Origin: Luteibacter aegosomatis
GTDB taxonomy: Bacteria; Pseudomonadota; Gammaproteobacteria; Xanthomonadales; Rhodanobacteraceae
Direction: 5' to 3'
Length of the DNA: 64,000 bases
Assembly: GCF_023078455.1 (NCBI RefSeq)
Contig: NZ_CP095740.1
Coordinates: forward strand, 2,034,001 to 2,098,000
The notes below the pieces were generated by a model. The model worked only from the letters and a program-made list of their open reading frames with translations, searched no databases and was not told the origin of the DNA. The number at the start of each line of letters is the position of its first letter. The first letter of the stretch is position 1. The position numbers and the translations under genes are program-made. Positions 1 to 64,000 of the stretch are shown in pieces.

Positions 1-311
1 AGGGGGACGTCGAGCCGCGCGACATCATCATCGAAGGCCCCGAGGGCGAGCGTCTCGAATCGAAGCGCTACGACATCGTCAGGCGCGACGGGGTCGGGGC
101 GCGTTTCCTGGAGATGGTCGAGACCGAGGACGGCATGCGGTTCGCCGTGTCCTATGCCACGCATGGATGGATCGACCTGACCTTCTCCGGCGGCCGCTCC
201 TGGGTGCTGGGAAGATTCGAGTTCGAGACGGAAGCGATCGAAGTGCCGACACCGCGAAAGTTCACCAACGGCAGCTTCAGTGTTCCGTACTACGAAATTC
301 CGGGCCCGTAA
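1..311 (+). CDS. Hypothetical protein, C-terminal fragment (runs off window start)
   Basis: This reading frame enters from the left edge and is open for about 102 codons to a TAA stop, so only the C-terminus is visible. The visible part is acidic and beta-rich, with GWIDLTFSGGRSWVLG near the middle and a YYEIPGP end. It shows no signal peptide, membrane segment or catalytic motif. I do not recognise the family. It is convergent with the glycine-zipper gene, and a strong hairpin lies between their stop codons. Codon use is like the surrounding core genes, so it is probably real. Confidence 0.6.
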   Translation, partial: GDVEPRDIIIEGPEGERLESKRYDIVRRDGVGARFLEMVETEDGMRFAVSYATHGWIDLTFSGGRSWVLGRFEFETEAIEVPTPRKFTNGSFSVPYYEIPGP

Positions 312-343
312 CGGCACGTCTCGGTGCCAGATCGTCAGACCGC

Positions 344-377
344 GGGCGATTCACCGATGACGCGAGGTGAATCGCCC
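344..377. terminator. Bidirectional terminator hairpin between convergent genes
   Basis: A perfect 12-bp inverted repeat (GGGCGATTCACC and its complement) surrounds a 10-nt loop. It sits between two convergent stop codons. The tail has only a weak T run (CTTCAGT), so strength is uncertain, but position and stem quality suit a shared terminator. Confidence 0.6.
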
Positions 378-387
378 CTTCAGTCCG

Positions 388-837
388 TTACTGCACGCGG
401 CTGACGTTGCCCTGTTCGTCCACGACCACGATATCGCCTTCGCGAATCGCCGAGGCATCCTTTACCTGGACATTGGTATAGCCACCGGTGCCCATCTTCA
501 GGCGCAGGGTGTAGCTCTCGCTGCCGCCGCCCTTGCCGACCGCGTTGCCGGCGAAACCGCCGCCGACGGCACCGGCCACGGTGGCGAGCTTGCGACCGTT
601 GCCGCGGCCCACCTGATTGCCGAGCACGCCGCCGGCGATGGCGCCGATCACCGCGCCGGCGGTGCCGTGGTCGCGACCCTGGACCACGTTGTGCTCGATG
701 CTCTGCACCGTGCCGCACTGGTCGCAGCGCACGTAGATGCCGTCGGGGCGCGTGAGCACGGCGGCCGACGCCGGGGCGACGACCGCGGTGGCGAGCAGGG
801 CGGCCATGGGGATGCCGAGGACGGTCTTGATGTTCAT
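388..837 (-). CDS. Glycine-zipper 2TM domain envelope protein
   Basis: A protein of about 149 aa starting MNIKTVLG. The ATG is preceded by AAGGAG at good spacing; an in-frame ATG six codons upstream lacks this, so I chose the downstream start. Residues 1-25 look like a Sec signal peptide ending APASA. The mature part has a CDQC pair near residue 40. A glycine-zipper stretch follows (GAVIGAIAGGVLGNQVG, then a second repeat AGAVGGGFAGNAVG), as in SlyB/YMGG-like outer-membrane proteins. The C-terminal third is a small beta domain. There is no lipobox cysteine after the signal peptide. The family usually acts in envelope integrity; the exact role here is unknown. Confidence 0.8.
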   Translation of the reverse strand: MNIKTVLGIPMAALLATAVVAPASAAVLTRPDGIYVRCDQCGTVQSIEHNVVQGRDHGTAGAVIGAIAGGVLGNQVGRGNGRKLATVAGAVGGGFAGNAVGKGGGSESYTLRLKMGTGGYTNVQVKDASAIREGDIVVVDEQGNVSRVQ

Positions 838-959
838 GCGGTCTCCTTGTTTCACCGGCCGATAGGGATGTGGGCCGTAGCCCGTGCAGTCTAAGGGGTA
901 CGACTGAACGGAAGGCTAGTACGATTCCCCCCTTCTCGCCCTATTTCGATCCCAGGCAA

Positions 960-2369
960 ATGACGACAGCCATCCATTGGTTCCGCCGCGATCTTCGCCT
1001 CGCCGACAACCCCGCGCTGGCCGCTGCCGCATCCGCGCACGAGCGCGTCGTGCCGCTCTACATCCACGCGCCGGACGAGGAGGGCGAATGGAAGCCCGGC
1101 GCCGCGAGTCGCTGGTGGCTGCATCATTCGCTCCAGGCGCTCGACGTCTCGCTCCGGAGGCACCACGGCGCCTTGCAGGTGCTGCACGGCGGTAGCCTGG
1201 ATGCGTTGCGCGCCGCCATCGAGGCGACGGGCGCCACGGCGGTCTACGCCAATCGTCTTTACGAACCCGCGGTGCTTCGACGCGACAAGGCGGTATTCCG
1301 TGCGCTCGAGGACGACGGCATCGAGGTGCTGACGTACAACGCGGCCCTCTGGTGCGAGCCCTGGGAGATCGCTACCCAACAGGACGAGCCCTACCGCGTG
1401 TTCACGCCGTTCTGGCGCAACCTGCGGCCGCGTATCGACGCGGCGCCGGTAGAGGAACCGTCACCCATGAAACTGGCCGGCCTGCCGCGCTCGGCGAAGG
1501 TGGCCGACCTCGGCCTCCTGCCCACCCTCGATTGGGCGAAGGGATTCGACGAATGGACCCCGGGCGAGACCGGCGCCCGCGAGATGCTCGACCTGTTCGC
1601 CGACGACGCCGTGGGGCACTACGACGAAGCCCGCGACCTTCCCGCGCGCCATGGCACTTCGCGCCTGTCGCCCCACCTGCACTGGGGCGAGATCTCGCCA
1701 CGCCAGATCGCCGCGGGCCTGCGCGAGCGGCTGTCGCGGCGACGCAACGCCGCCGACATCGAGCCCTACCTGCGCCAGCTCGGCTGGCGCGAATTCGGCC
1801 ACCACCTGCTTTACCACTTCCCGAAAACGCCGAAAGAGAACTTCAACCCGCGCTTCGACGGCTTTCGCTGGGCCAAGCGCGACACGCATGCGCTCCGCCG
1901 CTGGAAGCGTGGCCTCACCGGCATCCCGATCGTGGATGCGGGCATGCGCGAACTCTGGGCCACCGGCTGGATGCACAACCGGGTGCGCATGCTGGTGGCG
2001 AGCTTTCTCACGAAGAACCTGCGCCAGCACTGGCTGCTGGGCGAACGTTGGTTCCACGACACGTTGGTGGACGCCGACCTGGCCAACAACGCCATGGGCT
2101 GGCAATGGGTGGCGGGCAGCGGCGCGGATGCGGCGCCTTACTTCCGCATCTTCAATCCGGTGACCCAGTCGGAGAAGTTCGACCCGGATGGCGATTACAT
2201 CCGTCGCTGGGTGCCCGAGCTGGCGAAGGCGCCGGGTCGCCTCGTCCACGCGCCTTGGGAAGACGAGGCATTCCTGAAGCGCTCCGGCTATCCGGCGCCG
2301 CTGGTGGACCTGAAGGAAAGCCGCGAAGCCGCGCTCACGGCGTACCAGGGCCTGCGTTCCGCTCCCTGA
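960..2369 (+). CDS. phrB: Deoxyribodipyrimidine photo-lyase (class I CPD photolyase)
   Basis: A 469-aa protein that uses FADH- and blue light to split cyclobutane pyrimidine dimers in DNA. The N-terminus WFRRDLRLADNPAL is the Rossmann-like antenna domain. The C-terminal FAD domain shows TSRLSPHLHWGEIS near residue 232, WREFGHHLLYHFP near 280, and the substrate/FAD pocket with MHNRVRM and NNAMGWQW near 340-380. Length matches the family (about 470 aa). The start is the ATG before TTAIHWFRRDLR; upstream in-frame codons are not conserved-looking. Its last 35 bp overlap the 3' end of the convergent antiporter gene, so the two transcripts would be antisense at their ends. (6-4) photolyase activity cannot be fully excluded from motifs alone. 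Confidence 0.93.
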   Translation: MTTAIHWFRRDLRLADNPALAAAASAHERVVPLYIHAPDEEGEWKPGAASRWWLHHSLQALDVSLRRHHGALQVLHGGSLDALRAAIEATGATAVYANRLYEPAVLRRDKAVFRALEDDGIEVLTYNAALWCEPWEIATQQDEPYRVFTPFWRNLRPRIDAAPVEEPSPMKLAGLPRSAKVADLGLLPTLDWAKGFDEWTPGETGAREMLDLFADDAVGHYDEARDLPARHGTSRLSPHLHWGEISPRQIAAGLRERLSRRRNAADIEPYLRQLGWREFGHHLLYHFPKTPKENFNPRFDGFRWAKRDTHALRRWKRGLTGIPIVDAGMRELWATGWMHNRVRMLVASFLTKNLRQHWLLGERWFHDTLVDADLANNAMGWQWVAGSGADAAPYFRIFNPVTQSEKFDPDGDYIRRWVPELAKAPGRLVHAPWEDEAFLKRSGYPAPLVDLKESREAALTAYQGLRSAP

Positions 2370-3522
2370 GCAGCAGCGACAGCACGGGCGGCGTGATCAT
2401 GGCGGTGAGCAGCGACATCGCCACGATCACCGCGTAGATCCGTTCGTCGAACACCCCGGCGGCAAGACCCAGGCTGGCGATCACCACGCCCACCTCGCCG
2501 CGCGGCACCATGCCGAAGCCAACGATGGTGGCGCCACGCTTGCCGATCGACAGCGCGCCGAGGAAGCCGCCGGCCAGTTTCGACACCACGGCGATGAGGG
2601 TGACCACCGCGAGCATCGCCAGCGCCTCCGCGCTGCCCAGCTCGGCGAGGTTCACCTTGGCGCCGGTCACCACGAAGAAGAACGGCGTAAGAAAGGCGAG
2701 CAGCGGCGCGGTCTGTTCCTCGAGCTGGTGCCGTTGGCTCGTTTCCGAGGCGATCATGCCGGCGAGGAAGGCGCCGATGATGGCGGCGAGATGAAACTTC
2801 ATGGAGAGGAAGGCCAGGCCCAGGCACAGCGCCAGCACGATCGCCAGCGGCGACATGGGGTGCCTCGGTTTGTCCAGCCATCCCGAGCCGAGGCGCATCG
2901 CGCGCGTGCCGCCCCAGCCGATCACGGCCACGAAGCCGACCGCGCCCAGCAGGGTGCCCACGAGACTGCCGACGTCCACCGCACCGCCGCCCTGCAGCGA
3001 CGACACCACGCCGAGCAGCAGCATGGCGAGGATGTCGTCGATGACGGCCGCGCCGAGGATGATCCGGGCCTCCTTCCGCTGCAGCACGCCCAGTTCCTGC
3101 AGCACGCGCGCGGTGATGCCGGCCGAGGTGGCGACGAAGGCCGCCGCGACGAACATCGAGCGGATCCAGTCGAAACCCGAGCCGTGCGCCCAGAGCGCGC
3201 CGAGGCCGAACGGCACGAGTACGCCGAGCACGCCGACGAGAAAAGCGCTCATGCCCACGCGCTTGAGATCGTCGAGCCGGGTTTCGAGTCCTACTGAGAA
3301 AAGGAGCAAAATCACGCCGATTTCGGCGAGCACGTCGAGGGGCGTGCCGGTGGCGATGTCGGGCATCGCGACCCAGCCGAGCGCGGACGGACCGATGGCG
3401 CAGCCGGCGGCGATTTCACCCACCACGGCGGGCAGGCGCAGGCGTTGCGCGATTTCCCCGCCGATCTGGGCGGCGACGAAGATGACGAAAAGGGTGAGCA
3501 GGATGCCCGCGGAGTCGTGCAT
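2335..3522 (-). CDS. Cation:proton antiporter, CPA2 family
   Basis: A 395-aa inner-membrane protein with about 12 hydrophobic segments, typical of KefB/GerN-type Na+(K+)/H+ exchangers. The N-terminus reads LRLPAVVGEIAAG(C)AIGPS, the classic CPA2 first-helix pair. AAVIDDILAMLLLG carries the double Asp of the ion-binding site. There is no C-terminal TrkA-N (Rossmann) domain, so this is the short form rather than KefB/KefC. It follows the MFS gene on the same strand after a 54-bp gap containing a hairpin. Substrate ion cannot be told from sequence. Confidence 0.88.
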   Translation of the reverse strand: MHDSAGILLTLFVIFVAAQIGGEIAQRLRLPAVVGEIAAGCAIGPSALGWVAMPDIATGTPLDVLAEIGVILLLFSVGLETRLDDLKRVGMSAFLVGVLGVLVPFGLGALWAHGSGFDWIRSMFVAAAFVATSAGITARVLQELGVLQRKEARIILGAAVIDDILAMLLLGVVSSLQGGGAVDVGSLVGTLLGAVGFVAVIGWGGTRAMRLGSGWLDKPRHPMSPLAIVLALCLGLAFLSMKFHLAAIIGAFLAGMIASETSQRHQLEEQTAPLLAFLTPFFFVVTGAKVNLAELGSAEALAMLAVVTLIAVVSKLAGGFLGALSIGKRGATIVGFGMVPRGEVGVVIASLGLAAGVFDERIYAVIVAMSLLTAMITPPVLSLLLRERNAGPGTP

Positions 3523-3535
3523 GGGAGGTTCCTTT

Positions 3536-3565
3536 CGAACGGCGCGTCCTGGTGCGCCCCGTTCG
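3536..3565 (-). terminator. Possible terminator hairpin after MFS gene
   Basis: CGAACG pairs with CGTTCG, and an inner GCGC/GCGC stem extends it. It lies between the MFS stop and the antiporter start on the minus strand. There is no U tract, so it could instead be a leader structure of the antiporter mRNA. Confidence 0.35.
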
Positions 3566-3576
3566 AGGGTACCCGT

Positions 3577-5028
3577 TCAGACCGGGCGCGTCTCGCGCAG
3601 GCGGCTGAAGACCCAGCTCCCGGCCAACGTGACCATGCCCAGCACGATCACCGACCAGCGGAACGCCCGCACGTAGGCACCCGGTTCGTGCGACGTCAGG
3701 AAGCCTTCCATGAGCAGCGAAGCCAGCGCGATGCCGAAGCTCATCGACAGGTACTGCGCGGTGGAGGCCATCGACGAGGCCATCGAGGCCTGGCGCACGT
3801 CGATATCGACGTAGGCCAGCGTGTTCATCGAGGTGTACTGCAGGGACATGAACGCGCCGTAGACGTATACCCAGCCCGCGATGATCCAGGTGGGTGTCGA
3901 CGGACTGAGCAAGGCGAACACACACAGCACCGCGGCGACGGCGATGGTGTTGCCCAGCAGCAGGCGACGGTAGCCGAACCGGGTGAGCAGGCGGTCGATG
4001 AAGGGTTTGACCGTGATCGAGCCGATCGCCTGCGGCACCATCATCATGCCGGCCGCCAGCGGCGACCAGCCGCAACCGATCTGCAGGAACAGCACCAGCA
4101 GCAGGTACATGCCCGACACGCCCAGCCGCGTGAACAGGTTGCCCGCGAGGGACACCCATACGCTGCGCACCTTCAGCAAGGTCAGGTCGCTCACCGGATG
4201 CGCCACCCGGCGGCTGTGCCGCACGTAGAGCGATGCCAGCGCCACGGCGGCCATCGCATAACCGCTCACGCGCAACCACTGCCCGTCGCCCCCGGCGGTT
4301 TCCGCGGCCATCAGCATCAGCGCCGAGGCGCCGGCGAACAGCATGAAGCCGAAGGTATCGAAGCGGTTGGCGCGATCGAGCCGGTAATCGGGCATTTCGC
4401 GGCGATTGAGCCACAGCCCCATCAGCCCCACGGGGACGTTGATGAGGAAGATCAGGCGCCAGTTGGTGAATTCCACCAGGGTGCCCCCCAGCAGGGGGCC
4501 GAATACCGAGCCGAGCAGGCCGAACGTGGCCACGGTGGTCATCGCGCCCACGAACTCGCGACGGTCGATGCTCCGGGCCAGCACGTAGCGGCCTACCGGC
4601 AGCAGCGCGGCACCGCCCAGGCCCTGGATGACGCGCGAAGCGACCAGTTGGGGAAGGTTCTGCGCCACGCCGCACAGCAGCGAGCCCAGCGAAAAGACCA
4701 GGATCGCCCCGCCGAACACGCGCCGCGTACCGAAGCGGTCGCAGAGCCATGGGCTCATCGGGATGAAGATCGCCAGCGTGAGCACGTAACTCGTGAGCGC
4801 GGTGCGCATGCTCAGCGGCGTCACCTCCAGCGCGTTCGCGATGGCCGGCACCGCCGTGTTGACGATGGTGGAGTCCAGCGCCTGCATGAAGAACGCCGCG
4901 GCCACGAGCCAGATGAGGCCGCGGTAGCGGACCCGGCTCGAAGGCTCGGCCGGCGCGAGGGCCGGGCGGTCGGTAGGCAGTGCGTGGACGTCGGTCTTAG
5001 GGGAGTCGATGACGTCGTCTAGGGGCAT
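3577..5028 (-). CDS. MFS transporter, DHA2 (14-TMS, EmrB/QacA-like) family
   Basis: A 483-aa inner-membrane drug:H+ antiporter homologue with about 14 hydrophobic segments. Motif A is recognisable (CDRFGTRRVFGGA) after TM2. DSTIVNTAVPAIA is the usual DHA2 first-helix signature, and the TM5 region is GSVFGPLLGGTLVEFTNWR. Residues 1-40 are a cytosolic extension. It closely resembles the second MFS protein in this window (31875-33272), sharing the ALTSY, LGSLLCGV and PVGR segments, so the two are probably distant paralogues of the HsrA/YieO type. No linked EmrA-like adaptor or regulator is visible, and the substrate is unknown. Confidence 0.88.
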   Translation of the reverse strand: MPLDDVIDSPKTDVHALPTDRPALAPAEPSSRVRYRGLIWLVAAAFFMQALDSTIVNTAVPAIANALEVTPLSMRTALTSYVLTLAIFIPMSPWLCDRFGTRRVFGGAILVFSLGSLLCGVAQNLPQLVASRVIQGLGGAALLPVGRYVLARSIDRREFVGAMTTVATFGLLGSVFGPLLGGTLVEFTNWRLIFLINVPVGLMGLWLNRREMPDYRLDRANRFDTFGFMLFAGASALMLMAAETAGGDGQWLRVSGYAMAAVALASLYVRHSRRVAHPVSDLTLLKVRSVWVSLAGNLFTRLGVSGMYLLLVLFLQIGCGWSPLAAGMMMVPQAIGSITVKPFIDRLLTRFGYRRLLLGNTIAVAAVLCVFALLSPSTPTWIIAGWVYVYGAFMSLQYTSMNTLAYVDIDVRQASMASSMASTAQYLSMSFGIALASLLMEGFLTSHEPGAYVRAFRWSVIVLGMVTLAGSWVFSRLRETRPV

Positions 5029-5045
5029 GGCAGCGGGAATTATAG

Positions 5046-8473
<3,428 letters not shown>

Positions 8474-8475
8474 CG

Positions 8476-8859
8476 ATGCTCGAATCCATTCATCACGTGG
8501 CAATCATCTGCTCGGACTACGCGCGGTCGAAGGCGTTCTATACGGAGGTGCTGGGGCTTCGCGCGGTGCACGAGGCCTATCGTGAAGCGCGCGATTCGTG
8601 GAAGCTCGACCTGGAAGTGAGTCCGGGCGTGCAGATCGAGCTGTTCTCGTTTCCGTCGCCCCCGCCGCGTGTTTCGAGGCCGGAAGCACAGGGCTTGCGG
8701 CACTTGGCTTTTTCGGTGGCCGACATCGACGCGGCGGTGTCGCGCCTGGTTGACCATGGCGTCGCGTGCGAGCCGATCCGCATCGACGAATACACGGGCA
8801 AACGCTTCACCTTCTTCGCCGATCCCGACGACCTGCCGATCGAGCTCTACGAGCGCTGA
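8476..8859 (+). CDS. VOC (glyoxalase-like) protein, GloA2/YaeR type
   Basis: A 127-aa cytosolic protein of the vicinal-oxygen-chelate fold. The first beta-alpha-beta module starts IHHVAIICSDYARSKAFY with a metal-binding His, and the second has LRHLAFSVADIDAA with another His. The C-terminal Glu is in LPIELYE. This layout matches the YaeR/GloA2 subgroup of putative lactoylglutathione lyases. The start is two bases after the epmA stop, so it is probably in the ligA-epmA operon. Substrate is unproven. Its last 48 bp are duplicated downstream together with a REP element. Confidence 0.87.
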   Translation: MLESIHHVAIICSDYARSKAFYTEVLGLRAVHEAYREARDSWKLDLEVSPGVQIELFSFPSPPPRVSRPEAQGLRHLAFSVADIDAAVSRLVDHGVACEPIRIDEYTGKRFTFFADPDDLPIELYER

Positions 8860-9082
8860 GCGTCGTAGGATTCGCCGATGCGATCGGCTCCCACCCCGCC
8901 GGTAGCAAGCTCGCCGAGGCATGGCTACCGAACCTTCTTCGTCGACCCCGACGATCTGCCGATCAAGCTCTACGAGCGCCGAGCTTCGTAGGATTCGCCG
9001 ATACGATCGGCTCCCACCCCTCCGGTAGCAAGCTCGCCGAGGCATGGCTACCGAAGGGGTGGGAGCCGATCGTATCGGCGAA
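8811..9082. repeat. REP pair plus 123-bp tandem duplication including a gene 3' end
   Basis: Two direct copies of a 123-bp unit begin at 8811 and 8934. Each holds the last 48 bp of the VOC gene, GTCGTAGGA-like spacer, a left REP arm and a TAGCAAGCTCGCCGAGG linker. The second copy has mutated the stop (TGA to CGA) and is non-coding remnant. A right REP arm ending TCGGCGAA closes the array. The array separates the VOC gene from the convergent DUF2461 gene, where it may act as a bidirectional terminator. Confidence 0.85.
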
Positions 9083-9092
9083 CGGCCTTGCC

Positions 9093-9782
9093 TCAGAACT
9101 CCAACTCTTGCGCCGCACACAGGTAATCCACCATCGGTGCCAGCCGCTTGAAGTTGTCCACCACGAACGGCAACAGCTCCGCCGAACACGCCATCGCTTC
9201 GTCGAAATCCTGCCCCGCGGCGAAGTTCTTCCGCTTCAGGTCCTCGATCAACTCGTGGTTCGCGTCGAACCCGCGCGGCGGACGCGTCAGGCTCTCGCCC
9301 CAGAACGAGAACCGCTCGCGAAAGGCCTTCGACTGCGTGGCCCGCTTCCACGAATCCGGATTGTCGGCCAGGAATTCCCGCAGCTTCTTCAGCACCGGCG
9401 GCTCCGGGTGCCACATGCCCGCGCCGACGAAGCACTCGCCCGGCTGGATGTGCAGGTAGAACCCGGGGGCCTGGATCTCGTGCCGACGCTCGTGGAAGAA
9501 CCGCGAGCCCTGCCATCCCTTGTACGGCTGCTTGTCGTTGGCGAATCGCGTATCGCGATGGATGCGGTAGAGCGAGCCGCCGACCTTGCGCGGATCGGCG
9601 CGGAAATGCGGGCTGATCTTCGCCAGCGGTGCCTGGATATCGACGATCAGTTCGGTGAACGGCTCACGCACGTGGCGCTCGTAATCGTCCTTGTGCGCCT
9701 GGAACCACTCGCGGCTGTTGTTGCGCACCAGCGACTTGAAGAATCGGAACGTGGCGGGAGTGAAATAGCTCTTGTTCGGCAT
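9093..9782 (-). CDS. DUF2461 domain protein (TIGR02453 family)
   Basis: A 229-aa cytosolic protein of a widespread family with no assigned activity. The N-terminus YFTPATFRFFKSLVRNNSRE followed by WFQAHKDDYE is diagnostic. FRADPRKVGGSLYRIHRDTR and the GFYLHIQPGE segment are also typical. Length matches the family (about 220-230 aa). It lies 6 bp downstream of sbcB on the same strand and is probably co-transcribed, which hints at, but does not show, a role in nucleic-acid metabolism. Confidence 0.85.
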   Translation of the reverse strand: MPNKSYFTPATFRFFKSLVRNNSREWFQAHKDDYERHVREPFTELIVDIQAPLAKISPHFRADPRKVGGSLYRIHRDTRFANDKQPYKGWQGSRFFHERRHEIQAPGFYLHIQPGECFVGAGMWHPEPPVLKKLREFLADNPDSWKRATQSKAFRERFSFWGESLTRPPRGFDANHELIEDLKRKNFAAGQDFDEAMACSAELLPFVVDNFKRLAPMVDYLCAAQELEF

Positions 9783-9788
9783 AACGGC

Positions 9789-11213
9789 TCAGTGAAGTTC
9801 GCGGGCCCAGGCTTCCAGGTCGTCCAGCAATGCGGTCGGCGCACCGGGCGCGGTACGTGCAAGGGCGATTTCGGCGGCGTAGGTGTCGAAGGTGAGGGTG
9901 GTGAGGGGACCTTGCCGGGTGAGGCGGTCGAGCCGGAAGGCTTCCCAGCGCGCCTGCTCGTCGAGGCTGAGCGTTTCCGGCCAGTTGCGGGCGCGATAGC
10001 GGAACAGCAACTCGGGATAACGCGCATCGCGGAACGGGAACGACCGTTCGCCCAACTGCGCCGGTGGCGTGGCGCGCACGTCGGCGAGCAGGCGACGGTC
10101 GGCGTCGGGCAGGAAGGCGCCGTACAGGCCCAGCTCGGGATCCTCGGCGGGCGGCAGGTCGGCGGCGTGACCGTAGACGCGGCGGAGCTTTTCGGCCAGG
10201 CCCGGCGCGTCGCGCAAGGCGGCGAGATGGCGCTCCACGGCCGCCATGTCGAGCCCCAGACGGTCGTGGTCTGTGTTTCTCAGCACCGAGAGCGGCGCCA
10301 ACGCGGGGGCATGATTGGCGCGCACGGTGCGCAAGGCGATGCGCTCCACGCCCTCCGGCAGGTCGGCGCGGGAGGTGAACACGCGGTCGGCGATGTCCCC
10401 GTCGTCCAACGCGAGCAGGTCGGTGGGATCGCAGGTGAGGTCGTAGACGATGATTTCCCCGGGGCGGGAGGGGTGCGCGGCCAGCGGCGCGATCACGGTG
10501 AGGCAGTGGCGGCTGGCCGGATAGCGCGAAGACACGTGCACCACTGGTGTCATCGCCGCCACGTCGAGCAGTTCGAACACGCGCTGCTTGCGGCGCAGGG
10601 CGTAGTACCAGTCCCACAGGCGCGGCTGCTTCGAGCGGATGAGCCGGGCCAGGGCGATCAGGGCCTCCACGTCGGACAGCGCGTCGTGGGCGCGCTCCTG
10701 CTTCAATCCGTTGGCGGTGGCCAGGTGCTCCAGCTTGAAGCTCGGCGTGCCGTTCTCGCGGGTGGGCCAGACGATGCCTTCGGGGCGCAGGGCCTGGCAC
10801 ATGCGCACCAGGTCGATGAGATCCCAGCGCGAGTTGCCGTTTTCCCACTCCCGGCCATAGGGATCGTAGAAGTTGCGGTAGAGGAGGTGGCGGGTGAACT
10901 CGTCGTCGAAGCGCAGCGAGTTGTAGCCCACCGTGCAGGTGCCGGGCCGGGCGATCTCTTCGTGGATGGCCGCGGCGAACGCCGCCTCGCGAAGCCCTTC
11001 GCGTTCGGCGAGCTGGGGCGAGATGCCCGTGATGAGCGCGGCGACCGGGTGGGGCAGGGCATCCCGGGGCGGCTTGCAGTAGATCATCAGCGGCTCGCCG
11101 ACGATGTCCAGGTTGGCGTCGGTACGGATGCCGGCGAACTGCGAGGGGCGGTCCCGGCGAGGATCGGCGCCGAAGGTTTCGTAGTCGTGCCAGAAGAAGG
11201 TCGGTTCGGCCAT
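9789..11213 (-). CDS. sbcB: Exodeoxyribonuclease I
   Basis: A 474-aa 3'-5' exonuclease specific for single-stranded DNA, acting in recombination and mismatch repair. The DEDDh fold begins with FFWHDYETFG (first catalytic Asp and Glu at about residues 10-12). PQFAGIRTD-like sequence follows as SQFAGIRTDANLDI, and HDALSDVEALIALARLI supplies the late Asp and His. The SH3-like and C-terminal helical ExoI domains fill the rest (RNTDHDRLGLD, FRYRARNWPETL). Length matches E. coli SbcB (475 aa). Confidence 0.95.
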   Translation of the reverse strand: MAEPTFFWHDYETFGADPRRDRPSQFAGIRTDANLDIVGEPLMIYCKPPRDALPHPVAALITGISPQLAEREGLREAAFAAAIHEEIARPGTCTVGYNSLRFDDEFTRHLLYRNFYDPYGREWENGNSRWDLIDLVRMCQALRPEGIVWPTRENGTPSFKLEHLATANGLKQERAHDALSDVEALIALARLIRSKQPRLWDWYYALRRKQRVFELLDVAAMTPVVHVSSRYPASRHCLTVIAPLAAHPSRPGEIIVYDLTCDPTDLLALDDGDIADRVFTSRADLPEGVERIALRTVRANHAPALAPLSVLRNTDHDRLGLDMAAVERHLAALRDAPGLAEKLRRVYGHAADLPPAEDPELGLYGAFLPDADRRLLADVRATPPAQLGERSFPFRDARYPELLFRYRARNWPETLSLDEQARWEAFRLDRLTRQGPLTTLTFDTYAAEIALARTAPGAPTALLDDLEAWARELH

Positions 11214-11277
11214 CCGGCCATGATCGCACAGCGAGGATGCCGGGCGCGGTAGACTTCAGGCCATCAAAGGAGACCCC

Positions 11278-11844
11278 ATGACCTCAGCGCACGAAGACAA
11301 CCTCATCTGGATCGACCTGGAAATGACGGGATTGGATACGGACAACGACTCGATCCTCGAAATCGCCACCGTCGTGACCGACAAGGATCTGAACGTGCTC
11401 GCCGAGGGACCGGTGTTCGCCATCAGCAACACCGATGCCCGCCTGCAGCAGATGGACGCCTGGAATCGCAACCAGCATGGTCGCTCGGGCCTGTGGGCGC
11501 GGGTGGTGGAGTCGGACATCCCCCGCGAGGATGCCGAAGAGGCCACCATCGAGTTCCTGAAGGCGTGGGTACCGGCCGGCAAGTCGCCCATGTGCGGCAA
11601 CTCCATCTGCCAGGACCGCCGCTTCCTGCATCGCGAGATGCCGAAGCTGGAGCGCTACTTCCACTACCGCAACCTCGACGTGTCCACGCTCAAGGAGCTG
11701 TCGCGCCGCTGGTCGCCGGAGGTCTCCCGGGGCTTCACGAAGGATTCGGCGCACACCGCGCTGTCCGACATCCGCGATTCCATCGACGAGCTGCGCTACT
11801 ACCGCCGTTTCATGGGCGCGCTCGGCGGCCAACAGCCGGGTTGA
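11278..11844 (+). CDS. orn: Oligoribonuclease
   Basis: A 188-aa DEDDh exoribonuclease that degrades 2-5-nt RNAs and linear c-di-GMP breakdown products (pGpG). The catalytic set is visible: [10 protein letters not shown] (Asp/Glu), [10 protein letters not shown] (Asp) and [14 protein letters not shown] (His/Asp). Length is normal. AAAGGAGA lies just before the ATG. It is divergent from sbcB and four bases ahead of folP. Confidence 0.96.
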
Positions 11845-11848
11845 GCCC

Positions 11849-12754
11849 ATGAACCTCGATCCCTTCGCCACCGTCCTGGACTGCAACGGCCGGGCCCTGT
11901 CGCTCGACCGCCCGCGCGTGGTCGGCATCGTCAACGTCACGCCCGATTCGTTTTCCGACGGTGGCCGCCACGACACGCTCGAGGCGGCGTATGCCCACGC
12001 GATGCGCCTGGCGGAAGAGGGGGCCGACATGCTGGACGTCGGGGGCGAGTCCACCCGTCCCGGTGCCGGCGACGTATCGGTCGACGACGAAATCCGCCGC
12101 ACCGTGCCGCTGATCGAGCGCCTGGCCGCGGCCACCACGCTGCCGATCTCCATCGACACCTCCAAGCCGGAGGTGATGCGCGCGGCGGTGGGAGCCGGCG
12201 CGGGCATGATCAACGACGTCTACGCGCTGCGCCGCGAAGGTGCGCTGGACGCGGCCGCCGAGTTGCGCGTGCCGGTGTGCCTCATGCACATGCAGGGCGA
12301 GCCGCGCGGCATGCAGGACGATCCCCGTTACGACGACGTGGTCGGCGAGGTGCATCGTTTCCTCACCGATCGCCTGTTCGCCTGCGAGCTGTCCGGCATC
12401 GATCGCCGCCGGGTGCTGGTCGACCCGGGCTTCGGATTCGGCAAGAACCTCGAGCACAACCTGGCGCTGCTGCGCGCCATGGGCCGTTTCGCCGAGCTGG
12501 GGGCAGGCGCTTACGCCGGGCTCTCGCGCAAATCGATGATCGGTCAGATCACCGGCCGGACCGATCCTTCCGGTCGGGTCGCCGGGTCGCTGGCCGCCGC
12601 CCTGGTGGCCGTGCAGCGGGGGGCGATCATGGTTCGGGTGCACGACGTGGCGGCGACCGTCGATGCCCTGGCCGTGTGGGCGGCGGTGAAGGCGGGGGAT
12701 ACGGCGCCGCGCGTCGACAAGCCGTCGATGCCTCGCTGGCCCGATGACGACTGA
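11849..12754 (+). CDS. folP: Dihydropteroate synthase
   Basis: A 301-aa TIM-barrel enzyme that condenses 6-hydroxymethyl-dihydropterin diphosphate with p-aminobenzoate, and is the sulfonamide target. Signatures are GIVNVTPDSFSDGG (residues about 29-42), DVGGESTRPGA (about 64-74), MINDVYALR, LMHMQGEPRGMQ and VDPGFGFGKN. The C-terminus RVHDVAATVDALAVW is typical, followed by a short non-conserved tail. In most gammaproteobacteria folP precedes glmM, and the same order holds here across a REP-bearing gap of 130 bp. Confidence 0.96.
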   Translation: MNLDPFATVLDCNGRALSLDRPRVVGIVNVTPDSFSDGGRHDTLEAAYAHAMRLAEEGADMLDVGGESTRPGAGDVSVDDEIRRTVPLIERLAAATTLPISIDTSKPEVMRAAVGAGAGMINDVYALRREGALDAAAELRVPVCLMHMQGEPRGMQDDPRYDDVVGEVHRFLTDRLFACELSGIDRRRVLVDPGFGFGKNLEHNLALLRAMGRFAELGAGAYAGLSRKSMIGQITGRTDPSGRVAGSLAAALVAVQRGAIMVRVHDVAATVDALAVWAAVKAGDTAPRVDKPSMPRWPDDD

Positions 12755-12767
12755 GGCTTCCTAGGAT

Positions 12768-12842
12768 TCGCGAACAGGGTTCGCTCCCACCCTTCGGTAG
12801 TAGAACGTTCTACCGACGGATGGGAGCGGACCCTGTTCGCGA
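12768..12842. repeat. REP inverted pair (variant stem) between folP and glmM
   Basis: Left arm TCGCGAACAGGGTTCGCTCC and right arm GGGAGCGGACCCTGTTCGCG face each other around GTAGAACGTTCTAC. Each arm is itself a hairpin with stem GCGAAC/GTTCGC or GCGGAC/GTTCGC. The stem differs from the common GCCGAT/ATCGGC version elsewhere, but the GGGAG head and GCGA foot are kept. Confidence 0.75.
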
Positions 12843-12884
12843 TTTCCGGCGTATGATTCCCCGTCCAAGCAAGGAATTACAGCC

Positions 12885-14288
12885 ATGAGCGAACGTAAAT
12901 ACTTCGGTACGGACGGCATTCGCGGCCACGTGGGCACCTACCCGATCAGCGCGGACTTCATCCTTCGCCTCGGCCGTGCCGCCGGTGCCGTGCTGGCGCG
13001 CCGTCGCGCCGCCGATCGCCGCCCGGCGGGCGCCGGTCCCGATCGCCGCGACCATGCCCGCAAGGTGCTGGTGGTGATCGGCAAGGACACCCGCGTGTCT
13101 GGCTACATGTTCGAAGCCGCCCTGGAGGCCGGTCTCGTGGCCTCGGGCGCCGACGTGCGCATGCTCGGCCCCATGCCCACGCCCGGCGTGGCCTACCTCA
13201 CCCGTTCGCTGCGCGCCGACGCCGGCATCGTGATCAGCGCCTCGCACAACCCGCACCAGGACAACGGCATCAAGTTCTTCTCCGGCCAGGGCGAAAAGCT
13301 CGACGACGAGCTCGAAGCCGAAATCGAGGCGGAACTGGAGGCCGACTTCGCCACGGTCGCCTCCGAAGCGCTGGGCAAGGCGCGTCGCGTGGAAGATGCG
13401 GTGACCCGCTATGCCGAATTCTGCAAATCCACGGTATCCGACGATTTCTCGCTCTCCGGCATGCGCATCGTGCTCGACTGCGCCCACGGCGCCACCTACC
13501 AGGTCGCCCCCAAGGTGTTCTCCGACCTGGGCGCCGAGGTGTTCACCATCGGCGCGGAGCCCGATGGCCTCAACATCAACCGCGACGTGGGCTCCACGGC
13601 GCCGGAGGCCCTGGCCCAGGCCGTGAAATCCCGTGGCGCCGACCTCGGCATCGCCTTCGACGGCGACGGCGACCGCGTGCGCGTGGTCGACCGCGACGGC
13701 ACGGTCACCGACGGCGACGACATGCTCTACGTCATCGCACGTCACTGGAAGAAGAAAGGCGAGCTGAAAGGCCCGGTCGTCGGCACGCTGATGAGCAATT
13801 ACGGCCTGCAACGCGCGCTGAAGCAGATGGACATTCCCTTCGTGCGCGCCAACGTGGGCGACCGTTACGTGCTTCAGCAACTCAAGGAACACGGCGGCGT
13901 GCTCGGCGGCGAAACCTCCGGCCACGTGCTCTGCCTCGACCGCTTCACCACGGGCGACGGCATCGTGGCGGCCCTGGCGCTGCTCGAGGCCCTGGCCGCG
14001 GACGGCGAAACCTTCGCCGAGGCCCGCGCGGGGCTCGCCAAGCTGCCTCAGACCATGCTCAACGTGCGCGTGGAAGGCGCCAAGGCCTCGTTGGGCACCG
14101 ATACCGTGCAACAGGCCCTGGCCGAGGTGGAGCGCGAGCTGGAAGGACGTGGCCGCGTGGTGTTACGGGCGTCCGGTACCGAACCCCTGGTGCGCGTCAC
14201 CATCGAGGCCGCCGACGCGGCCGAAGTGGACCGGCTGGCGACACGGCTGGCCGACGCCGTAAAATCGGCGGCCCAGGCGCTCGCCTGA
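12885..14288 (+). CDS. glmM: Phosphoglucosamine mutase
   Basis: A 467-aa alpha-D-phosphohexomutase converting glucosamine-6-P to glucosamine-1-P for peptidoglycan and LPS. It starts [12 protein letters not shown]. The phosphoserine loop is [16 protein letters not shown] with Ser near residue 120, the metal loop is DGDGDR, the sugar-binding loop GGETSGH, and the phosphate-binding end [11 protein letters not shown]. It is about 20 residues longer than most GlmM. The extra sequence is an Arg/Ala/Asp-rich insert ([20 protein letters not shown]) near residues 39-58, just before [10 protein letters not shown]. The insert probably forms a surface loop. Confidence 0.95.
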
Positions 14289-14358
14289 ACGAATTCCCGA
14301 CACCGGCCGGCGTGGGCACCCCACGCCGGTCTTGTCATGCCCGAAAGCAGGTCACGCC

Positions 14359-15294
14359 ATGAAGAAGGTTCCCACCCTCGATATCCGCCGCTATGACACC
14401 GATCGCGACGCCTTCGTCGCCGAACTCGGCGCGGCGTATCGCGAATTCGGTTTCTGCTGCATCAGCGGCCACGGTATCCCGCAGGCCGACATCGACGGGG
14501 CCTACGATGCCTTCAAGGCCTTCTTCGCGCTGCCGGACGAGACCAAGCGGAAGTATCACATCCCCGGTGGCGGCGGCGCGCGTGGCTACACTCCGTTCAA
14601 GGTGGAAACGGCGAAGGACTCGAAATTCGCCGACCTCAAGGAATTCTGGCACGTGGGTCGCGAGATCCCGCGGGATTCCAGGTACGCCGACGTGATGCCG
14701 CCCAACGTCTGGCCCGACGAGGTGCCCTCGTTCAAGGACAAGGGCTACGGTCTCTACCGGGCGCTGGACGATCTCGGTTCGCGCGTGCTGCGCGCCCTGG
14801 CGCTGCACATCGACCTGCCGGAGACATTCTTCGACGACAAGGTGAACGTGGGCAATTCCATCCTGCGTCCCATCCATTACCCGCCGATCACGCAGACCGA
14901 CGTGCCCAACGTGCGCGCCGGTGCCCATGAAGACATCAACTTCATCACGCTGCTGGTCGGCGCCAGCACGGCGGGCCTGGAAGTACTCACCCGCGAAGGC
15001 GAGTGGCTGCCCATCACCAGCGAGGGCGACGCCATCGTGGTCAACATCGGCGACATGCTGCAGCGCCTGACCAACCACGTGTATCCCTCCACCACGCATC
15101 GCGTCACCAATCCGCAAGGCGACGCGGCGCGCAAGCCGCGGTATTCGGTGCCGTTTTTCCTGCACCCGAACCCGGACGTGGTGCTCGACGTCTTGCCGTC
15201 GTGCGTCACGCCCGACAATCCCAAGCGCTACGAGACGCCGATCACGGCGCACGAATACCTGCAGGAACGCCTGCGTGAGATCAAGCTGATCTGA
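14359..15294 (+). CDS. Isopenicillin-N-synthase-like 2-oxoglutarate/Fe(II) oxygenase
   Basis: A 311-aa non-haem iron oxygenase of the IPNS/ACC-oxidase fold. The N-terminal DIOX_N region is YREFGFCCISGHGIP, and the jelly-roll core follows. The iron site is AHEDINFITLL (His and Asp) with the distal His in TTHRVTNP; the 2OG-binding Arg-x-Ser is RYSVPFF. The start MKKVPTLDIRRYD is preferred to an ATG nine codons upstream because the conserved fold starts there. Substrate is unknown; bacterial relatives are rarely characterised. It is downstream of glmM after a 70-bp gap. Confidence 0.85.
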   Translation: MKKVPTLDIRRYDTDRDAFVAELGAAYREFGFCCISGHGIPQADIDGAYDAFKAFFALPDETKRKYHIPGGGGARGYTPFKVETAKDSKFADLKEFWHVGREIPRDSRYADVMPPNVWPDEVPSFKDKGYGLYRALDDLGSRVLRALALHIDLPETFFDDKVNVGNSILRPIHYPPITQTDVPNVRAGAHEDINFITLLVGASTAGLEVLTREGEWLPITSEGDAIVVNIGDMLQRLTNHVYPSTTHRVTNPQGDAARKPRYSVPFFLHPNPDVVLDVLPSCVTPDNPKRYETPITAHEYLQERLREIKLI

Positions 15295-15315
15295 CGCCCC
15301 TTTAGCGGGTTCTTC

Positions 15316-15347
15316 ACCGGGAGAGGCGGAGCCTCGAACCTCCCGGT
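15316..15347 (+). other. Nested hairpin ahead of a tiny ORF
   Basis: ACCGGGAG pairs perfectly with CTCCCGGT, and an inner AGGC-GGA-GCCT stem sits inside. No T run follows, so a classical terminator is unlikely. It may be an mRNA structure between the oxygenase gene and the tiny ORF that begins 18 nt later. Confidence 0.4.
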
Positions 15348-15365
15348 CATTCCCCGGAGTTCGTC

Positions 15366-15452
15366 GTGAAGACCCGCAAGCGCACCTCCTCCCGATCCAA
15401 TGCGCAACGCGTGCGGCGCCAGCGCACGATGCGCGCCCGCGGCCGCGCCTGA
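15366..15452 (+). CDS. Possible 28-aa arginine-rich peptide
   Basis: A GTG-initiated frame preceded by CCGGAG at about 6-nt spacing encodes MKTRKRTSSRSNAQRVRRQR and eight more residues. It is strongly basic (about 11 Arg/Lys of 28) with no hydrophobic segment, like small nucleic-acid-binding or ribosomal-tail peptides. It is too short for codon statistics and I do not recognise it. The hairpin immediately upstream and the Shine-Dalgarno sequence are the only support. Confidence 0.3.
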   Translation: MKTRKRTSSRSNAQRVRRQRTMRARGRA

Positions 15453-15472
15453 CTTCCCTGTGATCGACCGCC

Positions 15473-15685
15473 TACCGAAGGGATGGGGCCTGACTTTTCT
15501 GCCATTTACTACCGAAAGGGTGGGAGCGGACCTTGTCCGCGAACCCTCAGGCCCTCTTTTCGCAAATGAGGCTTTGCAGTGATCGGGCGAGCTTATACCG
15601 CTCGCCTGTTTCGATTCATGGCCTCGTTCGCACCAGGCAACCTCGAAGGTTCGCGGACAGGGTCCGCTCCCACCCCTTCGGCAGC
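15473..15685. repeat. REP elements between oxygenase and convergent exporter gene
   Basis: A right-type arm at about 15517-15544 has stem GCGGAC/GTCCGC, and a left-type arm at 15651-15685 has the same stem. They are 110 bp apart rather than adjacent. A separate 7-bp hairpin (GGCGAGC/GCTCGCC, about 15586-15606) lies between them. The left arm abuts the stop codon of the exporter gene. No protein-coding signal is evident in the rest of this gap. Confidence 0.65.
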
Positions 15686-16581
15686 TAAGGTGCGACCAGA
15701 TCCGACGGTTCGGCTCGCTCGCCCTTGTGCAGGAACGGGTGCGCGAACACCGCGGCCAGAATGACCGCCACCCCCGCATAGAACGCCCAGCCCAACTCCC
15801 GCTGCTCGCCCAGCAAGGGAATCGCCAGCACGATCGCATACACCGGTTCGAGGTTGGTGATCATCTGCGTGGCGAAAGCCGACAGGTGTCGTAGTGCCGC
15901 GAGGGCCAGCGCGAACGGCAGCAGCGTGCAGCCGAACGCCAGGACCAACACGAGTATCCCATCGTGCAGGTTCGGCATCACGAAGGGCGACGCCGTGAAG
16001 AGTGACCCCGCGACCGTGAGGAACAGCGCACCCGTGCCCAGTTCCACGAAGGTCACCGTCAGCGCATCGGCATGTTCGATATAGCGCTTGTTGAGCGCAC
16101 CGAAGAACGCCACGAAGATCGCCGACAGCACGCCCACGGCCAGACCCAGACGCATGTCGCCCGGCACCCCGCCGGCGACCAGCGCCACGCCTGGGATCAC
16201 CGCCGCGCCGATGAGCAGTTCCCGTGGATCGAAACGTCGACGTGCGATCCAGGGTTCGATGAGGGCGAGGAAGACCGGGCAGGTCGCGATGCAGGTCGCC
16301 GCCACCGACGCATTCGCCAGCTTGATGGCGCCGTAGAAAGTGAGCCAGTGGAGCGCCACGATCACGCCGATGCCCGCATAGGTCAGGCGCAGCTTGAGCG
16401 GCATCGCACGCAGGCCTCGCCAGACGCGTGGCACGCAAAGCAGTGCGCCGGATACCAGCAGCATGCGCCACCACACCAGCGGCAGGGCGGGCAGGGTGAT
16501 CGACTTGCCGAGGATCGCGGTGAATCCCCAGAGCAGGACGCAGAAATGGATTTGCAGGAGGGCTTTGCGGGTCGGCGGCAT
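15685..16581 (-). CDS. DMT-superfamily transporter (EamA domain)
   Basis: A 298-aa inner-membrane protein with ten hydrophobic helices in two EamA repeats. Repeat 1 starts LLWGFTAILGKSITLP and ends AIKLANASVAATCIATCPVF; repeat 2 covers roughly residues 150-285 (HLSAFATQMITNLEPVYAI). This is the RhaT/EamA exporter architecture for small metabolites. Substrate is unknown. The C-terminus is a short charged cytosolic tail. Confidence 0.88.
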   Translation of the reverse strand: MPPTRKALLQIHFCVLLWGFTAILGKSITLPALPLVWWRMLLVSGALLCVPRVWRGLRAMPLKLRLTYAGIGVIVALHWLTFYGAIKLANASVAATCIATCPVFLALIEPWIARRRFDPRELLIGAAVIPGVALVAGGVPGDMRLGLAVGVLSAIFVAFFGALNKRYIEHADALTVTFVELGTGALFLTVAGSLFTASPFVMPNLHDGILVLVLAFGCTLLPFALALAALRHLSAFATQMITNLEPVYAIVLAIPLLGEQRELGWAFYAGVAVILAAVFAHPFLHKGERAEPSDLVAP

Positions 16582-16624
16582 GGCGCGAAGCTTACGGCAT
16601 GCCTGCCGCGGTGTGGCGACCGGA

Positions 16625-17021
16625 TTCGCCGATACGATCGGCTCCCACCCCTCCGGTAGCTGAGCGCCTACCGGAGGGTGGGAGCCGATCGTACCGGTGA
16701 ATGACTTCGCCGAAGTTTTCAGCCCACCCCATTTGATAAAAGTCTCGCTACCGAAGGGGTGGGAGCCGATCGTATCGGCGAATCACGTCGCCGAAGTTTT
16801 CGGCCCACCCCTTTGGTAGAAGTCTCGCTACCGAAGGGGTGGGAGCCGATCGTATCGGCGAATCACGTCGCCGAAGTTTTCGGCCCACCCCTTTGGTAGA
16901 AGTCTTGCTACCGAAGGGGTGGGAGCCGATCGTATCGGCGAATCACGTCGCCGAAGTTTTCGGCCCACCCTTTGGTAGAAGTCTTGCTACCGAAGGGGTG
17001 GGAGCCGATCGTATCGGCGAA
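16625..17021. repeat. 80-bp tandem REP array derived from the AsmA gene end
   Basis: Right-type REP arms (CTACCGAAGGGGTGGGAGCC...) recur with CCGAAG at 16751, 16831, 16911 and 16990, giving 80-, 80- and 79-bp spacing. A fifth, more divergent copy precedes them near 16669. Each unit also contains AATCACGTCGCCGAAG, which matches the stop-codon end of the adjacent AsmA gene (AATCACTTCGCCGGAG). A left arm opens the array. Apart from these repeats I see nothing in the gap. Confidence 0.85.
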
Positions 17022-19154
17022 TCACTTCGCCGGAGCCTTCGGGGGGCTGTTCTTCAGGTCATCCAGCAACGGCTTGCACTGCGTCGCGTCCGCCTTGCCG
17101 CTCTCCGGCACCGCCAGCGGGGCCAGCGCGGCCACCGGTGCCGCGAACACGGCCAGCGCCACGGCGCCGCCGCCGCGCAGGATCAGCGGCCCCGCATGCA
17201 CGCCGGGTGCCGGATTCTTGAACGTGCCATGCACGTAAAGCGGCGAGCGCAGCGAGAACAGGCGGAAACCCTTCGTATGCGGCACGATGTCGAGATTGAG
17301 TTTCTCGTTCTTGAAATCGATATCGCCGTTGACGTTGATCAATGCCTTCTCGGTGTCGAAGGCGAACAGCTTGGACTCCATCACGCCATCGGTGGACACC
17401 AGGTCGGCCGCCATGCAGTTGATCTTCACCACGTCGTCGCCGAACAGCTTGTTCACCACGTAGTTGCCCACGTTGAGTCCGGCGATCTCCAGCAGCGACG
17501 AGCTGATGGCACCGTCATTGATGAGCAGCTTCACCTCGCCGTTGGAGCTGCCCAGCAGCGCGGCGGGCGAATTGCCGGTGGCGGTGAGCGAGGCATCACC
17601 GTTCACCTCGCCGAAGCTGGTCTGCATCGGCGCGAAGGTGGGGAACAGTTCCTTGAGCTTCAGGTGGCGGGCGCCGAGGTTGAGGCGCCCCTTCATCGGT
17701 GCGGACGAACCGTCCAGCCGGATGTTGCTGCCCACGGTACCGCCGGCCACGCCGAACTTCAGCGGGTCGAGGGTAAGCACGGCGTCCTTCATGATCAGGT
17801 GCGTGTCGACGTTCTCGATGGGCAGGCGCTCGCCGTGCACGATCTTCGTGCCGGTGAAGCGCACGTCGGCATCCATCGCGTTCCAGCGGTCGGTCTTGAA
17901 CGGCTCCACGGGCAGCACCTTGTCGGCCGGCTGCTTGACGCTGTCGCCGCGCTCGGCTTTTTCCTGGTCGGAACCGTCGCCGACCAGCGGCGCGAGGTCG
18001 CTGAAGAGCAGTTGCTTCGAGGTCAGCGTACCGGTGAGGCTAGGCCGCTGGCCGCCCGTGTCGAAAGTGAGCGTGCCGCCGAGATCGCTGCCGCCGACGC
18101 GGCCGGTGAAGTTCTCGTACGTGAACCTGCTGGCACCCTTCTTCAGGTTGGCCTTGAGGTGGCCCTCGGTGGCGAAGGGCGGCGTGTCGGGCAAGGTGAC
18201 CCCGGTGAGGTCGTAGAGATGCGACATGCTGGTGCCCGAGAACCACAGGCGGATGTCGAGGGCGCCGAGGTTCATGGGGTCGGTGAGCGTGCCGACAAAG
18301 GCGATGTGCGTGTCGCCGAAGCGTGCGTCGGCCTGCACGGGGAAGGGGCGGTCGGCATCGCGAAGGGCGAATACGCCGCCCGTGCGCGCCTTGGCCGAGA
18401 CGGTGGACTTCTTGTAGGTGCCCTTCGCGTCCCAGGCGAAGTAGTAGACCTGCTTCTTCTTCGTGCCGTCCTGGCGGTCCTTCTCGTCGGCATCGCTCCG
18501 GGCCATGGTTTTCGCGCTGGCGCCGGTCGTCTTGTTGGCCTGCGCGCGCGAGTCCTTTTCCTGCTGCTTCATGATCTCGTCGAACGGAATGCCCTTGCCC
18601 AGCGGCGTCACGTCGATGCCCATCGCGATCTGGTTCTGCGCATCGGCAAAGTCGATGTGGCCCTTGTCGAAAGCGATGGCGTTGAGTTCGAGCGCCCACT
18701 CCGACGGGCCGGTACTCTCGGGCAGTTTGAAGGTCCAGGTGTTGTCGCCGTTCTTCACCCGCTCCAGGTCGATGGCGGGCTCGCCGAGGCGGATCTCGGG
18801 AATGACGATGCGATGGGCGATGAGCGGGAACGGCGAGAGGCGGAAGTCGATGGTCTTCAAGGTGGCGAAGCGATTGTTCTTCGCCCAGCTCGGGTTGGTC
18901 ACCACGATGTCGCGGGCCGTGAAGTGCGGCCAGGGAATCCATCCGGCGAAACCGCCCTGGCCCGGCTCACGCGCCCAGTGCGCGGTGATGTCGCCCTGGA
19001 TCGCGAAGGGCCGGCCGATGGCCTCCGACACCTTGGCGTTGATGGTGGGCTTGAGGCGGTTCCAGTCGAAAAAGGCGATGAACAGGATCAGCGCCACGAT
19101 CAGCAGGACGATGATTCCCAGGACCCACGCCAGAATTTTCCTGCCACGCCGCAT
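17022..19154 (-). CDS. AsmA-family envelope protein
   Basis: A 710-aa protein with one N-terminal membrane anchor (WVLGIIVLLIVALILFIAFF, about residues 9-28) followed directly by FDWNRLKPTINAKVSEAIGR, the AsmA start. The long periplasmic part is repeat-rich beta structure as in bridge-like lipid transfer (AsmA/TamB/YhdP) proteins. The segments LFSDLAPLVGDGSD and FGEVNGDASLTATGNSPAAL are typical. C-terminal residues after about 640 are an Ala/Pro-rich tail ending PPKAPAK. The family is implicated in outer-membrane lipid homeostasis. The last codons seeded the neighbouring repeat array. Confidence 0.87.
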   Translation of the reverse strand: MRRGRKILAWVLGIIVLLIVALILFIAFFDWNRLKPTINAKVSEAIGRPFAIQGDITAHWAREPGQGGFAGWIPWPHFTARDIVVTNPSWAKNNRFATLKTIDFRLSPFPLIAHRIVIPEIRLGEPAIDLERVKNGDNTWTFKLPESTGPSEWALELNAIAFDKGHIDFADAQNQIAMGIDVTPLGKGIPFDEIMKQQEKDSRAQANKTTGASAKTMARSDADEKDRQDGTKKKQVYYFAWDAKGTYKKSTVSAKARTGGVFALRDADRPFPVQADARFGDTHIAFVGTLTDPMNLGALDIRLWFSGTSMSHLYDLTGVTLPDTPPFATEGHLKANLKKGASRFTYENFTGRVGGSDLGGTLTFDTGGQRPSLTGTLTSKQLLFSDLAPLVGDGSDQEKAERGDSVKQPADKVLPVEPFKTDRWNAMDADVRFTGTKIVHGERLPIENVDTHLIMKDAVLTLDPLKFGVAGGTVGSNIRLDGSSAPMKGRLNLGARHLKLKELFPTFAPMQTSFGEVNGDASLTATGNSPAALLGSSNGEVKLLINDGAISSSLLEIAGLNVGNYVVNKLFGDDVVKINCMAADLVSTDGVMESKLFAFDTEKALINVNGDIDFKNEKLNLDIVPHTKGFRLFSLRSPLYVHGTFKNPAPGVHAGPLILRGGGAVALAVFAAPVAALAPLAVPESGKADATQCKPLLDDLKNSPPKAPAK

Positions 19155-19303
19155 CAGCCTCGCTCCTCATTCGGTCTCACGGCGGCAAGAGTTAGCGCCT
19201 GGGGTGGCAAGGTTATGTGTTCTTGGTGAGGAGCTATTAAGCGATGTGTAGGAACCGTGTCGACGGACATGATCCGCCGTTCGCGACGACCGATTGCCTC
19301 GCG

Positions 19304-19404
19304 GTGGGCCCCGGCCTGCGCCGGGGCGACGTCCGTTGCATTTCGGCATCCGCGGCGATTCCCATCGAAGCGTCGCACCGGCGCAGGCCGGCGCCTACGG
19401 CGAC
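19304..19404. repeat. Second REP family (GTGGGC/GTAGGC head, CCGG stem), two inverted copies
   Basis: One copy reads GTGGGCCCCGGCCTGCGCCG and continues GGGCGAC. A second, on the other strand at 19372-19404, has stem CGCCGGC/GCCGGTG. A near-identical copy of the second lies at 49125-49157. They sit between the AsmA start and the YqjH-like stop. The flanking bases of this 300-bp gap hold no clear gene. Confidence 0.6.
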
Positions 19405-19459
19405 GTATCCGGTTTTAGCGATGGCCGGCACGCTCCTGTCGTGTGCGAAGAAACACGGG

Positions 19460-20212
19460 CTAGTCGGCCTGCCAGTAACCCGTAGCCTTCACCCACTCCT
19501 TGTCGATCCCCCGCGTCTCGACCAGCGTCGACCGCAGCGTCCGCGCCCGTTTCGATTCCAGCGCCACCCACCAGAACGTATCGCCCTCGGGAATCGCCAT
19601 CGAGGCCAGCACGTCGTCCAGCGACGGCGACTGGCCGCGGATGAACCAGCGGGTCTCGCGGGCCATGGCCTGGCGCTCGTCGGGGGAGGCGATCTCCGCC
19701 AGCACGGTGACGTTCGTGTCCGCGGGCATCTCCTCGAGCCAGCGTCCCATGGCGGGGAGGGCGGTCTCGTCGCCGACCAGCACGTAGTGGTCGTAGTCGT
19801 CGGGCACGACCATCGAACCGCGCGGACCGCCGACGCCGAGGCGGTCGCCCGGCTTGGCCTGTTCCGCCCAGGTGGACGCCGGGCCTTCGCCGTGGATCAC
19901 GAAGTCGAGGTCCAGTTCGAGGCTTTCCGGCCGGAAACGCCTCGGCGTGTAGTCGCGCGAGGGCGACGGCTCCTTGCCTTCGGGATAGACGGGGCCGTCG
20001 GGGCCCATCGTCGGCATGTTGAACTCGCCCGCCGCCGTCGGGAAGAACAGCTTCACGTGGTCGTCGGGCGAAGCGGAGGGAAACCCTTCCAGTTCGGGCC
20101 CGTGCACCGTGACGCGCACCATGTGCGGCGTGAGCCGTTCCACGCGCGCCACCTCGAGGATGCGCATCTTCAGCTCGTGGCGAACGCGGCGGATCTCGTG
20201 CTTTTGGCTCAT
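19460..20212 (-). CDS. yqjH: Siderophore-interacting protein, YqjH-type NADPH ferric-chelate reductase
   Basis: A 250-aa cytosolic flavoprotein that reduces ferric siderophores to release iron. The FAD domain has SRDYTPRRF (the R-x-Y-S/T FAD motif). The NAD(P)H domain has VLVGDETALPAMGRWLEEMP, and the chain ends ATGYWQAD, the usual SIP aromatic end. It overlaps the upstream PadR gene by four bases (ATGA), so it is the second gene of that operon. In E. coli the orthologous pair is divergent rather than an operon. A plain siderophore-interacting protein label would also fit. Confidence 0.88.
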   Translation of the reverse strand: MSQKHEIRRVRHELKMRILEVARVERLTPHMVRVTVHGPELEGFPSASPDDHVKLFFPTAAGEFNMPTMGPDGPVYPEGKEPSPSRDYTPRRFRPESLELDLDFVIHGEGPASTWAEQAKPGDRLGVGGPRGSMVVPDDYDHYVLVGDETALPAMGRWLEEMPADTNVTVLAEIASPDERQAMARETRWFIRGQSPSLDDVLASMAIPEGDTFWWVALESKRARTLRSTLVETRGIDKEWVKATGYWQAD

Positions 20213-20817
20213 CCCTGGCGCTCCGCGATGGCCTTCGCCGCCGAGGCGACGATGGCGGCGACGCGCTTGATCTCGGCGTCGTCCCAGCTCTTGTGGTGGT
20301 TGAGCAACTGGTGCTTCAGGCCGTGCATCGCTTCGCGCACCGCCTCGGGCACGCCCATGCGGCGCATGTGCCGCGACATCACCTGCAGGCGTTCGGTGAG
20401 GGCTTCGAGGTTGTGGCGGTTCTCGTCGAGGAAGGCCTTGCCCTCGTCGGTGATGGCGTAGAGCTTCTTGCCGCCGGTCTCGGCCTCGACGCGGGCATAG
20501 CCCAGCTCTTCGAGCATGGTGAGGGTGGGATAGATGGCGCCGGGGCTGGGGCTGTACTGGCCGTCGAACATCTCCTCGATGGTGCGGATCAGTTCGTAGC
20601 CGTGGCGGGGCTGCTCCTCGATAAGGGCGAGCAGGAGCAGGCGCAGGTCGCCGGTGCCGAACATGCGGCCGCCGAAGCGCCCGCCGCCGCCGCGGCCGCC
20701 GCGCATGCCGTCACGCTCGTCGAAGCCGAAGGGACCGCCGCCGAAACGGCCGCCGCCGCGACCCATCGCGGCCATGTGCTCATGGAAGTGGCGCCGGGCA
20801 TGGTGGAAAAAATGCAT
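20209..20817 (-). CDS. yqjI: PadR-family repressor, YqjI type (metal-responsive)
   Basis: A 202-aa regulator. The N-terminal 50 residues are His/Gly/Arg-rich (HFFHHARRHFHEHM, then GGG-rich), as in E. coli YqjI where this tail binds nickel. The winged-helix domain follows: LRLLLLALIEEQPRHGYELI, SPSPGAIYPTLTMLEELGY and GGKKLYAITDEGKAFLDENR. The dimerising C-terminal helices end the chain. The start MHFFHHARRH is chosen because the upstream in-frame ATG would place the start beyond the palindromic operator. In E. coli YqjI represses yqjH and itself, and the same circuit is inferred here. Confidence 0.88.
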   Translation of the reverse strand: MHFFHHARRHFHEHMAAMGRGGGRFGGGPFGFDERDGMRGGRGGGGRFGGRMFGTGDLRLLLLALIEEQPRHGYELIRTIEEMFDGQYSPSPGAIYPTLTMLEELGYARVEAETGGKKLYAITDEGKAFLDENRHNLEALTERLQVMSRHMRRMGVPEAVREAMHGLKHQLLNHHKSWDDAEIKRVAAIVASAAKAIAERQG

Positions 20818-20828
20818 GGGTGCTCTCC

Positions 20829-20861
20829 GATATATCGTACGTAGTGCGCGTACGATATATC
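20829..20861. promoter_or_regulatory. Palindromic operator upstream of yqjI
   Basis: A perfect 13-bp inverted repeat (GATATATCGTACG and its complement) with a 7-bp centre TAGTGCG lies 11 bp upstream of the repressor ATG. It is strikingly AT-rich against the local background. PadR proteins bind such ATAT-containing palindromes, so this is very likely the autoregulatory site for the yqjI-yqjH operon, probably overlapping its promoter. Confidence 0.8.
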
Positions 20862-20896
20862 TTAAGAAACACTCTTGCAAGGTATTGACGGCTCGA

Positions 20897-21031
20897 TTCG
20901 CCGATGCGATCGGCTCCCACCCCTTCGGTAGCAGCCTTCCTGCGAGAGGGGGATGAAGCCCGACCCGAGTCGGACTACTGCCCTGCAGAAACCTGGCTAC
21001 CGGAGGGCTGGGAGCCGACCGTGTCGGCGAA
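20897..21031. repeat. REP inverted pair upstream of the yqjI operon
   Basis: The left arm has stem GCCGAT/ATCGGC and the right arm GCCGAC/GTCGGC, a compensated change. They are separated by about 65 bp of unrelated sequence. The element lies between the thioredoxin-like stop and the yqjI promoter, both on the minus strand, so it could insulate the two. Confidence 0.75.
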
Positions 21032-21049
21032 TCCTACGAAGCGATGTCC

Positions 21050-22006
21050 TCAGCCGAAGGTAAAGGTGAAGGCATGGAAGTTCGCCTTCGGCACCTTGAT
21101 GGTCAGCACGTGGTCCTTGTAGCCATCCCCGTCGAACAGGGTGTAGAGCATCGATCTCTGCACGGTCACCGGCGCCTGCGGCTTGCCGTCCACGGCCACT
21201 TCGATGGTGATCGGGTCATTGGCGCTGGCCACCATGTGCACCTTCTTCGCCTTGAAGTGCAGGCGGATCTCGCCGCTCGGGCCGATCAGGCTGGCGTTCT
21301 CGCGGCCGATCTCCCAGCGCCCCACCAGGGCGAAGCGGTTGAGGTCCAGCCGCGACGGCGCGGTGAAGTCGCGCGTGCCGGTGCGGTCGCCCTCGGGACT
21401 GGCGTTGTTCTGGCTGCGGTCGCTGCCGAAGTACATCTCCGGCGAACCGAGCTGGCTGAAGTCGGGCGCGTCCTTGTCCGTGCCCCCCTTGTCCTCGAGC
21501 CGGGGCAGGCCGAGCAGGGTGCGGATGGCGTTTTCCATCTCCATGTAGTTGCCCTCGCCGTAATGGTGGGCGATGACGTTGCCGCGCTGGTCCACGAGGT
21601 ACTCGGCCGGCCAGTACTTGTTGTCCCAGGCGTCCCAGGTTTCCAGGTCGTTGTCCTGCGCCACGGGGTAGTGGATGCCGAACTGCTTGATGGCGTCGCG
21701 GACGTTCGCTTCCTGCTTCTCGAAGGGGAACTCGGGCGAATGCACGCCCACCACCACCAGGCCCTTGTCCTTGTACTGGTCGTACCAGCGGGTGACGTGG
21801 GGCAGGGTGCGCAGGCAGTTGATGCAGGAATACGTCCAGAAGTCGATCAGCACGACCTTGCCGCGCAGCGACTTCATGGTGAGCGGCTTGGAGTTCTGCC
21901 AGGCGGCGATGCCGGCGAATTCCGGCGCCGTCTGCGCCGCGAACGCGGGCAGGGCGGCGGCCAGCAGGGCGACGGCGAACAGGGCCTTGCGGAAGAGGTG
22001 GCGCAT
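21050..22006 (-). CDS. Secreted thioredoxin-like protein (DipZ C-terminal type)
   Basis: A 318-aa exported protein with a signal peptide (residues 1-23, ending LPAFAAQ). The thioredoxin fold (about 25-165) has FWTYSCINCLRTLPHV, where the CxxC is Cys-Ile-Asn-Cys as in the periplasmic part of DipZ/CcdA fusions. A second domain (about 215-318) is a beta-sandwich with LIGPSGEIRLHFKAKKVHMV, like the galactose-binding-type module of DipZ. Here the CcdA membrane part is absent, so the electron donor must be elsewhere. A role in periplasmic disulfide reduction is inferred. Confidence 0.85.
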   Translation of the reverse strand: MRHLFRKALFAVALLAAALPAFAAQTAPEFAGIAAWQNSKPLTMKSLRGKVVLIDFWTYSCINCLRTLPHVTRWYDQYKDKGLVVVGVHSPEFPFEKQEANVRDAIKQFGIHYPVAQDNDLETWDAWDNKYWPAEYLVDQRGNVIAHHYGEGNYMEMENAIRTLLGLPRLEDKGGTDKDAPDFSQLGSPEMYFGSDRSQNNASPEGDRTGTRDFTAPSRLDLNRFALVGRWEIGRENASLIGPSGEIRLHFKAKKVHMVASANDPITIEVAVDGKPQAPVTVQRSMLYTLFDGDGYKDHVLTIKVPKANFHAFTFTFG

Positions 22007-22125
22007 GGAAACTCCGTGGTTCTCAGGGGTACGGTGAAGGAGACCGGACGACAGGGCGGCACCTTACACCGGTCGGGTGCGCTAAAATCGGCGCTTTGCC
22101 AGCCCCCGCGAGCCAGCGTACCGCC

Positions 22126-23643
22126 ATGACCTCGATCAAGCAGGACGACCTCATCCAGAGCGTCGCCGACGCCCTCCAGTACATCTCCTACTACCATCCG
22201 GTGGATTACATCCGGAACCTCTCCGCGGCCTACGAGCGCGAGGAGTCCCCGGCCGCGAAGGACGCCATCGCCCAGATCCTCATCAACTCGCGCATGTGTG
22301 CCGAGGGCCACCGTCCCATCTGCCAGGACACCGGCATCGTCACCGTCTTCCTCAAGATCGGCATGAACGTGCGCTGGGACGACGCCACGATGGGTGTGGA
22401 GGAGATGGTGAACGAGGGCGTTCGCCGTGCCTACAACCACCCGGACAACAAGCTGCGCGCCTCCGTGCTGGCCGATCCGGCCGGCAAGCGCATGAATACC
22501 CGCGACAACACGCCGGCCGTGATCAACGTGTCCGTGGTGCCGGGCGACACGGTGGACGTCATCGTCGCCGCCAAGGGCGGTGGTTCGGAAGCCAAGTCGA
22601 AGTTCGCCATGCTCAACCCGTCCGACTCCATCGTCGACTGGGTGCTGAAGACCGTGCCCACCATGGGCGCCGGCTGGTGCCCGCCGGGCATGCTCGGCAT
22701 CGGCATCGGCGGTACCGCCGAAAAGGCGATGCTGCTGGCGAAGGAATCGCTGATGGAGCCCATCGACATCGTCGACCTCATCGCCCGCGGCCCGTCCAAC
22801 CGCGCCGAAGAGCTACGCCTGGAGCTGTACGAGAAGGTCAACGCGCTCGGTATCGGCGCGCAGGGCCTGGGCGGCCTCACCACGGTGCTCGACATCAAGG
22901 TGAAGGATTACCCCACCCACGCCGCCAACCTGCCGGTGGCGATGATCCCCAACTGCGCCGCCACCCGCCACGCGCACTTCGTGCTCGACGGCTCCGGCCC
23001 GGTCGCGCTCGATCCGCCGTCGCTGGACGACTGGCCGAAGCTCACCTACGACGCGTCCAAGGGCCGTCGCGTGAACCTCGACACGATCACCCGCGAGGAA
23101 GTCGCCAGTTGGAAGCCGGGCGAGGTGATCCTGCTCAACGGCAAGCTGCTCACCGGCCGCGACGCCGCGCACAAGCGCATGATCGACATGCTCAACCGTG
23201 GCGAGACGCTGCCGGTGGATTTCACCAACCGATTCATCTACTACGTGGGCCCGGTCGATCCGGTGCGCGACGAGGTGGTCGGCCCCGCCGGCCCCACCAC
23301 GGCCACGCGCATGGACAAGTTCACGCGCCAGATGCTGGAGACCACGGGCCTGCTCGGCATGGTCGGCAAGTCCGAGCGCGGCCCGACGGCCATCGACGCG
23401 ATCCGCGACAACAAGGCGGTTTACCTGATGGCCGTGGGCGGTGCCGCGTACCTGGTGTCGAAGGCGATCAAGGCTTCGCGCGTGCTGGCCTTCGAAGACC
23501 TCGGCATGGAGGCGATCTACGAGTTCGAGGTGAAGGACATGCCGGTGACCGTGGCGGTCGATAGCCAGGGCACGTCCGTGCACCAGACGGGGCCGAAGGA
23601 GTGGCGCACGAAGATCGGCAAGATTCCGGTCGTCGTGGAGTAA
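22126..23643 (+). CDS. fumA: Fumarate hydratase, class I (iron-sulfur)
   Basis: A 505-aa [4Fe-4S] fumarase interconverting fumarate and malate in the TCA cycle. N-terminal domain: SRMCAEGHRPICQDTG with a cluster Cys. Later GAGWCPPGMLGIGIGG and PNCAATRHAHFVLDG supply the other cluster cysteines and active-site residues. C-terminal domain: GPAGPTTATRMDKFT and the KSERGP region. The start MTSIKQDD is the first ATG after a TAAAAT-like -10 sequence. The single-gene form joins alpha and beta parts as in FumA/FumB; symbol choice between those is arbitrary. Confidence 0.93.
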   Translation: MTSIKQDDLIQSVADALQYISYYHPVDYIRNLSAAYEREESPAAKDAIAQILINSRMCAEGHRPICQDTGIVTVFLKIGMNVRWDDATMGVEEMVNEGVRRAYNHPDNKLRASVLADPAGKRMNTRDNTPAVINVSVVPGDTVDVIVAAKGGGSEAKSKFAMLNPSDSIVDWVLKTVPTMGAGWCPPGMLGIGIGGTAEKAMLLAKESLMEPIDIVDLIARGPSNRAEELRLELYEKVNALGIGAQGLGGLTTVLDIKVKDYPTHAANLPVAMIPNCAATRHAHFVLDGSGPVALDPPSLDDWPKLTYDASKGRRVNLDTITREEVASWKPGEVILLNGKLLTGRDAAHKRMIDMLNRGETLPVDFTNRFIYYVGPVDPVRDEVVGPAGPTTATRMDKFTRQMLETTGLLGMVGKSERGPTAIDAIRDNKAVYLMAVGGAAYLVSKAIKASRVLAFEDLGMEAIYEFEVKDMPVTVAVDSQGTSVHQTGPKEWRTKIGKIPVVVE

Positions 23644-23647
23644 GAGC

Positions 23648-23735
23648 TCGCCGATACGATCGGCTCCCACCCCTTCGGTAGCCATGTTTACGCGACCAGC
23701 CTACCGAAGGGGTGGGAGCCGATCGTATCGGCGAA
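23648..23735. repeat. REP inverted pair between convergent fumarase and acetate kinase
   Basis: Two almost perfectly complementary arms of about 35 nt (stem GCCGAT/ATCGGC in each) flank CCATGTTTACGCGACCAG. It fills nearly the whole gap between two convergent stop codons, so a cruciform or strong bidirectional RNA hairpin can form here. Confidence 0.85.
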
Positions 23736-23737
23736 CG

Positions 23738-24751
23738 CTACGAAGCGAGGCGAAAGGCATGCCTCGCGATCTGCTCGTCCTCTTCGGTCGGCACCACGCG
23801 GCTTTCGAAGTCCCCGATCCACTGCAACCCGGCAAGGATCGCATCGCGCGTCACCCCATCGTTCTCCCCGATGCCACCGGTGAACACCAGTAGATCCAGC
23901 CCGCCGAGCGAAGCGACCATCCCCGCCACCTGCTTGCGCGCCACGTGCACGAACACGTCCTGCGCGAGTCGCGACGCCTCGTTACCCATCGCATGCAGCT
24001 TGCGCATGTCGCTGGTGCCGCCGGACAACCCCTTCAGGCCCGACTCGCGATCCACCAGCGTCTCCAGCTTCGCCGCGTCGTAACCCTTTTCGCGCATCAG
24101 GTAGAGCAGCACGCCCGGATCGAGATCCCCGGGCCGGGTGCCCATCACGATGCCGCCGGTCGGTGTCAGCCCCATCGTGGTATCCACCGACTTTCCGTCG
24201 AGCACGGCGCACAGGCTGGCGCCGTTGCCCAGGTGCGCGATCACCGTGCGCGAGGGTAGTGCGTCGCCGAGCTGCTGGACGATGGACTCGTACGACAGCC
24301 CGTGGAACCCGTACCGCTCGATGCCGCCCTCGCGAAGTTCGGCGGGCAAGGGCAAGGTCTTCGCCACGATCGGCAGGCTCGCGTGGAACGCCGTATCGAA
24401 ACACGCCACCTGCGGCACGCCCCGGAACGCCTCGCGTGCCCGCTTCACCATGGCGAGCGCGGGAGGCACGTGCAAGGGCGCGAAGGCGCGGGCTTCTTCC
24501 AGTCGTCCCATCAAGGCATCGTCGATCCTCGCGTGCTCGCGTACGTTCGGGCCGCCATGCACGAGCCGGTGTCCGATGGCTTCGGGCGGGGGCATGGCGC
24601 GTTCGCGCAGCGTCGCGAGCACGGCTTCCATGGCGTCGTCGCCGGGCGCGTCGGTCTGTTCGGCCAGCAAGGCATCGCAGCGATCGCCGTCCACCCGGTA
24701 CAGCCCGTACTTCAACGACGACGAGCCCGTGTTGAGCGCCAGCACGATCAC
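23738..24751 (-). CDS. ackA: Acetate kinase
   Basis: A 337-aa ASKHA-fold kinase making acetate and ATP from acetyl-phosphate. It starts at a GTG that overlaps the phosphoketolase stop (GTGA), giving [18 protein letters not shown]. Motifs are [38 protein letters not shown] and FTGGIGEN. It is about 60 residues shorter than E. coli AckA, mainly in the N-terminal half. All catalytic motifs remain. Coupling to xfp indicates it harvests acetyl-phosphate from the phosphoketolase reaction rather than from Pta; no pta is seen nearby. Confidence 0.93.
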
Positions 24752-27111
24752 GATTCGGCCTTCCACTGCCAGTCGCGCACCTCGGGAAGGTCCTGCCCGT
24801 GCTCGCTCACGTAGAGCTTGTGCCGCTGGATATCCGACCAGTAACGCTGCGTGGCCTTCTCGCGCTCGCCGGCGAATCGGGGCACGCGGTTGATCACGTC
24901 CAGCGCCAGCTGGAAGCGATCCATGTTGTTGAGCACCATCATGTCCAGCGCGGTGGTGGTCGTGCCTTCTTCCTTGTAGCCGCGCACGTGGATGTTGTCG
25001 TGGTTGTGCCGCCGGTAGGTGAGCTTGTGGATGATGCCCGGATAGCCGTGGAAGGCGAAGATCACCGGCTTGTCCTTGGTGAACAGGGCGTCGAACACGT
25101 CGTCGTCCATGCCGTGCGGGTGCTCGTCGGGCTGCTCCAGCGACATGAGGTCCACCACGTTGACCACGCGGATGCGGATGTCCGGCACGTACTCGCGAAG
25201 CAGCATCACGGCGGCCAGGATTTCCACCGTGGGCGCGTCGCCCGCGCAGGCCATCACCACGTCCGGATCGTCGCCGCCGCGACCGGCCCATTCCCAGATG
25301 CCCGCGCCCGCCGCGCAATGGCGCACGGCGCTTTCCATGTCGAGCCACTGCCAGTCGGGCTGCTTGCCCGCGACGATCACGTTCACGTAGTGCCGGCTGC
25401 GCAGGCAGTGGTCCGCCACCGACAGCAGGCAGTTCGCATCCGGTGGCAGGTAGATGCGCACGATCTCGGATTTCTTGTTCGCCACGTGGTCGATGAAACC
25501 CGGGTCCTGGTGCGAGAAGCCGTTGTGGTCCTGGTGCCACACGTGCGAGCTGAGCAGGTAGTTGAGCGACGGGATCGGCGGCCGCCACGACATCGTGCGC
25601 GTGACCTTCAGCCACTTGGCGTGCTGGTTGAACATCGAGTCGACGATGTGGATGAAGGCCTCGTAGCACGAGAAGAATCCATGCCGCCCCGTGAGCAGGT
25701 AGCCTTCGAGCCAGCCCTGGCACTGGTGCTCGCTGAGCATTTCCATCACGCGCCCGTCGGGAGCGAGATCGGTATCCACCTCTTCGTAGTCGCCCAACCA
25801 GGTTTTGGGGCTGGCCTCGTACACGGCTTCGAGACGGTTGGATGCCGTCTCGTCGGGGCCGAACAGGCGGAAGGTGGTCATGTTCCGGCGCATCACCTCG
25901 CGCAGGAAGCGCCCCAGCACGCGCGTGGCTTCGGCCTTGTGGTCGCCGGGCGACGTCACCGTTTCGGCGAAATCATGGAAATGCGGCATGTGCAGCGGCT
26001 TGGAGAGGATGCCGCCGTTGGCGTGCGGGTTCATGCCCATGCGGCGCCGGCCGGTGGGCGCGAGCGAGGCGAATTCCTCGCGGAAGCGGCCGCCTTCGTC
26101 GAACAGCTCGTCGGCCTCGTAGCTCTTCATCCAGTCTTCGAGGATCTTCACGTGCTCGTCGTTCTCGAACTTCGCGATGGGCACCTGGTGCGCGCGCCAG
26201 GTGCCTTCCACCGGCTTGCCGTCGACCTCTTTCGGCCCGGTCCAGCCCTTCGGCGAACGCAACACGATCATCGGCCAGCGCGGCCGCTTCGCCTGGGCGG
26301 CATCGCCTTCGCGGGCGTCTTTCTGGATGCGTGCGATCTCGTCCAGGCAGCGGTCCAGCGCCGCCGCGAAGGCCTGGTGCATCGGCTCGAACTCGTGCCC
26401 TTCGACGAAATGCGGCTCGTAGCCATAGCCGCGCATGAGGTCGCGCAACTCGTCCGGTTCGATGCGCGCGAGCACGGTGGGATTGGCGATCTTGAATCCG
26501 TTCAGATGCAGGATGGGCAACACGGCCCCGTCGCGAGCCGGATTCAGGAACTTGTTCGAATGCCAGCTCGTCGCCAGCGCGCCCGTTTCGGCTTCGCCGT
26601 CGCCCACGATGCAGGCCACCACGAGATCGGGGTTGTCGAACGCCGCGCCGAACGCGTGCGAGAGGGAATAGCCCAGCTCGCCGCCCTCGTGGATGGAGCC
26701 GGGGGTTTCCGGCGCCACGTGGCTGGGAATGCCGTAGGGCCAGGAGAACTGGCGGAACAGTTCGCGCATGCCCGCGGCGCTGCGGTCGATGTGCGGATAG
26801 ATCTCGGTGTAGGAGCCTTCCAGATAGGTATGCGCCACCAGTCCGGGACCGCCGTGGCCGGGGCCGATGACGTAGATCATGTCGAGGTCGCGCTCGACGA
26901 TGGCCCGGTTCAGATGCGTATAGATGAAATTGAGGCCGGTGGTCGTGCCCCAGTGGCCGAGCAGCCGGTGCTTGATGTGCTCGCGGGAGAGCGGTTCGTC
27001 GAGCAGGGGGTTGTCGCGCAGGTAGATCTGCCCGACGGAAAGGTAGTTGGCGGCGCGCCAATACGCGTGCATGCGCCGCAGCAGGTCGGGCGAGAGCGTC
27101 TTCTCGTTCAT
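24748..27111 (-). CDS. xfp: Xylulose-5-phosphate/fructose-6-phosphate phosphoketolase
   Basis: A 787-aa thiamine-diphosphate enzyme that cleaves X5P or F6P with phosphate to acetyl-phosphate plus G3P or E4P. Signatures: [45 protein letters not shown] and the ThDP motif GDGEAETG; the C-terminal third contains [15 protein letters not shown]. Length matches the family (about 790 aa). With ackA it forms an ATP-yielding phosphoketolase shunt. The operon is convergent with fumarase and divided from it by a REP pair. Confidence 0.95.
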
Positions 27112-27183
27112 GGGGGCTTCCGGAGGCGGACGGGCTCCGCAAAGCCTAGGCCCGCGCGGATGGCGGGCACGTGAAACCCTCCC

Positions 27184-28029
27184 TTACCGGGAGGCGCCGA
27201 CCTCGCGGGTGTTCCGCTCCATCACCTGCATGCCGTCCTCGACCTGCGGGTGCGTTTCATGGCGCGGCGTGGACGATTCGCGCAGGCGTGCCCGGGCCGC
27301 GAGTTCGCGCGAGGCGTCGTCGGCCGGTGCCGAGCCGGAGAGGCTCGAACGCCGGGATACGGGCGCCGGGGGCGTCGGCGGCGGGGTTTGCGAAGAACGC
27401 GCATCGTCGGCCGCGGCGGCCACGACCGGGGCGGCATCCTCGCCGGGTGTCGGCTTGCGGGGATGGCTCATGCGCCAGCCCAGCAGACCGAGAAGCAACA
27501 GGATGACGATGCCGAGCCCCATCGGCAGCAGCCGGGAGGAGTCCGTCCGGGACGGCGCCCCGCGGCGCTTTGCCCCACGCGTGTGACGCGCCGCCGGTGT
27601 GCCGGGCGCCTGGCCTTCCAGGTGATCGGGCAGCTTCAACATCACCCGCAGCAGGTCGCCGTCGACGAGCTGCAACCGCGGCTGTCGGCGGGCGAGAGCC
27701 TGCGCGTGGCTGTCGAAGCGGCCGCGCGTGACGAGGACGCCCCCGGTGGAGGCCTCGTTGAGCATCATGCTGAGCAGTTCGCTCACTTCCTGGGCACCCA
27801 CCTCGGATGCATCCCAGTGGCGGCACTGCACGATCAGCGATTCGTTGCCGCGTCGAAGGCGAAGATCGATACCGCTTCCCAGGGCCTTCAACGACGGCGC
27901 GGGAGCGGCCAGCTCCACGCGATACCCCTGGTCGCGATAGTGCTCGGAAAGGTGGTGTTCGAAATCCTGCCAGCCCAGGCGCGTGAGCGCGTCCTTGGAG
28001 CCGGCGGGGGAGGGTGGCGCCGCGAACAT
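27184..28029 (-). CDS. Membrane-anchored Mrr-like restriction endonuclease-fold protein
   Basis: A 281-aa protein. Residues about 15-125 resemble the Mrr_cat (PF04471) fold: LGWQDFEHHLSEHYRDQGY, then GSGIDLRLRRGNESLIVQCR with the catalytic Asp and a Q-x-R where active enzymes have Q/E-x-K. VLVTRGRFDSHAQALAR follows. A single TM helix (MGLGIVILLLLGLLGWRM, about 168-185) precedes a Pro/Ala/Ser-rich tail with many charged residues. Start at the ATG before FAAPPSPAG; an earlier ATG lies in non-conserved sequence. The K-to-R change could weaken nuclease activity. Function is unknown; it may be an envelope DNA-uptake or sensor protein. Confidence 0.65.
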   Translation of the reverse strand: MFAAPPSPAGSKDALTRLGWQDFEHHLSEHYRDQGYRVELAAPAPSLKALGSGIDLRLRRGNESLIVQCRHWDASEVGAQEVSELLSMMLNEASTGGVLVTRGRFDSHAQALARRQPRLQLVDGDLLRVMLKLPDHLEGQAPGTPAARHTRGAKRRGAPSRTDSSRLLPMGLGIVILLLLGLLGWRMSHPRKPTPGEDAAPVVAAAADDARSSQTPPPTPPAPVSRRSSLSGSAPADDASRELAARARLRESSTPRHETHPQVEDGMQVMERNTREVGASR

Positions 28030-28073
28030 GTGGAATGACCTGCCTGGGTATCCCTCCCATGATACCCACCGCC

Positions 28074-28307
28074 TCAATCCGCGGCGAGCATGGCGTCCAC
28101 CGCACGCTCGATCTGCTCCGGGGTGGCGCTGGGATGCACGACCACGCAGCAGCCGCCTTCGACGGCGGTATGCGTCGCGACCGGGCAGCAGACCTTGCCG
28201 TCGTCGGCGCGTAGCGCCGGCGGCGTCGGTCGGGGTGAGTCGTAGCGGCGGAGGAAGCGCTGTCCATCCTGCGGCCCGCCGGCCATGATCGTGAGCCATT
28301 GGTACAT
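28074..28307 (-). CDS. Small conserved-looking hypothetical protein (77 aa)
   Basis: A 77-aa frame starting MYQWLTIMAGGPQDG. It contains CCPVATHTAVEGGCCVVVHP, two vicinal-cysteine pairs, and ends ATPEQIERAVDAMLAAD, an amphipathic helix. There is no signal peptide or TM segment. Cysteine pairs suggest metal or redox binding, but I cannot assign it. The start is uncertain: no clear Shine-Dalgarno is present, and the ATG at MAGGPQDG is an alternative. Confidence 0.5.
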   Translation of the reverse strand: MYQWLTIMAGGPQDGQRFLRRYDSPRPTPPALRADDGKVCCPVATHTAVEGGCCVVVHPSATPEQIERAVDAMLAAD

Positions 28308-28354
28308 GGCCGAAGTATTGCGGGAGCACGGCGGAAGGCGAGGCGCCTTTTCGG

Positions 28355-29407
28355 CTACGACGGTACGCCGGCGGACGCGGGGCCGCGCAATTCGTCGCGG
28401 CAGGCCGTCAGGCTCGATTGGCTGAAGCCCTGCTGGGCGGTCGCGCGTAACCCGGCATCGTTTTCCGCCAGGCCCTGTTCGACCAGCACGTCGAGCATCG
28501 CCAGGCGGCTGCCCGCGAGCAGGACGCGACCCAACGGCGTGCGTGCGCCCGCATCCGCCGGGTCGGCTCGTTCGGCGAGCGCCTGCACCACGCGCGAGGG
28601 AAACGCCCAATGCCGTGCCGCGTGAAGGGAAATCCGTTCCACCTGCTGGGCGATGGCGGCGACGAAGGCCCGGCTGTGGTCGAGCGTGGCCGTGTCGTCG
28701 CGACGCGCGAGTTCCTGGAGCATCGCCTGGACGCCGGCCTGGCTGACCATGCCGGCCAGGTAGGCTTCCAGGGCATCGCCGCGCTTGCGATCGAGGAAGG
28801 CGCACGCCTGGGCGCAACGTTCGGCGTGCTCCCAAAGGCGCTCCCCGGCAGACCGGCTCGTCGGCGCGGATCCGTCGCACAGTACCGATCGCATCGCCAC
28901 CCGCACCATCGCGCGGCGCAAGCCTCCCTGGCCGAGCAGGGCCACGGCCTGGGACAGGCCGACGACCGGCCGCGTGGCACCGTAGCGCGGATGACTCGCC
29001 GCCTGGATCACCTCATCCATCAACGACCGGTCGCCTTCGACCTGGGCCAGCAGGGCGCGCGCACCGGAACCGTCGCCGCGAAGCGAACGCATGAGCGCCG
29101 GCAGCACCGGGAGTGCGCGGGGAAGGGCGCCGGGATCGACGCGTTCGCCGCCGAAGGCGTCGCGCACGCGCCGCAACACCGCCTGTTCCGCGGACGTGAG
29201 CGATTCCCGCGACGACGGCGGAAAGCCGAACACGAGACGGTAGAACCGATCCTCGATATCGGCCGCATGGAGGACACCCGCGGGAGGTTCGGCATCGCCG
29301 TCCGGCGGCGGCAGCGACAACGGCCCGGGAAGGCCGGACGGTGCGGGGGGACGGCGGCCGAACCACTTCCTGAAGAACCGGCCGATCACGGCGCTTCCTC
29401 GCGTCAT
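28355..29407 (-). CDS. HDOD-domain protein
   Basis: A 350-aa cytosolic protein. After a basic, Pro-rich N-terminus (residues 1-45), the HDOD domain spans about 95-300: LPALMRSLRGDGSGARALLAQ, VGLSQAVALLGQGGLRRAMVR and WEHAERCAQACAFLDRKRG match the family's helix pattern. HDOD proteins lack the HD catalytic pair and usually act in signalling with diguanylate cyclases or kinases. No such partner is adjacent. It is divergent from the pseudouridine synthase with only 46 bp between the starts. Confidence 0.78.
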   Translation of the reverse strand: MTRGSAVIGRFFRKWFGRRPPAPSGLPGPLSLPPPDGDAEPPAGVLHAADIEDRFYRLVFGFPPSSRESLTSAEQAVLRRVRDAFGGERVDPGALPRALPVLPALMRSLRGDGSGARALLAQVEGDRSLMDEVIQAASHPRYGATRPVVGLSQAVALLGQGGLRRAMVRVAMRSVLCDGSAPTSRSAGERLWEHAERCAQACAFLDRKRGDALEAYLAGMVSQAGVQAMLQELARRDDTATLDHSRAFVAAIAQQVERISLHAARHWAFPSRVVQALAERADPADAGARTPLGRVLLAGSRLAMLDVLVEQGLAENDAGLRATAQQGFSQSSLTACRDELRGPASAGVPS

Positions 29408-29453
29408 GGGGAATTGGGCGGGAGTATATGCCGGGCGTTCTACAATGCATCAC

Positions 29454-30308
29454 ATGACTTTCGTTCCATCCAGTCGGCTTGTGCTTCCGTCGGGCGAGTG
29501 GCGCACGCTGCTCGATTTCCTAGACGAGCGGTTTCCCGCCGTGTCGCGCGCGGACTGGCTCGACCGGATGGCGCGGGGCACGGTGCGGGTCGACGGCGAG
29601 CCGGTCGATTCGCGAGGCATCTATCGCCCGGGCGCGACGCTGACGTACCGACGCGAGGTGCCCGACGAACCCCGCATTCCGTTCGAGGAAACCCTCGTCT
29701 ACGTCGACGACGACCTCGTCATTGCCGACAAGCCGCATTTCCTTCCGGTGATGCCGGCGGGGGTGCATGTGGAAGAAACCCTATCGGTCCGCCTGGCAAG
29801 GCGGCTGGGCAACCCCGACCTGGTGGCCTTGCACCGGCTCGATCGCGACACCGCCGGGCTGGTGGTGTTTTCGGCAAGGCCTTCCAGCCGCGACGCCTAT
29901 ACGGCGTTGTTTCGCGACCGGCGGATCGCGAAGGTCTACGAAGCCATCGCGCCGCCGATGCCCGATCGCGCGTTTCCCTTCGAATACGCCAGCCGCCTCG
30001 AGCGTGGCGAGCCGTTCTTCCGCATACGGGAAGTGGACGGCGTGCCCAACGCCATCACGCGGGTGGACGTGATCGAGCGCGAGGGTGGGCGATGGCGCTA
30101 TCGCCTGGAGCCGGTGAGCGGGCGCAAGCATCAGTTGCGCGTGCACATGGCGGCGCTGGGCGCGGCGATCGAGGGGGACCCGTACTACCCGCGCCTGACG
30201 GAGACAGCGGGCTTCGAGCGGCCGTTGCGCTTGCTGGCGCGGGAACTGCGCTTCGTCGATCCGTTGAGCGGGGTGGAGCGGGTGTTTCGTAGTGGGAGGC
30301 GGTTGTGA
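29454..30308 (+). CDS. RluA-family pseudouridine synthase
   Basis: A 284-aa enzyme that isomerises uridine in rRNA or tRNA. Residues about 28-62 resemble an S4-like start (FPAVSRADWLDRMARGTVRV). DDLVIADKPHFLPVMPAG follows, then the catalytic motif HRLDRDTAGLVVF with Asp. SGRKHQLRVHMAALGAAIEGD is the late RluA signature. The TACAAT box at 29441-29446 ends only 7 nt before this ATG, suggesting a leaderless transcript; the ATG at 29445 overlaps that box. Target site cannot be named. Its last 48 bp are copied five times downstream. Confidence 0.88.
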   Translation: MTFVPSSRLVLPSGEWRTLLDFLDERFPAVSRADWLDRMARGTVRVDGEPVDSRGIYRPGATLTYRREVPDEPRIPFEETLVYVDDDLVIADKPHFLPVMPAGVHVEETLSVRLARRLGNPDLVALHRLDRDTAGLVVFSARPSSRDAYTALFRDRRIAKVYEAIAPPMPDRAFPFEYASRLERGEPFFRIREVDGVPNAITRVDVIEREGGRWRYRLEPVSGRKHQLRVHMAALGAAIEGDPYYPRLTETAGFERPLRLLARELRFVDPLSGVERVFRSGRRL

Positions 30309-31874
30309 TCTCCGAGGCCTCGTCGTCGGTCAGCCCCGTTCGCCGATGCGATCGGCTCCCACCCCTTCGGTAGCAACGCTGCCGACGCTCGCCGATGAGG
30401 GTCCTACCGAAGGGGTGGGAGCCGACCGTGTCGGCGAATCCTGCGAAGCGCTGACTTGCGGACGTCGCCCGGGGGCCACGTCGTTTGCATAAGCGCGCCC
30501 CAGGCGCAAGAAGGGTGGGGTTCGAGTGCCCGTTGAGCGGGGTGGAGCGGGTGTTTCGTAGTGGGAGGCGGTTGTGATCTCCGAGGCCTCGTCGTCGGTC
30601 AGCCCCGTTCGCCGATGTGATCGGCTCCCACCCCTTCGGTAGCAACGCTGCCGACGCTCGCCGATGAGGGTCCTACCGAAGGGGTGGGAGCCGACCGTGT
30701 CGGCGAATCCTGCGAAGCGCTGACTTGCGGACGTCGCCCGGGGGCCACGTCGTTTGCATAAGCGCGCCCCAGGCGCAAGACGGGTGGGGTTCGAGTGCCC
30801 GTTGAGCGGGGTGGAGCGGGTGTTTCGTAGTGGGAGGCGGTTGTGATCTCCGAGGCCTCGTCGTCGGTCAGCCCCGTTCGCCGATGTGATCGGCTCCCAC
30901 CCCTTCGGTAGCAACGCTGCCGACGCTCGCCGATGAGGGTCCTACCGAAGGGGTGGGAGCCGACCGTGTCGGCGAATCCTGCGAAGCGCTGACTTGCGGA
31001 CGTCGCCCGGGGGCCACGTCGTTTGCATAAGCGCGCCCCAGGCGCAAGAAGGGTGGGGTTCGAGTGCCCGTTGAGCGGGGTGGAGCGGGTGTTTCGTAGT
31101 GAGAGGCGGTTGTGATCTTCGAGGCCTCGTCGTCGGTCAGCCCCGTTCGCCGATGCGATCGGCTCCCACCCCTTCGGTAGCAACGCTGCCGACGCTCGCC
31201 GATGAGGGTCCTACCGAAGGGGTGGGAGCCGACCGTGTCGGCGAATCCTGCGAAGCGCTGACTTGCGGAGGTCGCCCGGGGGCCACGTCGTTTGCATAAG
31301 CGCGCCCCAGGCGCAAGAAGGGTGGGGTTCGAGTGCCCGTTGAGCGGGGTGGAGCGGGTGTTTCGTAGTGGGAGGCGGTTGTGATCTCCGAGGCCTCGTC
31401 GTCGGTCAGCCCCGTTCGCCGATGCGATCGGCTCCCACCCCTTCGGTAGCAACGCTGCCGACGCTCGCCGATGAGGCTCCTACCGAAGGGGTGGGAGCCG
31501 ACCGTGTCGGCGAATCCTGCGAAGCGCTGACTTGCGGAGGTCGCCCGGGGGCCACGTCGTTTGCATAAGCGCGCCCCAGGCGCAAGAAGGGTGGGGTTCG
31601 AGTGCCCGTTGAGCGGGGTGGAGCGGGTATTTCGTAGTGGGAGGCTGTTGTGATCTTCGAGGCCTCGTCGTCGGTCAGCCCCGTTCGCCGATGCGATCGG
31701 CTCCCACCTCTTCGGTAGCAACGCTGCCGACGCTCGCCGATGAGGCTCCTACCGAAGGGGTGGGAGCCGACCGTGTCGGCGAATCCTGCGAAGCGCTGAC
31801 TTGCGGGTGTGGCCCGGGGCCCACGTCGTGACGCCGGGTTTCCATAAGCGCGCCCCAGGCGCAAAATACGCGTA
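30261..31874. repeat. Six 269-bp tandem repeats containing REP pairs and a gene 3' end
   Basis: CCGTTGAGCG recurs at 30261, 30530, 30799, 31068, 31337 and 31606, exactly 269 bp apart. Each unit has the last 48 bp of the pseudouridine synthase gene, a left REP arm (GCCGAT stem), a linker AACGCTGCCGACGCTCGCCG, a right arm (GCCGAC/GTCGGC stem) and the spacer that ends TAAGCGCGCCCCAGGCGCAA just upstream of the MFS gene. Copies differ by a few bases, so the array is recent or homogenised. The six units fill the whole gap. Open frames inside it are by-products of repetition. Confidence 0.95.
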
Positions 31875-33272
31875 ATGACCCCCGCTCCCGGCTTCCGCAC
31901 CGTCGCCCTGATCATCGCCAGCGCGATGTTCATGGAACAGCTGGACGGCACCATCCTCGCCACCGCGCTTCCGGCCATGGCCGAATCGTTCGACGTGTCG
32001 CCGCTGCACATGAGCGTGGCGCTCACTTCGTACATGCTGAGCCTCGCGGTATTCATCCCGGCCAGCGGCGCCATCGCCGACCGTTTCGGTTCGCGCAACG
32101 TTTTCCGCGCCGCCATCGCGCTGTTCACCCTCGGCTCGATCCTCTGCGGCGTCTCCGGCAACCTCCCGTTGCTGGTGCTCTCGCGCCTGCTCCAAGGCGT
32201 CGGCGGCGCGATGATGGTGCCGGTGGGGCGCCTCGTGCTGCTGCGCTCGGTGCCGAAATCTGAACTGGTCAGCGCCATGTCGTGGCTGCTGGTACCCGCG
32301 CTCATCGGACCCGTGGTGGGGCCGCCCCTGGGTGGTTTCATCGTCACCTGGGTGTCGTGGCGCTGGATCTTCTACATCAACGTGCCCATCGGCCTGGCGG
32401 GCATCTGGCTGGCCACGCGTTACATCCCCGACGTGCGCATGCCGACCACGGGACGGTTCGATCGCATCGGTTTCGTGCTGTCGGGCGTGTCGCTCTCGTG
32501 CATCGTGTTCGGCCTGGAAATGGCCAGTCGCGGCGCCACGTCGGCGCTGGGTTCGTACGGCCTGATCGTCGCGGGCCTTGCCGTGGGCGCGGTCTACGTG
32601 TGGTATTCGCGCCGCGTGGAGAATCCCATCCTCGACCTGTCGCTGATGCGTTTCACCACCTTTCGCCTCTCGGTGATCGCGGGCTCGCTCACGCGCATCA
32701 CCGCCGGTTCGGTACCGTTCCTGTTGCCGCTGATGATGCAGCTGGGCTTCGGCCTGTCGGCGGCGCACAGCGGCGTGGTCACCTTCGTCTCGGCACTCGG
32801 CGCGATGCTGATGAAGGCCACGGCGGCACCCGTGCTGCGCATCTGGGGGTTCCGTGCCACGCTCATCTGGAACGGCGTGCTGTCGATGGTGTGCATTGCC
32901 CTGTGCGCGGCGTTTCGTCCCGACTGGCCGTTGTGGACCATCTATACGATCCTGCTGCTCGGCGGCTTCTTCCAGTCGCTGCAATTCAGCGCGTATAACA
33001 CCGTGGCCTATGCCGACGTACCGAGCGAGCGCTTCTCGTCGGCGACGAGCTTCTACACGACGTTCCAGCAGTTGATGCTGTCGCTGGGCATCTGCGTGGC
33101 GGCCGCGGCCTTGCATGCCTCGGTGGTGTGGAATGGGCGCGAGCATGCGCAGTTGCCCGATTTCAGCGTGGCCTTCCTGGTGGTGACCCTCGTTTCGCTC
33201 ATCGCGGCGCCGGTGTGCGCGTTGCTGCCGAAGAACGCGGGGGCGGAGATGAGCGGGCATCGGGCGCGCTGA
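31875..33272 (+). CDS. MFS transporter, DHA2 family (HsrA-like)
   Basis: A 465-aa inner-membrane protein with about 14 helices. LDGTILATALPAMAESF opens TM1, ADRFGSRNVFRAA is motif A, and GPVVGPPLGGFIVTWVSWRW is the TM5 antiporter region. The C-terminus after TM14 is short. It is a homologue of the MFS protein at 3577-5028. Its promoter region lies in the last 269-bp repeat, so the repeat amplification has moved the upstream gene away and may have multiplied promoter-proximal sequence. Substrate unknown. Confidence 0.9.
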   Translation: MTPAPGFRTVALIIASAMFMEQLDGTILATALPAMAESFDVSPLHMSVALTSYMLSLAVFIPASGAIADRFGSRNVFRAAIALFTLGSILCGVSGNLPLLVLSRLLQGVGGAMMVPVGRLVLLRSVPKSELVSAMSWLLVPALIGPVVGPPLGGFIVTWVSWRWIFYINVPIGLAGIWLATRYIPDVRMPTTGRFDRIGFVLSGVSLSCIVFGLEMASRGATSALGSYGLIVAGLAVGAVYVWYSRRVENPILDLSLMRFTTFRLSVIAGSLTRITAGSVPFLLPLMMQLGFGLSAAHSGVVTFVSALGAMLMKATAAPVLRIWGFRATLIWNGVLSMVCIALCAAFRPDWPLWTIYTILLLGGFFQSLQFSAYNTVAYADVPSERFSSATSFYTTFQQLMLSLGICVAAAALHASVVWNGREHAQLPDFSVAFLVVTLVSLIAAPVCALLPKNAGAEMSGHRAR

Positions 33273-33273
33273 G

Positions 33274-33362
33274 TTCGCCGATACGATCGGCTCCCACCCC
33301 TTCGGTAGCAAGGTTTCGAAGAACGGGCTACCGAAGGGGTGGGAGCCGATCGTATCGGCGAA
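33274..33362. repeat. REP inverted pair between convergent MFS and aat
   Basis: Perfectly facing arms (stem GCCGAT/ATCGGC) flank a 20-nt linker and touch both stop codons. Position and symmetry suit a bidirectional terminator. Confidence 0.85.
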
Positions 33363-34073
33363 TCAAGGCAGCGACACGGGATACCGGAGCCACGACCCCA
33401 CCACCCCCGGCATCGCCGATAGCCGTCGCGCCTGCGCGACGAATTCCTTCCGCGGCAACTCCACCGCCCCCATGCTCAACAGGTGCGGGTTGGTCACCTG
33501 CGCATCGAGCAAGGGAAACCCCCACCCGTTCAGCAACCGGCACAATCCCGCCAGCGCCACTTTCGAGCCGCCGGTGCGCGCCGAAAACATCGATTCACCG
33601 CAGAACAGGCGCCCCACGGCCACGCCGTAGATGCCACCGACCAGCGAGCCGCGGTCCCACACCTCCACGCTATGCGCATGCCCCAGCCGATGCAGCTCCT
33701 CGTAGGCGGCGATCATGTCGGCCCCGATCCACGTTCCCGGCTGGCCGTTGCGCGGCGCGGCACAGGCGCGCATCACGCGACCGAACGAGGTATCGGCGGT
33801 GAGCCGCCATCCCGAGCGATCGATCATCTTGCGCAGGCTGCGACTGATGTGGACGCCGTCGGTACGAAACGCACAACGCGGATCGGGAGACCACCAGAGG
33901 ATCGGCTCGTCTTCGTTGAACCACGGAAACACGCCTTGACCGTACGCGGCGAGCAGGCGTTCGGGGGAGAGATCGCCGCCCCAGGCGAGCAGCCCGTTGG
34001 GTTCGTCCAGGGCGCTCTCCGGCATGGGAAACAGGCCGGGGCGCGTGGGGTGGAGTTGGGGCAGGCGGATCAT
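33363..34073 (-). CDS. aat: Leucyl/phenylalanyl-tRNA--protein transferase
   Basis: A 236-aa enzyme of the N-end rule pathway that adds Leu or Phe to N-terminal Arg/Lys for ClpS-ClpAP degradation. Signatures: LLAWGGDLSPERLLAAY, GVFPWF, ILWWSPDPRCAF, and AHSVEVWDRGSLVGGIYGVA with GRLFCGESMFS. Length is normal. Its ATG overlaps the stop of the upstream FemAB-like gene by four bases. Confidence 0.95.
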   Translation of the reverse strand: MIRLPQLHPTRPGLFPMPESALDEPNGLLAWGGDLSPERLLAAYGQGVFPWFNEDEPILWWSPDPRCAFRTDGVHISRSLRKMIDRSGWRLTADTSFGRVMRACAAPRNGQPGTWIGADMIAAYEELHRLGHAHSVEVWDRGSLVGGIYGVAVGRLFCGESMFSARTGGSKVALAGLCRLLNGWGFPLLDAQVTNPHLLSMGAVELPRKEFVAQARRLSAMPGVVGSWLRYPVSLP

Positions 34074-35203
34074 CGGTTCGCGTAGGGCGAGTGGGTGAGC
34101 AGTTCCGCGCGATAGGCTTCGCGATGCCGGGCCTCCGCGACCAGCGCCTCGGCCACCGCGCGGCGGAAGCCGTCATGCGCGACGTAGTGGCGCGAGTGGG
34201 TCAGCGTGGGCAGGAAACCGCGCGCCAGCTTGTGCTCGCCCTGGGCACCGGGTTCGACCCGGGCCAGGCCCTCGCGGATGGCGTATTCGATGCCGCGGTA
34301 GTAGCAGAGCTCGAAATGCAGCCCCGACACCTCGACGCTCGCGCCCCAGTAACGGCCATAAAGCGTATCGCCACCACGCAGGAACAGCGCCATGGCGACG
34401 ATGTCGTGCTCGTCGCGCGCCATCGCCACCTGTACGTTCGCACCCATGGCGTGGCCGAGATGGCGGAAGAACCGCGAGGTGAGGGCGGCGTGGTTGCCCT
34501 TCATGTCGAAGGTCAGCTCGTAGAGCGCGTGGATCTGTCGCCATTCCGCGTCGCCCAGCGTATCGCCGCCACGCATCTCCAGCGTCAGTCCGGCGGCCTG
34601 CGCGTAGCCGCGTTCCTGGCGGATGTTCTTGCGCTTCTTGGCGGTGAGCGCGGCGAGGAAATCGTCGAAATCGGCATAACCGCGGTTATGCCAATGGAAC
34701 TGGTAGTCGGCGCGCGCGAGCCAGCGCTCGTCGAAGGCGTCGAGGTCGGTCTCGGGGAGGAAATTGGCATGCACCGACGACAGGCCCAGCCGGTCGGCCT
34801 CGTCGACCAGCGCGGCGGTCAACTGGCGGCGCAGGGCATCGGCATCCGCGCCGGGACGCACGAGCAGGCGCGGGCCGGGCACGGGCGAGTAGGGCGAGGC
34901 GACGAGCAGCTTGGGGTAATAGTCGCCGCCGGCGCGCTCCCAGGCGGCGGCCCAGCTCCAGTCGAAGACGAACTCGCCGTGCGAGTTGCCCTTGAGGTAG
35001 GTGGGTGCGGCGGCGACGATGCGTTCGCCGTCGAAGATCGCCAGGTGGTACGGCCGCCAGCCGTAATCCTCGCGCAGGCAACCCTGGGCTTCCATGCCGG
35101 CCAGGAACGCGTGGGATACGAAAGGATTGCCGCCCGGGACCATGGCGTCCCAGTCGGATGGCGCGATGCCGGAGAGGCCGTCGAGGAAACGGATCCCGTT
35201 CAT
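34070..35203 (-). CDS. FemAB-like acyltransferase (DUF482 / PF04339 family)
   Basis: A 377-aa cytosolic protein with two GNAT-like halves. FVSHAFLAGMEAQGC and WRPYHLAIFDGERIVAAAPT start the first; LTAKKRKNIRQER near residue 195 and FYELTF-like YELTFDMKGNHA near 230 belong to the second. GLHFELCYYRGIEYAI and the end THSRHYVAHDGFR are family hallmarks. The family is annotated as peptidoglycan biosynthesis/recognition on weak evidence. It is commonly found next to aat in this group, as here with ATGA coupling. Confidence 0.85.
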   Translation of the reverse strand: MNGIRFLDGLSGIAPSDWDAMVPGGNPFVSHAFLAGMEAQGCLREDYGWRPYHLAIFDGERIVAAAPTYLKGNSHGEFVFDWSWAAAWERAGGDYYPKLLVASPYSPVPGPRLLVRPGADADALRRQLTAALVDEADRLGLSSVHANFLPETDLDAFDERWLARADYQFHWHNRGYADFDDFLAALTAKKRKNIRQERGYAQAAGLTLEMRGGDTLGDAEWRQIHALYELTFDMKGNHAALTSRFFRHLGHAMGANVQVAMARDEHDIVAMALFLRGGDTLYGRYWGASVEVSGLHFELCYYRGIEYAIREGLARVEPGAQGEHKLARGFLPTLTHSRHYVAHDGFRRAVAEALVAEARHREAYRAELLTHSPYANR

Positions 35204-35243
35204 GCCGGAGACGGCCCCGCGTGGGGTGCGCGGGGCCTGGCCA

Positions 35244-36227
<984 letters not shown>

Positions 36228-36308
36228 TTAAAGCGTAACGTGCGGATTCATCTCGTCGCCCGCGCGTATCTGGCCCGCAAGAATGGGGAACAGGCGGGCA
36301 TGATTCAA

Positions 36309-36325
36309 GGCACCCTTGGGGTGCC
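36309..36325. other. Perfect 7-bp hairpin in trxB-ftsK intergenic region
   Basis: GGCACCC, a TTG loop and GGGTGCC form a tight hairpin 48 bp upstream of the ftsK start. No T tract follows. It could be a protein-binding site or leader structure; nothing else is evident in the gap. Confidence 0.35.
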
Positions 36326-36372
36326 GACCGTGGCATGATGCCGCGAATAGTCCATTCCGAGGTCGGTGGTAA

Positions 36373-38721
36373 GTGGCGCGCAGCGCGAAAGTCGTTAAGA
36401 AACAGGCCAAGGCCCAGGTCAAGGCCCAACGCGAAGGACTGAGCGACGAGCTCAAGCGCCGGCTGCGCGAGGCCGGGGCACTCCTGCTGCTCCCCATCGC
36501 CCTCTATCTGTTGGTGTGCCTGCTCAGCTACAACGACCAGGACCCCAGTTGGGGCCACATGGGCGTGACCGAGCGTGCCACCAATTTCGGCGGCGCCGTG
36601 GGCGCCAACATCGCCAACCTCCTGCGCTACATCTTCGGCCTGGTGGCGTACTGCTTTCCGCTGCTCCTGCTGGCCCTCGGCATCCGGGTGATCCGCCACC
36701 GCGGCGAGCGCGACGTGCAGCCGTGGGAGCCGTCGTTGCGGCTGATCGGCTTCGTCTTCTTCTTCATCACCGCACCCGCGCTGGTCTACCTGAACGTCGA
36801 TTCGCCCGTGCTGCCCGAAGGGCCCGGCGGCATCGTCGGCAAATGGGTGGGCCGTGGGCTGCACGGCGCCTTCGGAGACAAGGGGGCGCCCTTGCTGTTG
36901 CTGGCGGTGTGCCTGGTGGCGGTGACGCTGGCCACCGGCCTGTCGTGGTTCAAGCTGATGGACGCCACCGGCGAGCTGGTGGTGCGCATCGGCGGCTGGT
37001 TCGGCGGCAAGGTACGGCAGGCGCCCGAGGTGATGGCCGCGCGCACCGCCCGCGCCGAGCGCGAGGTGGTGAAGAAGGCCGAGGCCGTGAAGCAGGCCAG
37101 GCGTGAGCCGGTGCGCATCGAGACGCCGGTCGCCTCCGTGGTGGCCAAGAGCGAACGCGCCACCCGCGAAAACCAGATTCCGCTGTTCACCGGCGCGTCG
37201 ATGGACGGCGAACTGCCGCCGCTGTCGCTGCTCGACGAAGCCCCGCCGCAGGGCCCGGGCTATTCGGAAGAGACCCTCGAGGTGCTTTCCCGCCAGGTGG
37301 AGCTCAAGCTGCGCGACTTCCGCGTGGAAGCCCGCGTGATGGGCGTGTACCCCGGGCCGGTCATCACCCGTTTCGAGCTCGAACCCGCCGCCGGCGTGCG
37401 CGGCAGCCAGGTCTCCAGCCTCGACAAGGACATCGCCCGCGGCCTCTCCGTGGTGAGCGTGCGCGTGGTCGACGTCATTCCGGGCAAGAACGTCATCGGC
37501 CTGGAAATCCCCAACACCAAGAAGCAGATCGTCTACCTCTCCGAGATCCTGCGTTCGGAGCGCTACGACCAGGTGAAGTCGCCCCTGGCGTTGGCCCTGG
37601 GCAAGGACATCGGCGGCAAGGCCGTGGTGGCCGACCTGGCGAAGATGCCGCACCTGCTCGTGGCCGGCACCACCGGCTCGGGCAAGTCCGTGGCGGTGAA
37701 CGCCATGGTGCTGAGCCTGCTCTACAAGAGCAGCGCGAAAGACGTGCGCATGATCATGATCGACCCGAAGATGCTGGAACTCTCGGTCTACGAGGGCATC
37801 CCGCACCTGCTCGCGCCGGTCGTCACCGACATGAAGGAAGCCGCCAACGCGTTGCGCTGGTGCGTGGCCGAGATGGAGCGGCGCTACAAGCTCATGGCCG
37901 CGGTGGGCGTGCGCAACCTCGGGGGCTTCAACAAGAAGGTGAAGGAGGCGGAAAGCGCGGGCCAGCCGCTGCTCGATCCGCTGTTCCGTCCCAACCCCGA
38001 CATGCCGGGCATGCAGGCCGAACCGCTCGAGCCGCTGCCGCACATCGTCATCATCATCGACGAATTCGCCGACATGATGATGATCGTCGGCAAGAAGGTG
38101 GAAGAGCTCATCGCCCGCCTCGCGCAGAAGGCGCGCGCCGCCGGCGTGCACCTCATCCTCGCCACGCAGCGCCCCTCGGTGGATGTCATCACCGGCCTCA
38201 TCAAGGCCAACATCCCCACGCGCATCGCGTTCCAGGTGTCGTCCAAGATCGACTCGCGCACGATCCTGGACCAGTCCGGCGCCGAGGCCCTGCTGGGCCA
38301 CGGCGACATGCTCTACCTGCCGCCGGGCACGGCCACGCCGGAGCGCGTGCATGGCGCCTTCGTGGACGACCACGAGGTGCACAACGTGGTGGAGTGGCTG
38401 CGCGCGCAGGGTTCGCCCAACTACATCGAGGGCGTGCTCGAGGAAGTGCAGTCCACCGCCGACGGCAAGATCATCAGCGACTCCGGCCTGCCGCAGGATG
38501 CCGACGGCGATGGCGACAGCGACAACGCGCTCTACGATCGCGCCGTGCGCGTGGTCACCGAAACGCGACGCGCGTCCATTTCCGGCGTGCAGCGCCACCT
38601 GCGCATCGGCTACAACCGCGCCGCCCGCCTCGTCGAACAGATGGAGCAGGACGGCATCGTCAGCGCGCCGCAGCACAACGGCAACCGCGAAGTGCTCGCG
38701 CCGCCGCCCCCGAAGGACTGA
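36373..38721 (+). CDS. ftsK: DNA translocase FtsK
   Basis: A 782-aa septal DNA pump that clears chromosome ends and activates XerCD at dif. It begins at GTG. The N-terminal third has four to five TM helices ([17 protein letters not shown], then [19 protein letters not shown]). There is a short linker (about 210-290), then the motor: [18 protein letters not shown] (Walker A) and [13 protein letters not shown] (Walker B), followed by [20 protein letters not shown]. The gamma winged helix ends the chain ([20 protein letters not shown]). It is shorter than E. coli FtsK because the Pro/Gln linker is reduced. Confidence 0.96.
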
Positions 38722-38725
38722 TCCC

Positions 38726-39154
38726 ATGAACGCCATCACGCCGGGAGCGCTTCGCCAGCGTCCCTGGAGCCTGCTCGTCACCGGCGAGTTCGCACCCACC
38801 CCCGAAGTGCTCGACGAGATCGAGAGCGTGTTCGAGTTGAACCCGGCCATTCCGGGTCTCGAGCTGCGCGCCGACGACGGCCGCCAGTGCACCGTGCTTC
38901 GCGAGTATCCCGCCGGGCATACCGCCGAGGTCGACGACGCGCTGGAGGTGATCTTCGCCGAACAGCCCGAGATCGCCGAGATCGTGGTGCTGGGCCAGGA
39001 AGCCCGTCCCGCGCACGTCGCCACCCGCGAGGCGCCGTTCTGGCACCGCGACGGCAAGGCCATCGCCGAGATCAGCGACCGCATGCAGGCGGGCGAGATC
39101 AGCCCCGGCGAGGCCATCGACATGCTTAAGTCCTTGTTCGAGACCGATCGCTGA
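38726..39154 (+). CDS. Conserved hypothetical protein between ftsK and lolA
   Basis: A 142-aa acidic cytosolic protein starting four bases after the ftsK stop. It has no TM helix or signal. Visible parts are VLDEIESVFELNPAIPGLEL, VLREYPAGHTAEVDDALEV and a C-terminal helix (AGEISPGEAIDMLKSLFETD). The tight spacing implies co-expression with ftsK and lolA. Family not recognised; no function proposed. Confidence 0.8.
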   Translation: MNAITPGALRQRPWSLLVTGEFAPTPEVLDEIESVFELNPAIPGLELRADDGRQCTVLREYPAGHTAEVDDALEVIFAEQPEIAEIVVLGQEARPAHVATREAPFWHRDGKAIAEISDRMQAGEISPGEAIDMLKSLFETDR

Positions 39155-39186
39155 CAATCCGCGCCGCCCTCCACGGAAAACCGCCC

Positions 39187-39834
39187 ATGAAACGCCTGCT
39201 GCTCGCCGCGACGCTGCTCCTGACCTGCCTTCCGGCCTTCGCCGCCGGCCCGGCGCGCGAGCGCCTCGATGCCTTCGCCAAGGGCCTGCACTCGATCACG
39301 GGGCGATTCAGCCAGACGCTGTCCAACGCCAACGGCGATCCGGGCAAGTCGAGCACGGGCACGCTGGCGCTGCAGGCGCCGCGCCAGTTCCGCTGGGAGA
39401 CCACGGCGCCGTACAAGCAGACCATCGTGGCCGACGGCAGCCGCGTGTGGCTGTACGACCCCGACCTGGAACAGGTGACGGTGCGCAAGCAGAGCAGCGA
39501 AGAGGCGCAGAGCCCGCTCACGGTGCTCACCGATCTTTCCCTGATGGACCGCGATTTCAAGGTCACCGAGCAGGGCGAGCACGACGGCCTGCAGTGGCTG
39601 CGCCTGAAGTCGACCAGCAAGGACCCGCAATTCGACTACGCGGACCTCGGCTTCGACGCGTCGGGCCTCGCGCGCATGGTGTTCAAGGATCAGCTCGGCA
39701 ACACCACCACCATCCAGTTCGCCGGTTGGCAGAAGAACGCCCCCGTGCCGGCCGACACCTTCAACTTCGTGCCACCCCAGGGCACCGACGTGATCGGCGA
39801 CCAGCCGGTACTCCAGACCCAGCCGGTGCATTGA
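39187..39834 (+). CDS. lolA: Outer-membrane lipoprotein carrier protein LolA
   Basis: A 215-aa periplasmic chaperone that carries lipoproteins from LolCDE to LolB. Signal peptide at residues 1-20 (LLLTCLPAFAA). The mature half-barrel shows GLHSITGRFSQTL, RQFRWETTAPYKQTIVADG and VWLYDPDLEQV, then MVFKDQLGNTTTIQF. Length and position (ftsK-lolA-rarA order) fit. Confidence 0.94.
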   Translation: MKRLLLAATLLLTCLPAFAAGPARERLDAFAKGLHSITGRFSQTLSNANGDPGKSSTGTLALQAPRQFRWETTAPYKQTIVADGSRVWLYDPDLEQVTVRKQSSEEAQSPLTVLTDLSLMDRDFKVTEQGEHDGLQWLRLKSTSKDPQFDYADLGFDASGLARMVFKDQLGNTTTIQFAGWQKNAPVPADTFNFVPPQGTDVIGDQPVLQTQPVH

Positions 39835-39873
39835 ATCGCTCAAGCTGAAGCCCTGGCATCACTGCTTCGTCGG

Positions 39874-40470
39874 TTCGCCGATGCGATCGGCTCCCACCCC
39901 TCCGGTAGGAGCGTCCTGCGGTGCTCCGTCCAGGAATCGTGCGGAGCGGAAGGCGCGGCGTCGCCGCTTCGTTGGCTTTCGCCGATGCGATCGGCTCCCA
40001 CCCCTCCGGTAGGAGCGTCCTGCGGTGCTCCGTCCAGGAATCGTGCGGAGCGGAAGGCCCGGCGTCATTGCTTCGTTGGCTTTCGCCGATGCGATCGGCT
40101 CCCACCCCTCCGGTAGGAGCGTCCTGCGGTGCTCCGTCCAGGAATCGTGCGGAGCGGAAGGCCCGGCGTCATTGCTTCGTTGGCTTTCGCCGATGCGATC
40201 GGCTCCCACCCCTCCGGTAGGAGCGTCCTGCGGTGCTCCGTCCAGGAATCGTGCGGAGCTGAAGGCGCGGCGTCGCCGCTTCGTTGGCTTTCGCCGATGC
40301 GATCGGCTCCCACCCCTCCGGTAGGAGCGTCCTGCGGTGCTCCGTCCAGGAATCGTGCGGAGCGGAAGGCCCGGCGTCATTGCTTCGTTGGCTATCGCCG
40401 ATGCGATCGGCTCCCACCCCTCCGTAGAAGCCTTGCTACCGAAGGGGTGGGAGCCGATCGTATCGGCGAT
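39874..40470. repeat. 104-bp tandem REP array downstream of lolA
   Basis: Left-type REP arms (TTCGCCGATGCGATCGG...) start at 39874, 39978, 40082, 40186, 40290 and 40394, exactly 104 bp apart. Units also hold TAGGAGCGTCCTGCGGTGCT and a GAAGGCCCGGCGTCATTGCT-like segment that matches the sequence just after lolA. Only the last copy is closed by a right arm. The array fills the gap up to the next gene, and no other feature is seen. Confidence 0.93.
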
Positions 40471-40532
40471 AGCTACGAAGCGATTTCATGCCAGACTGCG
40501 CCCGACATCGGACGTGGTCGAGGGACAAAGGC

Positions 40533-43205
40533 ATGTACGTTCTCTTCGGAATCATCGGCGCGATCGTCGGCGCCTTCGTGGGGCAGGGTGTTGCAGGGGG
40601 TGTGGCCGGATTTGCCATCGGCGTGCTTTGGGCGCGCACCTCGCTGCTGCGCAACGATCTCGACGAAGCCCTGCGCCGCCTCGGTGAAAAACCGGCACCC
40701 GCGCCGATCCAGGAGCGACTCGACGAGCAGCCCGTCACGCCGGTTGCCTGGCCCGACAACCCGGCGCCCGCACCTCGGCCCATCGTCCCCCCACCGATGC
40801 CGGTCGCCGAGCCCTTAGCCGCCTACGCCCCTCCTCCGGCACCCGAGCCGTCCGTACCGGCCGGCCCCAGCGTCGGCGATCGCATCGCCACGGCGATCAA
40901 ACGCTGGTTCACCGAAGGCAACGTGCCGGTCAAGGTCGGCATGCTGGTGCTGTTCGCCGGCGTGGCCGCCTTCCTCAAATACGCCACCGACGCCGGCCTG
41001 CTGCGCATCCCCCTTCCCGTGCGCCTCATGCTCGTGGCCTTGCTCGCCATCGCCGGCGTCGCCTTCGGCTGGATCCAGCGCGACAAGCGCCGTGCCTTCG
41101 CCCTCTCGCTGCAGGGCGGTTCCATCGGCGTGCTGGTGATGACGGTGTTCGCCGCCTATCGCCTGTACGCGCTCATCGATTCGCTACCCGCGTTCGTGCT
41201 GCTGGTGATCTTCGTGGGCGGCCTCGGCGTGCTCGCCGTGCTGCAGGACGCGCTCGCGTTGGCCGTGCTCGGCCTGGTGGCCGGTTTCGCCGCGCCGATC
41301 ATCGCGTCGAGCGGGCAGGGCAGCCACGTGGTCTTGTTCACCTACTACGCCGTGCTCAACCTCGGCATCCTCGGCATCGCGTGGAAGAAGGCCTGGCGCG
41401 TGCTCAACGTGCTCGGCTTCGTCGCCACCTTCGGCGTGGGCACCGCATGGGGCGTGCTGCGCTATTCGCCCGGGTTGTTCGCCAGCACCGAGCCCTTCCT
41501 CGTGCTGCATTTCCTGCTCTATCTCGCCGTGCCCTGGCTGCACGTGCTGCGCTCGCCCGACCAGCGCAAGGCGATCCTCGACGGCTGCCTGATGTTCGGC
41601 AATCCCATCGCCTGCCTCATCCTGCAAGCGGCCTTGCTCGACTGGCAACCGATGCCGCTGGCGATCTCCGCCATCGTCGCCGCGGCCCTCTATGTAGGCA
41701 TCGCGTTCGCCGTCCGGCATCGCGACGACATGCGCCTGTTGCGCGACACCTGGGCCGTGCTCGCCGTCGCGTTCGCGACGGTGGCCGTGCCGTTGGCGCT
41801 GAGCGCGAGCGCCACCGCCGCGGTGTTCGCCCTGGAAGGCGCGGGGCTCATCTGGCTCGGTTTCCGCCAGTCGCGTCCGTTGCCACGCTGGACCGGCGTG
41901 CTGTTGCAGGTGGTGGCCGCCGCCGCTTGGTCGATGGCCGTGATGTTCGACAACCAGCACGATGCCTGGCCGCTCATCAACGGCCATTTCCTCGGCGCCG
42001 TATTGATCGTGGCGGGCGCCGCCGTCGGCGCATGGCAGTTCGACCACCATGGCCGCTCGCAAGGCATGTCGAGCCTCGCCCGCGTGGGTCTGGCGTTGTG
42101 GGCGCTGGCCTGGTGGGGCATCGGCGTGGGTCGCGAGATCGACATCCACGCTGACGGCGCCGCCGCCATCGCGGCATGGATCGCCCTGATCGGCGTCACG
42201 GCGTGGCCCGTGGCCGAAGCCGGCCGCCGCGCGCGCAAGCTCGATCTCGGCGCGATCCTGGCCTTCATCGTGCCCGCCCTGTTCCTGCTCGGCATCGTGG
42301 TGCTTCAGGTGGCCGACTCGCGGAACACGCAGCCACTCGCTGGGTATCCGCTGCTGGCCGTGGTCGCCACGGGCATCGCGGGCTGGTTCGCGATGCGTGC
42401 GATTGTGCCGCACCCCGTTTCCGTGCTGATCGCGAACGTGCTCTGGTGGGCGCGCTGGCTCGCCCTGGCGGCCGTGGCCACCGACGTCGCCTTCGGCGCG
42501 GGCGTGCCGTCGGTGGGCGCGGCGTGGATCACCGCGCTGTTCGTCGCGCCGACCCTGCTGCTGACGGCCGCCAGCCTGTGGTGGCCGCGCCCGCTCGTAT
42601 CGCCCGTGCCGGCACCGGCGAAAACGCTTCGCCTCGCCCTGGGCACCCTCTTGCTCGCCGGTACGGTCGTCATCGGCATCGCCCTGCTGGGCACGGCGGC
42701 AAGCCCGCGTCCGTTGCCGTTCGTGCCCGTGCTCAATCCGATCGACCTGCTGCTGCTCGCCGTGGTGGTGCTGGTGTTCCGCGCGCTTTCCGACGCCGCG
42801 GTGCCCGCCGACATCCGTGTCGCGCGCCCGGTGGTGTTCGCCGTCTGCGTGTTCGCGGTGGCGACCAGCGCCACCCTGCGCTCCGTGCATCACCTGGGCG
42901 GCGTGCCCTGGGGCCCCGGCCTGATGGCATCGAGCCTCGCGCAGCTCTCGCTCACGGTGGTGTGGAGCGCCATCGGCGTGCTCGCCTGGGTGGTGGGTTC
43001 CCGGCGCGGCCTGCGCATGCTCTGGCTCGCCGGTGCCTGCATCATGGCCCTCGTGCTCGCGAAGCTGCTGCTCGTCGACCGCGGCCACCTGGGCAACCTG
43101 TTCGGTATCGGTTCGTTCATGGCCTACGGCTTGCTGTGCACCCTCGTCGGTTACCTCGCCCCGGCCCCGCCGCGGCAGCCATCGGAGTCGCCCCATGCAT
43201 CGTGA
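40533..43205 (+). CDS. DUF2339 polytopic membrane protein
   Basis: An 890-aa inner-membrane protein with over 20 hydrophobic helices. It starts with one TM (YVLFGIIGAIVGAFVGQ) and a Pro/Ala-rich cytosolic segment (residues about 55-125). The DUF2339 core begins KRWFTEGNVPVKVGMLVLFA. WIQRDKRRAFALSLQGGSIG and LAGACIMALVLAKLLLVDRG near the end are typical. Function unknown. The start MYVLFGII is preferred over an ATG 15 codons earlier that falls next to the REP array. It overlaps the DUF3999 gene by 11 bp. Confidence 0.87.
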   Translation: MYVLFGIIGAIVGAFVGQGVAGGVAGFAIGVLWARTSLLRNDLDEALRRLGEKPAPAPIQERLDEQPVTPVAWPDNPAPAPRPIVPPPMPVAEPLAAYAPPPAPEPSVPAGPSVGDRIATAIKRWFTEGNVPVKVGMLVLFAGVAAFLKYATDAGLLRIPLPVRLMLVALLAIAGVAFGWIQRDKRRAFALSLQGGSIGVLVMTVFAAYRLYALIDSLPAFVLLVIFVGGLGVLAVLQDALALAVLGLVAGFAAPIIASSGQGSHVVLFTYYAVLNLGILGIAWKKAWRVLNVLGFVATFGVGTAWGVLRYSPGLFASTEPFLVLHFLLYLAVPWLHVLRSPDQRKAILDGCLMFGNPIACLILQAALLDWQPMPLAISAIVAAALYVGIAFAVRHRDDMRLLRDTWAVLAVAFATVAVPLALSASATAAVFALEGAGLIWLGFRQSRPLPRWTGVLLQVVAAAAWSMAVMFDNQHDAWPLINGHFLGAVLIVAGAAVGAWQFDHHGRSQGMSSLARVGLALWALAWWGIGVGREIDIHADGAAAIAAWIALIGVTAWPVAEAGRRARKLDLGAILAFIVPALFLLGIVVLQVADSRNTQPLAGYPLLAVVATGIAGWFAMRAIVPHPVSVLIANVLWWARWLALAAVATDVAFGAGVPSVGAAWITALFVAPTLLLTAASLWWPRPLVSPVPAPAKTLRLALGTLLLAGTVVIGIALLGTAASPRPLPFVPVLNPIDLLLLAVVVLVFRALSDAAVPADIRVARPVVFAVCVFAVATSATLRSVHHLGGVPWGPGLMASSLAQLSLTVVWSAIGVLAWVVGSRRGLRMLWLAGACIMALVLAKLLLVDRGHLGNLFGIGSFMAYGLLCTLVGYLAPAPPRQPSESPHAS

Positions 43206-44532
43206 GTGGCGTTTCGTTTCCCTCCTGCTGGGTGCCGTCGCCCTCACGGCTCAGGCCGACCCGGCGCCGACGTTTGCCTACGCCTACCCGCTGTCCGTGC
43301 CGCCCGGCGCCAGCGCCTACCTCGTGGAGCTTCCGCAGGATGCCTACGGCTGGGCCAGGCTCGACGGCGGCCTCGTCGACGTGATCGTGGAGGATGCCAA
43401 CGGCCAGCCCGTGGCGATGGGTCCCTATACGTCGTCGATGCCCACCTCCCATCCGCTCACCGTCGACGTACCGTTGCGCGCGGTGCCGCCGGTGGCCGAA
43501 GGCATGGGCGGGCCGCGCATCCAGCGCAGCACCAACGGCGACATCGTGATCGAGCCCGGCGCCGCGGCGGTGTCCGGCACGCCACGCGAATGGCTGTTCG
43601 ACGCACGCTCGCCCGTCGCCGCCGAGCGCCTGGCGTTCCCGCCGCCCGGTCACGACGCCAGCCTCGCCGTGGACATCGACGGCAGCGCCAATCTCCAGGA
43701 CTGGACCCCCCTCGCGCGCGGCGTCTCCATCGTGACCCTGGGGCAGGGCGACGGCGCGGTGGACGCACGCGTGGTGAAACTCGCCGCCGCGCCATGGCGT
43801 TATTACCGTGTGCGCGTGACCCAGGGCGACGCGCCATGGGATGCGAACGGCGGCGCGGCGGTGACGTTGTCCGGCACCGTGGTGGATGCCTCGACGAAAG
43901 ACGAGGCCGGCATGCGCTGGCTCGACGTGGCCGCCACCGGCGAAAAGGCCAGCGGGCAGGGCACCGACTACGACTACGAGCTTCCCGCCGCGCTGCCGCT
44001 GAGCCGCGTGCGCGCCACGCTCGGCGCCGGCGACAACGTGGCCCGCCTCGACGTGGCCGCGGTGGCCGGCCCGATGACCGGTGAATCGCTGGGTACCATC
44101 GTGGTGACGCCGGGCCAGGGCGCGCAGTACGCGCTGGAGGTGCCTCCGGGCCGCCGCGGACACCTTCGCGTGCACACCTCCACGCCCCTGCGTGGGGCAC
44201 CGACGCTGAGCGTGGGCTGGCGCCCCGACCGCTTCGTCTTCCTGCCCGAAGGCAAGCCGCCTTACCGACTGCTGGTCGGCAGTCGCATGGCCCGCCGGCC
44301 GAACTGGCCCATCGATGACGCCATCGCCGCCCTGCGCAAGGCCAACGGCAGCGGCTGGCGCCCGGCCCCGGCCGTCGTCGGCCCCGGCGAGGAACGGGCC
44401 GGCCGCGAGGCCGTGGATGCGCCCGCGGCATCCTTCGACTGGACCCGGCCGCTGCTGTGGGTGGTACTGCTGCTCGGCGCCGCCGTGGTGATCGGCATGG
44501 CCACGAGCCTGCTGCGCAAAAAGGGCCCCTAG
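43195..44532 (+). CDS. DUF3999 domain protein, partner of DUF2339 gene
   Basis: A 445-aa envelope protein. Residues 1-20 are a signal peptide (LLLGAVALTAQA). The long periplasmic beta-rich part starts PTFAYAYPLSVPPGASAYLV and includes LPLSRVRATLGAGDNVARLD. One C-terminal TM helix follows (LLWVVLLLGAAVVIGMATSL) with a short basic tail. DUF2339 and DUF3999 genes are a known conserved pair, and the overlap here supports a joint, still unknown, envelope role. Confidence 0.86.
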   Translation: MHREWRFVSLLLGAVALTAQADPAPTFAYAYPLSVPPGASAYLVELPQDAYGWARLDGGLVDVIVEDANGQPVAMGPYTSSMPTSHPLTVDVPLRAVPPVAEGMGGPRIQRSTNGDIVIEPGAAAVSGTPREWLFDARSPVAAERLAFPPPGHDASLAVDIDGSANLQDWTPLARGVSIVTLGQGDGAVDARVVKLAAAPWRYYRVRVTQGDAPWDANGGAAVTLSGTVVDASTKDEAGMRWLDVAATGEKASGQGTDYDYELPAALPLSRVRATLGAGDNVARLDVAAVAGPMTGESLGTIVVTPGQGAQYALEVPPGRRGHLRVHTSTPLRGAPTLSVGWRPDRFVFLPEGKPPYRLLVGSRMARRPNWPIDDAIAALRKANGSGWRPAPAVVGPGEERAGREAVDAPAASFDWTRPLLWVVLLLGAAVVIGMATSLLRKKGP

Positions 44533-44598
44533 GGGGCATTGAGGCGCCATGCACGGCGAACGCGCGATAATGGGCGTTCGCCGAATGCAGTGATTCCC

Positions 44599-45927
44599 AT
44601 GTTTTCCCAGTCTCCCGGCCTGTTCGCCGAACCCGAAGCGCTCAAGCCCCTGGCCGAACGCATGCGCCCGCGATCCCTCGACGAGATCGTGGGCCAGCAG
44701 CGCGTGGCGGGTGAGGGCAAGCCGCTGCGCCGCGCGCTGGAAGCGGGCAGGGTGCATTCGACGATCCTCTGGGGCCCGCCCGGTTGCGGCAAGACCACGC
44801 TGGCCCTCCTGGTGGCGCGCTACGCCGACGCCGACTTCCGCGCGATCTCCGCCGTGATGAGCGGCCTGCCCGACGTGCGCAAGGCGCTGGCCGAAGCCGA
44901 AGGCAACTTCGCGCAGGGTCGCCGCACCGTGCTGTTCGTGGACGAGGTGCACCGCTTCAACAAGGCGCAGCAGGATGCCTTCCTGCCGTACATCGAACGC
45001 GGCGTGATCATCTTCGTGGGCGCCACCACCGAGAATCCCTCGTTCGAGCTCAACTCCGCGTTGCTCTCGCGCTGCCGCGTGCACGTGCTGGACGCGGTGA
45101 GCGCCGACGACATCGTGAGCGCGCTTCGCCGCGCCTTGTCCGACAGCGAACGCGGTCTCGGCGAGCTCGGCCTCGACGTGGACGACGCCACGCTCAAGCT
45201 CATCGCCTCGGCCGCCGACGGCGACGTGCGCCGCGCGCTCACGCTGCTGGAAATCGCCGCCGAACTCGCCGAAGGCGGCCGCATCGACGACGCCACGCTC
45301 GAGCAGGTGCTGGCCGACCGCACGCGCCGTTTCGACAAGAGCGGCGAGCAGTTCTACGACCAGATCTCGGCACTGCATAAATCCGTGCGCTCGTCCGACC
45401 CCGACGCCGCCGTGTACTGGCTCACGCGCATGCTCGACGGCGGTTGCGATCCGCTTTACCTGGCGCGGCGACTCACGCGCATGGCGGTGGAAGACGTGGG
45501 CCTCGCCGAGCCGCGCGCCTGGCGCATGGCCCTGGACGCGTGGGACACCTACGAGCGGCTCGGCAGCCCCGAAGGCGAACTCGGCCTCGCCCAGCTCGCC
45601 ATCTGGCTGGCGGTGTCGCCCAAGAGCAATGCCGCGTACATGGCCTATAACAAGGCCCGCGAAGTGGTGAAGCGGATGGGCAGCCTCGACGTGCCCATGC
45701 ACCTGCGCAACGCGCCCACCAAGCTCATGAAGGGCCTGGGCTACGGCAGCGGCTACCAGTACGACCACGACGTGGAAGGCGGCGTCGCCCTCGACCAGCA
45801 ATGCCTGCCCGACGAACTGGTGGGCACGGTGTTCTACGACCCCGTGGATCGCGGGTTGGAACTGAAGCTGCGTGAAAAGCTCACGGCGCTTCGTGCGGCG
45901 CGCGCCGCCGCTCGCGAAAACGACTGA
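44599..45927 (+). CDS. rarA: Replication-associated recombination protein A (RarA/MgsA)
   Basis: A 442-aa AAA+ clamp-loader-like ATPase acting at stalled forks. PLAERMRPRSLDEIVGQQ opens the domain. Walker A is WGPPGCGKTTLA, Walker B VLFVDEVHRFN, and sensor 1 GATTENPSFELNSALLSR. The C-terminal tetramerisation region has YWLTRMLDGGCDPLYLARRL and MHLRNAPTKLMKGLGYG. A GATAAT -10-like box lies 27 nt upstream of the chosen ATG. Length is normal. Confidence 0.95.
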   Translation: MFSQSPGLFAEPEALKPLAERMRPRSLDEIVGQQRVAGEGKPLRRALEAGRVHSTILWGPPGCGKTTLALLVARYADADFRAISAVMSGLPDVRKALAEAEGNFAQGRRTVLFVDEVHRFNKAQQDAFLPYIERGVIIFVGATTENPSFELNSALLSRCRVHVLDAVSADDIVSALRRALSDSERGLGELGLDVDDATLKLIASAADGDVRRALTLLEIAAELAEGGRIDDATLEQVLADRTRRFDKSGEQFYDQISALHKSVRSSDPDAAVYWLTRMLDGGCDPLYLARRLTRMAVEDVGLAEPRAWRMALDAWDTYERLGSPEGELGLAQLAIWLAVSPKSNAAYMAYNKAREVVKRMGSLDVPMHLRNAPTKLMKGLGYGSGYQYDHDVEGGVALDQQCLPDELVGTVFYDPVDRGLELKLREKLTALRAARAAAREND

Positions 45928-45938
45928 GGCGACCGGGG

Positions 45939-46440
45939 TTCGCCGATACGATCGGCTCCCACCCCTTCGGTAGCAGGGTCTTGGCAGCTCCGAAGGGGTG
46001 GAGAGCCCGTTCGGTAACAAGTCTCCGTGACCTGCCTACCAAAGGGGTGGGAGCCGATCGTATCGGCGAATCCTGACGAAGCCGCCCATTCCCCAACCAC
46101 CCACCGCCGTACAGGGATGGAGAGCCCGTTCGCTAGCAAAGTCTCCGTGATCTGCCTACCAAAGGGGTGGGAGCCGATCGTATCGGCGAACCCTGACGAA
46201 GCCGCCCATTCCCCAACCACCCACCGCCGTACAGGGATGGAGAGCCCGTTCGCTAGCAAAGTCTCCGTGACCTGCCTACCAAAGGGGTGGGAGCCGATCG
46301 TATCGGCGAATCCTGACGAAGCCGCCCATTCCCCAACCACCCACCGCCGTACAGGGATGGAGAGCCCGTTCGCTAGCAAAGTCTCCGTGACCTGCCTACC
46401 AAAGGGGTGGGAGCCGATCGTATCGGCGAACCCTGACGAA
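45939..46440. repeat. 120-bp tandem REP array downstream of rarA
   Basis: Right-type REP arms (CCAAAGGGGTGGGAGCCG...) recur with AAAGGGG at about 46041, 46161, 46281 and 46401, 120 bp apart. Units share GCCGCCCATTCCCCAACCAC and GGATGGAGAGCCCGTTCG. A left arm at 45939 opens the array. Because 120 is divisible by three, an open frame with a 40-residue period runs through it; I treat that as fortuitous. Confidence 0.92.
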
Positions 46441-46526
46441 GCACCTGCTTCCACCCTGCCGAAAGGCAGATACTCCACGCCCCGCCGCCGCCGTACGCTG
46501 TCCTCGAGCCCCACCGGGAGACGCCC

Positions 46527-47099
46527 ATGCGCATCGCCATCGCCACCCTCATCGGCGGTCTCGTCATGTTCCTCTGGGGCGCCGTCGCCCACATGGTGCT
46601 CCCACTGGGCGAACTCTCCATGCGAGCCCCCAAGAACGAAGACCAGGTGATCGCCGCCTTGCGCGACGGCCTGCCCGCCGAACACGGCATCTACGTGCTC
46701 CCGCACTTCGACACCGCGATGCATGCCGACAAGGCCGCCCTCGACGCCTTCTCCGCGAAAACCCGATCCCATCCCTACGCCTACATCGTCTACGCCCCCG
46801 AAGGCCGCGACGCCTTGGCGATGGGGCCGCAACTGCTCGGCCAATGGATCTCCGACACCCTCGCAGCTTTGTTGCTGGCCCTGGTGATGATCCGCGCCGG
46901 CGTCGGCGTGACGAAAGGCGTGATGCTGGGCCTGATGTTCGGCGTGTTCTCCTGGCTATCGCTCAGCGTGCCGTTCTGGAACTGGTACCGCTTCCCCACG
47001 GCCTTCACCTTCGGCTATCTGGTGGAGCAGGGCTTCGGTTGGATATTGGCCGGCGCGGCGATGGGGTGGTGGCTATCGCGCAAACGCAACGCGACCTGA
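46527..47099 (+). CDS. Hypothetical membrane protein (190 aa)
   Basis: Starts MRIAIATLIGGLVMFLWGAV, an N-terminal TM helix. A soluble segment of about 75 residues follows (NEDQVIAALRDGLPAEHGIY; YVLPHF; YAYIVYAPEG). Three more helices come after (ISDTLAALLLALVMIRAGV, GVMLGLMFGVFSWLSLSVPF, GYLVEQGFGWILAGAAMGWW). A GGGAG-type Shine-Dalgarno lies just upstream (CCGGGAGACGCCC). It resembles small four-TM proteins common in Xanthomonadales, with no known function. Confidence 0.75.
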   Translation: MRIAIATLIGGLVMFLWGAVAHMVLPLGELSMRAPKNEDQVIAALRDGLPAEHGIYVLPHFDTAMHADKAALDAFSAKTRSHPYAYIVYAPEGRDALAMGPQLLGQWISDTLAALLLALVMIRAGVGVTKGVMLGLMFGVFSWLSLSVPFWNWYRFPTAFTFGYLVEQGFGWILAGAAMGWWLSRKRNAT

Positions 47100-47147
47100 C
47101 CCAGAATCCCGTCAACGTACGTCGGATTGCCGGAAGCCCTGTGTCCC

Positions 47148-47331
47148 CTCACGTCGTTCCTGCGAAAGCGGAAACCCAGCGCCTCGCGTCCGAGCGAGCG
47201 ACACACGTAACCTGACGCGCCAGCCGACGTAGAGCAGTTGCCACCACGGCAACGCCGAGCCGCACACTACCTCCCTCACGTCGTTCCTGCGAAAGCAGGA
47301 ACCCAGCGTCTCACGTCCGAGCAAGCGACAC
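47148..47331. repeat. Two 57-bp direct repeats with a TTCCTGCGAAAGCAGGAA hairpin
   Basis: Copies at 47148-47204 and 47275-47331 are about 85 percent identical. The downstream copy has a perfect hairpin TTCCTGC-GAAA-GCAGGAA; the first copy has lost some pairs. This is a different dispersed palindrome family from the GTGGGAG elements. The rest of the 416-bp gap up to 47515 shows no gene. Confidence 0.65.
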
Positions 47332-47515
47332 GCTCCCATCGCCAAAGCACGCGCATCACCTCATCGGCGGAAACCGGCCGCACGGCGCTAGGCTCCTGCC
47401 TACGCACGAGCGCCGTGAGGGTATGAGCACGTTGACGAAACGCCTAACGTTCTTGAGCCCCCACTCGCCCACGCGTTAGCCTGCAAGGCGGGGACACCAA
47501 ACCAAGGCCACCACC

Positions 47516-49051
47516 ATGACCTTATTCGAAAGCCTGCTGCTCCTGCTGCTGGCAGCCGTCGTGCTGCTGCAGGTAGCGCGACGCCTCTCACTTCCGTATC
47601 CCTCCATGCTCGCCCTCGCAGGCGCGGGCATGGCCTTGCTTCCCGGCACGCCCGATTTTCCCATCGACCCGCGCACGGCCCTGCCGCTGTTCATCGCCCC
47701 CGCGCTGATGGACGCCGCTTTCGATTTCCCGGTGAGTACCGTCAAGCGTTTCTGGATTCCGCTCGTGGCCTATGCCGTGGGTGGCGTGATCGTGACGGCC
47801 CTGCTCGTGGGATGGGTCGGCTGGGCCTACGCGGGCCTGCCGTTCGCCGCCGCCCTGGTACTGGGTGCCATCGTCGCCCCGCCGGATGCCGCGGCCGCCA
47901 CGGCCATCCTCTCCAGCATGTCGATCCCGCGCGCCACCGACGCGATCCTGCGTGGCGAGAGCTTGTTCAACGACGCCGCCGCGCTGCTGCTGTTCGGCGC
48001 CGCGCTCACGGCGCAGACCGCCGGCGGCCTCACCCTGGGCCAGCTCGGTGGCTTCGCGCTCGCCGCTCCCGGGGGCGTGCTCTTCGGCATGGTGGTGGGC
48101 ATGGTGTTCCCGCCGATGACCCGCGCCATCTGCGGCGCGCTCGACTCCAACCTCATGCAGTTCATCATGACGTTCCTCGTGTGGATCGTCGCCGAGCACC
48201 TGCACCTTTCCCCGGTACTCGCCGTGGTGGCGCTGGCGATGACCATCGCCACGCGCAACAGCGCGCCGTCGTCGCCGCGCCTGCGCGTGCAGTCGTACGC
48301 GGTGTGGAGCATCGTGGTGTTCGTGCTCAACGTGCTGGCCTTCCTGATGATGGGCCTGCAGGCGCGACGCATCGTGGGCGGCATGAGCGGCGATCATCTG
48401 CGCGAGGCGCTGGCCTTCGCGGGCATCGTGTCGGCCATCGTCATCGTCACGCGCATCGTGATGATGATCGGCTTCAACCGCACCGTGGCCTGGTACCGCC
48501 GCCTCCGCGGCCTGGAACCGCCCGCGCCGTGGCGGCAGGCCCTCCTGGCCGGCTGGTGCGGCATGCGCGGCCTGGTGACGCTCGCCACCGCCTTCATCCT
48601 CCCGGAAGACTTTCCCCAGCGCGACGTGGTGGTGCTCACCGCCTTCGCCGTGGTGATCGCCACGCTGGTGGTGCAAGGCCTCACCCTCACGCCGATGATC
48701 CGCCTGCTCGGCCTCGACCAGCGCGCCATCACCGAACGCGAACTCATCGCCGTGCGCCGTGGCCTCGTGCAAGCCGCCATCGACCGCCTCGCCAACGAAA
48801 CCGGCGACGAGCGCAGCCGCCTCGACGCCACCTACCGCATGGAACTCGACGCCCTCGGCGAATCCACGACCGCCCTCGAACGCCACCGCACCCTGGCCCT
48901 CGCGGCCCTGGCCGCGCAGCGCGAGGCCCTCGAACGCAGCCGCCAGCAATTCCAGCTCACCGACGACGACTACAACTTCCTGCTCGAACAACTCGACTGG
49001 CGCGAACTGGCCGTCCTCCCACCCGAAACCACCCGCATAGGCGCGGAATAA
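47516..49051 (+). CDS. Na+/H+ antiporter, CPA1 family
   Basis: A 511-aa inner-membrane exchanger with 11-12 TM helices. GAIVAPPDAAAATAIL and GESLFNDAAALLLFG are the CPA1 ion-site segments (the Asn-Asp pair in TM5). GWCGMRGLVTLATAFILP is the conserved late TM segment. A C-terminal cytosolic region of about 110 residues is helical and charged (RSRLDATYRMELDALGES). The start codon MTLFESLL follows CCAAGGCCACCACC. Substrate specificity is inferred from family only. Confidence 0.9.
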   Translation: MTLFESLLLLLLAAVVLLQVARRLSLPYPSMLALAGAGMALLPGTPDFPIDPRTALPLFIAPALMDAAFDFPVSTVKRFWIPLVAYAVGGVIVTALLVGWVGWAYAGLPFAAALVLGAIVAPPDAAAATAILSSMSIPRATDAILRGESLFNDAAALLLFGAALTAQTAGGLTLGQLGGFALAAPGGVLFGMVVGMVFPPMTRAICGALDSNLMQFIMTFLVWIVAEHLHLSPVLAVVALAMTIATRNSAPSSPRLRVQSYAVWSIVVFVLNVLAFLMMGLQARRIVGGMSGDHLREALAFAGIVSAIVIVTRIVMMIGFNRTVAWYRRLRGLEPPAPWRQALLAGWCGMRGLVTLATAFILPEDFPQRDVVVLTAFAVVIATLVVQGLTLTPMIRLLGLDQRAITERELIAVRRGLVQAAIDRLANETGDERSRLDATYRMELDALGESTTALERHRTLALAALAAQREALERSRQQFQLTDDDYNFLLEQLDWRELAVLPPETTRIGAE

Positions 49052-49054
49052 CCA

Positions 49055-49157
49055 CCCGTCGCACCTGCGCACGCAGGTGCCCAGAGCCCCAATCCCCCAG
49101 AAAACCGACCACGCCCCAATCCCCGTCGCACCGGCGCAGGCCGGTGCCTACGGCGAC
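49055..49157. repeat. Second-family REP copies after the CPA1 gene
   Basis: A 33-bp copy at 49125-49157 differs by one base from 19372-19404 (stem CACCGGC/GCCGGTG on the minus strand). A related degenerate palindrome (GCACCTGCG-CA-CGCAGGTGC) lies at about 49060-49079. They occupy the gap between the convergent antiporter and peptidase genes. Confidence 0.6.
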
Positions 49158-49292
49158 ACGCTCCGTTCGTGCGACATGTCCATGCCCTCGGCGCCGGCGC
49201 AAGCTCGGTGCGGAAATCAAATCGAGCAAAGCCCCTTTCGATAAGCCCAAAAGCGGAGACCTGACAGGCCTCCGCTGTCGCTCCCTAACCGC

Positions 49293-50498
49293 CTACTGAA
49301 GCCCTCGACCAAGGAAGGACTTCTGCACGTCCTGAATGAAGTACTCAAAATTGGACGCGCTCATTACCGCTTTCGCGCGGTCATCATGGACAAGACGCTC
49401 GCACGCCGACCGACTGTACGCATAGCCTGTCCAGTCGAACGTAAGTCCGGTCCAACCCAATTGATCGGAAGGCAGGTCGGCGAAATGTGATATCTCATGG
49501 ACCATGACCGCGGCCTGGGTATCCGCTGTGCGGTTGCTTTCGGTCGGCTTCGCAGGAAGTGACCAAAACGCAGGGCAAATCGCTATCTCGTATACCCCAG
49601 ATTCTTTGACCGAGCCCGTATGCGCGATCGCCACGGTGTCATCCGAGCCCGGCGGACAATCTTCTACCCAACGGATCTTGTGCGATGGCGTGCCATGAAT
49701 GCCCTGGTTGAGCCTATGGGCGATGGCGCGAAGCGTACCCGTCACTTTCTTGTCGTTCTCGTCGCCGTCAGCGTAGGTGCCGAACCACTTCTTGTACGCG
49801 GGAGAGTGGATGGATACGGCGTCGGGATCCGGAAAAGGCGGCAAACCATGGCTGTATTCAACCCAAGCGCTATTAGCCATCCAGGAGTAGCCGTAATAGG
49901 TGGCGTAGTCGAGTTTGTCCAGTTTGGCCGGGTCGGTGATGGCCTTTGTGGAAGCTTTGGCCTCAGCCTTTCCCTCTACCGTGCTCGCGGTAACGACGAT
50001 CGTGTTACTCACCACCTCAAGACGCGGCGGAATTCTGAGCTTGGTAGGAATCGCCAGTCCCTGCCTGTCCTCAGGAGCCTGTCCAACGGACATACGGAAT
50101 GTCACCTTGTAACTCTTGCCGGGCTCCAGCTCGTAATCCGGACGAAGGTCATAGGTAGCAACCCGCGATTCGCCGGGTTGGAACGTCACGTATTTATCTT
50201 CAGGATGCCCGAGCGTGTGGACGAAATACCCCCGGTAGCCAGCCTGCTCGTGCGGTGCATCCAGGGCCTCCACATCGAATTGTTTGTACGAGGTATGGAC
50301 GTCATCCAGCAGCACCAACGGCGTGGTGTATTCCTCGAAGGCCATGGGAGCGTCGCCCTCGTTGGTCAGGGTCAGGGTGAGCTTGGTCGGCTTCCCTGTA
50401 TCGGCCTGAATCAACGAGGCCGTTAAGTGCCCCTGCGCCTTGGCGGTAGCGGCGCCTCCCATTAGAAGGGCAAAACACATCAAGAATCTGAACTTCAA
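49293..50498 (-). CDS. Secreted M35-like (aspzincin) metallo-endopeptidase
   Basis: A 401-aa exported protein with a signal peptide (residues 1-21, ATAKA). The N-terminal half is an Ig-like/beta domain (LTLTLTNEGDAPMAFEEYTT). The C-terminal catalytic domain has AAVMVHEISHFADL, the HExxH zinc motif. A downstream aspartate, as expected of aspzincins, is likely in GLTFDWTGYAYS, and several Cys (WVEDCPPGSDD; EIAICPAFW) suggest disulfides. The layout matches peptidyl-Lys metalloendopeptidase relatives of deuterolysin. It probably degrades extracellular protein; substrate preference is inferred. Confidence 0.82.
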   Translation of the reverse strand: MKFRFLMCFALLMGGAATAKAQGHLTASLIQADTGKPTKLTLTLTNEGDAPMAFEEYTTPLVLLDDVHTSYKQFDVEALDAPHEQAGYRGYFVHTLGHPEDKYVTFQPGESRVATYDLRPDYELEPGKSYKVTFRMSVGQAPEDRQGLAIPTKLRIPPRLEVVSNTIVVTASTVEGKAEAKASTKAITDPAKLDKLDYATYYGYSWMANSAWVEYSHGLPPFPDPDAVSIHSPAYKKWFGTYADGDENDKKVTGTLRAIAHRLNQGIHGTPSHKIRWVEDCPPGSDDTVAIAHTGSVKESGVYEIAICPAFWSLPAKPTESNRTADTQAAVMVHEISHFADLPSDQLGWTGLTFDWTGYAYSRSACERLVHDDRAKAVMSASNFEYFIQDVQKSFLGRGLQ

Positions 50499-52180
<1,682 letters not shown>

Positions 52181-52199
52181 GCTGTTCAGGTACAATCGG

Positions 52200-52227
52200 C
52201 GCGCCGGGGTAGGGGTGGCCCGGCGCG
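52200..52227 (+). terminator. Hairpin after serS (terminator or tRNA leader)
   Basis: CGCGCCGGG and CCCGGCGCG form a perfect 9-bp stem with a 10-nt loop, 20 bp after the serS stop. No T run follows. A TACAAT box at 52191 lies just before, so the hairpin might instead begin a separate tRNA precursor transcript. Confidence 0.4.
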
Positions 52228-52275
52228 TTCCGAATAAGACCCTGCCGAGCCGCAATGGCCGGTATGTGCAAAAAC

Positions 52276-52365
52276 GGAGAGATGGCCGAGTGGTTTAAGG
52301 CAGCAGTCTTGAAAACTGCCGTAGGTGCAAGCCTACCGTGGGTTCGAATCCCACTCTCTCCGCCA
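52276..52365 (+). tRNA. tRNA-Ser (anticodon UGA)
   Basis: A 90-nt gene with encoded CCA. The acceptor stem GGAGAGA pairs with TCTCTCC, discriminator G. The D arm has GGCCGAGTGGTTTAAGGC, the anticodon stem CAGTCTTGAAAACTG with loop anticodon TGA, a long class II variable arm TAGGTGCAAGCCTA, and the T arm GTGGGTTCGAATCCCAC. It is a common integration site, and recombinase debris lies downstream. Confidence 0.97.
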
Positions 52366-52559
52366 GTCGCCTGAAAACCCAGTTCCTCCAAGGGTTTTGA
52401 CCGCTGGCCGGGAACAAGGTCGCGGATCACAAATCGGGTTACGAGACCCCGATGCGACTTCCCCATTACCTACACCGTTCGCCCACCGCATCTGGCATTG
52501 CCGTCAGTGGGTGCCTTCCGACCTCATCGCAGTTCTCGGAAAACAGTTCCTCAAAAAGT

Positions 52560-52790
52560 CTCAAGAGCATCGGGGAAGACGTGGTTGTTTACGAAGGTGA
52601 AGGTCGATGGCGTCAACGGTGTCGGCAACTGGCGGGGCAAGGCCTTCAGCCGCTTGTGGAGAAAACCTGGTCCTTCCGAAAAAGGGCAAGTTCGCGTTCC
52701 ACAGCCTGCGAAAATCAGCTGCTCAGGGGCTGCAGACCGCCAGGGTGTCATCCGAGCAACGATATCGAGCTTGGCTTGGCTCGAATAGCT
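52560..52790 (+). pseudogene. Tyrosine recombinase (integrase) C-terminal fragment, frameshifted
   Basis: Two overlapping frames together resemble an integrase catalytic domain: NGVGNWRGKAFSRLWRK in one frame, then KFAFHSLRKSAAQGLQTARV in another. FHSLRKS is box II with its His-x-x-Arg. The N-terminal part, the box I Arg and the catalytic Tyr are not found. Its place just after tRNA-Ser suggests the relic of an element that integrated there. The 52366-52559 stretch before it shows nothing recognisable. Confidence 0.5.
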
Positions 52791-52814
52791 TAGGAATTAA
52801 AACCGAGGAATGTT

Positions 52815-53381
52815 ATGACTTTCGGTAAGAAAATCGCTCACGTCTTTTGGCTATGGATGATGAGGACCACTATCGCGCTTTTCATTTGGACCGCAGTCGA
52901 TATTGTCTACTCTATAGACAAATTGAGAGGCGGGGGGCTCAAGGTATTCAATGTTAACTACACGGGCGAGTTCACAGCGCTTGCGGACAAGTCTTTCTTG
53001 GTCAACATAGGGCTGGGAGGAGGCGTCGCACTTCTCGTTTTTGGCGTTGCCTTCTGGAGAATCAACGCACTGAAGAAAGGCGGGCTTGGATGGGAAGGGT
53101 TGCTAATGGTGGTTGACGACCTTGGGAGCGCAATCCTGGTTTTCGCCGTTATCACCTTCATCTACCAATACATCCATGTATTCCCCCATACGCCAGCCGA
53201 AGCCTCATTTGGCTGGCCGTTCTTTTTATGGTTCGTCGCGATGGTCCTCTACTTCCTAGTGAAACTTGGGCAAGACGACAGTCAGCAGACCAGTCATAAT
53301 GCCAATTGCTGCTGCAATGCCAATAAGAATGCCGAGGAGGGGGTGGCGGTCGATAAAATTCATGTGGATAATCCTGTATAG
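52815..53381 (+). CDS. Orphan four-TM membrane protein (188 aa)
   Basis: Not recognised. It starts MTFGKKIAHVFWLWMMRTTI with the first TM at about residues 10-30, then a soluble loop (DKLRGGGLKVFNVNYTGEF). Further helices follow at about 62-82 (LVNIGLGGGVALLVFGVAFW), 98-118 (DDLGSAILVFAVITFIYQYI) and 130-150 (WPFFLWFVAMVLYFLVKL). The tail has NCCCNANKNAEEG, three adjacent cysteines. Base composition is visibly lower in GC than core genes, indicating transfer. GGAAT lies upstream of the ATG at moderate spacing. Confidence 0.65.
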   Translation: MTFGKKIAHVFWLWMMRTTIALFIWTAVDIVYSIDKLRGGGLKVFNVNYTGEFTALADKSFLVNIGLGGGVALLVFGVAFWRINALKKGGLGWEGLLMVVDDLGSAILVFAVITFIYQYIHVFPHTPAEASFGWPFFLWFVAMVLYFLVKLGQDDSQQTSHNANCCCNANKNAEEGVAVDKIHVDNPV

Positions 53382-53547
53382 CAATTTCGTTATAAGTGAT
53401 TTTTTGGGGCTGTCAACGGAAGTTTCGAGTTACATCGAAAAACCAAAGCGCGTATTAACATTGTTTCGATGCTGCTCACAGCCTGAAAAGCTAAGGCAAA
53501 AGCCTTATCAGCTCCAATGTACGGGCCGCTTCCAAAAGAGCAAAAGC

Positions 53548-53577
53548 AAAGGCCGTGGGATTTTCCTTCGGCCTTTT
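53548..53577 (+). terminator. Possible rho-independent terminator
   Basis: AAAGGCC and GGCCTTT pair around a 16-nt loop, and the 3' arm runs into TTTTGTC. It lies about 170 bp after the orphan membrane protein gene. The gap around it contains no clear gene on the plus strand. Confidence 0.4.
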
Positions 53578-53599
53578 GTCCATTGGCTTTTCGCTTATA

Positions 53600-53880
53600 C
53601 AGGCCGTCGGTCCGAGCAAACTTGTTAGCGAGGGGCGCCCAGCGTTCGCTGAGGTCGCCGACGAACCAGGCGGCTGGTCCTTTGACGCTCAGGTGCCGGA
53701 GCTTGTCGCCGAAACCATGGTCCCCTCTTGCCCACCTTCCGTGATGTCGGCGAGGCACCGGGTCGGGAAGTACATGTGAGCATGGAAACCGATGTCCATG
53801 CCCGCATTGGCGGCCCCGAGGACGTCCAAGGTGGTAACGCGGTGCAAAACGTAACTGTTTATTTGGTGTAGGTTCACTGC
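53600..53880 (-). pseudogene. Probable MobA/MobL-type relaxase fragment, frameshifted
   Basis: One frame reads GMDIGFHAHMYFPTRCLAD, resembling the HAHxxxTTR/PTR metal-binding segment of MobA/MobL relaxases. After a shift the next frame reads GFGDKLRHLSVKGPAAWFVG, then DLSERWAPLANKFART, which fits the segment that follows in that family. No start or C-terminal part is present. It is short, so the call is tentative, but it fits the mobile-element debris around it. Confidence 0.4.
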
Positions 53881-53901
53881 CGTCCTCCCGGTCGCGGCCT
53901 C

Positions 53902-54121
53902 ATGAAAAGAACCCCTGTCCACAGCCCGCAGCGTGCCGTCATCACGAATTACCTTCGTAAGTTGAGGGTGGCGAGAGGCTTGACCCAGGGAGAGGTGGCC
54001 GAGGCCCTCGCACGTCCCCGGGCCTAAGTCCGGCATCGAGAAGAGCCGGCGGGGTGTCGAGATGTTGCAGGTCATGGAGCTCTACTACGCGTTCGACGTC
54101 CGGTTCGAGGACTTGCAATAG
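53902..54121 (+). pseudogene. XRE-family HTH regulator, broken by a frameshift
   Basis: The ATG opens MKRTPVHSPQRAVITNYLRK and continues LRVARGLTQGEVAEALARP, the first half of an HTH_3 domain, then hits TAA. In the next frame SGIEKSRRGVEMLQVMELYY plus AFDVRFEDLQ completes the domain and ends with TAG. The length, 220 bp, is one base off a multiple of three, so a single indel near CCCCGGGCC explains it. An intact copy would be about 73 aa. Confidence 0.8.
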
Positions 54122-54233
54122 AAATCATGAAACGCATCCGCAAAGCCAAGCATGACGGGCGCGTCGTTTGGAAAGCGCACTCGCGCAGGAAAACGGTCCC
54201 GGAATAAAATTCAGGTTTTTTTGGGGGGCGCGC

Positions 54234-54977
54234 ATGGCGCAGGGAAATCTGAAACCGAATAGAGATAAGGCCGAGGAAAAAGCCAAGGAGGTCATCAACC
54301 TTTTGGCTGGTGCTAAACGCTACCGCTCAAGGCTCAACCCAGTGGGTGCAGGCAAGAAAATTGTGCCTCTATTCCGCTGGTGCCTGCCGCCAGCGATTCT
54401 TTCTGCGATTGTCGCCACCTCACTCGAGATTTGGACTGGGCAGCCCCAGAAGCCGGCTGATGGTCCGGTCCTCTATTGGGCTGAGGAAATTCTTTCCATG
54501 GCCGCTCTGACACTCTCTTTCTTGGCGCTTGCCGTTGCTCTTTTCCTGTTGTGGTGGCGCAGGGAAGGGCTCACCGAGAACGAGGCCCATCACCTTCGAA
54601 CCGGCTACCTGCTCCACGAGCAGCAGGTCGAGGCCATCGCTGTCTACCCGCTGCCTGTGCTCCACAGTGTCAGTCGCTACTTTGAGCATCGGCACCTTTC
54701 AGGTATGGGTATCCACGTCAGCTTCATTGGTTGGAGCGGACTGACCCTGCCAACGGTTGCCTTGGTCGTCACGTCGGTCAAGCAGCTCTCCGACCTGCAT
54801 GCCTTTGGCGTCGGGAAAAACGGCGACCTTGTGTCTGTCGTATGGCTGGCAATCGGGCTTCTGGTCTTCATCAGCGTCATGATGCGCTGGTTCTCCAGAA
54901 AGGAGGAATACCAGCGCGGATTGCTCGCCGACGCCATTGCCATGGCGACAGAGAGAGAGTGCAAGGCGGCAGCCTGA
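54234..54977 (+). CDS. Orphan membrane protein (247 aa)
   Basis: Not recognised. It starts MAQGNLKPNRDKAEEKAKEV after GGGGGGCGCGC; an ATG 22 codons upstream is an alternative. The N-terminal 45 residues are charged and helical. TM helices are near FRWCLPPAILSAIVATSLEI, ILSMAALTLSFLALAVALFL, VSFIGWSGLTLPTVALVVTS and LVSVVWLAIGLLVFISVMM. Between them lies a soluble stretch with ENEAHHLRTGYLLHEQQVEA. The tail ends AMATERECKAAA. It sits between a broken regulator and a broken integrase, so it is probably cargo of the element. Confidence 0.6.
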   Translation: MAQGNLKPNRDKAEEKAKEVINLLAGAKRYRSRLNPVGAGKKIVPLFRWCLPPAILSAIVATSLEIWTGQPQKPADGPVLYWAEEILSMAALTLSFLALAVALFLLWWRREGLTENEAHHLRTGYLLHEQQVEAIAVYPLPVLHSVSRYFEHRHLSGMGIHVSFIGWSGLTLPTVALVVTSVKQLSDLHAFGVGKNGDLVSVVWLAIGLLVFISVMMRWFSRKEEYQRGLLADAIAMATERECKAAA

Positions 54978-55021
54978 CACTCCATCTGCACCGGTGCGAC
55001 CTCGTCAGAGCAGCATCGACA

Positions 55022-55584
55022 TCACCTCTGCATCAGCCGCATCGACCACCTCAGGATTTCGTTTGGACGGCCGTTTGCGGGCTCGTAACCGGGTGCGGTG
55101 ACGTGCATCAGGTATCCACGGAACTGGTCGGACTGATACCGGGGCAGGTCGAGTTTCGGATAGGTGACGCACTTGATGTCCTTGAGGCATTCGGGGACTT
55201 CCGCCTCGTTGATGTAGTGCTCCAGCGTCACGTCACCGCTCGGGGCGTGGCCGACGATACGAGCGATACGATGGATGGCGACCTTTTTCCGCTCGTGACA
55301 GTGCAAAAAGTGTGGCGCAGACTGTGGAGAGTCTTATGCGGCGGCACTGCTGACCCCATCGAGGAGAGCCAGATGGCCCTCCTCGCGATGCGGAAGGATG
55401 GGCCAATCAAAAGCCTCATGGTCTCCGCATGTTGCGGTGGCGAGGGCATTGATGAACGCGAGCATGTTGCCTGTCCACTAAGCGAGAAGCCTTTTGCGCC
55501 GCTGCGGCTCTGTTGGATGCTGCCCCGGCGGAGGGCGATCGCGTCGAAACTGACGCAGATCGACCGGGGCGCGCGACCATCCAC
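55022..55584 (-). pseudogene. Second tyrosine recombinase fragment, frameshifted
   Basis: One frame has PPHKTLHSLRHTFCTV, containing the box II HSLRHTF. After a one-base shift the other frame continues HERKKVAIHRIARIVGHAPS and GDVTLEHYINEAEVP, the GH...HY box with the catalytic Tyr. About 60 residues of unrelated-looking tail follow. The N-terminal half is not identifiable. It is a different integrase from the 52.6-kb fragment, being in opposite orientation with different sequence. Confidence 0.7.
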
Positions 55585-55630
55585 GGCGCTAATGCGGCGA
55601 CGGCGCTACCGCGCCGATATCATCGAGGCC

Positions 55631-57406
55631 CTACAGTTCCCACAGCGCTTCCAGATCGATGTCGCCGCTGTCGGGGCGCTGCGCCGCGGTCAAGATGTCG
55701 ATTTGTACGACCATCGGCAAGTCGAAGGCGGTACCTGTGACCACGCAGCACCCTTGGATGAGGTTCGGAATCAAGGCGCGCGAGATAGGGTCGAGCGTAG
55801 AAAGCGTGTTGTCGATGAGAAACAGGTCTCGATCATTCACCAATCGATGGATCAGGAAATTGTGCACTTGGGACACGATCGTGGGTGAGATGTCTGCCGG
55901 TCGCTGGCTGGCGATGGTCAAGAATACGCCAAACTTACGGCCTTCCTTGATGATCTCTTCGAACAGTTCCAGACGATAGTCCTTCCATGCCTCGGCTTCG
56001 CGAGTCGACATTTCGGAGAGAATGTTGTGCGCTTCATCGATGATGAGGTGCAACGTCCGGTCCGGCGGCGACGCAACCGAGGCGCGGTGTTGCTGGTACG
56101 CGTGCTTGGCGACCAAGATCGGGAGGATCTTCTTGGCATCGGTGTTGCAGCGTTTGAGTGATACTACCGTCACCATCGGTTGCTGAACAGGTGCTTCTAA
56201 TCCGACCTCGACCGCCTTTCGCAGCATTGTGATCGCGCCTTCCATACGCTTCATCAGCGGCAAGATGTGATCGAGCTGGACCTGGCCGGTGCCGATGTCG
56301 TTCATGAGGCCAAGCTGGCACCGGATCGACAGTTCGTCGAACGCATCGACATTCGGCATCGCTGTAGCCTCCACGACGGGCTCCAATGACCCGGCATAGC
56401 CGGCGCCGTCCGAATTGAACCAAGTGTCGGTGTGCGTGTCCTTGAACGCGCCGGTGGCCGTGTTGTACCACTGAATGTGCTCCAAGGCGGTCACGAGCGC
56501 GGTGAGGTTCAGCTGGTTTGCCAGAAATCGGGCGCGGTCCAGCAATTCGGCCCGAGGTCGGGCCGAAGTGAACGTGCGCTTGAGCACCTTTTGAAAATAG
56601 TGGGTCAAGGAGTCGGGCTTCTGGCCGAAGCGTTTGCGGCCCTCTATGACGCGGTTGAGAAACGGACGTTGCGTGTGTTGTGTCGCCTGAAACAGCAACG
56701 AGAGCGTTTCGACATCCCAAAATTCGTCCGGTGCAATCGTGATGCGATCACCCGCCTGATGGCCGGTGGAGACATCAAGTACCCGCTTTCGCGGGGCTTG
56801 GACGAGTTGCTGCTGGGTGTACTCGCCATTGAAATCGACCACCAGGAATCGGCTGCGATCGGCCAGCCCAGGTGGGTTGCGCTCGAACAACGACGTGTAG
56901 AGCTTGGCGAGCGTATTGGATTTGCCGCTACCAGTGTTGCCAAAAATGCCGATGTGGCTGTTGAACATGCGCGTATAGGGTAGGGCAACGGGCAGGCCCT
57001 CTTTTTGCAGCACGCCGATCCGAAGGCCCGGGGCGTGGCCCGCTCGGTCGAATATTTGCGCGATGCGGTCGTCGGACAGTAGGTGCGCTTCGTCCAGGAT
57101 CATCGGCAGAAACTTGATGCCGTTGTGGAAACGACCGTCTTCAAAATAGCCAATGGGGCGCGCATCCACACGACGCACAAAGCCTGTGCGCACGCCGTCG
57201 GTTTCGCTGCGTCGTTCATCCAAGTGCTCGCCTTCGACCACACATATGATGTCGCGAAAGCCGCGAGAAATGGCCAAGTACTCCCTGATGGATATGCCTT
57301 TTAGGCGCTGTCCGCGGTGAAACAAGACTTCCTTGCTGGACTCGTCGTCGATGCGCAGAGAGATCTTGGTGCCCGCCACCGCCACCACCTCACCCACGCG
57401 CATCAC
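55631..57406 (-). CDS. herA: HerA-like ATPase of a SIR2-HerA anti-phage system
   Basis: A 591-aa hexameric FtsK-HerA-type ATPase. The N-terminal HAS-barrel (about residues 1-100) precedes GIFGNTGSGKSNTLAKL (Walker A, about 154-170). FLVVDFNGEY follows, then LHLIIDEAHNILSEMS (Walker B region). FGVFLTIASQRPADISPTIV and LIHRLVNDRDLFLIDNT complete the HerA pattern. It starts at GTG with GGAG seven bases upstream and overlaps the SIR2 gene stop (GTGA; an ATG is the next codon). In characterised SIR2-HerA (Nezha) systems the two proteins form a complex that depletes NAD on infection. No NurA gene is present. Confidence 0.88.
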   Translation of the reverse strand: MMRVGEVVAVAGTKISLRIDDESSKEVLFHRGQRLKGISIREYLAISRGFRDIICVVEGEHLDERRSETDGVRTGFVRRVDARPIGYFEDGRFHNGIKFLPMILDEAHLLSDDRIAQIFDRAGHAPGLRIGVLQKEGLPVALPYTRMFNSHIGIFGNTGSGKSNTLAKLYTSLFERNPPGLADRSRFLVVDFNGEYTQQQLVQAPRKRVLDVSTGHQAGDRITIAPDEFWDVETLSLLFQATQHTQRPFLNRVIEGRKRFGQKPDSLTHYFQKVLKRTFTSARPRAELLDRARFLANQLNLTALVTALEHIQWYNTATGAFKDTHTDTWFNSDGAGYAGSLEPVVEATAMPNVDAFDELSIRCQLGLMNDIGTGQVQLDHILPLMKRMEGAITMLRKAVEVGLEAPVQQPMVTVVSLKRCNTDAKKILPILVAKHAYQQHRASVASPPDRTLHLIIDEAHNILSEMSTREAEAWKDYRLELFEEIIKEGRKFGVFLTIASQRPADISPTIVSQVHNFLIHRLVNDRDLFLIDNTLSTLDPISRALIPNLIQGCCVVTGTAFDLPMVVQIDILTAAQRPDSGDIDLEALWEL

Positions 57407-58548
57407 GGGCCCGCTCCGACCACAGGTCCGTCTGCGGCAACCGGCGTCACGGGGGAGAGCATCGTGTTGAACGCGGCAAAATCGAGCACGCCGTCATCAA
57501 CCATGATGCAGTCGACGTTCGGATAGGCCGAGAAAAGGTCTTTGAGGCGCGCGTGCTCGGTCGCGTTGAAGCATGTCACAAACACCATTAGTAGCGGATT
57601 GGACAGCGATCGCTTGACGAGGTTGAGGATGTGTTCGTCTGCAAATGAGAAGCCGAAGGTGATGAGCACGGCATTTTCTCGCTCTAGCTCGAAGCTGAGC
57701 ATCCGCAGCATCTGGTAGTAGTGTTCCTCAAAGACCGTCTCGTAGAACTTCCACTTGGTGGGGTTCACGATGGGCAGCGTGTTGTAGTCGTCCCAGAAGG
57801 AATCCATCTGCGCAATGGTAAGGGGCGGCTCGTCCAGGCTCGCCGCAGGTCCGCCCGCCGCCAAGCCGGCCCAAAAGGGAGCGACGGCTTTGCGCACGTC
57901 CGCGTCCAGCAAGGGGCCCTCTGCCTCATCGAGTCGATCGTAAGCGACCAGCACTTGGTCGCCTTGACGGGCCCAGTACACCGAGCCATGCAGGTTGATG
58001 AGGTTCAGCTGTGGCAGGGTTTGCTGGTGCCGTTCAAAGATGCCCGTGCGGGTCAGGAAGGTCTGAAAGTTGCGGGCTTCAATGACCCGTCGAAAGAACC
58101 CTCGGCCTCCGTCGTTGACCACGAAGTCCAACCCACCCCCGAGCATGGCGTGGTTCGCGGCCTCTGGCAGGCATCCGTCGTAGTTGGTAGTGAAGATGTT
58201 GCAACGCTTATCGACGCCCCTGCGGCGCTGGAGCAGGGTCAATAGTGCGCGAACAAATTGATCGTAGTTTTCTTGAACACTCGCCGTGTCCGGGTTTTTG
58301 CGAATGGCGCCGAATGACATCGTTTGAGCGGGCCGGATGCACTGCTCGTAGTAGTGCATGAACAAGGCGGTACGGCGGGGGCGGTCGTCTTGATTTTGAT
58401 ACTCGGTGGCCAGCGTCTCTATCGTATGTGCCGTGCCATCGGCCCGGGTGACTTTCAGGGCCAGGGTGGGCAACAACCCGAAGGAGGCGCCGGATCCAAT
58501 CAAGAAGTTCAGCGGTTTGTCGTAGATGTCTTTGACGTTGAAGCTCAT
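57403..58548 (-). CDS. SIR2-family NADase of a SIR2-HerA anti-phage system
   Basis: A 381-aa protein whose start PLNFLIGSGASFGLLPTLAL gives the GSGAS nucleotide loop (about residues 17-24). FTTNYDGCLPEA supplies the conserved Asn122 and Asp124. LINLHGSVYW gives catalytic His187, and LITFGFSFADEHILNLV is the late Rossmann strand. The chosen ATG (MSFNVKDIYD) is where homology starts; the frame stays open 52 codons upstream without support. It is the first gene of a two-gene operon with the HerA ATPase. The role is inferred from this pairing: NAD+ hydrolysis leading to abortive infection. Confidence 0.87.
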   Translation of the reverse strand: MSFNVKDIYDKPLNFLIGSGASFGLLPTLALKVTRADGTAHTIETLATEYQNQDDRPRRTALFMHYYEQCIRPAQTMSFGAIRKNPDTASVQENYDQFVRALLTLLQRRRGVDKRCNIFTTNYDGCLPEAANHAMLGGGLDFVVNDGGRGFFRRVIEARNFQTFLTRTGIFERHQQTLPQLNLINLHGSVYWARQGDQVLVAYDRLDEAEGPLLDADVRKAVAPFWAGLAAGGPAASLDEPPLTIAQMDSFWDDYNTLPIVNPTKWKFYETVFEEHYYQMLRMLSFELERENAVLITFGFSFADEHILNLVKRSLSNPLLMVFVTCFNATEHARLKDLFSAYPNVDCIMVDDGVLDFAAFNTMLSPVTPVAADGPVVGAGP

Positions 58549-58610
58549 AGCCGGTCCATGGGTTATGCGATGGGAGCCCACCGCGTTGTGCAGGCCCTGC
58601 GCGGCATAGG

Positions 58611-58956
58611 TTAGGCCGGAGCGGCGGCCGTCACAACGGCATGCGGGGCCGTCGCGCCGCCAAGCCCGGGCTTCGCGCTCGGGGACGCTGGCCGGGAAGA
58701 GCACCTACGCTGGACGGCGCCAGCGCTTGCCAGTCGGCCACCCGACTTGGAGCCATTGGCCGTAGGGCGTGATGGTGATGCGGTCGCGCAGGGCGGGTTT
58801 TCGTTGCCTCTGTTGATGGGGGGCACGAAGGCGGCATTGCGGAACGCCGTCAGCAGGGCATCGCCGTCGAAGGTGACAACCTTCCGTGGTCGACGACTCG
58901 TCGCTTTCCGCTGGCTCTCCAGGCGCAACGGATCCGTTCAGAAAAGGCGAATCCAT
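58611..58956 (-). other. Unrecognised coding-like remnant upstream of SIR2-HerA
   Basis: Two overlapping frames look protein-like in part: KVVTFDGDALLTAFRNAAFV followed by PPINRGNE, then after a shift PALRDRITITPYGQWLQVGW. This suggests a frameshifted remnant, but I cannot name the family. No intact gene is present, so the SIR2 promoter probably lies in or near this stretch. Confidence 0.3.
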
Positions 58957-59179
58957 TGATTAACTAATACTAGTCGGACGGGGTCAGCCCGCTCGTGGGC
59001 CCTTTACCAGCCCCGGGCGCCGGGGGGCGGTCACCGGGAACCCCTTTGCCGGGCATGGCAATCGCTCTGGGCGGTGCTGCATCAAGCTGGCTTCACCGGA
59101 AGGGAAGGCCGCTCCGTCCCGACGAGGCGTCACAGCTCTTGGCAGACGGTTGCCGGGTCACTGCGGTGGTCCGGCGCGC

Positions 59180-59498
59180 CACTGCCGGCCCAATTCTATG
59201 AGGCCCGCCGTCGCCGGGGTGCTACGGAGACGAAGATCGAGGCGTATAAGAAGGCCTATGCGTGGGAGGTCTTCGCTAAGCGCACATTCGACCAGGCTGA
59301 CCAGGGCGTGCCCCATCGTCTGCGGGACCTGCAGCACGATCGGAGAGGCAGCAGCGCCAGGTGGACGACCTGAAGCGGTCACGCAAGGCGACCGCCGGGC
59401 AACTTGCGGCCCTGCGGGTGGAAGAGCGGCAACTGGGCGAGGAAGATGCCCGGCACCGCTGGCGGCTGGAGCGCGCCGTGGGTAAGTTTATGGCCTGA
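59180..59498 (+). pseudogene. Degenerate gene with coiled-coil C-terminus
   Basis: One frame reads EARRRRGATETKIEAYKKAY then AWEVFAKRTFDQADQG; another ends QRQVDDLKRSRKATAGQLAA and LRVEERQLGEEDARHRWRLE before a TGA at 59496. Both are charged, helical and coiled-coil-like, and a frameshift separates them. It could be the tail of a mobilisation or plasmid protein. The flanks 58957-59179 and 59499-59700 contain no intact gene. Confidence 0.35.
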
Positions 59499-59703
59499 AG
59501 CCGAGTGCCGCGACGGCGCCGCTGGCGGTGTTGCCGGACGAACATCGGGTCATGGTGGAACTGCTGCTACTGGTCGGCGAGCCGAAGGGCAAAATGGCAT
59601 TGCCGGTCCCGGCACCTCGCTTAGGCCTCGATATTCCCCGGTCTCGTCCACGCTGATCTCAGCCTTTGCGACGGAAAGGCACTAGCCTACCGACCCAAGC
59701 ACT

Positions 59704-59722
59704 GGGCGACCGATGGTCGCCC
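59704..59722 (+). other. Perfect hairpin upstream of the proline-rich cassette
   Basis: GGGCGACC-GAT-GGTCGCCC forms an 8-bp stem with a three-base loop, followed by CTTCT. It is 29 bp before the ATG of the three-TM gene. It may attenuate or terminate transcription from upstream, or serve as a binding site. Confidence 0.4.
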
Positions 59723-59751
59723 CTTCTGATTTGGACGAGCGGGAGACGGGC

Positions 59752-60207
59752 ATGGCGGATGAAATGGATGAGGCAGACCGGTTGAAGCTGCGCCTTGAAC
59801 TCCACGCGGACTATGCCAAGGAGGCCAACGCGCGGGAGGCGGCGAGCAGCGACAACTACGACAAGGCCATCATGACGTATACGACGGGGGCCCTGGCCCT
59901 GTCGATCACCTTCATGTCGACCGTCCTGAAGGACACCACCCACGCAAAAGACATGGCGCATTTGAAGTTCGCATGGATCTTTTGGGTGGCCTCCCTGGTG
60001 TTTACGATCGTGTCGTTCCAGGTGTCGGTGAAAGCCCAACGGCGGGAAGCGGAAAAGGCCACGATCTACTACTTGGACGACAAGAAAGAGGCACTTTCAG
60101 CGTCGAACTGGTGGGCGTTTGCCTTGTTGGTGCTCAACCTCGCGGCGGGACTGCTGTTCGCGGCGGGGGCCGGGATGATGATGTGGTTCGTGTGGGTCAA
60201 TCTCTAA
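59752..60207 (+). CDS. Three-TM membrane protein, first gene of a proline-rich cassette
   Basis: A 151-aa protein starting MADEMDEADRLKLRLELHAD, with GGGAGA 8 bases upstream. The N-terminal 35 residues form a charged amphipathic helix. TM helices are at about 38-58 (AIMTYTTGALALSITFMSTV), 72-92 (FAWIFWVASLVFTIVSFQVS) and 118-150 (WWAFALLVLNLAAGLLFAAG to the end). Between TM2 and TM3 is a basic-acidic helix (KAQRREAEKATIYYLDDKKE). The SSDNYDKAIMTY stretch before TM1 resembles small orphan membrane proteins seen in accessory DNA. The layout recalls small membrane effectors of defence systems, which is only an analogy. Three tiny proline-rich genes follow in the same operon. Confidence 0.75.
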   Translation: MADEMDEADRLKLRLELHADYAKEANAREAASSDNYDKAIMTYTTGALALSITFMSTVLKDTTHAKDMAHLKFAWIFWVASLVFTIVSFQVSVKAQRREAEKATIYYLDDKKEALSASNWWAFALLVLNLAAGLLFAAGAGMMMWFVWVNL

Positions 60208-60220
60208 CGGAGAAATGGAT

Positions 60221-60400
60221 ATGACGTCGAACAATGGATCCAAGGGGATTCCGGGCTACGCCGAAGATGGCATGCCACCGGCCTTGATCGCGCAACTTCC
60301 GGAACGTCCCCGCAACATCCCACCGGCACGCATTACACCGGTTCCTCAGCCATCACCCGCGCCCGCTCCGGCACCGGCTCCCAGCCCTTCCAATAGGTGA
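60221..60400 (+). CDS. Tiny proline-rich protein A (PPARITPVP motif)
   Basis: A 59-aa protein starting MTSNNGSKGIPGYAEDGMPP. GGAG lies eight bases before this ATG; an ATG two codons upstream has only 2-nt spacing. The middle has ALIAQLPERPRNI, then PPARITPVP, then a tail PQPSPAPAPAPAPSPSNR. It has no cysteine, TM segment or signal peptide and is probably disordered. It starts 13 bases after the three-TM gene stop. The motif recurs in the next two genes. Function unknown; possible roles are ligand for a binding domain or RiPP-like precursor, neither shown. Confidence 0.7.
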   Translation: MTSNNGSKGIPGYAEDGMPPALIAQLPERPRNIPPARITPVPQPSPAPAPAPAPSPSNR

Positions 60401-60404
60401 CCTC

Positions 60405-60557
60405 GTGAACCCGTCTCAAATCCCTGGCTCAATGAATCGCGATACGTGGATGTCTCACAATCCTTCGGACAACCGTGGCATGCCGCCCGCGCGGATTGTG
60501 CCGGTCCCGCAGCCCAGTCCGGCGCCAGCGCCGGCACCAGTGCCCTCCAAGAAATGA
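60405..60557 (+). CDS. Tiny proline-rich protein B (PPARIVPVP motif)
   Basis: A 50-aa protein from a GTG four bases after the stop of gene A, with AGGTGA just upstream (overlapping that stop). It reads MNPSQIPGSMNRDTWMSHNP, then SDNRGMPPARIVPVP and a tail PQPSPAPAPAPVPSKK. The last 25 residues align with protein A, yet the codons differ (for example Pro CCG/CCC/CCA, Arg CGG against CGC, Ser AGT against TCA). A later ATG (MNRDTW) is an alternative start. Confidence 0.7.
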   Translation: MNPSQIPGSMNRDTWMSHNPSDNRGMPPARIVPVPQPSPAPAPAPVPSKK

Positions 60558-60585
60558 TCACGCACGTGCCTTTCGGAGCGTTTCG

Positions 60586-60714
60586 ATGAGCGACATGCCT
60601 CATGCTTTTGAATCTGATCGACCGGTGGAGCGATATACCCCGCCCGCGCGTATCGTGCCGGTTCCTGATCGATCGTCGGTGCCTTCACCCGCACCATCGC
60701 CGCCGAGGAAGTAG
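60586..60714 (+). CDS. Tiny proline-rich protein C (PPARIVPVP motif)
   Basis: A 42-aa protein starting MSDMPHAFESDRPVERYT with CGGAG seven bases upstream. It ends PPARIVPVPDRSSVPSPAPS plus PPRK. The nine-residue motif is identical to that of protein B, but the N-terminus is unrelated apart from charge. The gap after B is 28 bp. All three proteins keep the motif followed by a Pro/Ser/Ala tail and a terminal basic residue or two (NR, KK, RK). Confidence 0.7.
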   Translation: MSDMPHAFESDRPVERYTPPARIVPVPDRSSVPSPAPSPPRK

Positions 60715-60839
60715 TCGGAGGTCGACGGGTCAAATCGGAAACGGTCGTGCCGTTATCCCAGACTGGATCGAGAAGGGTTCAATAGCCAACACCCATGCGC
60801 CATCTACTGGTGACCCTCGGCAAGGCCGCAACCCGACGG

Positions 60840-61667
60840 TCAGTGGGATGGCGGCAATGCCGGGCACCGGGCGTCTTTCACGAGGGGTCCGAGCACCTCG
60901 ATGACGTCGGCTGCGACCATGCGCGAGGCGATGATCTTGCCGTCCCCGATGCGGGCAAGGAGCACGGACGTGCCCAATGGCCGGACCATGTGCCAGGCGA
61001 GCGGATCGCCCGGGATGCAGACAAGAGGATGGAGGCCGCCCGGCTCGCCCCGCAGCAGCCGCTGCGCATCGAGCGTGCCTTGCTGCCACGGAAAGAGCGT
61101 GATGACGCAGAGCACGAGGCTGATGGCAAGGGGAACCACGATGCGCCGACTCCGCAGATCACGCGGGCGGGTGGCAATGAGCAAGGTTGCCACCATCGCG
61201 ATGAGCAGGGAGACGCCGGCGAGTAGCACAACGTCGAGGACGCGTGTCATGTCAGCGGCCCATCCGGGGCTGAGGCTGCGGACGATGAGTGCGGTGAGCA
61301 CTGTGGCGAGAAGGGGCCAGAAGACGCTGCTGCGGACAACGCGCCGATGGGGCATCTGGAGGGTCACGGTTAGGCACAGGGCCAGGGCGCTCAGGGTCAT
61401 GCTGATGCCAAGCGCCCCCGTCCGCAGCATGGTCGTGTACGGCACATAGTCCATCGCCCACATTGACCCGATGGCCTCGAGGAAACCCTGCTTCTGATAG
61501 GCGCCGACGACAGTGGCAATCGCGGACGCGCCAATGAGGCTGCCGCCGATGATAGGCAGTGTCTTGAATGCCTTCCCGAGGATGTCGACCATCTCATCGT
61601 GGCTGCGAAGGGCGCGGTGGAGTGGGCGTCTGCGCCGTCCGGCGCGCGCGGTGGAGGGGTCCGTCAT
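60840..61667 (-). CDS. Hypothetical multi-pass membrane protein (275 aa)
   Basis: Not recognised. After a basic N-terminus (MTDPSTARAGRRRRPLHRAL) there are about six TM helices, for example LPIIGGSLIGASAIATVVGA, LGISMTLSALALCLTVTLQM, VVLLAGVSLLIAMVATLLIA and IVVPLAISLVLCVITLFPW. The C-terminal 75 residues are soluble (DAQRLLRGEPGGLHPLVCIP; LLARIGDGKIIASRMVAADV). It is convergent with the proline-rich cassette and divergent from Thoeris, so it belongs to neither operon by strand. A role as an independent cargo gene is likely. Confidence 0.65.
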   Translation of the reverse strand: MTDPSTARAGRRRRPLHRALRSHDEMVDILGKAFKTLPIIGGSLIGASAIATVVGAYQKQGFLEAIGSMWAMDYVPYTTMLRTGALGISMTLSALALCLTVTLQMPHRRVVRSSVFWPLLATVLTALIVRSLSPGWAADMTRVLDVVLLAGVSLLIAMVATLLIATRPRDLRSRRIVVPLAISLVLCVITLFPWQQGTLDAQRLLRGEPGGLHPLVCIPGDPLAWHMVRPLGTSVLLARIGDGKIIASRMVAADVIEVLGPLVKDARCPALPPSH

Positions 61668-62080
61668 GGCCTGGTCCTTGCTTGTTCCTGGGGCCGGAAG
61701 GATAGTGGCCGGGTTGGGGCTGAGGAAGGCGGCTCATCCGTCATGCTCCGGCCTCGTCGCCTGCGCCTGCGGCAATTTTGGCCTGTGCTGCCTCCTCGAC
61801 TTTTCGATGCAGCAAGGCGGTGAAGTGGGCGCCGACAGTGACGGCCCCGGTGACCGACTTTCTGCCGTTTGCACGGCCTGCGTGGACGACCCCGCGCTGA
61901 AGGAAGGCTACCCTTTATCCATTGCATCCGGTGTCTCGCGGCGTGACCACCAGGACGCCCGTAAGGCTTTCGCGTGATTTTCCTGCTGTTGCCGGATTTG
62001 CCCCTTTCCGGCAACCGGGCACCTTGCATAATCTCCCCCCGGGGCGCTGGCATCGTCGGCGGAAAACAGGGTACGAAAGC
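61668..62080. promoter_or_regulatory. Divergent intergenic region with inverted repeat upstream of thsA
   Basis: A perfect 8-bp inverted repeat TTGCCGGA/TCCGGCAA (61989-61996 and 62007-62014) with a 10-bp spacer is followed 12 bp later by CATAAT (62027-62032), a plausible -10 box. This could be an operator for thsA. The remaining 300 bp show no gene; an open frame running in from the left has no ribosome site and no recognisable homology. Confidence 0.45.
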
Positions 62081-63499
62081 ATGGATGCGTTCAGCACTGA
62101 TGTTGAGTTGTTCATCCGGGACTACGTCCGCCAGCTGGCCGATGGCACCGCTGCGGTCTTTGCAGGGGCGGGCATGTCTCGTAGCGCGGGCTACGTCGAC
62201 TGGAAGGGGCTGCTCCGCAACATCGCAAAAGAACTTGGTCTTGACCTGAGGCTCGAAAACGACCTCATCGCCATGGCGCAGTTCCATGTCAACAAGAACA
62301 TGGGACACGACGCGCTCGCCAAGGAAATCCTCGAGCAGTTCTCCGAGCTCGCCGAGGAAACGCCGACGCACGAAATCCTCGCCCGCCTGCCCATTACCAC
62401 TTGGTGGACGACCAACTACGACAAGCTCGTCGAGCAGTCGCTCACGAAAGCCTACCGCGTGCCGGACGTCAAGGACGCGCCGTCTCAGCTTCGGGACACC
62501 AAGCCTCGTCGTTCGGCGGTCGTCTACAAGATGCACGGCGATGTCGACCGCCCGTCCGATGCCATCCTCTACAAGGCACAGTACGAGCGCTATTACAAGA
62601 CGCACGACGGCTTCATCACCGCGCTCAGTGGTGACCTGACCACGAAGACCTTCATCTTCATCGGCTTCAGTTTCACCGACCCGAACCTCGACTACGTCCT
62701 CTCCCGCCTGCCGCACGAAACCAAACGTCAACACTACTGCTTCGTCAAGAGGCCTGACCGTGCTGATTTTGCTGATGACGCCGCGTTCGACTATGCGGTC
62801 CGCCGTGAGGCCATGCGGACAGGCGACCTCAAGCGATACGGCATCAAGGCGCTGGAAATCGATTCATTCGATGAAATCCCAGTCATCTTCCAGGAAGTCG
62901 ACCGACAGTACCGCATGCGCACGGTGTTCATCTCGGGCTCTGCTGAAGAGTATGGCGACTGGTCGCGCAAAGAAGCCTCTGACTTCCTTCACAACCTCTC
63001 GTCGGCCCTGGTCAGGAAGGGATTCCGGGTCGTCACGGGCTTCGGTTGGGGCGTGGGCAGCGCTGTCATCAATGGCGCGCTCCAGGCCATCTACGACAAG
63101 CCCGAGAAATTCAGCGAAGATCAGCTCGTCATGCGCCCGTTTCCGCAGGAAGACAGTGGCGGTGTGGACCGTAAAAAGCTCTGGCAGGCGTACCGTGAGC
63201 GCATGATTGCGCTCGCTGGCGTTGCACTCTTCGTCTTCGGCAACAAGGTCGAGGACGACAAGCTGGTTGAAGCCAATGGCGTGCGCACCGAGTTTGATAT
63301 CGCAAGGGCCCTCGGATTGGTCACGCTGCCCCTCGCGTCGACAGGGTTCATGGCCGAAACACTGGCAGGCGAGCTCGTCTCCGACCACACGCAGCCCGCC
63401 GAAGTGCGCAACGTCGTCGGCGAGCTAAAAAAAGCGGGCCGCAATGGCAATGACCTCATCCGCATCATCACGGGCCATATGGAGAGCCTACTCAAGTGA
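62081..63499 (+). CDS. thsA: Thoeris protein ThsA (SIR2-SLOG NADase)
   Basis: A 472-aa effector that cleaves NAD+ when its C-terminal SLOG domain binds the cyclic ADP-ribose signal made by ThsB. SIR2 domain (about residues 1-285): AAVFAGAGMSRSAGYVDWKG, TTWWTTNYDKLVEQ with Asn112, YKMHGDVDRPSD with His152, and FIFIGFSFTDPNLDYVL. Asn112 and His152 match the numbering I recall for catalytic residues of Bacillus cereus ThsA. SLOG domain (about 285-472): TVFISGSAEEYGDWSRKEAS and GFRVVTGFGWGVGSAVINGA. The start MDAFSTDVELFIRD gives the family length (about 476 aa). Its stop overlaps the thsB start. Confidence 0.95.
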   Translation: MDAFSTDVELFIRDYVRQLADGTAAVFAGAGMSRSAGYVDWKGLLRNIAKELGLDLRLENDLIAMAQFHVNKNMGHDALAKEILEQFSELAEETPTHEILARLPITTWWTTNYDKLVEQSLTKAYRVPDVKDAPSQLRDTKPRRSAVVYKMHGDVDRPSDAILYKAQYERYYKTHDGFITALSGDLTTKTFIFIGFSFTDPNLDYVLSRLPHETKRQHYCFVKRPDRADFADDAAFDYAVRREAMRTGDLKRYGIKALEIDSFDEIPVIFQEVDRQYRMRTVFISGSAEEYGDWSRKEASDFLHNLSSALVRKGFRVVTGFGWGVGSAVINGALQAIYDKPEKFSEDQLVMRPFPQEDSGGVDRKKLWQAYRERMIALAGVALFVFGNKVEDDKLVEANGVRTEFDIARALGLVTLPLASTGFMAETLAGELVSDHTQPAEVRNVVGELKKAGRNGNDLIRIITGHMESLLK

Positions 63500-63984
63500 G
63501 CACGTACGACGTTTTTTACAGCTTCCATTTCCAGCCGGACGTGTTCCGGGTACAGCAAATCCGTAACATGGGCGTCATTACCGGCGACGAGCCGGTCAAG
63601 GCCAATGAGTGGGAAACGATCAAGGCAACCCCGTCAGGCGTGGAGAAATGGATTGACGCCAATATGAAGGGCAAGGATGCCGTCGTTGTCCTCATCGGGG
63701 CGGAGACTGCCAGCCGGCCCTGGGTCAAGTACGAAATCAAACGGGCGTGGGAGACGGGGAAAGCAGTCCTCGGCATCTATATTCACAACCTCAAGAACAT
63801 CGATGGCAAGACGACCAACGTCGGCAACAACCCGTTCTCCGCCTTCACGTTCAAGCTTGCAGACGGCACGGTGGTGGTCCCCCACGTTTTCGACCCAAAG
63901 GCGTCGGACGCCTACAACGACATCGAAGCCAACATCCAGGACTGGATTGCAAAGGCTCGTCGCCAGCGCGGCCTCAAGGCCTGA
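63496..63984 (+). CDS. thsB: Thoeris protein ThsB (TIR-like, DUF1863)
   Basis: A 162-aa TIR-fold sensor and signal synthase. It starts at GTG overlapping the thsA stop (GTGA). YDVFYSFHFQPDVFRVQQIR is the first strand and helix. VEKWIDANMKGKDAVVVLIG and then WVKYEIKRAWETGKAVLGIY follow, with the conserved Glu80 expected in the active site. NPFSAFTF continues the ThsB pattern. It is shorter than B. cereus ThsB (about 195 aa) but complete. On phage sensing ThsB makes a cyclic ADP-ribose isomer that activates ThsA. Additional thsB copies may lie beyond the window edge. Confidence 0.93.
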   Translation: MSTYDVFYSFHFQPDVFRVQQIRNMGVITGDEPVKANEWETIKATPSGVEKWIDANMKGKDAVVVLIGAETASRPWVKYEIKRAWETGKAVLGIYIHNLKNIDGKTTNVGNNPFSAFTFKLADGTVVVPHVFDPKASDAYNDIEANIQDWIAKARRQRGLKA

Positions 63985-64000
63985 GCAGACACGCCTTCAA

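Follow-up and report, generated by a model that had tools for sequence, protein, structure and literature searches.

A three-helix membrane protein and its proline-rich peptides: a predicted two-part gene family in distantly related bacteria

Results

A membrane protein gene followed by three peptide genes

The cassette described here lies in a stretch of 64,000 nucleotides of Luteibacter aegosomatis DNA, called the window throughout, and consists of four open reading frames (ORFs), all on the forward strand (Table 1). Reading of these ORFs confirms the first-pass annotation in its description of a membrane protein gene followed by three tiny genes in tandem (P1, P2 and P3, of 59, 50 and 42 aa). 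The genes are separated by 13 bp (membrane gene and P1), 4 bp (P1 and P2) and 28 bp (P2 and P3). The stop codon of the membrane gene (TAA, 60205-60207) marks the end of the membrane domain and is placed immediately 5' of the P1 Shine-Dalgarno (SD) sequence, a GGAG which sits between this stop and the P1 ATG. Clear GGAG ribosome-binding sites are found for P1 and P3, while P2 has a GTG preceded by AGGTGA. The GTG start of P2 is favoured by two relatives that share its length of 50 aa, P0010 (78% identity, 100% of P2 alignable) and P0009 (87% identity, 62% of P2 covered).

Table 1. Features of the cassette in the window
Feature	Position	Strand	Basis
Three-helix membrane protein gene, 151 aa	59752..60207	+	ORF reading, relatives, AlphaFold
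Shine-Dalgarno GGAG of P1	60209..60212	+	anti-SD duplex -6.6 kcal/mol
Peptide gene P1, 59 aa	60221..60400	+	ORF, comparison with relatives
First motif of P1, GMPPALIAQLP	60269..60301	+	18.2 bits, 0/5000 shuffles as good
Second motif of P1, NIPPARITPVP	60314..60346	+	4.0 bits, second-best place in P1
Peptide gene P2, 50 aa, GTG start	60405..60557	+	ORF; relatives P0009, P0010
Motif of P2, GMPPARIVPVP	60477..60509	+	13.0 bits, 0/5000 shuffles
Shine-Dalgarno GGAG of P3	60575..60578	+	anti-SD duplex -6.3
Peptide gene P3, 42 aa	60586..60714	+	ORF
Motif of P3, YTPPARIVPVP	60634..60666	+	3.8 bits, 2/5000 shuffles

For the membrane protein, AlphaFold predicts three long helices (residues 7-58, 68-109 and 120-150; mean pLDDT 89.7). 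In a monomer model of a natural fusion, the motif region (172-201) has a pLDDT below 50 and is undocked. The density of Lys and Arg is 0.142 at the N-terminus, 0.160 in loop 2 and 0.048 in loop 1, which points to a predicted topology with the N-terminus and loop 2 inside and loop 1 outside. With three transmembrane helices, this model would place a fused tail outside and a free peptide in the cytosol; however, the stretch behind the third helix is also rich in Lys and Arg (0.168 in 14 fused rows), which makes this topology ambiguous.

The motif is constrained at the protein level and takes clade-specific forms

A motif profile of 11 positions, built from 37 hand-picked instances in other genomes with the window excluded, matches all three peptides, so that PPARI(V/T)PVP, previously noticed in P1, P2 and P3, is common to them beyond chance. 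The upstream copy in P1, GMPPALIAQLP, was absent from the earlier list. Synonymous codon differences between the copies are borne out as well: across 22 codons of P1 and P2 counted from PPARI, 7 are identical, 13 synonymous and 2 replaced. Pairwise NG86 estimates yield dN 0.15 and dS 2.16 for P1/P2 (20 codons), 0.13 and 1.71 for P1/P3 (9 codons), and 0 and 0.69 for P2/P3 (9 codons), on stretches that are short, partly saturated and picked for conservation. With dN well under dS in each comparison, the view that the protein sequence and not the DNA is constrained is upheld.

As the defining trait of the cassette, PPARI(V/T)PVP stands in part: it is real in the window, but it is a local form only. 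In the Rhodanobacteraceae-type loci, the motif can be aligned without gaps as Gxx[PS][AP]x[MI]xx[VLA]. Other repeated forms are SADIPxM-like (L067, L074, L075), GYxPP-like (L094-L099) or YTPPVNKLPPPPP (L023 and L029), and these clade-specific forms have a common register as judged by eye. The Rhodanobacteraceae profile finds no significant match in 10 of 11 peptides or tails from other clades (shuffles as good out of 5000: L067 611, L074 721, L096 157, L099 310, L026 1185, L042 1513, L029 3346, L036 4758, L041 1228, L044 526), L039 being the only clear match (20 of 5000). Since the profile fails to match most of these peptides significantly, a single motif for the whole family is at most suggested. 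More general, it appears, is a peptide that has its own start where the membrane domain ends and that often lies within the membrane gene.

Relatives are rare and scattered over several phyla

Homologues beyond the strain were found by both whole-genome and database searches. Relatives of the membrane protein occur in other proteobacteria, Thermodesulfobacteriota, Nitrospirota, Planctomycetota and Bacteroidota, and on virus contigs. At E <= 0.001, and with the window genome included, whole-genome searches detected it in 10 of 233 genomes at the family level, 7 of 369 at the class level and 13 of 398 at the phylum level, six of these 13 only at E 1e-4 or worse. Searches around two other centres gave 7 of 148 (4 below 1e-20) and 3 of 147 genomes (1 below 1e-20), and the class of the Geobacter genome that holds L029 gave 13 of 277 (10 below 1e-20), the centres being included each time. 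A scan of named genomes yielded 20 loci, with hosts among Luteibacter, Dyella, Rhodanobacter, Geobacter, Planctomycetota, Thermodesulfovibrionia, Spongiivirga, Aquimarina and Verrucomicrobia; four further loci lie on virus contigs (L034-L037). The locus in Luteibacter sp. UNCMF331Sha3.1 (L014) was also met in a genome of the same genus, G121. Protein database searches returned 8 and then 98 proteins, the second search scoring the best 7995 candidates by shared words. The distribution of the family is patchy and rare.

None of the database relatives (8, then 98) carries a precomputed Pfam domain. The four cassette proteins have no model above cut-off in the libraries searched and match no family of PADLOC-DB 2.0.0 at E <= 0.1, and PHROGs offers no model above cut-off for 30 family members. 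Thus, the initial impression that no described system has such a shape agrees with the libraries searched.

A start codon recurs at the end of the membrane domain

In many relatives, the membrane protein continues at its C-terminus into a Pro/Ala-rich tail that bears a motif of this kind. P1 is the counterpart of this fused tail, its GMPPALIAQLP matching GLPPPHIAQLP in P0004 and GVLPARIAQLP in P0005. In 30 of 40 distinct loci, a Pro/Ala/Lys-rich ORF starts at +6..+30 nt from the end of the membrane domain, 26 of the 30 starts having an anti-SD energy <= -4, compared to 340 of 6941 control windows from the same loci with such a start (4.9%) and 94 of 6941 with anti-SD <= -4; both the range and the composition rule were chosen once the data had been looked at. 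The 40 loci were defined by a membrane-domain profile match at E <= 1e-30, and 24 of them are also rows of the selecting profile. The start is located in frame within the membrane gene in 20 loci, out of frame in three, and behind a stop codon in seven, the window among these. In the three loci with an out-of-frame peptide overlapping the membrane gene (L032, L065 and L037), the predicted start is shown to serve the peptide and not the membrane protein. Extra peptide genes often lie downstream of the first.

By the rules of range and composition, the start is absent in 10 of the 40 loci. Three of these (L061, L025, L028) have an ATG at the expected place and a tail too poor in Pro, Ala and Lys, five (L022, L060, L029, L023, L019) have peptide ORFs farther downstream, one (L100) shows an SD-like GGAG with an ATG at +13 that the rule does not admit, and in L027 the scanned stretch is free of peptides. 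The first scan comprised 49 loci, from which those with E above 1e-30 were dropped (L030, L033, L069, L070, L071, L077, L078, L079, L104). Also left out were L024 and L101, which are truncated where their contigs end, L031, a near-copy of L019 disrupted by insertion-sequence-like genes (by eye), L072, L073, L102 and L103, and the weak matches L052-L057, L080, L083 and L084; repeat fetches of one place were counted once.

The same signal is seen at hand-marked junctions between membrane domain and tail. Of 20 fused genes entered, two from Bacteroidota, which have an ATG at the junction without an SD, were set aside; 15 of the remaining 18 have a start codon at the junction (14 ATG, 1 GTG). The mean anti-SD energy at the junction starts is -6.48, compared to -1.29 at 63 other internal Met codons (Mann-Whitney p 1.6e-8, for related genes that are not independent). 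The three genes without a junction start are L029, in which the SD is kept and GTC takes the place of the start, L012 and L023, which has another in-frame ATG with an SD of -8.8 just before its tail peptide. In the class of Geobacter sp. AOG1, six more fused genes have energies of -11.5, -11.0, -10.7, -7.1, -7.1 and -3.9. In most loci, comparison thus shows a predicted start codon of its own for the first peptide, usually with an SD. By eye, and from protein sequences only, the tails of P0028, P0032, P0037, P0038, P0043, P0045 and P0049 resemble out-of-frame readings of peptide genes, which suggests more overlapping arrangements in Geobacter-type genomes.

The arrangement of the two parts shifts along the tree

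In a tree of 40 membrane domains, 34 of them labelled by arrangement, the arrangement changes at least 7 times, and branches with good support require no fewer than 4 changes of the fused, 4 of the separate and 2 of the overlapping state. The window protein is the sister of a fused Luteibacter protein (support 97/94); L066, L027, L037 and L032 sit on very long branches, and their placement is unsure. The groups of the tree (23, 8 and 3, plus 6 unlabelled) differ from those of the start scan (20, 7 and 3) because L061, L025 and L028 are labelled fused and L100 separate. As the arrangement shifts while the start and its SD usually stay, the peptide probably stems from a gene translated on its own, which usually sits inside the membrane gene. 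It seems, as judged from these sequences, that selection keeps the peptide start rather than the frame relation. That membrane gene and peptide start form a real, conserved pair is very probable.

The neighbourhood varies between loci

The window places the cassette between SIR2-HerA and Thoeris genes, as the first-pass annotation rightly had it: both SIR2-HerA and the Thoeris ThsA/ThsB profiles match strongly, and the region lies downstream of a tRNA-Ser (52276-52365). At other loci the cassette stands beside different genes. The neighbours of 28 loci were collected as 147 ORFs of >= 110 aa, up to three per side; these were picked by length and third-position GC, and some are therefore probably not genes. 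An all-against-all comparison of the 147 found a similar neighbour common to only two pairs of loci and no neighbour family in more than 2 of the 28, and any one PADLOC model matches at most 2 of these ORFs. The commonest Pfam family among them is phage integrase (4 of 147), and single matches include terminase, SLATT_4 and YaaC. A defence role is a lead only, given by the neighbourhood alone.

Some individual surroundings may be recorded. In Dyella japonica (L017:6464-7952), a CBASS-like pair of a SMODS synthetase (E 1e-40) and SLATT_4 (E 5e-56) directly precedes the cassette, whose membrane gene begins at the very next base after the SLATT stop. A PAAR-like ORF that looks like a toxin by eye (L065:6734-7786, reverse strand) follows the family member with an out-of-frame peptide in L065. 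The island in the window contains two membrane-protein-like ORFs with no family match above cut-off (60840-61667, reverse strand; 54168-54977, forward strand), and elsewhere in the window (46027-46650 and 39859-40818) lie multi-frame repeats, for example several copies of LPKGWEPIVSANPDEA, which look like intergenic repeat clusters.

Discussion

What can be said about the role of this cassette? Our comparison describes what is, as read from sequence, an undescribed two-part gene family in distantly related bacteria. Prediction and alignment together portray a module of a membrane protein with three long helices and one to several short, putatively disordered, proline-rich peptides with a linear motif. 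No third gene recurs beside it and the pair is kept together across phyla, which makes the membrane protein the likeliest partner of the peptides. Among the functions considered at first pass, regulation of the membrane protein is accordingly still the best guess, while secreted or modified peptides find no support.

A precedent is provided by the Rpn proteins (RpnL/RpnS), in which, according to PMC10327210, the full-length protein is toxic and is blocked by a C-terminal piece translated on its own, and which are there described as variable, horizontally moved and linked to phage defence. The cassette resembles Rpn in the small C-terminal product from an internal start, here predicted from start codon and SD only; both are present in frame in most fused relatives, the window itself being the split form. 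The likeness is one of layout, and the sequences are unrelated. Unlike Rpn, a PD-(D/E)XK nuclease whose C-terminal domain is folded and dimerises, the cassette has a membrane protein and a tail predicted to be disordered, and its peptides also occur as separate genes, out-of-frame genes and tandem copies. No PD-(D/E)XK nuclease domain was met in the window protein, which has three long membrane-type helices and no match to a nuclease family. A second product from an internal start is also reported in PMC10327210 for Cas11d, made from cas10d; the parallel product of the cassette is predicted from sequence, and, in contrast to Cas11d, a subunit of a nucleic-acid-binding complex, it belongs to a membrane system.

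On the Rpn precedent, and with the membrane protein as the likeliest partner, we tentatively propose a membrane effector that may be restrained by antitoxin-like peptides encoded within or next to its gene, a reading by analogy that is possible but far from assured. The free peptide would be translated from the junction start and would bind the membrane protein, probably an oligomer, keeping it inactive. A short-lived peptide could be lost upon phage shut-off, by proteolysis or through sequestration by a phage product, and the freed membrane protein would then damage the membrane and bring the infected cell to a halt. With their different N-termini, duplicated peptides could supply further triggers and still have the binding motif in common. 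Several observations speak against this reading: the tail is undocked in the monomer model of a fusion, the predicted topology would put fused tail and free peptide on opposite sides of the membrane, the motif varies between clades, and the start is absent by the rules in 10 of 40 loci and from the junction in 3 of 18 fused genes, with no SD in the two Bacteroidota genes.

Several alternatives have to be weighed against a restrained effector. The motif could bind a third, soluble protein of host or phage, with fused tails tethering this partner to the membrane and free peptides competing for it or delivering it, as in superinfection exclusion. Up to three motif copies in one fused tail (L074, by eye) recall multivalent binding elsewhere, the monomer model shows no docking of the tail on its own domain, and some copies lie on virus contigs; but as no third gene recurs beside the 28 loci, only a widespread host protein or a phage protein would be left as partner, and we consider this adaptor function rather unlikely. 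A small three-helix membrane protein with a nested second product is likewise reminiscent of pores or holins, and the peptides might time lesions made by it in the service of mobile elements and not of immunity. Virus contigs account for 4 of the 40 loci, ORFs resembling terminase or tail genes adjoin L014 and L035 (by eye), and the single terminase match among the neighbours would fit. However, a tblastn search of three members against 50,697 phage records gave no match, and no endolysin or spanin family is found among the best 25 of 126 neighbour Pfam families, leaving such a timing device decidedly unlikely.

Tandem small peptide genes adjoining a membrane protein could also encode a secreted peptide or bacteriocin with its immunity protein or exporter. 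This is very improbable: inspection by eye shows no signal peptide, the neighbours share no family for modification or export, and the fused forms are hard to square with secretion. Finally, the fused genes could be relics of separate genes joined by stop loss that have ceased to make or to need the free peptide. The GTC behind the strong SD of L029 and the lack of a junction start in L012 and L023 are in line with such decay, but 15 of the 18 fused genes, and distant clades too, have kept start and SD, and L023 has its alternative ATG ahead of the tail peptide; a relic is therefore an unlikely explanation.

Should the peptides indeed restrain it, toxic effectors under gene-within-gene control would include membrane proteins besides nucleases, and the control would be exerted by disordered motif peptides and not by folded antitoxins. 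In its most general form, which we regard as doubtful, the idea would be that of widespread, undescribed membrane immunity modules that are regulated by a disordered motif peptide at a frame-independent site, defined by its ribosome-binding site, within or right after the membrane gene. Only the start of the peptide would then be under selection, so that the frame relation would be free to change, and tandem copies would diversify their N-termini as interchangeable triggers. The unannotated two-gene family spans proteobacteria to Planctomycetota and Bacteroidota, and its peptides, being nested in another gene or shorter than 60 codons, would tend to escape standard gene calling.

Two families of small membrane proteins invite comparison. 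The SLATT effectors of CBASS and related systems are likewise small helical membrane proteins in defence islands, and a SLATT_4 gene is the upstream neighbour of the L017 cassette. No SLATT model is found among the four weak Pfam matches of the window protein at E <= 0.5, nor among the best 25 of 54 Pfam families matched by 30 members; a distant kinship of fold may exist, and we know of no nested peptide in SLATT. The other family is 8xMP (PF24838), with which L026, the best relative seen, aligns almost end to end (E 6e-5; 23.3 bits against a cut-off of 30). The 8xMP profile has no match on the window protein and 0 matches in its genome, a rough profile comparison of the family with 11 8xMP ORFs gave a probability of 1.8%, and in the 16 of 18 8xMP loci that were inspected, no small ORF with the cassette motif was seen by eye behind the 8xMP gene. 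At L110, L111 and L114, the 8xMP genes adjoin ORFs that are TIR-like by eye (ISYSHDS, LSYRSRDE and ISHSWS near the start), which suggests a pairing of TIR with 8xMP.
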